Virus record (IMG/VR): IMGVR_UViG_3300023223_000163
Location: 1-33,686 of that record
Length of the DNA: 33,686 bases
Direction: 5' to 3' (one strand)
DNA from: a virus
In this document: positions 1 to 33,686 of the stretch, piece by piece
Numbering within the stretch: position 1 is the stretch's first letter
Layout of the letters: every line of letters starts with the position of its first letter
Program-made: the position numbers and the translations under genes
Notes under the pieces: model-generated
Database searches by the model: none
What the model saw: only the letters and a program-made list of their open reading frames with translations
Told to the model about the DNA's origin: nothing

Positions 1-240
1 GATGGTGTTCCGATTGTTAATACTGTGTGGATTAGCGGGGAAACTGCCTATCCTACCGATTGGGTAGTTCCTTTTCTTAGTGAGCTCGACTCTGTAACTA
101 TCGGCGTATTGATGGATCAAGAAAGCGGCTATGACGATCAATATGATACGTTAATGGATGCTGTGCAAGATATGTTACTCAATGGCCAATCCTCCCTAAC
201 ATCCGTATTAGCAGCAAGAAAAGCACGCAGGCGTAAATAA
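1..240 (+). CDS. Terminase large subunit, C-terminal end (partial)
   Basis: The reading frame is open from the first base of the window, so the start lies outside. The visible 79 residues end in a basic tail (KARRRK). They contain YDDQYDTLMDAVQDM, which resembles the conserved DDQxDAL segment of the terminase nuclease domain that cleaves concatemeric DNA during packaging. Position fits: the portal gene follows about 1.4 kb downstream, and terminase-portal-head order is usual in siphoviruses. Only the tail of the protein is visible, and the ATPase motifs cannot be checked. The assignment rests on the short motif and on context. Confidence 0.6.
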   Translation, partial: DGVPIVNTVWISGETAYPTDWVVPFLSELDSVTIGVLMDQESGYDDQYDTLMDAVQDMLLNGQSSLTSVLAARKARRRK

Positions 241-244
241 TAAC

Positions 245-273
245 TTGACAGTATTGTGATGGAGGCTTATTGT
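245..273 (+). promoter_or_regulatory. Sigma70-type promoter for the C5 methyltransferase
   Basis: A perfect TTGACA (245-250) is followed by 17 bases and TATTGT (268-273). It starts just after the terminase stop codon and predicts a transcript beginning near 280, ahead of the methyltransferase ATG at 307. The earlier in-frame ATG at 256 lies inside this promoter, which argues against it as the start. Confidence 0.6.
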
Positions 274-296
274 TTGGTTTATCTTAAACTAAACAA
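270..296. promoter_or_regulatory. 27-bp inverted repeat over the promoter/leader (operator or leader hairpin)
   Basis: Arms TTGTTT-G-GTTTA (270-281) and TAAAC-T-AAACAA (285-296) are complementary except for one G/T pair, around a 3-base centre TCT. The repeat overlaps the end of the -10 box and the predicted transcription start. It ends at the Shine-Dalgarno stretch before ATG 307. It could be a DNA operator, possibly for methyltransferase autoregulation, or an RNA hairpin limiting ribosome access. Confidence 0.6.
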
Positions 297-306
297 GGGT
301 AGGAAG

Positions 307-936
307 ATGATTAAGGCGTTAAATTTATATGCAGGACTTGGCGGCAACCGCAAGAAGTGGGAAAACTGTGAAGTTACAGCGGTTGAGTTAGACCCTAAAA
401 TAGCAGCGGTTTATAAGCGATTACACCCAGATGACACGGTGATTATTGGCGATGCTCATCAATATTTATTAGACCACCATGAAGAATTTGACTTGGTTTG
501 GGGATCTCCGCCATGTCCAACACACTCAAGAATGGCTCTGGCAACTAGGCATAAATTAAATCGTTATCCTGACATGGCGCTTTACCAGGAGATAATATTC
601 CTAAAATATTTCTTTAAGGGTAAGTATATAATCGAGAACGTTAAACCGTTTTACACTCCATTAATTGAGCCAACAAAGAAAATAGGTAGGCATGTTTTCT
701 GGTCTAACTTTGAATTTGAAGCAGATGAAATTAAGCAGCCTAAAAACTTTATTAATCAAGCAACAGTTAGCGGTAAAAAATTACTTCAAGATTGGCTTGG
801 TATTCATTACGAAGAAAATATTTATTACGGCAAGAATCATTGCCCCGCTCAAATATTAAGAAACTGTGTACACCCTGATTTAGGGTTGCAGATATTTGAA
901 CAGGCATTTCCAGATATTTTCAAGGCCAAGTTGTAG
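307..936 (+). CDS. DNA (cytosine-5) methyltransferase, short phage type
   Basis: Likely transfers a methyl group from S-adenosylmethionine to C5 of cytosine in phage DNA, probably protecting it from host restriction. Motif I is LNLYAGLGG (residues 5-13). The AdoMet-binding acidic residues follow in AVELDP (25-30). The catalytic Cys70 sits in GSPPCPTHS (motif IV), and ENV at 110-112 is motif VI. At 209 residues it is shorter than the usual 300-400, so the target recognition domain is reduced. The ATG at 307 is chosen over the in-frame ATG at 256 because a purine-rich ribosome site (GGTAGGAAG) precedes it and 256 lies within the promoter. It sits alone between terminase and the first membrane-protein genes. 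Confidence 0.9.
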   Translation: MIKALNLYAGLGGNRKKWENCEVTAVELDPKIAAVYKRLHPDDTVIIGDAHQYLLDHHEEFDLVWGSPPCPTHSRMALATRHKLNRYPDMALYQEIIFLKYFFKGKYIIENVKPFYTPLIEPTKKIGRHVFWSNFEFEADEIKQPKNFINQATVSGKKLLQDWLGIHYEENIYYGKNHCPAQILRNCVHPDLGLQIFEQAFPDIFKAKL

Positions 937-944
937 CCCAAAAT

Positions 945-974
945 TTGCACTCAACCTACCTTATCGCTTATTAT
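945..974 (+). promoter_or_regulatory. Probable promoter before the first membrane-protein cluster
   Basis: TTGCAC (945-950), an 18-base spacer and TATTAT (969-974) lie between the methyltransferase stop and the ATG at 1005. Five of six -10 bases match consensus, and the -35 is weaker. Confidence 0.4.
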
Positions 975-1004
975 TAACTATCAATAACTAACGGTAAGGT
1001 TTAC

Positions 1005-1337
1005 ATGGAAGGAATTATTAATGACCTTATGAGATGGCTATCAACCAATAGTAGCCAGTTAATTTATATCAGTACGTTTATAGCCATCTCATTAAACTGG
1101 ATACCTATCGCGTACAAATTAATTATAAGGCTTAGAAAAAATGGAAACTCAAACAGTTACAACGATTCAGCAGGTTGCGACAGGTGCCACATTGGGCGGA
1201 GGCGCCCCAGTGGTAATGACGTGGATGGGATGGGTTACGTTGAATGCAAGCGCACTGACTGCGTTAGCATTTTGCGCCACCGCTGTCGTGTCTATTGTAC
1301 TAGGTGTTTGGAACGCATACAGCAAGAACAAGAATGA
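1005..1337 (+). CDS. Small membrane protein overlapping the next gene
   Basis: The start is well supported: GGTAAGG lies five bases before the ATG. Residues about 19-41 form one hydrophobic segment (LIYISTFIAISLNW then IPIAYKLII), followed by a basic RLRK. From about residue 46 the frame overlaps the 104-aa gene starting at 1141 in another frame. In the overlap it encodes a Cys- and Arg-rich tail with several CxxC-like pairs. Either this is a genuine 110-residue membrane protein with a soluble Cys-rich tail, or only the N-terminal half is functional. It may be a holin or antiholin partner. No family is recognised. Confidence 0.5.
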   Translation: MEGIINDLMRWLSTNSSQLIYISTFIAISLNWIPIAYKLIIRLRKNGNSNSYNDSAGCDRCHIGRRRPSGNDVDGMGYVECKRTDCVSILRHRCRVYCTRCLERIQQEQE

Positions 1338-1455
1338 TAAAGTGGTTAATCGGATGAATAAACGTACCATTGAGGGCGATATTGTCGATGAACTGCTTCA
1401 GTCCGGCAAGTCTAAAGAATATGTGGAGGACTTCCGTAAATCTTTGAAAATGTAA
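1141..1455 (+). CDS. Putative holin-like membrane protein
   Basis: 104 residues with a likely hydrophobic hairpin: a Gly/Ala/Val segment with MTWMGW at about 15-35 and a second segment ALTALAFCATAVVSIVLGVWNAY at about 38-60. A charged C-terminal half ends in basic residues. This topology and size suit a small phage holin, which forms lesions in the inner membrane to release the endolysin. An AAGG site lies ten bases before the ATG. The first 197 bases lie inside the preceding gene's frame. A second holin candidate at 4664-5026 makes the exact role uncertain. Confidence 0.7.
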   Translation: METQTVTTIQQVATGATLGGGAPVVMTWMGWVTLNASALTALAFCATAVVSIVLGVWNAYSKNKNDKVVNRMNKRTIEGDIVDELLQSGKSKEYVEDFRKSLKM

Positions 1456-1469
1456 CCAAGGAATGAAGC

Positions 1470-1616
1470 ATGAATAAGCATCACGTTATTATCTTACTGA
1501 TAATCTTAAGTATCTTTATGGCGTTAAAAGATGTAGCCAGAACAAGTTCAAGGCGCGCTCAACAGCAGCGCGTAAGAACGTTTAAACAGTCCACTACTAA
1601 AACGGTTAGGCGCTAG
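1470..1616 (+). CDS. 48-aa single-membrane-segment peptide
   Basis: ATG 1470 follows AAGGAA with good spacing. The protein starts MNKHH, has one hydrophobic segment (VIILLIILSIFMAL, about residues 6-19), then a strongly basic, Ser/Thr-rich cytoplasmic or periplasmic tail ending KTVRR. It lies 14 bases after the holin-like gene and closes the cluster before the portal promoter. Possibly a spanin-like or antiholin accessory peptide, but no family is recognised. Confidence 0.6.
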   Translation: MNKHHVIILLIILSIFMALKDVARTSSRRAQQQRVRTFKQSTTKTVRR

Positions 1617-1619
1617 CAT

Positions 1620-1648
1620 TTAACCAAACCGACAATTTAATATACAAT
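1620..1648 (+). promoter_or_regulatory. Probable late promoter before the portal gene
   Basis: TTAACC (1620-1625), a 17-base spacer and TACAAT (1643-1648) precede the portal ATG at 1677. The -10 box belongs to the recurrent TAYAATRR pattern seen before several structural genes in the window. Confidence 0.4.
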
Positions 1649-1676
1649 GATCATATTATTCAAATAGGGTCACATC

Positions 1677-3062
1677 ATGTCAAAAATAAGCAATATCAAA
1701 GCAAGGCTAGGCCGCAACTCATTCGACCGCACAGAGATAGGTCACTCAGGTGTTCGCACGCAGGGTGAACGCTATCGAGGCAGAACAGTTAAAGCCGATC
1801 ATAAACGCAGTATTGCAGAGCAGGCCGGTTACCCCGATATCATTTCTCTGCGTCAACATTATGATATGGCATACCGCAACGGCTTAGGCAGCAATCTAGC
1901 CTTTGGTATTGTTAACGACACATGGCGAGTTGAGCCTGTTATATATGATGGTGAAGAAGACTCTAAGCGCCGCAAAGAAAACCCGACTGAATTCGAAAAA
2001 GCGGTTGATGAGTATTTCGAGAAGCTTGAAGTGTTTGAACGCCTAAAAGGATTAGACAAAGCTCAACGCCCTATGCGTTATGGTGCAATTATGTATGTAA
2101 CCAGTGAGCAAGATAATGCAAGTGCAAGCGACAAGCTAACAACCCTGCCGACAATGGATTACCTGGTTAAATTAACCGTATTCCATGAGGCTCAATTGCG
2201 TGTTGAAACTGCCGTGCAAGATCCATCTAATATAAATTATGGCAACCCTATCATGTACAACATCTATACAAATGTTGCGGGATCTACCAATGAATGGGAA
2301 AGCTCAAGTTATCAAGTAAGTGCCAGCCGTGTGTTTCCGTTTGGTGAGGGTGCGCTTGATGGGTCAATGTATGGAGTACCATGTAATGAAGGTTGCTATG
2401 AACCATTAATGGATAGTGCAAAAGTTCGCATGAGTGGAGCGGAAGGTTATTACCAAAACGCCTCTAATAAATATGCAAACATATTACCTAAAGATGCAAC
2501 CCTAGCCGATGCCGACGAAGTGCTTGAGTCGATGGAAGATTTCGACAATGAATTACAACGCAGCCTTGTAACTGTTGGTGATGTGAAGATGCTACAAACC
2601 ACACTTAATGATCCCTCTCAAGCATGGACAATTGCCGTAAATGAATGCGCAGCACATCACAGTAAACCAATGAGTATTATCATTGGGCAAATGACCGGCG
2701 TGTTAGCCAGTGAAGAAAACATTAAATCGTGGAACCGCGAGATAATGGATAGACAGCCAGCAGTAGCAGATAAAATGATTAAAGGATTGCTTAAAGATTG
2801 GATGGAAAAGTTCAACTTTCCTAAGCCTATCAATAAAATTAACATCGTGTGGCGCGACCTGAATGAATCAACAGCAGAGCAGCAAGCTACATTAGCCAAG
2901 ACTAAAGCAGAAACAAACAAACTGTGTGTTGATGCTAGAATGATGCCTGTTTACGCGACTGAGAGCATTCAAACCGATGCAGGTGAAGAAGTTAAAGATG
3001 TGATTATTCTTGATGCTGGTGGTGAGGATGATTTGCCGCCTAATGATAAGGGATTTAAATGA
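1677..3062 (+). CDS. Portal protein (DUF1073-like)
   Basis: Forms the dodecameric ring at the capsid vertex through which DNA is packaged and ejected. At 461 residues it has the usual portal length. Features recalling the DUF1073 portal group are the early aromatic/Asn-rich helix (SLRQHYDMAYRNGLGSNL), the central RVFPFGEG segment, and the C-terminal region with PMSIIIGQMTGVLASEENIK followed by NREIMDRQ and a helical stem/crown. AGGG lies seven bases before the ATG. The stop overlaps the next ATG (ATGA at 3059-3062), indicating translational coupling with the minor head gene. Terminase lies upstream and head genes downstream. Confidence 0.85.
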   Translation: MSKISNIKARLGRNSFDRTEIGHSGVRTQGERYRGRTVKADHKRSIAEQAGYPDIISLRQHYDMAYRNGLGSNLAFGIVNDTWRVEPVIYDGEEDSKRRKENPTEFEKAVDEYFEKLEVFERLKGLDKAQRPMRYGAIMYVTSEQDNASASDKLTTLPTMDYLVKLTVFHEAQLRVETAVQDPSNINYGNPIMYNIYTNVAGSTNEWESSSYQVSASRVFPFGEGALDGSMYGVPCNEGCYEPLMDSAKVRMSGAEGYYQNASNKYANILPKDATLADADEVLESMEDFDNELQRSLVTVGDVKMLQTTLNDPSQAWTIAVNECAAHHSKPMSIIIGQMTGVLASEENIKSWNREIMDRQPAVADKMIKGLLKDWMEKFNFPKPINKINIVWRDLNESTAEQQATLAKTKAETNKLCVDARMMPVYATESIQTDAGEEVKDVIILDAGGEDDLPPNDKGFK

Positions 3063-4138
3063 ATCCCCTAAAGCCCGGTAGCAATAAAACACCCACAGGC
3101 CAGCTCTTAAATGTTAGCCTAGCCTTTGCCGACAATAAAAACCGTTGGCAACGTGCGGCGTTTAGTATTAATAAAATCATTGAGCAAATTCCCCGCGTAA
3201 AATTGGACGTACCCAAGGAAGATGCGCCCAAGGTTACTAAGAAGGAAAAGCGCACTGCTACGCTTGCCAAGAATAAACGGATTGCTGCTTATCTTTTGGC
3301 TAACAGTGAATTTAATATTCCCCGAACATTGGCCAGTGAAATAACCATAATGGTCAATGCTGCACGTTATGAATACACTCTTGATTCTTCGATGATGGAT
3401 GCAACAATGGCAGCTATTCACCGCATATTAGTGGGTGATATCCTTAGCGGGTCGGAGTTTTGGACCACTCGTTTCTTTCTTAATCCAAACTTAAACGAAG
3501 CCAGTAGAGATGGTTTAACTGATAGCTTTGAGTCAGCATTGCGCATAACAGAGGGAACAAGCGCAGAGGCATCGATAGCAGTCATTAGCGCAGAGCAACA
3601 ACTACAACAACCGGCATACTTAGACCGATTGAGGTTAGTTCATGGCCGCACGTTTGAAAGTATGAAGGGCTTAACCGATGAAATGACCGCACAGTTACGA
3701 GTTACATTAACTGAGGGCATGGCGCGCGGTGTTGGTATTCGAGACCTTAAAGGAATGATTAATAATCGCCTTGGCATCGGCATGGGTCGAGCTGAAAGGA
3801 TTGCTAGAACTGAGATTAATAACGCTTATCGTGGCGCATATCTACAAGAAGCCAAAAACCTAAATGAAGATGCGCTAAAAGATGATGAATGGGAAATACT
3901 TCAGGTTCATCGCTCAGCCTTATCCATGACCACACGCTTTGACCATGGCAAACGTCACGCCTTAATGTTCACCATTAGACAGCAAACGGATTGGTGGGCT
4001 ACTGGCTCAAACTCCATAAATTGTTTATGCAGCACGCTTGATGTATTGGTTAATAAGAAAACGGGCGAAGTGTTGCAAAGTAAAATGATAGATACAATGA
4101 CCATCCAAAAAGATGAATGGTTTCCGACTAAAAAATAG
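3059..4138 (+). CDS. Phage head morphogenesis (Mu gpF/SPP1 gp7-like) minor head protein
   Basis: Likely a minor virion protein joined to portal and capsid assembly. The C-terminal third carries the family signature: GMGRAERIARTEINNAYRGAY (about residues 239-259), followed by a conserved HGKRHA-type region and an NCLC stretch (SINCLCSTLDVLV) that resembles the Cys/His cluster of Mu gpF homologues. The N-terminal half is charged and helical. It overlaps the portal stop by four bases. A basic KNK-KK-rich segment at about residues 60-78 may contact nucleic acid. Confidence 0.8.
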   Translation: MNPLKPGSNKTPTGQLLNVSLAFADNKNRWQRAAFSINKIIEQIPRVKLDVPKEDAPKVTKKEKRTATLAKNKRIAAYLLANSEFNIPRTLASEITIMVNAARYEYTLDSSMMDATMAAIHRILVGDILSGSEFWTTRFFLNPNLNEASRDGLTDSFESALRITEGTSAEASIAVISAEQQLQQPAYLDRLRLVHGRTFESMKGLTDEMTAQLRVTLTEGMARGVGIRDLKGMINNRLGIGMGRAERIARTEINNAYRGAYLQEAKNLNEDALKDDEWEILQVHRSALSMTTRFDHGKRHALMFTIRQQTDWWATGSNSINCLCSTLDVLVNKKTGEVLQSKMIDTMTIQKDEWFPTKK

Positions 4139-4146
4139 AGGTTTAA

Positions 4147-4251
4147 ATGATAAACAAAGCAAATGAAAAATTTATTCTATTCGTGTTCGGTTTCGTGCTT
4201 GGCGTTATCGGTACCGTTTCTGGCTATTTGATAGCGGGGATCTTTCAATGA
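4147..4251 (+). CDS. 34-aa membrane peptide of the lysis block
   Basis: ATG 4147 follows GAGG at proper spacing, and its stop overlaps the endolysin start (ATGA, 4248-4251). The peptide MINKANEK is followed by a strongly hydrophobic segment (FILFVFGFVLGVIGTVSGYL). The tight coupling to the amidase suggests a lysis function such as a holin-like or regulatory peptide. It is too short for family assignment. Confidence 0.65.
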   Translation: MINKANEKFILFVFGFVLGVIGTVSGYLIAGIFQ

Positions 4252-4664
4252 TTCCAAATAAAATAATAATCCATTGTAGTGATACGCCATCGAGCATGGA
4301 AGTTACTACAGAAATGCTGCATCAATGGCATGTAATAGAAAATAAATGGTCGGCTATCGGTTATGCCTATCTTATTGATCGTAAAGGTGATATTCATAAA
4401 TGCCGTGATTTAGATGGTGATGGAGATGTTGAGGATGAAATCGGAGCACATACTAGAGGGTTTAACCGCAACAGTGTTGGCATTTGCATTGCAGGACGTG
4501 GTGAGTACAACAATGCTCAATTTGATAGCTTACGTTACCTAATTAACGATATTGTTTCACGCCATGGAATTAAGAAAGAGGATATACAGGGCCATAATTA
4601 TTATGATAAACATAAGACGTGCCCCATGTTTGATGTGCAGGAAAAATTAAAGGAGTGGATGTGA
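4248..4664 (+). CDS. Endolysin, N-acetylmuramoyl-L-alanine amidase (T7 lysozyme-like)
   Basis: Cleaves the amide bond between N-acetylmuramic acid and the stem peptide of peptidoglycan at lysis. The whole 138-residue protein is one Amidase_2/PGRP domain. Expected zinc ligands are His9 (IIIHCSDT), His116 (QGHNYY) and Cys125 (KTCP), with Tyr39 in GYAYLI and Lys123 in the positions of T7 Tyr46 and Lys128. GAHTRGFNRNSVGIC (66-80) is the other conserved block. No signal peptide is seen, so export should depend on a holin. The gene overlaps the 34-aa membrane peptide before it and touches the holin after it. Confidence 0.93.
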   Translation: MIPNKIIIHCSDTPSSMEVTTEMLHQWHVIENKWSAIGYAYLIDRKGDIHKCRDLDGDGDVEDEIGAHTRGFNRNSVGICIAGRGEYNNAQFDSLRYLINDIVSRHGIKKEDIQGHNYYDKHKTCPMFDVQEKLKEWM

Positions 4665-5026
4665 TGAGCTGGATAACTAGCCTATTTACTGGCGGCCTAT
4701 TTAAATCTGTTGAAAATATAGCGTCTGAATGGATAGAGACTGATCTCGAATCAGCAGAAGCAAAGGTTTTAATGATTAAGACATTAGATCCGAATGGTAA
4801 AATGCGCAGAGATTTATCAAAAAGAGTTACCAATTTATATACCTTGTACATTGTAACGGCGCTTATTTTGCTTATATTTGAAAGCTTTGGTATCGGTGAA
4901 GCGGAAGCCATAGCGGTTGCAACAACAAAAGTTACAGAGTTATTTACACCAATCACCACCCTATTTGGGGTAATTGTCAGTGCAAGTTTTGGCGTTAATT
5001 ACGCAAACACTAGAATAAAAACTTGA
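4664..5026 (+). CDS. Holin, GTA_holin_3TM-like
   Basis: 120 residues from ATG 4664. An in-frame GTG at 4655 exists, but the AAGGAG ribosome site sits eight bases before 4664, and the TGATG junction couples it to the endolysin stop. After an amphipathic N-terminus with FKSVENIASEWIETDLESAEAK, a basic loop (KMRRDLSKR) leads to hydrophobic segments YTLYIVTALILLIFESF and LFTPITTLFGVIVSASFGV. This pattern matches the three-TM holins first described in gene transfer agents. It should time membrane permeabilisation for the amidase. Confidence 0.75.
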   Translation: MSWITSLFTGGLFKSVENIASEWIETDLESAEAKVLMIKTLDPNGKMRRDLSKRVTNLYTLYIVTALILLIFESFGIGEAEAIAVATTKVTELFTPITTLFGVIVSASFGVNYANTRIKT

Positions 5027-5051
5027 CACTTTAAAGCGTTAGGAATATATT
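5023..5051 (+). promoter_or_regulatory. Near-consensus sigma70 promoter driving non-coding DNA
   Basis: TTGACA (5023-5028), exactly 17 bases, then TATATT (5046-5051) gives 11 of 12 consensus matches, the best promoter in the window. It overlaps the holin stop codon. Predicted transcription starts near 5058, where no open frame with a ribosome site follows, only hairpins and a terminator. Confidence 0.75.
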
Positions 5052-5111
5052 TGAATTCTACCGAGCAGGTAGAGTATCCGACAAGCGACACGCCAAGTCG
5101 TTAACATGGCA

Positions 5112-5151
5112 CACTCTCTAAGTATATTTCGATAAGTATATTTAGAGAGTG
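5112..5151 (+). repeat. 18-bp inverted repeat with CGAT loop
   Basis: CACTCTCTAA pairs with TTAGAGAGTG. Because the inner AAGTATATTT is repeated directly on both sides of the CGAT loop and is nearly self-complementary, pairing continues to a full 18-bp stem with two G-U pairs. Only a short TTTT follows, so it is more likely an RNA structural or processing element than the main terminator. Confidence 0.7.
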
Positions 5152-5231
5152 CGATTTTCAGCAGGTGTGAACAGCTCTAATTGACAAGACCGCTCCCAAG
5201 CCAATGGGGTAATCATAAGGCTGACAAAGTG

Positions 5232-5252
5232 ACCGCACTCGCGGTATTTTTT
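5232..5252 (+). terminator. Rho-independent terminator of the non-coding transcript
   Basis: Stem ACCGC/GCGGT with loop ACTC, followed by ATTTTTT. It is compact and GC-rich, with a six-base T run. Confidence 0.7.
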
Positions 5253-5298
5253 AAGTGTATTTATTGTGATGTATATGGTTAAACTTCATTAAAAAGCA

Positions 5299-5326
5299 TT
5301 GAGCAGATCACTCTCTGAATTATATT
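5299..5326 (+). promoter_or_regulatory. Possible promoter upstream of the tRNA-like element
   Basis: TTGAGC (5299-5304), 16 bases, TATATT (5321-5326). It would start a transcript near 5333 through the structured stretch and the tRNA-like element. The stretch from CACTCTCT here resembles the arm of the hairpin at 5112, which may be a diverged repeat. Confidence 0.35.
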
Positions 5327-5398
5327 GATTAGTAAGCCTATTGGAAATGAATCGCAGGCATGTGATTAACAAGTGCATCACAACAAGTACATTTAAAA

Positions 5399-5458
5399 AG
5401 AAGCACTCACCACTTTTTAGGAAGTGACATAATATCTAGTAACTATTAGAGTGCTTCT
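5399..5458 (+). repeat. 10-bp inverted repeat enclosing an inner hairpin
   Basis: AGAAGCACTC (5399-5408) is perfectly complementary to GAGTGCTTCT (5449-5458). The enclosed 40 bases contain a second hairpin, CACTT/AAGTG (5411-5415 and 5422-5426), so RNA could form a multibranched structure. It ends nine bases before the tRNA-like element, so it could be a 5' leader or processing site. Confidence 0.6.
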
Positions 5459-5467
5459 ACTAACAAC

Positions 5468-5559
5468 AATCGATTAGCTCAATGGCAGAGCAGTCATAGC
5501 AAATATTATTTAATGTAAGTCTATGTGTGTAGCTGGTTCGATTCCAGTATCGGTTTCCA
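5468..5559 (+). tRNA. tRNA-like cloverleaf with aberrant anticodon region
   Basis: Acceptor strands AATCGAT (5468-5474) and ATCGGTT (5549-5555) pair over 7 bp with one T-G. Discriminator T and encoded CCA follow (5557-5559). The D arm is GCTC-AATGGCA-GAGC (5477-5491) and the T arm GCTGG-TTCGATT-CCAGT (5532-5548), both standard. The 39 bases between them do not give a canonical 5-bp/7-nt anticodon arm with T33. The best stem is CATAG (5495-5499) with CTATG (5521-5525), leaving a 21-nt loop. No amino acid can be assigned. It may be a degenerate tRNA, a tRNA with a 14-nt loop insertion, or a tRNA mimic. Confidence 0.6.
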
Positions 5560-5819
5560 AACAAATACCGCAGCGTGTCTCACCACGTTAAGCGATTACA
5601 GATAGAAAATTAACAAGGGTTTTTGGTTTATCGGTCGAGCGATAAATACACGAACAAGGTGAAACAGATAGCCTCTCCTCTTTGTTATCGATGGATTTAT
5701 AACCCATCCATTCTTACTGTATTTCGTATGCAAAGGCCTGAGTCCTGTTTCTGAATGTTTATACAGGGTAGCTCTCATAATTAGTAGTGATGCTAATGGC
5801 GAAAGAATCACGCAGATAG
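5560..5819. other. Non-coding stretch with several short hairpins
   Basis: No convincing gene was seen on either strand. Inverted repeats include TTTATCG/CGATAAA (5627-5633 and 5640-5646), ATGGAT/ATCCAT near 5690-5710, CCTGT/ACAGG near 5747-5768, and the overlapping alternatives ATTAG/CTAAT (5780-5797) and GTGAT/ATCAC (5787-5811). It may be a continuation of a structured transcript from upstream ending at the 5820 terminator. Confidence 0.4.
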
Positions 5820-5851
5820 ACCACACTAGCACGCGCTTTTGTGGTTTTTTT
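5820..5851 (+). terminator. Rho-independent terminator before the tailspike
   Basis: ACCACA (5820-5825) pairs with TGTGGT (5840-5845), with an inner AGC/GCT stem, followed by a run of seven Ts. It closes transcription from the non-coding region. Its 3' arm also overlaps the -35 box of the next promoter. Confidence 0.65.
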
Positions 5852-5867
5852 GTGCCTGCAATATAAT
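5839..5867 (+). promoter_or_regulatory. Late promoter of the tailspike gene
   Basis: TTGTGG (5839-5844), 17 bases and a perfect TATAAT (5862-5867), with the ATG 29 bases further on. The -35 is weak. The -10 followed by AGG fits the TAYAATRR pattern. Confidence 0.5.
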
Positions 5868-5896
5868 AGGTGTAAATCTATTAATAAGGAACAACC

Positions 5897-8173
5897 ATGG
5901 CAGACTACGACAATCCCCGCCCGTCATCACAACCAATCGGCTCAACAGATCAAGCGGTGGCAAAAGATAACCTGATCTCACTTGATATTATGGCTTTATC
6001 CGAAGAGGACGATTTTACCAACCGCAAAGGTGAGCTACGAAAAACAACTAAAGGCCTTGAAAACTTAACGCTTGGAATTATTGACGATTTCAATGAGGAG
6101 GCTGCAATTGCTATTGCGGCGGCTGGATATGATGTTTTAGGTGACTTTGCAGATTCAATAGTTGCAATCGATAACCCTAATGAAGTATTAACATCAAAAT
6201 CTGTGGTAGGTTTTGAGGGATATGTATGGAAAACTAATCAACCGTTACCATATACGCGCGTAGGGTCTGATCCAACAATTCCGCCAGAGTTGGGTAAATG
6301 GCTAGCTGTTGCAATCGGTGAATTACAAACAATCGCTAGAAGTTTAAATATTAGCGATAACGATATAATTTATAGTACCGATACAGTAACACCTATTACC
6401 GCCTATATTTACTCATCGTCACAACAGAAGACGTATAGAGCGCCATCCCAAGCGGTTGGCGAAACAATAACAAGCCTAACAGTTGCTACCTTAATTTGTA
6501 GCGCGGGAACGTTTGAGTTGTCCGAAATAAACCCATACCTTGGATCAATCGTCTATGTTAACGCAGTTGGTGAAGGCGGTATTATTGATGATACAGGCGC
6601 AATACAAGACGCAATCGATAAGGCCAGTTCTCTACAATACGTTAAGCGTGGCGTTAAGATTGTACTACGCGCACCTAAAAACTATTACCAAGTATCAGCA
6701 CCGTTAAACTTTGATGAACTTTGGAACGTCCACCTTGAATGCGAAACTAAAAACGGGTGGAATCGCAGTGAGTTTGCAACGGCTGAAACTAGAGGGGGTA
6801 ATGTTCACTGGATAGGCAATAGCACTGATTCACTATTTGATTTTGGCACTTTCTGCTTTGGGGTTAACTTCAAAAATATTATTGTTAATGGTCGAGAAAC
6901 TTGTAAATTAGCATTTGATTTAACCGCTCCACCGCCTGCCGTATTGCGTGATTATTACTTTGATAATTGTGGTGCAATATTGTGTGACTTCGGCACAGTT
7001 AACGGTGATATTGTCGGCACCGATTTAGCTCCTGTTACTTGGATTAACCCTATATTTACGCAGAACACCTCAGCGGCGATAATTAACAATTCTGGTAATG
7101 CCACCATGACAGTTATAGGCGGGTTCATCACTGGCAACGGTTTCGCCCCTACCATTGGAAACAGCTTTATACCTGACAGTGATAATGATGGTTATCAAAT
7201 ATTAAATAGAGCAGGCCACTTATCAACTTTAAATATTACGTTGGATGGTAGCCCTGGCAATTTAGCAGCTAGTGGAGAAAACATCCTAATAGCAGGCGGT
7301 AGCGCAACACTTGACGGATGGGATGATACACCAGAAGTGGTAAGCGTTAACTGTGGCGGTAATACTGAAAATATAGTATTCGGTAAATGGCGTCATTTTG
7401 ACGGGTCAATGACCAAAGGCAATACGCCAACATCAATAATTCACTCAGCACCTTGTGTTATGAACACGCATGGAGGCATGTTTGTATTTGGTGACATAGA
7501 GATTAATGCAGGTAATCAAGCTGGCTTAGTTGATAGCGGCGTTAGATTTGAAGATCCATTATCAGGCTTTACTGGTACAGTTTCAACATCGGGTGGTCTA
7601 TCTAGAAACACTAGAAACGGATTCGGTCAGGTAGCAGCAACATTTGGTGGTGACTTTATACCTATTGGAACAGATGTTGTTCCTGCATTCCAATCGATAT
7701 ACAACAGAACAAACAGACCAGCAACAGCAAACCGCTCGCTAGATGTTAACAGTTTTATAGTAACTGAAACATTTAAAGCCAATGGTGATTATGAGAGACT
7801 GACAAATACATGGTTTGATACTGGCGCAGGGCAATATAAATCAATTGTTGCAGGCGGTTGTATAAGAAAATTAATTACAACAACCCAACTTGAGCAACTT
7901 GCAGTATATACTGCAGTTGCAGCAAATGAGGTTGTGACATTTTCAGCGGTATTCGGGGCCAGAAAAGGCGTAGGCAGTAACGGAGCGCACCAGCTAGAAC
8001 TAAGCGGAAACAAGTTCAGCTTCGACAAGCCAAATTCGGGGCTAGTAGCAAGAGGCGACACTTTCATGAGCGCGTCAGCAACACCCGGCGGCAAAGCAGG
8101 CGAGATAGTAACAACAACTGGAACAGTCGGCAGCACAGCAGTATTAAAACCATTCGGCGTAATTGACGCATAA
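5897..8173 (+). CDS. Tailspike / tail fibre with pectate-lyase-type beta-helix
   Basis: Probable receptor-binding or polysaccharide-degrading spike. Residues 1-70 (SSQPIGSTDQAVAKDNLISLD and the DFTNRKGELRKTTKGLENL region) resemble the virion-anchoring N-terminus common to podo- and siphovirus spikes. An Ala-rich helix and a short linker domain follow to about residue 220. From IDDTGAIQDAIDKASS (about 228-243), typical of Pectate_lyase_3 repeats, the protein continues as a Gly/Asn-rich beta-helix. The C-terminus is Gly/Thr-rich. AAGGAA precedes the ATG. It lies unusually far from the tail tip gene, next to the lysis block. No active-site residues were assigned. Confidence 0.82.
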   Translation: MADYDNPRPSSQPIGSTDQAVAKDNLISLDIMALSEEDDFTNRKGELRKTTKGLENLTLGIIDDFNEEAAIAIAAAGYDVLGDFADSIVAIDNPNEVLTSKSVVGFEGYVWKTNQPLPYTRVGSDPTIPPELGKWLAVAIGELQTIARSLNISDNDIIYSTDTVTPITAYIYSSSQQKTYRAPSQAVGETITSLTVATLICSAGTFELSEINPYLGSIVYVNAVGEGGIIDDTGAIQDAIDKASSLQYVKRGVKIVLRAPKNYYQVSAPLNFDELWNVHLECETKNGWNRSEFATAETRGGNVHWIGNSTDSLFDFGTFCFGVNFKNIIVNGRETCKLAFDLTAPPPAVLRDYYFDNCGAILCDFGTVNGDIVGTDLAPVTWINPIFTQNTSAAIINNSGNATMTVIGGFITGNGFAPTIGNSFIPDSDNDGYQILNRAGHLSTLNITLDGSPGNLAASGENILIAGGSATLDGWDDTPEVVSVNCGGNTENIVFGKWRHFDGSMTKGNTPTSIIHSAPCVMNTHGGMFVFGDIEINAGNQAGLVDSGVRFEDPLSGFTGTVSTSGGLSRNTRNGFGQVAATFGGDFIPIGTDVVPAFQSIYNRTNRPATANRSLDVNSFIVTETFKANGDYERLTNTWFDTGAGQYKSIVAGGCIRKLITTTQLEQLAVYTAVAANEVVTFSAVFGARKGVGSNGAHQLELSGNKFSFDKPNSGLVARGDTFMSASATPGGKAGEIVTTTGTVGSTAVLKPFGVIDA

Positions 8174-8184
8174 GAGGAAATATC

Positions 8185-8445
8185 ATGGCAGTATTAGCAA
8201 TAGTAACAACAAAACACGGTGAAGATAGAGAGCTTTACGTTCGCGTTAATAACATTGAAGTAAGCAATCACGGCGTAAAGGCTACAGCATTGCTACGCGG
8301 TTTTTTAAGTAAAGAGGCTTTTGATAATGGCTCTCACTACATGCACGAACTAACAATAGAATTTGACTGTGATGTAACTGGTAATATTTGGGAGCAAGCT
8401 TATAAAGAGGCTGAATCCCAAGGGCTAATCGGTGTAATGGTTTAA
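8185..8445 (+). CDS. Small protein cotranscribed with the tailspike
   Basis: 86 residues, beginning 11 bases after the tailspike stop behind GAGGAAA. The sequence alternates strands and charged turns (ELYVRVNNIEVSNHGVKATALL) and ends in a helix, consistent with a small alpha/beta protein without membrane segments. A terminator follows at once, so tailspike and this gene form a two-gene unit. It could be a spike chaperone or an accessory virion protein. No family is recognised. Confidence 0.75.
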   Translation: MAVLAIVTTKHGEDRELYVRVNNIEVSNHGVKATALLRGFLSKEAFDNGSHYMHELTIEFDCDVTGNIWEQAYKEAESQGLIGVMV

Positions 8446-8451
8446 CTAAAT

Positions 8452-8477
8452 AAGCCACTCTAAACAGGGTGGCTTTT
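8452..8477 (+). terminator. Rho-independent terminator after the tailspike unit
   Basis: AAGCCAC (8452-8458) pairs with GTGGCTT (8469-8475), followed by TT. The T run is short. Confidence 0.6.
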
Positions 8478-8503
8478 GCAATTAATCACAGTCGCAGTAC
8501 AAT
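8476..8503 (+). promoter_or_regulatory. Probable late promoter of the capsid operon
   Basis: TTGCAA (8476-8481), 16 bases, TACAAT followed by AA (8498-8503). The ATG at 8530 is 26 bases downstream. It directly abuts the preceding terminator. Confidence 0.45.
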
Positions 8504-8529
8504 AACCATATTTGCACAAGGTATTTTTT

Positions 8530-9726
8530 ATGCACATTAAAATTCACACGAACATACAGAAAAGCCAGTTTCGAGATCTAGGTGATGGCACTCTACAAAT
8601 ATTAGGCATTCCGATCACGGTTGACGATGCGGTTATGAATGGCATTTATTACGGCGCTGATGATAATGCAAAGGGCTTGGTTAGTTATCGAGATCAACCA
8701 ATCACCTTGCGCCATCCTGAAGACGAAAACGGTAACGGTGTAAGTGCTTTGTCTGGTGTTGGCTTAATGAATCATTGGGCTGGTGGCATTGTAATTAACA
8801 CTTACAACGCAGACGGCATTAACTATGCTGATGCTGAGTTTAAAGAGAAAATAATGCTTGCTCATAAAGACGGCGAATATTATGTGAATCGTATTAAAGA
8901 AGGTTTACCGATTGGCATTAGTACAGGACTGTTTTTTGATGGTAATAATGAATCAGGTGTTAGCGGTTGCGGTAAAGAATATCATGCTGTTGCTCGTAAC
9001 CAGCAAGGCGATCATGTTGCAATGCTGCCTGATGAAGAAGCACCGGCGGGCGGAGCTGCTACATTTATTAGGTTCAATGGTAAGAATGACGACCAAGAAA
9101 TAACCATTAATATTGATGAGATGATTCTGGCGATCAACAGCGAAGCGGTAGAGTTAATTGATAGTGTTGCATCAAATGACGATGAAAAGAGCTTACTAGC
9201 CCGTTTCTTTTCGCTGTGTAAACAGAAATTTGCAAGTAATAAAGCACCTTGCGATAATGACGATGAAATTACAACTAACGAAGAGGGTGACGCAATGCGC
9301 GAAACTGTTGAAAATCAATTAAAAGCCAAAGGTATTGCGTTTAATGCAACTGATACCGATGATCAATTGCTAGCCTTGTTAAGCAAGCCGGCAGAAGTGA
9401 AGGATCAAACCAAAACTATTAACACTGCAATTGCAGCCGCACTTAAATTAGGGCTTGCGCCACTCGCTGAAACAGTTAAAAAACTACAAGATGATTTACA
9501 GTTTAATACTGATAAAGAGCTTGATGTATTAGCTAAAAAAGCTGCTCCATTTATGGGCCTTGAAGCTGATGATGCTCGTCAACTTGGCGCTAACGCATTG
9601 CATAAAGTATTAGCTAAAAACGGTGTAACAATCGGCGTTGATAGCGGCACTAATCATAAATCACCAGAAGGTAACAAAGACACTTCAGGTATTACAATGG
9701 AACCTTGGAACGAGGGGGCTAAATAA
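8530..9726 (+). CDS. Prohead protease (DUF2213-like) fused to scaffold domain
   Basis: Likely processes scaffold and capsid precursors during head maturation. The N-terminal domain (about 1-190) carries His62 in TLRHPEDENG and Ser131 in LPIGISTGLFF, plausible catalytic His and Ser of the herpesvirus-type protease fold, followed by YHAVARNQQGDHVAMLPD. From about 255 the protein is charged and helical (ENQLKAKGIAFNATDTDDQL, then VKKLQDDLQFNTDKELDVL), typical of a scaffold. ATG 8530 is chosen over the in-frame TTG at 8512 because AAGG precedes it. The last base overlaps the decoration gene start. See the nested start at 9295. Confidence 0.82.
   Translation: MHIKIHTNIQKSQFRDLGDGTLQILGIPITVDDAVMNGIYYGADDNAKGLVSYRDQPITLRHPEDENGNGVSALSGVGLMNHWAGGIVINTYNADGINYADAEFKEKIMLAHKDGEYYVNRIKEGLPIGISTGLFFDGNNESGVSGCGKEYHAVARNQQGDHVAMLPDEEAPAGGAATFIRFNGKNDDQEITINIDEMILAINSEAVELIDSVASNDDEKSLLARFFSLCKQKFASNKAPCDNDDEITTNEEGDAMRETVENQLKAKGIAFNATDTDDQLLALLSKPAEVKDQTKTINTAIAAALKLGLAPLAETVKKLQDDLQFNTDKELDVLAKKAAPFMGLEADDARQLGANALHKVLAKNGVTIGVDSGTNHKSPEGNKDTSGITMEPWNEGAK
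9295..9726 (+). CDS. Nested scaffold protein from an internal in-frame start
   Basis: ATG 9295 is in frame with the protease gene (Met256) and is preceded by GAGGG eight bases upstream, better than many gene starts here. It would yield a separate 143-residue helical scaffold identical to the protease C-terminus. The arrangement parallels lambda C/Nu3, where an internal start makes extra scaffold. Inferred from the start signal and domain boundary. Confidence 0.55.
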   Translation: MRETVENQLKAKGIAFNATDTDDQLLALLSKPAEVKDQTKTINTAIAAALKLGLAPLAETVKKLQDDLQFNTDKELDVLAKKAAPFMGLEADDARQLGANALHKVLAKNGVTIGVDSGTNHKSPEGNKDTSGITMEPWNEGAK

Positions 9727-10148
9727 TGGCTAATAAAGTACACGCGGGACCCGTTGAGCTCCCAAACCCGCTAATTGTCGAAGGGCTTGCAGGCGGAACA
9801 TATCTACCCGGTAACATTGTCGAAAAGTCTGGCGATGATTTAGATCTAGCTGATGCTTCAACTGTTGGTCAATTGCTTATTGCAAAAGAAAACGGTCCTG
9901 GTGTTGGTGGTCATATTGATGACGCTTTTGTGGTAGGTGCAAATATTGATTCTTACCTTGCGCGACAAGGTTTATATTTTCGTGCCCGCGTGACAACTGG
10001 TCAAGCACTTGTTAAAAATGAAACTCTTTTAGAGCGTGGCCCATTAGGTCAATTTGTTGTTTTATCAACTGGCGATCCTATTGCAGTATCTAAAGTTACG
10101 GTGACAACTACCGGCGCAAATGAATTAGTTTTAGTGGAGGTTCTATAA
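9726..10148 (+). CDS. Head decoration / stabilisation protein
   Basis: 140 residues, compact and Gly/Val-rich, with a beta pattern (NPLIVEGLAGGTYLPGNIVEK, then YFRARVTTGQALVKNETLL), similar in style to lambda gpD-like or DUF2190-type capsid decoration proteins. It would bind the outside of the capsid and stabilise it. It starts on the last base of the protease stop (TAATG) and ends two bases before the capsid gene, the usual place for a decoration protein. Assignment is mainly from context and fold style. Confidence 0.7.
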   Translation: MANKVHAGPVELPNPLIVEGLAGGTYLPGNIVEKSGDDLDLADASTVGQLLIAKENGPGVGGHIDDAFVVGANIDSYLARQGLYFRARVTTGQALVKNETLLERGPLGQFVVLSTGDPIAVSKVTVTTTGANELVLVEVL

Positions 10149-10149
10149 T

Positions 10150-11175
10150 ATGTTATATCTAAATCGTAACGAAGCAAAAAAATGGAATCGCGCTCAAAAA
10201 GGTCAGTACAAAGTAAATGCTGAACTTCAACAGGCTTCCGCTCAAGACTTATCTAAGCTACTGAAAAACTCAGGTATTTCACCTGATGAAGCTTACCGTG
10301 AAATGGACGAGCGCACGCAGATCATCATGAACCCTGCAGGCGAATTTGCAACACTGCAACGTGTTGAAGTTCAATCTAAATCGGTTAACCTTGGTAAACT
10401 TGATTACACATATCGCCAAGCAAGCTCGCAAACTGGCGGCACTGTTTCGCTATCTGGTCAAACAGGTATCATTACTGATGCAGTTGAATACAAAAATGCT
10501 GGTACGGTAATCCCAATTATTGATCACGGTGTTAAACGTGATTGGCGCGAATATTTAACATTCGGTGCTGATGGCTTTGATACAATGGTTGATGACAATC
10601 GCGAGGCAACACTTACTGTTTTACGTACATGTAATAAATACATGTGGGCGGGTGACGCAACAATCAAATCACCAGATGGCCGTGTTTGGTTAGGTATTAA
10701 ATCTGATACATCACTGGTACAAGCAACAACTTCTGTTGATATGGCAAACATCGCCACAACTGCAAAAGAGATTGTTGACGAAATTGTGCGCTTACGTGAT
10801 TTATTACGCATCACTAACAACTGTTCGCAACTTATCGAGTTAGCAATTTCTCGTGAGATGATGAGCTACTGGGAAAGCACGCCTTACTCAGTTAATGAAG
10901 TTGGTTTTGGTACTGTTCTTTCATATGTTCGTGGCCTAAACGGTATCGCGTCTGTATATGAAGATCCAGAGTTAAGTGGCGGCCAAGAATTACTTATGGC
11001 TTACATTAGCTTAGATGGTTTACATACTGTTACTGGTCAAGCAATGTCTAGCTATATGGCTCAACGCTTCAACCATAACGACCCGTTTACCATGGTTAAA
11101 TGGATGGCTAAAGGCTTTGTGTCCAAGAATGACTTCAAAGGTCAGAAATGTGCATTGTATTGCCAAGCTACATAG
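10150..11175 (+). CDS. Major capsid protein (HK97 fold, DUF2184-like)
   Basis: 341 residues, the expected length, placed after protease and decoration genes and closed by a strong terminator. The sequence has the N-terminal helical arm, then a long core with the RDWREYLTFGADGFDTMVDDN segment and a C-terminal A-domain. It resembles the PF09950/DUF2184 major capsid group. The gene has GGAGG before the ATG, with uniform codon use and no frameshift. It should be the most abundant virion protein. Confidence 0.85.
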   Translation: MLYLNRNEAKKWNRAQKGQYKVNAELQQASAQDLSKLLKNSGISPDEAYREMDERTQIIMNPAGEFATLQRVEVQSKSVNLGKLDYTYRQASSQTGGTVSLSGQTGIITDAVEYKNAGTVIPIIDHGVKRDWREYLTFGADGFDTMVDDNREATLTVLRTCNKYMWAGDATIKSPDGRVWLGIKSDTSLVQATTSVDMANIATTAKEIVDEIVRLRDLLRITNNCSQLIELAISREMMSYWESTPYSVNEVGFGTVLSYVRGLNGIASVYEDPELSGGQELLMAYISLDGLHTVTGQAMSSYMAQRFNHNDPFTMVKWMAKGFVSKNDFKGQKCALYCQAT

Positions 11176-11203
11176 ATTTTACTAAGCAAAAGTAAAAGAA
11201 TAA

Positions 11204-11230
11204 AATAGTCACTTAGGTGGCTATTTTTTT
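11204..11230 (+). terminator. Strong terminator after the major capsid gene
   Basis: AATAGTCAC (11204-11212) pairs with GTGGCTATT (11217-11225) around loop TTAG, nine pairs with one T-G, followed by five Ts. It probably allows partial read-through to the fibre genes. Confidence 0.8.
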
Positions 11231-11252
11231 ATCTAAATTTTAAGGGGTTATA

Positions 11253-11555
11253 ATGGCTGATACAATAGGGAATATCGTAGTTCCTGCTAATACACCAGTG
11301 GATCTATATGATGCAACGGGTATTACAATTGGAACTCAAATAAGCGTTAAAATGATCGGTAATGGTAACGCTCGACTTTTCTCAGGCGTTTTATTATCGG
11401 GGCAGCCTGACAATACAACAGGTTACACGCCAATGCGTGAAGATGAAGAGTTAGCCAATGATGATGCTTCAACAGGGGCATGGATTTGGTCAAATATCGG
11501 ATGCACAGTAAATGTGGGAGAGTTTACAGGAAGTGTTATTGCTGGAGGCTTCTAA
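11253..11555 (+). CDS. Small structural-region protein
   Basis: 100 residues preceded by AAGGGG. The pattern is beta-rich: VVPANTPVDLYDATGI, then ISVKMIGNGNARLFSGVLL, ending WIWSNIGCTVNVGEF. The N-terminus and small beta fold recall the 17226-17570 protein, so both may be beta-sandwich virion decoration or adaptor proteins. It overlaps the next gene by one base (TAATG), so it is part of a fibre operon following the capsid terminator. No family is recognised. Confidence 0.7.
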   Translation: MADTIGNIVVPANTPVDLYDATGITIGTQISVKMIGNGNARLFSGVLLSGQPDNTTGYTPMREDEELANDDASTGAWIWSNIGCTVNVGEFTGSVIAGGF

Positions 11556-12025
11556 TGTGGCATTACGGGCTTAAAGGATCTGGCGGGGCTGCTTCATTTG
11601 AGCGGCAATGGACCATCGGCAACATGGGCGATGATTACGGACGCCATAAAGTTAATGGCTATGGTGATTTAGTAGAAGATACATGGTTCAACTTTATCGA
11701 TACAGCCGATATATTGATCGTTGATGATTCCGCAACTGCGGCAATACTGCAATCAAATGTTGACGGCATGTGGGGCGTAGCTGTAAATGTAACGCTTAAC
11801 GTTGAAGGTTTTGGTGAAGTAATACTCACTTGGAACGGTGCAACGGCTTATGTAAATGTAGGCGATACTGCTTTTGTTGATTATGTAATATCACAGCTAG
11901 GCAATACCATTGGCGTTGATATTTTACCCAAAAATGGTGCAAGCCCAACTAGCAACAAGATCATATCAACAGAACTTGACTTTATAGTGTCAACTCAGGG
12001 CGATAACTTAATACACACAGGATGA
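11555..12025 (+). CDS. Structural-region protein, possible fibre partner
   Basis: 156 residues from ATG 11555, with GGAGG eight bases upstream. The open frame extends further upstream but overlaps the previous gene. The sequence has alternating strands with Trp and Gly (DLVEDTWFNFIDTADILIVDD, then VNVTLNVEGFGEVILTW). Coupled start/stop with the preceding gene and six bases before the large fibre gene suggest one operon. Function is unknown. Confidence 0.7.
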   Translation: MWHYGLKGSGGAASFERQWTIGNMGDDYGRHKVNGYGDLVEDTWFNFIDTADILIVDDSATAAILQSNVDGMWGVAVNVTLNVEGFGEVILTWNGATAYVNVGDTAFVDYVISQLGNTIGVDILPKNGASPTSNKIISTELDFIVSTQGDNLIHTG

Positions 12026-12031
12026 TAAATC

Positions 12032-14161
12032 ATGGCAGACAAAAGAGCAGACCAGTTTGATCCCGCAACGTCACAAGATTTATTTGTTTCAGGGACAGAT
12101 AAAGAAGACTTAACTGATGGGCCAGAAGGTAGCACACGGCGCTTTAATCTATCGGGGCTAAGCCATGCATCAACAGGCGTGTTTACTGGCGGAGTGTTAA
12201 CATTCGCAACAGTATCAACAATTGACGTAGCAACGGTTGCAGGCGTTGTTAATGATCTAACCGATACATTCCCGAATCAATCACATCCTATCAAATTAGA
12301 TGCGTTTACCTATAATGCTAACGTTGCTGTTGATGGAACATTTTTATTGTTAATTGATAAGCTTGGCGCTACATCTCAGCAGTTATTAGATGCATCTGAC
12401 CCAGTTGTAAGGCGCAGAGATTTCTTATTTCTTGGTGCGTTCACGGTGTCAGGTGGTGCAATTGTTAGTGTGGTTAATGCAAAACTATCACCACTTGAAC
12501 CCGCTCAACAACTGTTTGATTTACTTGCTGGGCTTGGAACAATTCGATTCAGTGGTTTAGCTTTCTCAATCATTGCGGGAGGCACTTATTCAGTTACTAG
12601 CGGAATATTAGCAAGTATCGGCGCGGGTGCATCGGGTGCAGGACGAGCGCAGAATCAAATTGATATCCCAGCAGAAGTACCACAAAGTTTTATTTATGTA
12701 TTAGGTAAAACTGGAACATTTCTACCGGGCACTGAGACGCAATTGCAATCTGATATATTCGATGATGGCAATGTAACGGCTGATACTATTGGTGGTGGTG
12801 GCAATCAAGCGACAATACAATATATCTTCAAGCTACCATCTGATGACAGCGTTAACTATATCGTGTTAGGTCAAGAAGTTTATGCAACGATGGACGATGC
12901 AGAAGCAGCCGCATCTAGTGACCAAGCAAACTTGATTGTGCCTGATTTACTTGCTAAAAATGCGCTATTAGTTGATCGGATTGTAATGCAAAAAACCATT
13001 AGTGACTGGGAGGACATGGCCGAATTCACCACGCTAGGCGGTTCAATATTCGGCTCAACTGTATTAGGTGGCTCAGCTATCGGAGGTGGTGGTGGTGACT
13101 TCTTTGGCCCTGCATCAAGCCAAGTAAACGAGCTGTTAACCTTTGCAAGTGGCACAGGTAAAACAGGCTTAGCGGCTTCTGATATCTCTGTGATTGCTGG
13201 TGTTATTGAACGCATAACCAATGGCGAGGATTTATGGTTAAAAGTAGATGCATCTAATGAGAATGTGTTTATAGGTCGGCATGTTGATGGTACTGGCGTT
13301 CCAAGCTTAACAAATACAACATTGCTTGTTACTGCAAATGCAACTAACAATATCGCACTCGTAACGCTTGGTAACAACTCGCAATCGATTGACTTTGTAA
13401 AATCAGGTGTGTTTAGAGGGAAGATTTCTAATAATAGAGATAGAAATTCAATTGCATTGGAAAACGCAACAGGAAAGCGATTGGAGATATTGCCGAATGA
13501 CACAGCAACATTCTTGGTCGATAAAATTGGTATTGGTAAAGCAGCATCGCCTGATGATATGATCGTAAGTTACCCAGCTAACTCTGGTGGTGTTGGTCTA
13601 TCAAGCTTTACCACTGTTCAACGTGACGCAAAGACATTTGAAGCTGGCGCGGAAATTTGGAACATTGACACGACTATATCAGAACGTTATGACGGAGCTG
13701 TTTGGAGTCAATCAGGTGGTAAAAGAGAGAGCTGTATTGTATCGGCATTCCAGAATACACAGCCAACATTAATCATTGCGTTAGATAGTTACGTAAGGGC
13801 TAGACTTGGTGGTGGTCAGACTATCTCTAATCAGAAAAACTTCACACTTGGCACTGATGGTGCTGTTTATTCTGGTAATGGATACAGAGGTGTTGTGACA
13901 ATTACATTTGACTATCACATCCCGCCTTCCCTACTTGATACTAAAGGTTATGCTTTTGCGATAGGTCGAGATGGAACGCCATTGACCAACTCATTACATG
14001 AAAATAATGATGTGCACAATAGCAGTGAATACATACAAGGCGCTTGCACAACGCTAGTTGAATTAGCTAACGGAGCCGAGATTACATTGCGAGTCAAACA
14101 GATTGTAGGAACGCTTGAGGATGATATTACATTCCGTAATGTCTCAATTACATTCAGCTAA
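12032..14161 (+). CDS. Large fibre-like virion protein
   Basis: 709 residues, rich in Gly, Ala, Thr, Asn and beta-strand pattern, with no catalytic motif seen. The N-terminus (MADKRADQF, later TGPEGS-type linkers) recalls phage fibre proteins. Gly runs (IGGGG near 255, GGGGGD near 350) separate the N-terminal anchoring part from the C-terminal region. The C-terminal 160 residues contain the pattern GYRGVVTITFDYHIPPSLL, suggesting a receptor-binding tip domain. Location between capsid and neck genes suggests a head or neck fibre rather than a tail-tip fibre. It is closed by a small gene and a terminator. Confidence 0.7.
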   Translation: MADKRADQFDPATSQDLFVSGTDKEDLTDGPEGSTRRFNLSGLSHASTGVFTGGVLTFATVSTIDVATVAGVVNDLTDTFPNQSHPIKLDAFTYNANVAVDGTFLLLIDKLGATSQQLLDASDPVVRRRDFLFLGAFTVSGGAIVSVVNAKLSPLEPAQQLFDLLAGLGTIRFSGLAFSIIAGGTYSVTSGILASIGAGASGAGRAQNQIDIPAEVPQSFIYVLGKTGTFLPGTETQLQSDIFDDGNVTADTIGGGGNQATIQYIFKLPSDDSVNYIVLGQEVYATMDDAEAAASSDQANLIVPDLLAKNALLVDRIVMQKTISDWEDMAEFTTLGGSIFGSTVLGGSAIGGGGGDFFGPASSQVNELLTFASGTGKTGLAASDISVIAGVIERITNGEDLWLKVDASNENVFIGRHVDGTGVPSLTNTTLLVTANATNNIALVTLGNNSQSIDFVKSGVFRGKISNNRDRNSIALENATGKRLEILPNDTATFLVDKIGIGKAASPDDMIVSYPANSGGVGLSSFTTVQRDAKTFEAGAEIWNIDTTISERYDGAVWSQSGGKRESCIVSAFQNTQPTLIIALDSYVRARLGGGQTISNQKNFTLGTDGAVYSGNGYRGVVTITFDYHIPPSLLDTKGYAFAIGRDGTPLTNSLHENNDVHNSSEYIQGACTTLVELANGAEITLRVKQIVGTLEDDITFRNVSITFS

Positions 14162-14170
14162 GGATAAATC

Positions 14171-14320
14171 ATGATAGTAAAACGCAGTGATGGTTACCAC
14201 GTAATCAGTGAAAAGAAAGACAAGGAAGGCAAGCATAAAAATCTAGGTGGGCCATATCAAACTAAAGCGGGTGCGGAGAAGCGGCTCAAAGAGATCGAGT
14301 ATTTCAAACACCAGAAGTAA
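14171..14320 (+). CDS. 49-aa conserved phage peptide
   Basis: Begins at ATG 14171, nine bases after the fibre stop, behind AGGATAAATC. The peptide has GYHVISEKK, then NLGGPYQTKAGAEKRLKEIEYFKH. The motif GPYxTxxxAEKRLxxIEYFKH is familiar from very small phage proteins annotated only as hypothetical. It is charged and probably a small beta-alpha domain. It lies just before the bidirectional terminator. Confidence 0.75.
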   Translation: MIVKRSDGYHVISEKKDKEGKHKNLGGPYQTKAGAEKRLKEIEYFKHQK

Positions 14321-14326
14321 ATAATA

Positions 14327-14352
14327 AAAAGCCCCATTGGATCGGGGCTTTT
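14327..14352. terminator. Bidirectional terminator
   Basis: AAAAGCCCC (14327-14335) pairs with GGGGCTTTT (14344-14352), loop ATTGGATC. The flanking A and T runs make it work on both strands. It separates the fibre operon from the convergent reverse-strand pair. Confidence 0.8.
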
Positions 14353-14358
14353 GTTTAT

Positions 14359-14544
14359 CTAAGGCTCCATCGATGCACGAACAAGGCAATCTTTAGCCTC
14401 AAGAAGCTTGCGTAAACCTGCTTGCTTTTCGCCACTTTCCACATAAGTTTCATGCACATGGTGAGCAAGTTCACAAATAGGTTTTGATACTTCCTGAAGG
14501 TGCTCAGGTAAATGTTTGTAACTAAAGTTATTCATGTTCATCAT
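14359..14544 (-). CDS. Acb2/Tad1-hairpin-like protein (candidate anti-CBASS sponge)
   Basis: 61 residues. LPEHLQEVSKPICELAHHV forms a first helix. After a short turn (ESGEKQ), AGLRKLLEAKDCLVRASME forms a second. This two-helix pattern with EKxxxLxxLLEAxxxxxRA resembles the Acb2/Tad1 hairpin family. Acb2 hexamers bind cyclic di- and trinucleotides and block CBASS signalling, and Tad1 is a signal sponge against Thoeris. The assignment is from sequence pattern only, and many family members are untested. The ATG overlaps the preceding gene's stop (TAATG). Position in a reverse-strand island inside the late region fits an accessory gene. Confidence 0.6.
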   Translation of the reverse strand: MMNMNNFSYKHLPEHLQEVSKPICELAHHVHETYVESGEKQAGLRKLLEAKDCLVRASMEP

Positions 14545-14900
14545 TATTCAAGCCCCCACACTTTAATAATTTCATCAACTGCTTTTTCTGCATTCTGGGC
14601 ATCGGTTTTAGCATAAGCCACGCGTACCTGTGGAAGCATAGCCATTAGCATTGTTGTGCGTAGTTTGCTGGCTGATTCAGTTCCACGACCATTAAGAATG
14701 CTTACTTCTTCTTTTAGCGCAGTGATTTCTTCATCAAGCAACTTCAAGTCAATCTCTTGCTGCTCAATAATCTTTAACGAATCTTTATCTTTACTGGTTA
14801 GGCGATCGATCTCGATCTGTAGCTGGTTACCTATATCAAGTTGCACTTCTGGTTTAGTTTCTGTCGGCGCTTTATTACTTGCTGTTTTTTTAGCTGTCAT
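14544..14900 (-). CDS. Coiled-coil accessory protein
   Basis: 118 residues with a basic, disordered N-terminus (KKTASNKAPTETK), then a long heptad-like helix (about 22-70: IEIDRLTSKDKDSLKIIEQQ, LKEEVSILN) and a C-terminal helix ending WGLE. AAGGAA lies before the ATG. It precedes and overlaps the Acb2-like gene, so the two are likely co-expressed. No family is recognised. It could be a partner of the Acb2-like protein or an unrelated accessory protein. Confidence 0.7.
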   Translation of the reverse strand: MTAKKTASNKAPTETKPEVQLDIGNQLQIEIDRLTSKDKDSLKIIEQQEIDLKLLDEEITALKEEVSILNGRGTESASKLRTTMLMAMLPQVRVAYAKTDAQNAEKAVDEIIKVWGLE

Positions 14901-15035
14901 GTTGCTTTCCTTTTTACTATTAAATGTGATTAAAGTGTAAAGTAATTAGCTACCTTTGCAACCTCTTTTTACTTTACACAAATAAAATTTTACAATAGAT
15001 GCATCATTTAAACCAAATTCAAATTAGGAATAATC
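14901..15035. other. Divergent intergenic region
   Basis: Lies between the reverse-strand pair and the neck operon. On the plus strand TTTACT (14968-14973), 17 bases and TACAAT followed by AG (14991-14996) form a candidate late promoter. No clear consensus promoter was found for the reverse-strand gene. Confidence 0.4.
14968..14996 (+). promoter_or_regulatory. Probable late promoter of the neck operon
   Basis: TTTACT, 17 bases, TACAATAG, with the first ATG at 15036. The -10 matches the TAYAATRR pattern. Confidence 0.4.
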
Positions 15036-15434
15036 ATGGCTATACCGTTAACAGTTGAGGAAGTGCGCGCTGTAGTGCCAGAGTTAGCCGCAACCGATGT
15101 CGCAATACAATTGCATATCGATGTAATAAGTTGCAAGCTAGATGCGTGTTTAGAGGCTAATTATGTTGATTGTCCTGACCTAGCCAAAGCTATAAAAATT
15201 TATACTGTTGCTTATTTTGCTGATAAAGGTAATGACAATAAAGGCGCTATTACCAGCCAAAAATGGGCCGATGGTGATGCTCAACAATTCAGTGATAAAA
15301 ATGCATCTTCCTCTAGTTACTGGGATACTGCAATTCAGCTTGATAACGCTAACTGCTTGCAAAATACCTTCCGCACCAAAAAAGTATTTGCTACTACTGG
15401 CAAAACATCACGATACTATAGGGACCCTCAATAA
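15036..15434 (+). CDS. Head-tail connector / adaptor (gp6-like)
   Basis: 132 residues starting TVEEVRAVVPELAATDVAIQ, then a second helix with CKLDACLEANYVDCPDLAKAI and YTVAYFADKG, typical of four-helix head-tail adaptors that bind the portal. AGGAA lies before the ATG. It overlaps the next gene by one base (TAATG) and begins the neck-gene series. Family assignment is from pattern and order. Confidence 0.75.
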   Translation: MAIPLTVEEVRAVVPELAATDVAIQLHIDVISCKLDACLEANYVDCPDLAKAIKIYTVAYFADKGNDNKGAITSQKWADGDAQQFSDKNASSSSYWDTAIQLDNANCLQNTFRTKKVFATTGKTSRYYRDPQ

Positions 15435-15799
15435 TGGCTGTACCACGCTTTAATAAATGCACCATATGGAGCAAAGGCACAAAGGACCCATTTACAGGCT
15501 TAGAGACTGCAGGTGAAGCGCGGGTATATAAATGTGAAGTTAAGCGCGGAGGGTCAACCAAGTTTGTTGATCGCACTGGCTCAGAATTCTATCCTTCATC
15601 AACTTTTTGGGTTCGGCTTAGTGAATTAGTAACAGGCGAGCACATCGAGCCGAACGAAGGTGAAATGATTGCGCAAGGTGTTCACGATGGGATCACAGTA
15701 CCTTCCGATGTTGGCGCTGAAATCATTAAAGGTGTTCTTGTGCACAACCATGTTAAATTCAATGAAACTGAATCATACACAATCGGAACTAAATCATAA
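15434..15799 (+). CDS. Head closure / head-tail joining protein
   Basis: 121 residues with a beta-barrel pattern (ARVYKCEVKRGGSTKFVDRTG, then FWVRLSELVTGEHIEPNEGEM). Length and second position in the neck series match SPP1 gp16-like stopper proteins that seal the connector after packaging. Coupled start and stop on both sides (TAATG). Confidence 0.65.
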   Translation: MAVPRFNKCTIWSKGTKDPFTGLETAGEARVYKCEVKRGGSTKFVDRTGSEFYPSSTFWVRLSELVTGEHIEPNEGEMIAQGVHDGITVPSDVGAEIIKGVLVHNHVKFNETESYTIGTKS

Positions 15800-16218
15800 T
15801 GCCAGCCAAAAGTGGCAAGGGCGCTAAACAGCTTACACAAAAATACGCTGTGTTTGTTGGTGGTATGACGGGCCCAACTACTAAAGCGGTATTAGCTAAA
15901 GTTCTATCGGCAGGTATGACCAATGCAAAAGAGAATGCGCCCATGGAATATGGCACATTAATCAACTCAGCTTTTCGCCGAATTGAAGGTAGTCAAAAAT
16001 TAGGCTGGCGTGGGATTGCTGGGTTTACAGCGTCTTATGCTTACTACTTGCATGGTGATCAAACATACACGCCATTGTGGAAACCCGTTGCACCTGAGAA
16101 CAAAGAGGGCCCTGCCTGGAACCCGTTTGCCACACCACGATTTTTAGAGCTTGGCTTTATTGGTCCATTGGCTAAAGATGAAATACAAAGAATAATTGAA
16201 CAAGGTTACAAAATATGA
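15799..16218 (+). CDS. Neck / tail completion protein (HK97 gp10-like)
   Basis: 139 residues with a basic N-terminus. The pattern GMTNAKENAPMEYGTLINSA followed by a hydrophobic strand and YAYYLHGD resembles HK97 gp10-type proteins, in which helix-GTL(K/R)xSI and YAxxxHxG are conserved. Ends with a PRFLELGF helix. Overlaps the next gene by four bases (ATGA). Confidence 0.75.
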   Translation: MPAKSGKGAKQLTQKYAVFVGGMTGPTTKAVLAKVLSAGMTNAKENAPMEYGTLINSAFRRIEGSQKLGWRGIAGFTASYAYYLHGDQTYTPLWKPVAPENKEGPAWNPFATPRFLELGFIGPLAKDEIQRIIEQGYKI

Positions 16219-16652
16219 ACATTACACCCATTCAAACATTACAACTATATCTTGAAGGTGAAGGGCTTTTTGGTGATTGGCAAGCCCCAGATGAGACAAC
16301 GCAACCTGCGCCAGAACTGCAAACGCGGATACTTAAAGAGGCTGATATTGATAACAATAAGCGCATATTGCTTATAAAATCGATAAGTAATACCGGCACT
16401 CGCTATGTGTCAGAGCCCGTTTTTTTATTCTCCATTATGGGGAAAGTTGGAGAAAGCGAGATTTACGCAGAAACTTACGCCAACTTAATTTATGCAGCTT
16501 TGCTAGACTTTGACCATGCGGATTGTGTTATAAGCATCGACCCACTTAGCCCTGTAAACGGCGCGTACTTGATGGAAAGTGGCCGTCCAGTTTTCGATTG
16601 CGAATTTACAACTAAGGTTGACAGCGGGCATTTTGGAGCAGGCACAACCTAA
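16215..16652 (+). CDS. Tail terminator protein
   Basis: 145 residues. A central strand-helix pattern (RILLIKSISN, VSEPVFLFSIMGKV, YANLIYAALLDFDHADCVIS) and a C-terminal RPVFDCEFTTKV strand suit the tail terminator fold that caps the tail tube. It lies between the neck gene and the major tail protein, the canonical place. The call is mainly positional. Confidence 0.65.
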   Translation: MNITPIQTLQLYLEGEGLFGDWQAPDETTQPAPELQTRILKEADIDNNKRILLIKSISNTGTRYVSEPVFLFSIMGKVGESEIYAETYANLIYAALLDFDHADCVISIDPLSPVNGAYLMESGRPVFDCEFTTKVDSGHFGAGTT

Positions 16653-16656
16653 CTTT

Positions 16657-16683
16657 TTGCTATCTGCCAAAACTAGGTATAAT
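16657..16683 (+). promoter_or_regulatory. Probable promoter before the tail tube gene
   Basis: A perfect TATAAT followed by AA (16678-16683) lies 37 bases before the tail tube ATG. The best -35 is TTGCTA (16657-16662) with a short 15-base spacer, so the -35 is weak. Confidence 0.4.
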
Positions 16684-16720
16684 AAGCAATGTTAATCAAC
16701 TATTTTAAGAGGTAATATTT

Positions 16721-17215
16721 ATGGGATGCAAAAACCCAAGACTTGTCGGACGCGACTCGACGCTGCAAACGGCCATCCAGTGCACCGATGAAGACCCTGC
16801 AACGTCTACACTAAAGCCTATTGGAGCGGTGACTACTAAATCATTCTCTATTGACGGGACAGTTATCGAGGCGAACGATTCATTCAGCTCATCGGGTTTT
16901 ACGGAAAATCAACTGTCTACATCTAGCTTGTCGCTTAGTGTTTCAGGAAATTATGTTCGTGATCCAGAATCATTTCCAAATGCTACGTTTATTTCTGAAT
17001 TGCTCATTTATCGATTTAACGCAGTGCACCAAGACTTAAGCGAAAGCCCTGTGATTTTGGTTAAATATGTTCGCCCTGATGTGACGTTAACGGCTTACAT
17101 GATTATCAACTCAATCAATGTTGACGATCCCGATGCAGACTTAAGCACGTTTACGATGGAGCTATCAAACGCGACTAGCCCTACATACCCACCAACATTA
17201 ACGCTGACTGCGTAA
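16721..17215 (+). CDS. Major tail (tube) protein
   Basis: 164 residues with a beta-rich pattern: KSFSIDGTVIEANDSFSSSG, LSLSVSGNYVRDPESF, VTLTAYMIINSINVDDP and ATFTMELSN. This is the usual pattern of siphovirus tube proteins that stack as hexamers around the tape measure. Position after the tail terminator, its own promoter and strong AGAGG site fit an abundant virion protein. Confidence 0.75.
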   Translation: MGCKNPRLVGRDSTLQTAIQCTDEDPATSTLKPIGAVTTKSFSIDGTVIEANDSFSSSGFTENQLSTSSLSLSVSGNYVRDPESFPNATFISELLIYRFNAVHQDLSESPVILVKYVRPDVTLTAYMIINSINVDDPDADLSTFTMELSNATSPTYPPTLTLTA

Positions 17216-17225
17216 GGGGCACTAC

Positions 17226-17570
17226 ATGGCTGTAATTAATAAATACAAATTTTCAACCGAAGAAGTGATCACGCCTATTATTTTGGGCGCAAGTGATACG
17301 GTGCAAGTGACCTTAACGTCTAGCTCATCGTTATTCGTGCAAAACGATACTGGTGGCCCATTAACGGTTAATGTTCTTGGTGATACTGCTACAGAGTTTA
17401 ACTGTCCTGGTGTTGGGTTTATCGATTTAACAGGCGGTAAAGACTTCACTGTTGCTGATGGTGAATTGTATAAATTCCCATTAAACACCACTTATAAAGA
17501 ATGGTTGGGAGATGGCAACTTAACTATTACTGGCGGTGATTTAGCAACGGCTTATGTTCTAGAGGTTTAG
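17226..17570 (+). CDS. Small tail-region beta protein
   Basis: 114 residues, ten bases after the tube gene. Pattern: VQVTLTSSSSLFVQNDTGGPL, VNVLGDTATEFNCPGVGFIDL, ending WLGDGNLTITGGD. A beta-sandwich is likely, possibly a tail tube decoration protein. Resembles in style the 11253-11555 protein. A strong terminator follows. No named family is recognised. Confidence 0.7.
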   Translation: MAVINKYKFSTEEVITPIILGASDTVQVTLTSSSSLFVQNDTGGPLTVNVLGDTATEFNCPGVGFIDLTGGKDFTVADGELYKFPLNTTYKEWLGDGNLTITGGDLATAYVLEV

Positions 17571-17593
17571 TTTTTACTGGACTGATAGAATGG

Positions 17594-17622
17594 AAAAGCC
17601 CACTTGATTGTGGGCTTTTTTT
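17594..17622. terminator. Bidirectional terminator
   Basis: AAAAGCCCAC (17594-17603) pairs with GTGGGCTTTT (17610-17619), loop TTGATT, followed by a long T run on the plus strand and an A run on the other side. Separates the tail tube operon from the convergent island at 17621-19007. Confidence 0.8.
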
Positions 17623-17902
17623 ATAGTGAAATTATTTCCCGGCTACAGGTGTAACAATAAGCATCACCCAATTCTGATTCGTCAAACCACATTAACCACC
17701 ACACTCCTTTGTTATCTATCGACTTCCACATTTTACCTATATAAACACCACTCGGTCGGGATGATGAATAATCAGCTAATTTATCAAAATCTAACTTGCT
17801 CATTAACGCATGTGTTTCATCAATTTCAATATTATCGGGGCAAGGTTGTTTCCAGTGCTTGCCAAGTGGGTTAGTCATTTCTGGTAATTCTTCAAATTCC
17901 AT
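17621..17902 (-). CDS. Conserved small phage protein (PLGKHWKQP type)
   Basis: 93 residues. NPLGKHWKQP, then IDETHALMSKLDFDKLADYS, SGVYIGKMWKS and WWLMWFDESE recall a recurrent family of small accessory proteins in proteobacterial phages with no assigned function. A C-terminal CYTC pair could bind metal. It is the last gene of the reverse-strand island and ends inside the terminator. Confidence 0.75.
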   Translation of the reverse strand: MEFEELPEMTNPLGKHWKQPCPDNIEIDETHALMSKLDFDKLADYSSSRPSGVYIGKMWKSIDNKGVWWLMWFDESELGDAYCYTCSREIISL

Positions 17903-17917
17903 TGTATTTCCTATTAA

Positions 17918-18160
17918 TTAAAGTTCACTATGATGCTGTTTTACTTCCACAGGCTTATTGGTTGAATCATTAAGCCCTCTGTAATTCTCTTTAAACCCAT
18001 CAACAGCCGATAACATTTCTTTTTGCTCTGGCTTATAGCTAAAGCGTTTTTGATATGTTAAATCGTTAACATCCGCAGTCACTAGGTAATGTGCTTTATG
18101 CTCACCTGCTTCTCTGTGAAACGATAGTTTAGGCTTTGATACTGTTTTTATTTTGCTCAT
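17918..18160 (-). CDS. Small basic accessory protein
   Basis: 80 residues, starting MSKIKTVSKPK, with beta strands (HYLVTADVNDLTYQKRFSY) and a helical C-terminus. AGGTAAAAC precedes the ATG. It overlaps the previous island gene by four bases (ATGA). No family is recognised. Confidence 0.7.
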   Translation of the reverse strand: MSKIKTVSKPKLSFHREAGEHKAHYLVTADVNDLTYQKRFSYKPEQKEMLSAVDGFKENYRGLNDSTNKPVEVKQHHSEL

Positions 18161-18483
18161 GTTTTACCTTCTGATTCTAATATGCACTCAATAACTGCGC
18201 GCCCAAAAGCAATATAATCATCAAAGTCATCATACGTAACTGTCGCAATTGGTGGTTTATCAGTGTAATCGCTATCAATATAAACAAAACTTCCGTAAGT
18301 ATTTACTCCTACGTTATATTTAAGCATTGCCTCTATGATTTCACGGCCGCAAGCAATAGGATTATATTCATAGTCATCACTTCCGTAAGGTGTACCACTT
18401 GACCATTCGCCTATATTGTTAGAGTAAGTTAGTGTTACACCTTCCAATTCAGCAAAGGCTTTGATTAAATCTAAATCATCCAT
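18157..18483 (-). CDS. Accessory protein resembling DUF2591 / phage ABA-sandwich proteins
   Basis: 108 residues from ATG 18483. The open frame continues upstream, but GAGG nine bases before 18483 decides the start. The N-terminal helix LIKAFAELEGVTL, the YNPIACGREIIEAMLKYNVGV block, a strand pair, and a C-terminal helix (FGRAVIECILES) match the pattern of the small phage proteins called DUF2591 or ABA-sandwich. Function of that group is not known to me. The start overlaps the end of the KTSC gene. Confidence 0.65.
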   Translation of the reverse strand: MDDLDLIKAFAELEGVTLTYSNNIGEWSSGTPYGSDDYEYNPIACGREIIEAMLKYNVGVNTYGSFVYIDSDYTDKPPIATVTYDDFDDYIAFGRAVIECILESEGKT

Positions 18484-18700
18484 TGTCTTTAACCTCACGC
18501 GCTTTATGATTATTTCGGATATTACGCGCAAAGAAACTGCCAACAGAATCGGAAATAATAAGGTCTCTGTAAGTTTCTTTTCTCACATCTTCATAAGAAA
18601 ACGTTTTGCCGCCTTTGAATTGAACATATAAAGCGCCATCTTTATGGGCGACTGCTTTGATATTGCTTGATGTTACGGGGATCATTTTGATTTTACTCAT
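18476..18700 (-). CDS. KTSC-domain protein
   Basis: 74 residues from ATG 18700, chosen over an upstream in-frame start because GAGGAA precedes it. The protein is essentially a KTSC domain: SSNIKAVAHKDGALYVQFKG, then KTFSYEDVRKETYRDLI, SDSVGSFFARNIR. KTSC domains occur at the C-terminus of some lysyl-tRNA synthetases and as stand-alone phage proteins, probably binding nucleic acid. The stand-alone role is unknown. It overlaps genes on both sides. Confidence 0.85.
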   Translation of the reverse strand: MSKIKMIPVTSSNIKAVAHKDGALYVQFKGGKTFSYEDVRKETYRDLIISDSVGSFFARNIRNNHKAREVKDNG

Positions 18701-19007
18701 CGTCTTGTTCCTCTTCTTTAATTTTATTACTAACACGGCGAAGGTAACCAGAACTGACAACCATCATTACCGATCCGCTATCGTTAAAGGCGAATACAAT
18801 TCCGCTTCTAGCTGATACCGTGAAACAACCATAGCCATTGGATCTGGTGATAGTGTAATCAACTTTGTCACCGATGCTTATAGCGTTATTTCCAGTTACG
18901 GTGATTCTTTCTTTGTGCTGTTCACACCATTCAAGCCATTTTGCTTGGGTCTTTTTCATGCGCTGACCATTAGCTAATTCGAGTCTTAATTTATTTGCTG
19001 ATTTCAC
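18693..19007 (-). CDS. First gene of the reverse-strand island, unknown function
   Basis: 104 residues if GTG 19007 is used. An internal ATG (MKKTQAKW, position 18959) is an alternative. A basic helical N-terminus with KWLEWCEQHKERI is followed by a beta domain (DYTITRSNGYGCFTVSARSGIVFAF, MMVVSSGYLRR) and an acidic tail (KEEEQDDE). The fold may be a small barrel. It leads an operon of five overlapping genes driven by the promoter at 19041-19069. Confidence 0.65.
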   Translation of the reverse strand: MKSANKLRLELANGQRMKKTQAKWLEWCEQHKERITVTGNNAISIGDKVDYTITRSNGYGCFTVSARSGIVFAFNDSGSVMMVVSSGYLRRVSNKIKEEEQDDE

Positions 19008-19040
19008 TATATAGTTCCCATTTAGTTAAGTTAAAAACCA

Positions 19041-19069
19041 ACAATAATACTAACAACTTAACATGTCAA
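19041..19069 (-). promoter_or_regulatory. Promoter of the reverse-strand accessory island
   Basis: On the minus strand a perfect TTGACA (19064-19069), 17-base spacer and TATTGT (19041-19046). It has the same two boxes and spacing as the methyltransferase promoter at 245. Confidence 0.6.
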
Positions 19070-19072
19070 GTT
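19055..19072. promoter_or_regulatory. 18-bp palindromic operator over the -35 box
   Basis: AACTTAACATGTCAAGTT is palindromic except for one pair, centred on CATG, and covers the -35 of the island promoter. A likely repressor-binding site. Confidence 0.5.
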
Positions 19073-19126
19073 ATTAACTAAGCAATCCCCAAGCAAGCCG
19101 CTTTTTCATTTACACTACTCAGCACG

Positions 19127-19132
19127 TATAAT
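19127..19132 (+). promoter_or_regulatory. -10 element of the tape-measure operon promoter
   Basis: Perfect TATAAT followed by GA, 31 bases before ATG 19164. The best -35 is TTTTCA (19103-19108) with an 18-base spacer. Diverges from the island promoter. Confidence 0.45.
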
Positions 19133-19163
19133 GAGCCATCCCCTTTTTTAACAATGGTGCATC

Positions 19164-19736
19164 ATGCAACAAACAGCGATAGGACACTTCCAGCTAAACA
19201 TACACGGCAATACATTTAACTTATTGCCAAGCTTACGCAATATGGCAAAGCTTGCGGATGCTAAGCGCATTTTAGTGATATATGATATGATTCATAGCCC
19301 AAAGGTGCCAGATTGGTTACGGCTCGATATAGCGCGCGATATATTGCTAGCTTGTTCTGATGATGAATCCATCGATAAGCACTTGATCAAGAGTAAAAAA
19401 CAAAAGCCACATTTAAACCAACATAAGATATCTATTAACGATCAAGTGTTGGTTGCGGCTGCTTTAATGCGCCATGGTATAGCGGGCGTAAATAGGCCAG
19501 ATTATGAGGGCAGTAAAAAAGGCAATAATAAACCCATGACAGAGTTTGATGTTAATAAGATTGTTGCAGATGCGATGATACATTTTAGCCTTAGCGAGTC
19601 GGATGCCTTGGATTTAACCATGAGCAAATTCAGTTACTTGCTAGCGTCAAAATTCCCCACTGAAGCATCAAAAGAAAACATACCTTCACTGGATGCGCAC
19701 AAAGCCGCAATGAAGAAATTAATGGAGCAGAAATAG
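19164..19736 (+). CDS. Tail assembly chaperone-like protein (DUF6246-like)
   Basis: 190 residues, all helical pattern with a Lys-rich central linker (KSKKQKPHLNQHK). It lies immediately before the tape measure gene, the usual place of the chaperone that coats the tape measure during tail assembly, and resembles the DUF6246 group seen there. No slippery site or extended second frame is apparent, so a G/GT-type frameshift is not supported. The stop touches the tape measure ATG (TAGATG). Confidence 0.7.
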   Translation: MQQTAIGHFQLNIHGNTFNLLPSLRNMAKLADAKRILVIYDMIHSPKVPDWLRLDIARDILLACSDDESIDKHLIKSKKQKPHLNQHKISINDQVLVAAALMRHGIAGVNRPDYEGSKKGNNKPMTEFDVNKIVADAMIHFSLSESDALDLTMSKFSYLLASKFPTEASKENIPSLDAHKAAMKKLMEQK

Positions 19737-21959
19737 ATGGCTAATACAAACATTGGAGGCATTAGCTGGGTAGTGGATGCAGATACATCGCCCGCAGTTG
19801 ATTCTATATCAGACCTAAGCAAGCAGACTAAAATGGCTACAAAAAGCCTTGTAGGTTTAGACTCCAGCACCAAAAAGACAACTAAAAAGATTAGGGAGTT
19901 AGATGTAGCAACAATGGATTTTGTGGCATCTCTTAAGAAAAGCGGCAATACCATCACAAAAAACGGTGTGGTAATGGGGCGTTTTGGCACTGTAAACGCA
20001 AAGGCAACAGAGCAACTAAAGGCGCTTAATCGCGAACAAGAGAAAGCTGTGGCAACACAGAAGCGCTTAGCGTCATCATCTGGCATTTTATCAACCAGTA
20101 TGAAAAAGACCTCTGAGGGCGTTAAAAAAGGCATGGCTGGAATGTCACGCGGAGCTGGTCAAGCCGGTATCCAAGTGCAACAATTTATCGGGCAAATTCA
20201 AGGCGGTCAGGCCGTCATGCTCGCATTCTCCCAACAAGCTGCCGATATTGGTATTGTACTTGGTGCGCCTATGGTGGGTGCAATCCTTGGTATTACTGCT
20301 TCATTAGTTGGCATGCTGATCCCATCATTGATGAATAGTAAAAAGGGAATGGAGCTACTAGAAAAAGCAACAATGAATGTGCAGGCTGCTTTAACTCTTG
20401 GATCAGATGGCATTATTAGTTATACCGATGATATGAAGAAACTAAAGTCAGTTTCTGAGTCGCTAGCAAAAATAAAAGTAGCCACGCTTATTGCTGAGCA
20501 AAATATGGCTATGGCTGAGTCTGGTAAAATGTTTAAAGCTGCGCTAAAAGATGCCACAAGTTGGTCTTCTGAAGTTGGCGCTGCAATGGATATCTTCGGC
20601 AAAAAAGGCGGTCCATCAATCGGAGCGGCTGAGCTTGATGCATTACAAAGAATGCAAAAAGCGGCTGATGAGTTCGATGTAACAAAACCCGCTGAGTCTG
20701 TAGCCCTAATGGAAAAGGCACTTAAAAACGCTACTGCTGCAGGGATTAACAATACAAAAATAGGTCAAGAGCTATCAACTCAAATGGTTGGTTTAATTGC
20801 TGGTTATAAAATCGGTGAGAAAACAGTAGCCGACCTTGATAAGCGCCTCAAGGATCTTAACTTCACTGAAGACGAATCAATAAAGAAAACCAAAGGTTAT
20901 AAAGATGAAATTAATTCAATGGTTGATGCGTTGGTGGAACAAGCACAGCAACTAGGAGAAACAAACAGACAAACAGCAATTAGAGCTGCAACTATAAAAG
21001 GTGCAACTGAAGCACAAAAAGAAGCGATCAATACAGCCTTTGATGATATCGAAGCCAAAGAAGGGCAAATCGAAGCACAGAAAGAACTTGATCGCATCAT
21101 GGAGCAATCCTTTAAGAACGATCTGAAACGTGCTAATCAAGATAAGTCAGATAAAAATAAAGCAATAGGCTTTGCTGAAGGTGTAACTGCTAGCGGATTA
21201 TCACCCATTGAAAAGCTAGAAGAAGAAAACACGCAACTGCTAGCACTTAAAGCTAAATATGTTGATGACTCTGCAGTGTTCGATGAAGCATTAACAGCCA
21301 ATGCCAAAAAACAAGATGACTTGAGATCGGCTTACAGTATCGCAAATGCAAATATGATACTTTCCGCCAGCTCTGATTTATTCGGCGGTTTAGCATCACT
21401 ATTAAAATCAAGTGGCGATGATCAATCTAATGCATACAAAGCAATGTTTGCACTGTCACAAGGCTTTGCAGTTGCACAGGCGGCGCTTAACTTATCGTTA
21501 GCCATTTCTAACGCTTCAGCAATATCGCCGTGGTATGCAAGTTTACCCGCGGTTGCTAGTGTTGTTTCTGCCGGTGCTGGTTTAGCTTCATCAATAGCCG
21601 GTGCAAGTTATAGCGGCCGTGAGCATGGTGGATCGGTTGTTGGTGGCCAAACTTATGAAGTAGGTGAAAAAAATAAACCAGAAATGTTAATGATTCCTGG
21701 CAATGGTGGCAAAGTATTTTCTAATGCTGAAATGAAAAGCGCAATGGGTGGCGGCGGTGGTAATGGTGGCGGCGTAGAAGTGAACCTATTTGGCGCTCCC
21801 GCTGGCACTGAGGTACAATCAAGGGAAGACCCAATGACAAGTAAGCAAGTCATTGATATTGTTATCGGTCAGATGACAAATTCAAACAGCAAAGGCAGAC
21901 GTGGAATGCAAAGTAATTCAAACGTGCGCGGCGTACTAAACGGCGGAAGGAGATCATAA
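19737..21959 (+). CDS. Tail tape measure protein
   Basis: 740 residues, the longest helical protein in the tail block. Lys/Thr-rich N-terminal coiled coil (1-130), a hydrophobic segment around 165-200 (GAPMVGAILGITASLVGMLIP), a long charged helical middle (about 220-570, many EAQKE-type repeats) and a second hydrophobic Ala/Ser-rich region near 570-625. The end is Gly-rich (GGGGGNGGGVEVNLFGAP). It sets tail length. By the usual relation of about 0.15 nm per residue, this predicts roughly 110 nm. Helical coat and membrane-active segments would help DNA delivery. Confidence 0.88.
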   Translation: MANTNIGGISWVVDADTSPAVDSISDLSKQTKMATKSLVGLDSSTKKTTKKIRELDVATMDFVASLKKSGNTITKNGVVMGRFGTVNAKATEQLKALNREQEKAVATQKRLASSSGILSTSMKKTSEGVKKGMAGMSRGAGQAGIQVQQFIGQIQGGQAVMLAFSQQAADIGIVLGAPMVGAILGITASLVGMLIPSLMNSKKGMELLEKATMNVQAALTLGSDGIISYTDDMKKLKSVSESLAKIKVATLIAEQNMAMAESGKMFKAALKDATSWSSEVGAAMDIFGKKGGPSIGAAELDALQRMQKAADEFDVTKPAESVALMEKALKNATAAGINNTKIGQELSTQMVGLIAGYKIGEKTVADLDKRLKDLNFTEDESIKKTKGYKDEINSMVDALVEQAQQLGETNRQTAIRAATIKGATEAQKEAINTAFDDIEAKEGQIEAQKELDRIMEQSFKNDLKRANQDKSDKNKAIGFAEGVTASGLSPIEKLEEENTQLLALKAKYVDDSAVFDEALTANAKKQDDLRSAYSIANANMILSASSDLFGGLASLLKSSGDDQSNAYKAMFALSQGFAVAQAALNLSLAISNASAISPWYASLPAVASVVSAGAGLASSIAGASYSGREHGGSVVGGQTYEVGEKNKPEMLMIPGNGGKVFSNAEMKSAMGGGGGNGGGVEVNLFGAPAGTEVQSREDPMTSKQVIDIVIGQMTNSNSKGRRGMQSNSNVRGVLNGGRRS

Positions 21960-21960
21960 A

Positions 21961-22443
21961 ATGGCAGTCATTCAATGGCCAGATAAATTAAGAGGTCCGT
22001 TAGTTGCGGGCTTTAGTCGTGAGGAGGTTGTGGGCTTTCGTGAGAATGAATTAGCAAGTGGACCCGCTTTTATAGAGCCATTCAGCGAAGATACACCATC
22101 TTTTCATAATATTACTTATCTATTTAATAATGGTGATGCAAGACGTTTTCAGATATGGCTTAGAGAGCATAAGTTTAAATTTTTATCACCATTTTTTGAT
22201 GGCCCATTGATCACTGAAGATGATAGCGTTGATACTCAAGAATGCAGATATACTGCAGATGGTTACCCACAATTCACCGGGAAAACTGTAGGCGGTTTAT
22301 ATTCGTACTCAGCAAGAGTATTAACACGCTCAATAGTTAACAATGATGATGCTTACGCCGAATCAGTTTCTACCTTGTGGTACGTTTTCTGTACCGATAC
22401 AAACAATGGTGCAAGCCTTCTTGATCAAGGGATGAATGGGTAA
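21961..22443 (+). CDS. Distal tail protein
   Basis: 160 residues directly after the tape measure. The pattern VIQWPDKLRGPLVAGFSREEV and RRFQIWLREHKFKFLSPFFD is typical of small minor tail proteins just before the DUF1833 gene. It probably forms part of the tail-tip ring. A one-base overlap with the next gene (TAATG) indicates coupling. The exact family is not certain. Confidence 0.7.
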   Translation: MAVIQWPDKLRGPLVAGFSREEVVGFRENELASGPAFIEPFSEDTPSFHNITYLFNNGDARRFQIWLREHKFKFLSPFFDGPLITEDDSVDTQECRYTADGYPQFTGKTVGGLYSYSARVLTRSIVNNDDAYAESVSTLWYVFCTDTNNGASLLDQGMNG

Positions 22444-22928
22444 TGCCAATTACAGCAAGAAACTTCTTCAATACGAAACCAGTTATCATTGAATATACCA
22501 CGCTCGAAATTTTTCACCCTGCGTTTGGAACGTTGAGATTTGTTAAGAATCAGTATTTTGAGAAGGCAATAGGCGGTGAAATTTATCAGCCTGCGCAAAT
22601 GGAAATAAAAGAAACGCTGCAGGATGAGCGGAACACTGTTAGTTATGAAATCCAACTTGGCAGAATCGGCACTCAAGCAAAAGCCTTTGTGAAAGCCATT
22701 GATAAATTTCCTTTAGGTTGGATGATACCTATCACATCAACCGTTAAATTTTGGCTATCGGATGACCTAACCACACCTTATAGGCCGCCTGTTGTATTGT
22801 CGGTGGGTAACTTTGCCATTGATGGTCAAAACGTGGCGTTGACCTTAGATACTGCGAACCCGCGAGGAACTTCAGTGGCCCGTAGATATAACGGGGAAGA
22901 ATTTCCCGGGACCAACGCAAAGATCTGA
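22443..22928 (+). CDS. Tail protein, DUF1833-like
   Basis: 161 residues. Begins PITARNFFNTKPVIIEYTTLEIFHPAFG, then a beta domain (AQMEIKETLQDERNTVSYEI, DDLTTPYRPPVVLSVG) and the C-terminal ANPRGTSVARRYNGEEFPG. The overall pattern matches the DUF1833 tail proteins found between tape measure and NlpC/P60 genes and thought to build the tip hub. Confidence 0.75.
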   Translation: MPITARNFFNTKPVIIEYTTLEIFHPAFGTLRFVKNQYFEKAIGGEIYQPAQMEIKETLQDERNTVSYEIQLGRIGTQAKAFVKAIDKFPLGWMIPITSTVKFWLSDDLTTPYRPPVVLSVGNFAIDGQNVALTLDTANPRGTSVARRYNGEEFPGTNAKI

Positions 22929-22938
22929 TGAGGCATAC

Positions 22939-23349
22939 ATGAAAAAATTAATAACCGATGCAGAATTTTGTGAAAAGTTTATAGGGGTTGAATGGGTAAA
23001 CCGTGGCGAATCATCCAAAGGTATCGATTGCTGGGGATTATGCATGGCTTCCTTCCGTGAGATTGAAGGGGTTGAGCTGCCACAAGTTGCTGGATATGCT
23101 AACAAAGAATGTTCAACAGGTGACGCATTAACCAAAGAATACATGAGCATGTTCACACCTTGCCAGCCTATGAACGGCGCTATCATGGCCATATTCGATA
23201 ACAAAGCAAACCTAGTTCATGTGGGGCGCGTTTTGTGTGGTAGAGTTCTACATGCAACCAAAGGGCTTGGCGTTCGCTGGGACACTTATCAGGCAATCAA
23301 TAGCAGAAACAATAACGTGAGATATTTTAAATTCGAAGGGCAGCAATAA
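22939..23349 (+). CDS. NlpC/P60-family tail tip peptidase
   Basis: 136 residues. Catalytic Cys31 in GIDCWGLCMA, His94 in LVHVGRV, and His105 as the possible third residue follow the NlpC/P60 Cys-His-His layout. Such tail proteins open a local hole in peptidoglycan during entry and often assemble at the tip. The gene lies between DUF1833 and the J-like gene as in lambda-type tails. Confidence 0.88.
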   Translation: MKKLITDAEFCEKFIGVEWVNRGESSKGIDCWGLCMASFREIEGVELPQVAGYANKECSTGDALTKEYMSMFTPCQPMNGAIMAIFDNKANLVHVGRVLCGRVLHATKGLGVRWDTYQAINSRNNNVRYFKFEGQQ

Positions 23350-23352
23350 AAT

Positions 23353-26300
23353 ATGATTAAGATTATACACAGACGAGATCCCGCAGGTATTTCACAACCA
23401 ATAATTTACGAAGTAGATATAAATACTAATGTATTAGATTGGTTAGGCAATACGTTTAAATCTCAAAATGAATTGTGTGGTGACCTCGCGTGTTCATTCT
23501 TTCTTAATGAAAAAGAAATATTTAGAAATGACCATGAAGAAGTAAATAATGCACTGCTTGATTTTACGCTTGGTGAAAATGACCAGCTAGTGATCATCAA
23601 TAGACCCGCAGGAATATCAACAATATTTTTAATAATTAGTGTTGTGCTTTCTGTAGCAACTGCAGCTTACTCATATTTCAATCAGCCAAAATTACCCGGT
23701 GAAGAAGAAGCACGAAACGAATCACCTAATAACCGATTAAATGCTGCATCAAATGAGTTTAGACCGGGCCTTGGTATTCCTGAATGTTTCGGTAGTGGTG
23801 TTTCATATTCTGACTTCATTCAATTATCTTATTATTTTTATGAGAATAATATTAAAAAAGTTGTCGGTGTTCATTGCCTAAGTGCAGGTAACGTTATTGT
23901 CGATGAAACGCGCGTTGGTGATACTGATATAAACGACATCCCTGAAAGCTCGGCTCAAATATTCCCGCCCGGAACAAAGCCACCAAATGAATTTTTAACT
24001 ACACATGAGTTAGCAACCAATGTTGATGGTCAAGTTTTAGTGGCTGAAAATGATGAGAGTGTAGTTCAACCTAATACGGCGGGCTTTGGAATAGGGGAAG
24101 TTGCGGGAACGATAACAATGATTGTTGACGCAATAGTAATACAAGATTTAACGCTTGAAGTAGGTTCATATATTTATTTAAGAACTAACGATATAGATGG
24201 CGTTTTTGAAATATTAACAAGCATTCCATCTGCATCATCAACAATCACAATCACTTTCTTGGGTACTTATGCTGGACCGATAGAAGTTACCACTGGATTT
24301 ATAGGGCGCGGATATAGTCAGGGCGTTATTGGTCCTGGTGTGAATGGTGAGTTAGATACTTGGATCGGTTGGTTCGATACTCCAGGAGAACAAGCTGAAG
24401 AGGTTTATGTTCATTGGCAAGCGCCAGTAGGTGTTAGAGCGGCAGACGGTGGTGCAATAACATTAACAGTAAGGATTGAGGTTGAGAATGTAAACACAGC
24501 GGCGCGATTCGTTAAGGATTCGCCAATAACTAAGAATACATTTGATCCGCAATTCATAACAACAATATTTGCTAAGTCTGAATTTCCCGGCATGGAAGTT
24601 GGACAGTACAAAGTGAGAGCAAGACGTTTAACTGGTGTAATTGACACAGGCGGAGCAGCAAGTGAGCAATTGAAAGTAGAGGCTTATGTTTCGGTAACAC
24701 CTTACAGTGTCGTTGATTTTGGCGATGTTACAACCATGCTTGTGCAACGTAGAGCGACACTTTTTAGCCCTGATCAATCTGGCCAGAAAATAAACTCTGA
24801 TTACCGAAGAAGACTACCTTTTTACAATCGCATTACCGATACCTATGAAACAGGTAATTTACAGCCTACCACCGCCTTTGCGGATGCAGTGGCTTACACA
24901 TTGATCATTAAAGGTAATGAAACAGAGGAAACCGTTAATCTAGCAGAGCTTTATGCCATTCAAGATAGCTTAACCGATCAACAGCTAGGAAGCTTTACAT
25001 TCACCTTTGATGATGCTGATTTATCCAAGGGCGAGCGTATAGAGTCAATTTGCAATGTTGCGCGTGTAACTTCTTTCCATGATGGCCGTCAATGGCGTTT
25101 TTCTAGAGAAGAAGAAAAGCAGATTAGATCAGCCATGTTCAATCGTAGATCTGTTACTGGTAACAATGCTAAGCAAGCGTGGCAACCTCAACGCGCGGAT
25201 GATGCAGATAGTGTAAGAATTATTTATGTTGACCCTGATAACAACACAGAAGTTTATATTGATAGAAAATTCGATACTAATACAGGGACGATCATCGAGG
25301 GGGAAATTGGTGTGGTTCCTATTGAGATCAAGTTAGCCGGTTGTCGTAATTCATTTCAAGCATCGAACCGCGCAGACTTAGAGATCAGGCGCATAGCTTA
25401 TCAGCGCCGATCAGTTAATGAAGTTACCTATCGTGATGCTTTAGAGCTGGAACTATTGGATCGTGTTGGATGGGTTGATATTAATGATTTAGATACCTTT
25501 GACGGTGAAGTAATGGGTATTAGTGGTGATAACTATGATACTACCGAACGCTTTATACCTGAGATCGGTCGGTCTTATGTTGTATTTTTAACGGATGATG
25601 AAGGTTTTCCCACTAATACAGTGCCATGTGATCCGCGTCTAGATACTGAATTCGGCTTTATTGCTGTTGGAATTTCTGGCGGATATGTGGCCAGTGGCAA
25701 TCAACAAGTGGGATCGCGTTATTTTATAGCGGATGCTGATGATCTTGCATCGTCAAACTTTACGCTTAAATCACGCACACCAAATTCAGATGGTACCGTT
25801 GATATTGAACTGGTGGAATATAACCCTTTAATGTTTGAAAAAGATGATGCGTTAGCACCACAAGCAGCACCAATATTAAACAATGGATTAGTGGCATTGG
25901 ATGTCGTGCAATCAACCTTTGATTCAACGTGTGAATTTACGCTTGAGAATGACGGCACAATAGACTTAAACGGTAATGCGGCCATTTGGTATAGTGCAGG
26001 CGTTACTATTGGCATAGGTTCATCGTTTGAGGTAATGGCCACACTTGTTAGCGGTTCAATTGCTAGTGGTGCGCTTAATGTATGGTTACCATTAACAAGT
26101 GGCGTTACATGGACCACATTTAGAACTGGCTCGGATGGTGTAACTGAAGCGGTGATAAACCTACAAATACGAGAAACGTTAAACGTTGGCAACAAAGCAA
26201 CTAATGAAGTTGGTCTTCAATCGGTTATTGCTCAACCTGTCGCGTTACCTGCAACAATCGACATTAATGATCTCGCGCCGGTTAACCAAGGGCAAGCACG

Positions 26301-26592
26301 ATTAGACTTTTTATCTAACGGTGAATTTCGTGGTAGTGATGGCGATTTAGGTGATTATACTACTGTTGTTAACTTGATAGGTGAATTCTACGAGCTGCGA
26401 GCAACTAACCTTGTTGGTGTGTTGGACTTAGGCGAGGTTGATGTGTGGCTTCCACTGGGCGGCTCTGGTGCAACTTATATATTAACCGCTAATGCAGATG
26501 AGGTTGTGACGTTTGATGTTGAGATACGAGAAATAGCAGATGTATTGAACACGTCATCCAGCGCAGTAACGTTAACAGTTGATTTTATTTAG
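23353..26592 (+). CDS. Central tail tip / host specificity protein (J-like)
   Basis: 1079 residues. The N-terminus is a tail-assembly ubiquitin-like part (YEVDINTNVLDWL, then GDLACSFFLNEKEIF). A hydrophobic segment (ISTIFLIISVVLSVATAAYSY, about 88-108) and a Pro/Glu-rich link follow. The middle (about 130-850) contains hub and fibronectin-like domains. Two diverged C-terminal domains share a VWLPL...VxIRE pattern (about 859-955 and 982-1079). It should form the trimeric tip that contacts the host. The ATG has only a weak ribosome site and is three bases after the NlpC stop, so coupling is likely. Confidence 0.85.
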   Translation: MIKIIHRRDPAGISQPIIYEVDINTNVLDWLGNTFKSQNELCGDLACSFFLNEKEIFRNDHEEVNNALLDFTLGENDQLVIINRPAGISTIFLIISVVLSVATAAYSYFNQPKLPGEEEARNESPNNRLNAASNEFRPGLGIPECFGSGVSYSDFIQLSYYFYENNIKKVVGVHCLSAGNVIVDETRVGDTDINDIPESSAQIFPPGTKPPNEFLTTHELATNVDGQVLVAENDESVVQPNTAGFGIGEVAGTITMIVDAIVIQDLTLEVGSYIYLRTNDIDGVFEILTSIPSASSTITITFLGTYAGPIEVTTGFIGRGYSQGVIGPGVNGELDTWIGWFDTPGEQAEEVYVHWQAPVGVRAADGGAITLTVRIEVENVNTAARFVKDSPITKNTFDPQFITTIFAKSEFPGMEVGQYKVRARRLTGVIDTGGAASEQLKVEAYVSVTPYSVVDFGDVTTMLVQRRATLFSPDQSGQKINSDYRRRLPFYNRITDTYETGNLQPTTAFADAVAYTLIIKGNETEETVNLAELYAIQDSLTDQQLGSFTFTFDDADLSKGERIESICNVARVTSFHDGRQWRFSREEEKQIRSAMFNRRSVTGNNAKQAWQPQRADDADSVRIIYVDPDNNTEVYIDRKFDTNTGTIIEGEIGVVPIEIKLAGCRNSFQASNRADLEIRRIAYQRRSVNEVTYRDALELELLDRVGWVDINDLDTFDGEVMGISGDNYDTTERFIPEIGRSYVVFLTDDEGFPTNTVPCDPRLDTEFGFIAVGISGGYVASGNQQVGSRYFIADADDLASSNFTLKSRTPNSDGTVDIELVEYNPLMFEKDDALAPQAAPILNNGLVALDVVQSTFDSTCEFTLENDGTIDLNGNAAIWYSAGVTIGIGSSFEVMATLVSGSIASGALNVWLPLTSGVTWTTFRTGSDGVTEAVINLQIRETLNVGNKATNEVGLQSVIAQPVALPATIDINDLAPVNQGQARLDFLSNGEFRGSDGDLGDYTTVVNLIGEFYELRATNLVGVLDLGEVDVWLPLGGSGATYILTANADEVVTFDVEIREIADVLNTSSSAVTLTVDFI

Positions 26593-26600
26593 TGATGGAA

Positions 26601-26621
26601 AACCCGCTGTGATGGCGGGTT
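26601..26621. terminator. Hairpin terminator between convergent units
   Basis: AACCCGC (26601-26607) pairs with GCGGGTT (26615-26621), loop TGTGATG. The upstream AAAA gives a T run on the minus strand, so it mainly terminates the reverse-strand pair, and it also ends the tail operon. Confidence 0.65.
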
Positions 26622-26630
26622 AAACTAAAA

Positions 26631-26957
26631 CTACTTGCGACCTCTTCTTAATCGCTTAGCTCTATTTTTCATTGTGCTATTGCATACGGGAGTTATTTTA
26701 AGCATTTCACGTTCTGGTTCATCATCAAGACAAAGCATCTGTTTTATTAGTGCAGTGTCTTCATCACCTCTCGACTTCATGCGCAAACTTTCACTTTCAC
26801 CAACACATTTACCATTAGATATAAACCCGCCTGATATTGGATACATTGTCCCGAAAGATGATTTTTCTACATCTGCCGCCATAACTGAATGTTGAATCTT
26901 TTTAGGGAAAATTATTATTTGATCACCGTTGTAACCGCTAAAAACTACATATTTCAT
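26631..26957 (-). CDS. Conserved small accessory protein
   Basis: 108 residues. MKYVVFSGYNGDQIIIFPKK followed by HSVMAADVEKS and GGFISNGKCVGESESLRMKSR recalls a recurrent phage family beginning with a strand containing (D/N)GxQxIIFP and ending with GESxSL. No function is known to me. The C-terminus is strongly basic (KNRAKRLRRGRK), suggesting nucleic acid contact. Second gene of the reverse-strand pair. Confidence 0.7.
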   Translation of the reverse strand: MKYVVFSGYNGDQIIIFPKKIQHSVMAADVEKSSFGTMYPISGGFISNGKCVGESESLRMKSRGDEDTALIKQMLCLDDEPEREMLKITPVCNSTMKNRAKRLRRGRK

Positions 26958-26982
26958 ATTACCTCTATTATCAGTTAATTAA

Positions 26983-27285
26983 TTAAACTTCTTCTGGTCG
27001 ATCATTCCTAACCAATCGGGCATACTCCTCAGAGAAGCCCGCGATCCACGAATAAAACGCAGATGGTCTATTTTCTGAGTATGGGTTAACAGTCCAGCTT
27101 TTAATTCCGCAAGGCCAATCAGGATCGCACTCTTCGTTGTAATAATGATTAAGCGCGTGTTTTTTACCATCATTAAACGCTTTCTTTATTTTATGTTCTG
27201 GCGTTTCCCACATAGGGATTACAATCGATTTAGTATCAATGGCAAAGACTTTATCCACTGTTTTATGTTTCTTAGCTTTGCTCAT
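26983..27285 (-). CDS. Accessory protein, unknown
   Basis: 100 residues. Basic N-terminus (SKAKKHKTVDK), then a helix (EHKIKKAFNDGKKHALNHYYNEE) and a Trp/Pro-rich part (DPDWPCGIKSW, YSENRPSAFYSWIAGFSEEYAR). The pattern SAFYSWIAGFSEEYAR resembles a small phage protein group without function. It is the first gene read from the minus-strand promoter at 27323-27351. Confidence 0.7.
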   Translation of the reverse strand: MSKAKKHKTVDKVFAIDTKSIVIPMWETPEHKIKKAFNDGKKHALNHYYNEECDPDWPCGIKSWTVNPYSENRPSAFYSWIAGFSEEYARLVRNDRPEEV

Positions 27286-27308
27286 AGTTGGCCCTGCAAT
27301 ACGTTAAT

Positions 27309-27338
27309 TTGACATTGAGCACAGTATAAGATTAATAT
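27309..27338 (+). promoter_or_regulatory. Plus-strand promoter for the HTH gene
   Basis: TTGACA (27309-27314), 18 bases, TAATAT (27333-27338). It overlaps the opposed promoter, and the in-frame ATG at 27337 lies in the -10 box, so translation should start later at GTG 27373. Confidence 0.55.
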
Positions 27339-27351
27339 GTTTACATATCAA
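27323..27351 (-). promoter_or_regulatory. Minus-strand promoter for the accessory pair
   Basis: On the minus strand TTGATA (27346-27351), 17 bases, TATACT (27323-27328), ten of twelve consensus matches. The -10 lies inside the spacer of the plus-strand promoter, so the two cannot be occupied together. Confidence 0.6.
27335..27348. promoter_or_regulatory. Palindromic operator between opposed promoters
   Basis: ATATGTTTACATAT has 6-bp perfect arms around TT. It lies over the plus -10 box and the minus spacer/-35, where a bound regulator would affect both promoters. Confidence 0.5.
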
Positions 27352-27372
27352 CTAATAAATAAAGGATGTGCT

Positions 27373-27594
27373 GTGAGTTTTCTAGCAATATTGAAAAAGT
27401 GTGAAGGGAATGTGTCCCAGATAACCCGCGATGCTGGCGTGTCACGACAAGCCGTATACCTATGGAAAGATGGGTTGCCACGTCGAGGTGTGTTTAAACG
27501 GCTAGCAAAGATGGATAAATACAAAGAAGCATTAGATAAGGTTGATTATGAAGAATGGCGCAAAGATGCGCCGTTAGGTAGGCGTGTTGGTTAG
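27373..27594 (+). CDS. Cro/YdaS-like HTH regulator
   Basis: 73 residues from GTG 27373, which follows AAAGGA. The open frame extends to ATG 27337, but that ATG lies in the promoter -10. The HTH core is FLAILKKCEGNVSQITRDAGVSRQAVYLW, with SQITRDAGVSRQAVYLWKDG as helix-turn-helix, typical of Cro-like and YdaS-type regulators. It is the only plus-strand gene between 26592 and the right end and sits by the overlapping promoters, so it probably binds the operator there. The acid/base C-terminus (YEEWRKDAPLGRRVG) is short. Confidence 0.8.
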   Translation: MSFLAILKKCEGNVSQITRDAGVSRQAVYLWKDGLPRRGVFKRLAKMDKYKEALDKVDYEEWRKDAPLGRRVG

Positions 27595-27597
27595 CGG

Positions 27598-27783
27598 TTA
27601 TTTGCCAACGCAAAGAGCTGACTTGCTGACTTTGGCTTTAGAGCTGTTCTTGCTTAGCCATAAGTTGCCTGCTTCTTTGCATTTTTCCATGCTAGAAAAT
27701 CCATCTATATGGTGAACGGTTGATGAAACTCCGCCATCTGGCCACCCAGTATGTAGCATTATTGTTAATATCAATGTAATCAT
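27598..27783 (-). CDS. Small possibly exported Cys-containing protein
   Basis: 61 residues. N-terminal MITLILTIMLHTGW could be a short signal or membrane segment. The rest has SSMEKCKEAGNLWLSKN and ends SALCVGK, with two cysteines that could pair. This resembles small phage periplasmic proteins with an EKC...C pattern. No function is known. Convergent with the HTH gene, three bases apart. Confidence 0.6.
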   Translation of the reverse strand: MITLILTIMLHTGWPDGGVSSTVHHIDGFSSMEKCKEAGNLWLSKNSSKAKVSKSALCVGK

Positions 27784-27786
27784 GTT

Positions 27787-28020
27787 TTACCTCATATCTA
27801 TTTCAGCTTGCTTCATAACCCTTTGGAATTTATTACACTCAACTGTTAATTGGTGCCGTTTAAATTCTATGGCATAGACGCTATTAGGTGACACATTCCA
27901 GTGAAGTGTCACATTGTCATGAATGCTGAATGTTACCCCACACTCAACGCCCGGTTTGCATTTTCTCATTCTGTTTAATAATGATTGAACTGATAAAATA
28001 TTAAAATTGCCCTGTTTCAA
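27787..28020 (-). CDS. Small accessory protein with uncertain start
   Basis: Up to 77 residues using TTG 28020, which overlaps the end of the 40-aa membrane peptide, so coupled re-initiation is possible. An ATG at residue 18 (MRKCKPGVECG) is an alternative, and neither has a clear ribosome site. Beta-rich: GVTFSIHDNVTLHWNVSPNSV, then a C-terminal helix. No family is recognised. Confidence 0.5.
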   Translation of the reverse strand: MKQGNFNILSVQSLLNRMRKCKPGVECGVTFSIHDNVTLHWNVSPNSVYAIEFKRHQLTVECNKFQRVMKQAEIDMR

Positions 28021-28123
28021 TTAAGTAAATAACATAAAATAAAGCGAATATAATAGCACCACCGATTAACAATACTACTGCGCCAATGGCTGCTATTACT
28101 ATTTCTTTTAATATTTTAAACAT
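28001..28123 (-). CDS. 40-aa membrane peptide
   Basis: ATG 28123 has AAGGGG upstream at good spacing. After MFKILKE, one continuous hydrophobic stretch (IVIAAIGAVVLLIGGAIIF, then ALFYVIYLI) spans the membrane, ending ETGQF. Possible superinfection or lysis-control peptide. Function is unknown. Confidence 0.6.
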   Translation of the reverse strand: MFKILKEIVIAAIGAVVLLIGGAIIFALFYVIYLIETGQF

Positions 28124-28126
28124 AAC

Positions 28127-28318
28127 TTACCCCTTATTTATTTCAATTAGTTCATCAACACACATTGCACTTTCACTCCATCGATTACGGTGAACGTCCC
28201 AAAATTCTAAACCAGTGTTGAACGGGTCTAATTTTTGGAAGAATGATTGCTCAAAAACACGGTAAAAATACTTACCGCTTTTTGATGTGTGCGTTGCTTG
28301 TTTTTTGTAGTCTGGCAT
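28127..28318 (-). CDS. Small accessory protein
   Basis: 63 residues, with basic aromatic N-terminus (PDYKKQATHTSKSGKYFYR) and FWDVHRNRWSESAMCVDEL. The start overlaps the last base of the adenine methyltransferase gene. A short KSGKYFYRVFEQ beta pair suggests a compact domain. No family is recognised. Confidence 0.6.
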   Translation of the reverse strand: MPDYKKQATHTSKSGKYFYRVFEQSFFQKLDPFNTGLEFWDVHRNRWSESAMCVDELIEINKG

Positions 28319-28911
28319 TATCCTAATTCCTTTTGGTTGATGTCGATTGAATCAGGCGCCTCATTTCCGAATAGATCCCAGCCGCTTACAGGACGTCTAG
28401 CGAACATTTCCAGCCTTGGCACGTCACCAGCCAACTCGACAAGCATGTCATGGACTAGAGCGGGCTTTTCTGAATGAGCTCGCACCTTTGCCTCAAATTG
28501 TATTTGTGATTCAGCATGAAACACTGCGCGCACTGAATGAGAGTCAGGCTTGAACTTGCCCTTAACAGCAAGGATTATTGACTCACTACCAGCTCTAGTA
28601 TAAAAACCCATACCAAAATATGGCTTGCTATGCTGGGTGAGCTTATTCCACACAATGCCGTTCATGTTAACTATTCGAAAACCCCACGAATTAACAAGGT
28701 CGATTGCCTCTTGTGGCATGGCACCAACCCACCACATTGCCAGCAAACAATCATCATCTGCAATGGCATTAACATCAAGATTTTCAAGCGCCTTGATGCC
28801 TGTAGTAACATATTTTTGATTGGCTGCGGATCTCATTGACCCGCCCGTTTTTTTGTTGGTGAAGTCCCACGGAGGGTCCGCAAGAATTAGTTTATATTTT
28901 TTACTTGGCAT
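28318..28911 (-). CDS. MT-A70-family DNA adenine methyltransferase
   Basis: 197 residues. Catalytic motif DPPW at 12-15 (ILADPPWDF) and the MT-A70 pattern (LLAMWWVGAMPQEAIDLV; GFRIVNMNGIVWNKL; MGFYTRAGSESIILAVKGK; HSEKPALVHDMLVEL; RLEMFARRPVSGWDLFGNE). It likely methylates N6 of adenine in phage DNA, opposing restriction or marking DNA. This class is common in phages. It is coupled to the preceding 41-aa gene by overlapping stop and start. Confidence 0.92.
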   Translation of the reverse strand: MPSKKYKLILADPPWDFTNKKTGGSMRSAANQKYVTTGIKALENLDVNAIADDDCLLAMWWVGAMPQEAIDLVNSWGFRIVNMNGIVWNKLTQHSKPYFGMGFYTRAGSESIILAVKGKFKPDSHSVRAVFHAESQIQFEAKVRAHSEKPALVHDMLVELAGDVPRLEMFARRPVSGWDLFGNEAPDSIDINQKELG

Positions 28912-29036
28912 TACTCGCCCCTGTTTTTTAGTTTGAAATAACGCGCTTTGCTGTTAATACTTAACCAATGATTAACGCCTTTTCCGCGTTTCTTTTTATG
29001 TGCCAAGTGTGGTTTTGATACCATTCCTTTGTTCAT
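28911..29036 (-). CDS. 41-aa basic peptide
   Basis: ATG 29036 is preceded by GGAGG. The peptide is rich in Lys, His and Arg (SKPHLAHKKKRGKGVNHW, ARYFKLKNRGE). It sits within a tight overlap chain: the upstream gene's stop overlaps its start (ATGA) and its stop overlaps the methyltransferase start (TAATG). Likely a small nucleic acid binding peptide. Function is unknown. Confidence 0.65.
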   Translation of the reverse strand: MNKGMVSKPHLAHKKKRGKGVNHWLSINSKARYFKLKNRGE

Positions 29037-29227
29037 GCAGTAGCCTCCTTCTTAATTAATCTCGCACAATAAAAACACGTCACGTTATTTCCATCCGTGG
29101 TAACTAATTCCCTAACATAACCGCATTTGGTTTGATTAAGATAGACATCGATGCCAGCAGTTCCATTTTCAAATGCATCACTAGCTGACTGATTGAACTC
29201 CCACATGTGAACTTTTTTACTGCTCAT
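29033..29227 (-). CDS. Small protein with CxxC pair
   Basis: 64 residues. WEFNQSASDAFENGTAGIDV, then a cysteine-bearing strand (TKCGYVRELV) and FYCARLIKK. NVTCFYC gives one CxxC pair, and another single Cys precedes it. Overlaps neighbours by four bases on both sides. Function is unknown. Confidence 0.6.
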   Translation of the reverse strand: MSSKKVHMWEFNQSASDAFENGTAGIDVYLNQTKCGYVRELVTTDGNNVTCFYCARLIKKEATA

Positions 29228-29391
29228 TTCTTGCCCCTTCTAACCTGGCGATAATCATCACAATAACTAGAACCATCATCATTATATTTGAATTGAACAA
29301 TATCAATTAATGGATAGCGCACCTTATGATTACAAGCACTATTGCGGGTCGGCTTGTTGGCTCTCTTGCAATACAGACAATTCTTTTTCAT
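29224..29391 (-). CDS. Small zinc-ribbon-like protein, starting inside the HTH gene
   Basis: 55 residues from ATG 29391, preceded by AAGGA at eight bases. NCLYCKRANKP and SACNHKVRY plus a later Cys provide possible zinc ligands. The first 53 bases overlap the end of the HTH gene in another frame. The pattern PLIDIVQFKYNDDGSSYCDDYRQV is typical of small phage zinc-ribbon proteins. Confidence 0.6.
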   Translation of the reverse strand: MKKNCLYCKRANKPTRNSACNHKVRYPLIDIVQFKYNDDGSSYCDDYRQVRRGKK

Positions 29392-29608
29392 TTGCTTCAT
29401 CCTTAAGAAATTGAGCGGTAACAACTAAGGTTTTGACGCTAACTTCTAAAGCGTTTGCAGCCTTAATGATGGTTTGCCATTTTGGATTACTACCAGGCTT
29501 TAACAGTTCGGTTAACTGAGAGGCATATTTGAAGCCTAATGATTTTTGCATGTCTTTATGCTTTAAGTTTTTCATTTCCATGTAAAACTTTATTGAGCTT
29601 CCGATCAT
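29339..29608 (-). CDS. XRE-type HTH regulator
   Basis: 89 residues. MKNLKHKDMQKSLGFKYASQLTELL shows a helix-turn-helix (KDMQKSLGFKYASQLTELL), followed by KPGSNPKWQTIIKAANALEVS, the usual XRE scaffold. The C-terminal tail is acidic/Gln-rich and no dimerisation or peptidase domain of a full CI repressor is present. Overlaps its neighbours by four bases upstream and 53 downstream. Confidence 0.75.
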   Translation of the reverse strand: MIGSSIKFYMEMKNLKHKDMQKSLGFKYASQLTELLKPGSNPKWQTIIKAANALEVSVKTLVVTAQFLKDEANEKELSVLQESQQADPQ

Positions 29609-30222
29609 GATGCTTCCTCAGTTAAATGATTAATTAAATATTTTGCGAATTCAGGATATTGCTCAGATTTGCGAATTATTTCTGAGTTTTTAGCTTTTAT
29701 GTGCGCATTACCTGCTAGCTCTGGAGTTTCATATGAGCCGATATATATAGTCTTTCCATCAACACTTAAACTTGCTATGTAAGTTGAATTTTTACTGTTA
29801 AATGAAACACCTTTAGGAAATTCTCCTCTACTATCTTTTCGATCAGTTATTAAGTTGTTAATCGATTGAGGAACAAATAAACATGTTTCAGCGGAGTATG
29901 TTTTATTGCCTTTGAATTTTAAATCTTTATCCAGTGCGTACCCTTTTACATTATTATCGTCAAACCACTTGGCGAAATTAGAAAAGGTTAACCATTCATT
30001 CGACACTGAACACTTAATATAAGTTGGATATTTCCTTTGAAAGTCCTTTGAGTGGGACCTTGCAATAACACCAGACCATTTGCTATAAGCTGGGCAGGTA
30101 ATAGTTTTGCCGTTAACTTTTTGCGTAAGCGTATACCAAGCATCATTTACCCCAACTCCATGAGACAGCTTTCTTTGTAACAATGATTTTCCAGTTGCTT
30201 TTACTTTGATAAAATCACTCAT
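29605..30222 (-). CDS. AP2/HNH-like DNA-binding protein
   Basis: 205 residues. Middle block YPTYIKCSVSNEWLTFSNFA followed by FDDNNVKGYALDKDLKFKGN and YSAETCLFVPQSINNLI matches the degenerate HNH-endonuclease-like proteins common in phages. C-terminal GVSFNSKNSTYIASLSVDGK with IGSYETPELAGNAHIKAK is an AP2-type DNA-binding domain. Some relatives are homing endonucleases, and the intact HNH triad is not evident. Translationally coupled to the RHH gene (8-base overlap). Confidence 0.75.
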   Translation of the reverse strand: MSDFIKVKATGKSLLQRKLSHGVGVNDAWYTLTQKVNGKTITCPAYSKWSGVIARSHSKDFQRKYPTYIKCSVSNEWLTFSNFAKWFDDNNVKGYALDKDLKFKGNKTYSAETCLFVPQSINNLITDRKDSRGEFPKGVSFNSKNSTYIASLSVDGKTIYIGSYETPELAGNAHIKAKNSEIIRKSEQYPEFAKYLINHLTEEAS

Positions 30223-30340
30223 CGTTAATCGCCTTTTCTATTAGCTTTCTAACCGCTAAGTTAAAATTACCATCGTAGTGTTTATCTGCGTAATCTTGTA
30301 TCGCCTTTTCTAGCGACTTAAAATCTATTAGTTTTCTCAA
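30215..30340 (-). CDS. 41-aa ribbon-helix-helix candidate, TTG start
   Basis: TTG 30340 has AAGGA seven bases upstream. The peptide starts with a strand (RKLIDF), then two helices (SLEKAIQDYADKH, NFNLAVRKLIEKAI), the Arc/MetJ pattern. It is coupled to the AP2/HNH-like gene by an 8-base overlap and lies just below a 27-bp inverted repeat. Likely autoregulates the operon. Confidence 0.6.
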   Translation of the reverse strand: MRKLIDFKSLEKAIQDYADKHYDGNFNLAVRKLIEKAINDE

Positions 30341-30357
30341 TTTGGAATCCTTTGTTA

Positions 30358-30384
30358 TTGTTGATATGGCGAGTATATCAACAA
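30358..30384. promoter_or_regulatory. 27-bp inverted repeat operator
   Basis: Arms TTGTTGATAT (30358-30367) and ATATCAACAA (30375-30384) are perfectly complementary, with a 7-base spacer. It covers the -10 of the promoter at 30372-30399, so binding should block transcription of the RHH and AP2/HNH-like genes. Confidence 0.75.
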
Positions 30385-30399
30385 TATATACAAAGTAAA
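30372..30399 (-). promoter_or_regulatory. Promoter of the RHH-led minus operon
   Basis: On the minus strand TTTACT (30394-30399), 16 bases and TATACT (30372-30377). The -10 is identical to that of the promoter at 27323. Confidence 0.5.
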
Positions 30400-30402
30400 C
30401 AA

Positions 30403-30663
30403 CTATCTATTAAAAACTGCAAACTTTTTGGCGATGTAGATTCGTAATCTGTTATTAGCCGCAAAGCGAGCCTTGCCAGTTTTGCGGTGGCTTAGTGGCT
30501 CATTTCTTGATGCAAGGTCAAGCGCCTTTGTATATGCGCTACATACCTTTAATCTTTCGTCTTGATCCAATGTTGATAACTTAGAGAATATCCACTGGCG
30601 ATCATCACTATGGCAAGACTCAGGCATGAAGCCCGTTATTTTTGGTGGTTTATTGTATGCCAT
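30403..30663 (-). CDS. Small early-region protein
   Basis: 86 residues, helical: DDRQWIFSKLSTLDQDERLKV, then KVCSAYTKALDLA and a basic C-terminus (RFAANNRLRIYIAKKFA). The pattern is seen in proteins next to phage recombination genes, but no function is known to me. It overlaps the nuclease gene by 28 bases. Confidence 0.65.
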   Translation of the reverse strand: MAYNKPPKITGFMPESCHSDDRQWIFSKLSTLDQDERLKVCSAYTKALDLASRNEPLSHRKTGKARFAANNRLRIYIAKKFAVFNR

Positions 30664-31055
30664 GCTCGCACCGCCTCAATTGCACCCATTGCGCCCAATG
30701 CCACGCAGGAAAATGATCCCATTGCCTCGCTATTAACTAAGTATTTAATTTGCTTGCCAGCTATGCTGCTTAGCGTGTGATCGCGGCGCTTAAGCTCGAT
30801 CAAGATACTTGGAGTGCATGGAATTAGTAAATCACTAGCGCCAGTATTCATGCCCTCTTGCTTTTGATTTGCGCCTTGTCGCTTGGTGCGTTTACCTTCA
30901 TTGCGAATGTGAACGGCAATTTCAGCCAGCTTTGGAAACTCAGCACGAAGCAAGCATAAAAAGCTAACTTGCTCAGCCACTTCTAAAGGGCATTTACCGC
31001 GCCATTCAGTGTCGCCATAAACGGTTATTTGTGGGGGGATTTTAGATAGGTTCAT
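30636..31055 (-). CDS. VRR-NUC-like nuclease
   Basis: 139 residues. GASDLLIPCTPSILIELKRR gives the PD-(D/E)xK core: Asp in GASDLLI, then Glu and Lys in IELK. Preceding HIRNEGKRTKRQGANQKQEG is the usual VRR-NUC leader. Probably a Holliday-junction or flap resolving nuclease for phage replication. The ATG lies inside the end of the helicase gene. Confidence 0.8.
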   Translation of the reverse strand: MNLSKIPPQITVYGDTEWRGKCPLEVAEQVSFLCLLRAEFPKLAEIAVHIRNEGKRTKRQGANQKQEGMNTGASDLLIPCTPSILIELKRRDHTLSSIAGKQIKYLVNSEAMGSFSCVALGAMGAIEAVRAWHTINHQK

Positions 31056-33009
31056 TTGCTTCTTCTTCCTTTTTAATGAAAATTACTTCACGAACTTCGA
31101 ATTTAGCGTAACCATTCAAGCCCATCGATTTTTTAATTTTAATGTTATCAGGTGCCACACTCCAAAAATCGCACTGTGTATAATTGTTGTCGATCATATC
31201 TAAATCAGTTTCATTGGCCTTAGCTAGTCGATTAAATACCCAGTGTTGTTTCTTGGTGTGCCATGCGGTTATTGCGCCGATCTCAGTGCTATATGTAGCT
31301 TTAAGCGACATATTACCCGCCGCGCTTTTATATGCTTCAAATTTTGCACCAGCACAAGAAAGCACTTTAATTTCACCTGTTGCAATAATACCAGCTTGAC
31401 CCGCTTTCTCTGTTAGCTTTTCATTTGGATCAACTAATCGCGCTTTACACTGTGAGCATTGACGCGCTGCAATATCGTTATCTGCAAGGCAATCAGGGCA
31501 TGTTTTATAGCTGTATCGATGTTCGCATGCGATAGGCTTGCCGCTCATTATATACGCTTCAGGATTACTACAACGGCGCGAATAATGCGCGGGTACGGGG
31601 ATTTCTTTGAAGCTACAATCACCGAAATCGTCTTTAGTGCTTGGATCTAATACCTGGGTGGTTAGTACAGTTCCTTCATATTCACCGCCGGCGGTTTCCT
31701 GTTCGGTACCAGCAACAAGGAAGTTACCAAATCGATCATGTTGTAGCCCGGAATACATTGGATCGTTGCGGCGCTTTTTATCCGACATAGCATTGCAGGC
31801 TGGACAAATAACCGTTATTTCCTCGCCCGCTTCACTTTTCTTTTTAGCCTTAATTTCTGGCGTAAAAATATCAGACTGTAATGAGTGGCGCTCAATATTT
31901 TCGGCGTAGTCGGAGATCAGGCAGTATTCTTTGTTATCGTGTAGGCGTAAACCACGGCCTATTATTTGCTGAAACAATGATGCTGATTCAGTGGCTCGTA
32001 ACACAGCAACGTGATCAACGTGTGGAGCATCGAAGCCGGTTGTTAAAATATCGACATTTACAATATATTTAAATATCTGTGCTTTGAATGATTCGATTAT
32101 ATTAACGCGCTCTTTCTTTTTTAACTTGCCCGTTACTATTTGTGAATCATCAGGAAGATAACCAAGTATTTCTTCAGCATGGCTTATGGTAGATGCAAAA
32201 ATCATTACGCCCATGCATTCACTCGATTTATCAATAATTCCTTGCACGATGCGCTCAGTTTTGGAGCTGCCAGTAAATACTTTTTCAACTGATTTAGCGT
32301 TAAATTTTCCCATATTATTAGTAACTAGTGAGCTTGTATCATAGTGATCTGAATTCTCACCAATAATGACTTGGCTTAAGTATCCATCACTAACCAATTC
32401 CCCAGCCGTAATTTTATATAATAATTTAGAGAAAAATGGTTCGATTGCTTTTGATTCGTCGTGATGTAATTCAGTTTCACCCGTTGCATCAATAGCGTAA
32501 ATGTAACCCGTACCCATGCGGTAAGGTGTGGCAGTCATGCCGATGATGCGACACTTATCATTAACAACCTTTCCGTTAATCTCATAGGCTAACACCTCAT
32601 CAATCAATCTTTTTAGTGTTGCTGTCATGCCATGTGCTTCATCTATTATGATCGCACTAACGCCCATGTGTGCAATTTTTTGAATTGTACCAAGTGCGCT
32701 TTGTGGGCTGGCGAATATAACCTGGGCGCGTAGGCATTTTTTACCTGCGCTGGCGCAGAAGATAGAAGCATGATTGCCTGTTAGCTCGTATTTTTCGGCG
32801 TTCTGTTCTACCAGCTCTTTTGATGGCGCAATACAAAGTACACGTTTATTAGGTGCTGCTTTAGCAAAGAACTTGGCTAAATCTGCAACTATTAATGATT
32901 TACCCGCCCCGGTAGCTAACTCCAGCAAGCTAGGTGATAGGCGTTTTTTTACGTGGGTAATAACGGCGTCTACTGCGTCTTGTTGGTAGGGTCTTAAAAC
33001 AAATCCCAT
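31042..33009 (-). CDS. SF2 DEAD/DEAH helicase with zinc-finger C-terminus
   Basis: 655 residues. Q/RecA-like core: LRPYQQDAV (5-13), Walker A ATGAGKS (32-38), DEAH (123-126), MTATPYR, and motif VI QIIGRGLR. Likely unwinds DNA using ATP in phage replication. After the two helicase domains come Cys clusters (ICPACNAM, CEHRYSYKTCPDC and CSQC) that probably bind zinc, then a DUF-like end domain. ATG 33009 is preferred over the in-frame GTG 33018 because an AGGTGATC site precedes it. A terminator lies upstream. Confidence 0.9.
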   Translation of the reverse strand: MGFVLRPYQQDAVDAVITHVKKRLSPSLLELATGAGKSLIVADLAKFFAKAAPNKRVLCIAPSKELVEQNAEKYELTGNHASIFCASAGKKCLRAQVIFASPQSALGTIQKIAHMGVSAIIIDEAHGMTATLKRLIDEVLAYEINGKVVNDKCRIIGMTATPYRMGTGYIYAIDATGETELHHDESKAIEPFFSKLLYKITAGELVSDGYLSQVIIGENSDHYDTSSLVTNNMGKFNAKSVEKVFTGSSKTERIVQGIIDKSSECMGVMIFASTISHAEEILGYLPDDSQIVTGKLKKKERVNIIESFKAQIFKYIVNVDILTTGFDAPHVDHVAVLRATESASLFQQIIGRGLRLHDNKEYCLISDYAENIERHSLQSDIFTPEIKAKKKSEAGEEITVICPACNAMSDKKRRNDPMYSGLQHDRFGNFLVAGTEQETAGGEYEGTVLTTQVLDPSTKDDFGDCSFKEIPVPAHYSRRCSNPEAYIMSGKPIACEHRYSYKTCPDCLADNDIAARQCSQCKARLVDPNEKLTEKAGQAGIIATGEIKVLSCAGAKFEAYKSAAGNMSLKATYSTEIGAITAWHTKKQHWVFNRLAKANETDLDMIDNNYTQCDFWSVAPDNIKIKKSMGLNGYAKFEVREVIFIKKEEEANEPI

Positions 33010-33030
33010 TTTGATCACCTGTTAGTTAAT

Positions 33031-33053
33031 AAAAAGCCGCCATGATAGCGGCC
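33031..33053 (-). terminator. Terminator between DUF669 and helicase genes
   Basis: On the minus strand GCCGC and GCGGC (33036-33040, 33048-33052) pair around a seven-base loop and are followed by five Ts. It probably reduces helicase expression relative to the upstream gene. Confidence 0.65.
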
Positions 33054-33077
33054 GATATGGTTGTTTATTGGTTAATG

Positions 33078-33686
33078 CTAAAAATCGATGTCATCTTCAA
33101 CTGTTTGCTTCGATGTTTGCTGTTCAACATAAGCGGGACCGTTTTGCTGCTGCTGTTCTACATTATTGGTTTGCTGTTGTTGTTCTTCCTGCTGGCCTGT
33201 TTGCTGTCCTGCTTGGCGCATTTTTGCGCGGTCATAAGCAAAGCCACGTACAAAGTTAATCTCTTTTGTAGTTTCGTTGCCATGTTCATCTAAATGTTTA
33301 TTGCCTTGCATGTCTTCAGTTGAAATCATTAAGCCGAACTTAACACGCGCCTCAACACTGCCGACCCAGTAATCTTGAATGTTATCAGTAGTTAAATCTA
33401 ACTCACCGTTAGTCATTGGGAAGCCTGCTTGTGCATCTAACACGCCAAGGTTTTTCATTGCTAGATCACGCTTGTTTGCGTCCATATCAAAGATTTTTGC
33501 ATTGTAGCGATACTTCTGGCCGTAAAACTCACCCTTAGTAGTGATAACAATATTGATAACGCATACCTGTTGGCTTTTACCTTCTTCAATACCCACGAAA
33601 CCATCAGTAACAGAAAATTCAAATTCGGAATTGTCAGCAACGGTTTTGTTTTGGCCGTCATAGAAACCTTCATAATCGATATCTTG
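33078..33686 (-). CDS. DUF669-like single-strand DNA-binding protein (start beyond window)
   Basis: The frame is open to the right edge, so the start is missing. The visible 202 residues begin within DYEGFYDGQNKTVADN and carry the beta-rich DUF669 pattern (GIEEGKSQQVCVINIVITTKG, NKRDLAMKNLGVL, YWVGSVEARVKFGLM). A Gln-rich linker (about the last 45 residues) ends in VEDDIDF, closely like the DDDIPF tip of bacterial SSB. This suggests it coats single-stranded DNA and recruits partners. Position before the helicase fits a replication role. Confidence 0.8.
   Translation of the reverse strand, partial: QDIDYEGFYDGQNKTVADNSEFEFSVTDGFVGIEEGKSQQVCVINIVITTKGEFYGQKYRYNAKIFDMDANKRDLAMKNLGVLDAQAGFPMTNGELDLTTDNIQDYWVGSVEARVKFGLMISTEDMQGNKHLDEHGNETTKEINFVRGFAYDRAKMRQAGQQTGQQEEQQQQTNNVEQQQQNGPAYVEQQTSKQTVEDDIDF

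Follow-up and report, generated by a model that had tools for sequence, protein, structure and literature searches.

A tRNA body without an anticodon arm at the tRNA docking site of a predicted large structured phage RNA

What can be the role of a tRNA-like element whose ends are complete and whose anticodon arm is missing? Such an element lies in a virus sequence of 33,686 nt (IMG/VR record IMGVR_UViG_3300023223_000163), the whole of which is referred to below as the window. The original prediction, made from the sequence, described an element whose acceptor, D and T arms and CCA are all intact and whose middle region is unable to form an anticodon arm, and suggested that it may be a tRNA mimic, a loop insertion or a non-decoding adaptor. 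The two features concerned are as follows.

5468..5559, + strand: tRNA-like element; acceptor, D and T arms and CCA intact, anticodon arm absent
5495..5525, + strand: CATAG/CTATG stem (arms 5495-5499/5521-5525) with a 21-nt loop replacing the anticodon arm; not above shuffled sequence

Direct counting bore out the intact ends. The acceptor stem (5468-5474/5549-5555) displays 7 of 7 pairs, one of them U-G, the D stem (5477-5480/5488-5491) 4 of 4, and the T stem (5532-5536/5544-5548) 5 of 5, one of them G-U, around TTCGATT; T5556 and the encoded CCA (5557-5559) follow. The body keeps every one of its 16 pairs, together with the CCA and the consensus bases of the D and T loops. The spacing between the D and T stems is 40 nt (5492-5531), not 39 as originally given, and the accompanying claim that no arm of 5 bp with a 7-nt loop and T33 can be formed there was correct: over all placements, 4 of 5 pairs are attained only once (GTCAT/ATTAT, loop AGCAAAT), with one G-U pair, one C-U mismatch and a G at position 33. 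The only good stem is, as had been noticed, the perfect CATAG/CTATG stem around the 21-nt loop CAAATATTATTTAATGTAAGT. Folding of the middle against shuffled versions revealed no structure beyond chance, 31% of the shuffles folding equally well or better. The body of the element is far beyond chance and the middle alone is not. No orthologue of this copy was found in the collections searched. Inside the 21-nt loop (5500-5514), the in-frame GCA AAT ATT ATT TAA reads like a four-residue tmRNA tag, which is probably a coincidence as tmRNA features are missing.

The ability of the element to decode was evaluated with a tRNA caller and a covariance model. ARAGORN reports a class II tRNA-Leu(CAA), built on the GTCAT/ATTAT arm, and no tmRNA. 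When the middle was replaced by dinucleotide shuffles of itself within the same body, some tRNA was called in 367 of 400 cases, and the class II Leu(CAA) assignment therefore carries no information. The 22-nt 'variable region' implied by the call is stemless (fold of 0.0 kcal/mol). The Rfam tRNA model RF00005 does not match the element even at E<=10, and scores the tRNAs of three relatives at 58.8-65.1 bits. The element thus possesses the acceptor, D and T arms and CCA of a decoding tRNA, and lacks both the 5-bp, 7-nt arm with U33 and recognition by RF00005. An ordinary class II fold, named in the original prediction as a result that would speak against it, is assigned by ARAGORN, uninformatively, and is not seen by RF00005. 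The anticodon assignment was treated as an artefact, and the non-decoding reading was retained. The element resembles the tRNA-like domain of tmRNA as a tRNA body without anticodon within a longer RNA. It differs from it by its full 4-bp D stem and by acceptor pair 3-70, which is U-G (U3-G70) where alanine charging expects G-U (G3-U70).

A stand-alone ~92-nt element is not supported by its surroundings. A larger structured RNA encloses it, and in relatives its slot is occupied by ordinary tRNAs or left empty. The element is contained in a gap of 870 nt (5027-5896). On one side of the gap is a small gene (4655-5026, phrog_31219, no assigned function), which follows an amidase/endolysin gene; on the other is a tail-fibre gene. 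The features of this gap and its downstream border are given below.

5023..5051, + strand: promoter of the large RNA, TTGACA-17-TATATT, 11/12, over or directly after the stop of the upstream gene
5058..5851, + strand: putative large structured non-coding RNA of ~795 nt, delimited from promoter to terminator, with an estimated transcription start
5112..5151, + strand: 5' hairpin with 18-bp arms, common to L022 and L025
5232..5245, + strand: hairpin ACCGC-ACTC-GCGGT, whose 3' half has an alternative long-range partner
5248..5399, + strand: long hairpin, arms 5248-5271/5376-5399, 23/24 pairs
5400..5457, + strand: second hairpin, directly 5' of the tRNA slot, GAAGCACTC/GAGTGCTTC
5563..5851, + strand: conserved 3' domain of the large RNA, common to all nine members
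5780..5811, + strand: H-type pseudoknot with covariation, S1 5780-5784/5793-5797, S2 5787-5791/5807-5811
5820..5851, + strand: rho-independent-type terminator, ACCACA...TGTGGT-T7, with aligned terminators in all relatives
5897..8173, + strand: tail fibre/spike gene from the gene scan, downstream synteny anchor outside the RNA

The large RNA would be transcribed as an independent unit. Promoters of matching position and type are present in Vibrio phage LP.1 (L018 613-640) and in two IMG/VR contigs (L025, 11965; L030, 12375). Compared to shuffled sequences, the fold of the ~800-nt intergenic unit reaches z = -5.8 in the window and only about -1.5 in Vibrio phages pYD21-A and LP.1. The long hairpin 5248-5399 undergoes matched length changes in relatives, for instance TATTTTTAAGTGT/ACACTTAAAAATA in L030, and the hairpin 5400-5457 recurs in L025, L023 and L030, the latter two with AACCACTC/GAGTGGTT. 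The 3' half of the hairpin 5232-5245 could alternatively pair GCGGTATTT (5241-5249) with AAATACCGC (5563-5571), closing a junction that holds the tRNA slot. The corresponding pair in L024 is GCGGGTTTT/AAAACCCGC; L025 gives the long-range form no support.

A homologous unit was identified in eight relatives, namely the two Vibrio phages and six IMG/VR contigs (L021, L022, L023, L024, L025 and L030) retrieved by searches for the N-terminus of the tail protein and for motifs. The equivalent gap measures 877 nt in pYD21-A and is short in LP.1, which carries the 3' domain only. All-against-all comparison revealed shared blocks in a common order. The 3' domain was recovered in every member by a profile and by covariance model R1, a recovery that shows coherence only, R1 having been built from the members themselves. 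In seven aligned members, 91% of the cells of the pseudoknot 5780-5811 are paired (23-57% with slid partners), and both sides have changed in 24 double-change cells versus 8.6 in shuffled alignments, none of 500 shuffles reaching 24. By eye, L021 and L002 display a pseudoknot like that of the window with one-base shifts. An Rfam search of the units, ROOL included, matched no family, and the GOLLD model RF02032 did not match any of the nine records even at E<=10. Scans of GTDB genomes with the motif and the tail protein yielded no family member, nor did model R1 in 119 genomes of one order. Three sequence patterns were also used. The 13 IMG/VR matches to GCAAANGCCTGNGTCCT were rejected as chance; AGATAG..CTCCT..TATGCAAA was too loose, and only known members passed filtering among the matches listed; the 3'-domain profile found no new member among the 74 matches to AAGTGACCGCANNCGCGG. 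In relatives, the large RNA includes small ORFs of ~45-75 codons in its 5' part; these occur in several members (L021 1887-2057, L022 ~1238-1393, L023 ~1827-1958, L025 12724-12929, L030 12909-13130) and are absent from the window; one type is hydrophobic with ..LLQLYKT.R and two are basic.

The position occupied by the element is filled differently among these relatives. L025, which comes nearest to the window in its 5' end and hairpins, carries a canonical tRNA-Met(CAT) (13092-13169) between the counterpart of hairpin 5400-5457 and the 3' domain, which is exactly the site of the element. In L024, a canonical tRNA-Trp(CCA) (1063-1137) precedes the 3' domain. The last ~300 nt of L022 and L024 are 93% identical, the tRNA being present in L024 and absent from L022, and these two form an empty/filled pair. 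In pYD21-A, a tRNA-Gly(TCC) lies in the equivalent gap, with a placement less precise than for the Trp and Met cases, and several family members carry no tRNA at all. Since the same junction can hold a Trp, Met or Gly tRNA or stay empty, it is a docking site for tRNA cassettes, and the window copy is a tRNA body without decoding ability at that site. The absence of any tRNA from several members also implies that the large RNA can do without a tRNA body. A random loss of arms among related phages had been proposed as a sign of decay. It was observed in part, in tRNA fragments of the same RNAs, no orthologous copy of the element itself having been found: a fragment in L002 (4611-4694) still shows pairing in the acceptor and keeps a T arm as well as a 5+7 anticodon arm, and is devoid of D arm and CCA, and a T-arm-like piece lies within the large RNA of L024 (~950-1045). 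Decay therefore does occur in this family. A further T-arm-like piece lies in L030 (~12685-12720).

In order to determine whether the architecture recurs elsewhere, IMG/VR was scanned for class I D arms separated by 36-55 nt from a T arm, a pattern that leaves the acceptor stem free and whose counts are lower bounds. At least 121 distinct elements were obtained; among the matches listed, 31 of 121 carry a canonical arm (at least 4 of 5 pairs and T33) and 90 do not, this latter figure being an upper bound on the class as several of the elements in it are real tRNAs whose position 33 is C, whose loop is short or whose variable arm is odd. Among the matches listed, the acceptor stem has at least 6 pairs in 81 of the 90 non-canonical elements, which does not alone exclude recent decay, since intactness of the D and T sequences is built into the pattern. 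In at least 36 phage tRNA bodies (IMG/VR loci L274-L393), a perfect 5-bp stem with a 15-34-nt loop replaces the anticodon arm. The same D/T-arm pattern occurred once in 274 gammaproteobacterial genomes; elements with this architecture are common in phage contigs and seldom met in cells. A loop motif, GCATTTGCG, is shared by L290, L314 and L334. L369 and L372 display a nested hairpin with a compensatory change, and nothing resembling the L369 element was found in the phage records searched.

A conserved tRNA-like element without anticodon arm was also found in phage phiC31 and seven relatives.

L398 1501-1590, equal to phiC31 NC_001978 31424-31513: phiC31-group element; also L301, L399-L404, L392 and L342

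This element is unannotated in most records and labeled tRNA-Gly in one. Its stems are 98% paired, with 15 double-change cells versus 5.3 expected from shuffling (0 of 500 shuffles), and the compensatory changes fall in the acceptor stem, the T stem and the non-anticodon stems of the middle. It resembles the window element by its intact acceptor, D and T arms and non-decoding middle, and differs from it by a conserved and structured middle, a stand-alone location between small genes and an unrelated sequence. Compensatory changes, which had been named as a check of the original prediction, were thus seen in other phage elements of this kind, in the phiC31 group and in Aeromonas phages.

The explanation that best accommodates these data, which we hold with roughly even confidence, is that 5468-5559 is a tRNA-derived, non-decoding module in the tRNA docking site of a large structured phage RNA. 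The complete arms and CCA, the lack of a usable anticodon, the homology of the site, the RNA around it and the recurrence of the kind elsewhere, with constraint in the phiC31 group and an insertion in the anticodon loop of an Arg(UCU) tRNA of Aeromonas phages, speak for it; the surrounding RNA is itself probably functional, judging from the covarying pseudoknot and the shared promoter and terminator. Against it stand the single copy known, a middle no better than shuffles, and the tRNA fragments in L024, L030 and pYD21-A. Mechanistically, the tRNA body may fold as a branch of the junction of the large RNA. RNase P and the 3'-end enzymes recognise the acceptor arm, the T arm and CCA, the very parts that the element has kept. 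Like other tRNA bodies, it would be cleaved at both ends by host RNase P and 3' tRNA-processing enzymes. The outcome would be either a free and stable tRNA-like RNA of ~92 nt or a large RNA divided into its 5' and 3' parts. Selection at the slot would most likely act on the tRNA body, as a processing signal, a stabiliser or a junction-forming domain, and not on decoding. The original observation is confirmed, and its interpretation is partly supported.

The main alternative is a recently wrecked tRNA, in which an ordinary tRNA gained at the slot was deprived of its anticodon arm by a single insertion or recombination, too recently for the remainder to have decayed. The gain and loss of tRNAs at the slot among relatives, the degenerate pieces in all three of L002, L024 and L030, and the middle without structure beyond chance are all consistent with such an event; the lack of an orthologue and the broken pieces in relatives keep this alternative close. 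The 16 intact body pairs, loop consensus and CCA argue against it, as the fragments of the relatives have lost several parts, and so does the frequency of the same architecture in phage contigs and its rarity in cells. We regard a wrecked tRNA as a serious possibility, although one that is on balance doubtful.

A tRNA precursor with a short anticodon-loop intron, which a nuclease-ligase system of the phage or its host would excise to yield a normal tRNA, has a precedent in Aeromonas phages, where 26-28 nt are inserted in the anticodon loop of tRNA-Arg(UCU) (CTTCT/AA, the slash marking the insertion) in PX29 and Ah1, the loop being uninterrupted in phiAS5. In the record of PX29, a tRNA joined from two pieces is annotated at this site.

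L397 701-800, L395 701-801 and L396 701-773: Arg(UCU) loci of Aeromonas phages PX29, Ah1 and phiAS5

On its loop side, the CATAG stem of the window shows CAAAT... and no T33, and no excision giving a canonical 7-nt loop was found. Where phage elements combine a perfect outer stem with a loop of 15 nt or more, loop position 2 is a T in 10 of 36 among the matches listed, which is no enrichment. An intron is accordingly improbable here. The Aeromonas locus adjoins gene 57B, annotated as an RNA ligase in PX29.

A functional class II tRNA-Leu(CAA) is very unlikely: the ARAGORN call and a total length of 92 nt, within the class II range, are opposed by the mismatched 4/5 stem with G33, the stemless 'variable arm', the class I-type D arm, the calls on shuffled middles and the silence of the Rfam tRNA model. 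Least probable of all is a relic of an attachment site (attP or a tRNA for tRNA-dependent lysogeny), for although integration-linked tRNAs are found in phages (PMC10865867), what lies here, with lysis genes on one side and tail genes on the other, is no partial tRNA, the slot is occupied by tRNAs of different isotypes in relatives, and no integrase was identified among ten ORFs scanned.

The large RNA can be compared with known ones. GOLLD has a conserved 3' and a variable 5' region, with tRNAs nearby and sometimes inside a linker (PMC12286853). The window RNA is likewise phage-borne, ~800 nt long, conserved in 3' and variable in 5', with a tRNA in a linker, a resemblance in apparent working only, since none of the nine members matches RF02032. 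ROOL is a large phage or prophage RNA often found near tRNAs (PMC12286853), and shares with the window RNA its size class and tRNA association; the window-type units differ in having no Rfam match. The large RNA was not filed as GOLLD or ROOL because these tests of sequence and structure failed. The most abundant transcript of phage ICP1 is a non-coding RNA of ~800 nt (PMC7567579), and this Vibrio phage has a ~1-kb orf-less gap beside its lysis genes. A 23-nt hairpin, TGACTGCCGTGAA-AGTGCGGCA, is common to the minus-strand gap 4098-5108 of ICP1 (L405) and to L022 1038-1059 (E 0.007). Model R1 did not match the ICP1 gap, which was rejected as a family member for want of the 3' domain; ICP1 also differs by having no tRNAs.

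It is tentatively proposed that two linked and undescribed kinds of phage RNA are involved, a family of large RNAs with a tRNA docking site and a class of non-decoding, anticodon-stripped tRNA bodies, the window displaying the second plugged into the first. In the open-access literature, subscription papers lying outside the search, neither this RNA family nor a class of phage tRNA-like elements lacking the anticodon was found to be described, and the novelty of both is regarded as provisional. GOLLD and ROOL form RNA-only cages. With a slot that accepts a Trp, Met or Gly tRNA, a non-decoding body or nothing, the reason why tRNAs sit beside or inside such RNAs becomes testable. The recurrence of anticodon-less elements, including in a phage as classic as phiC31, is also a warning that tRNA callers give anticodons to RNAs that have none. 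Finally, about 20 phage tRNA-Ile(TAT) genes (IMG/VR L281, L285, L311, L359 and others) were observed to combine a long class II-like variable arm with a class I D arm.
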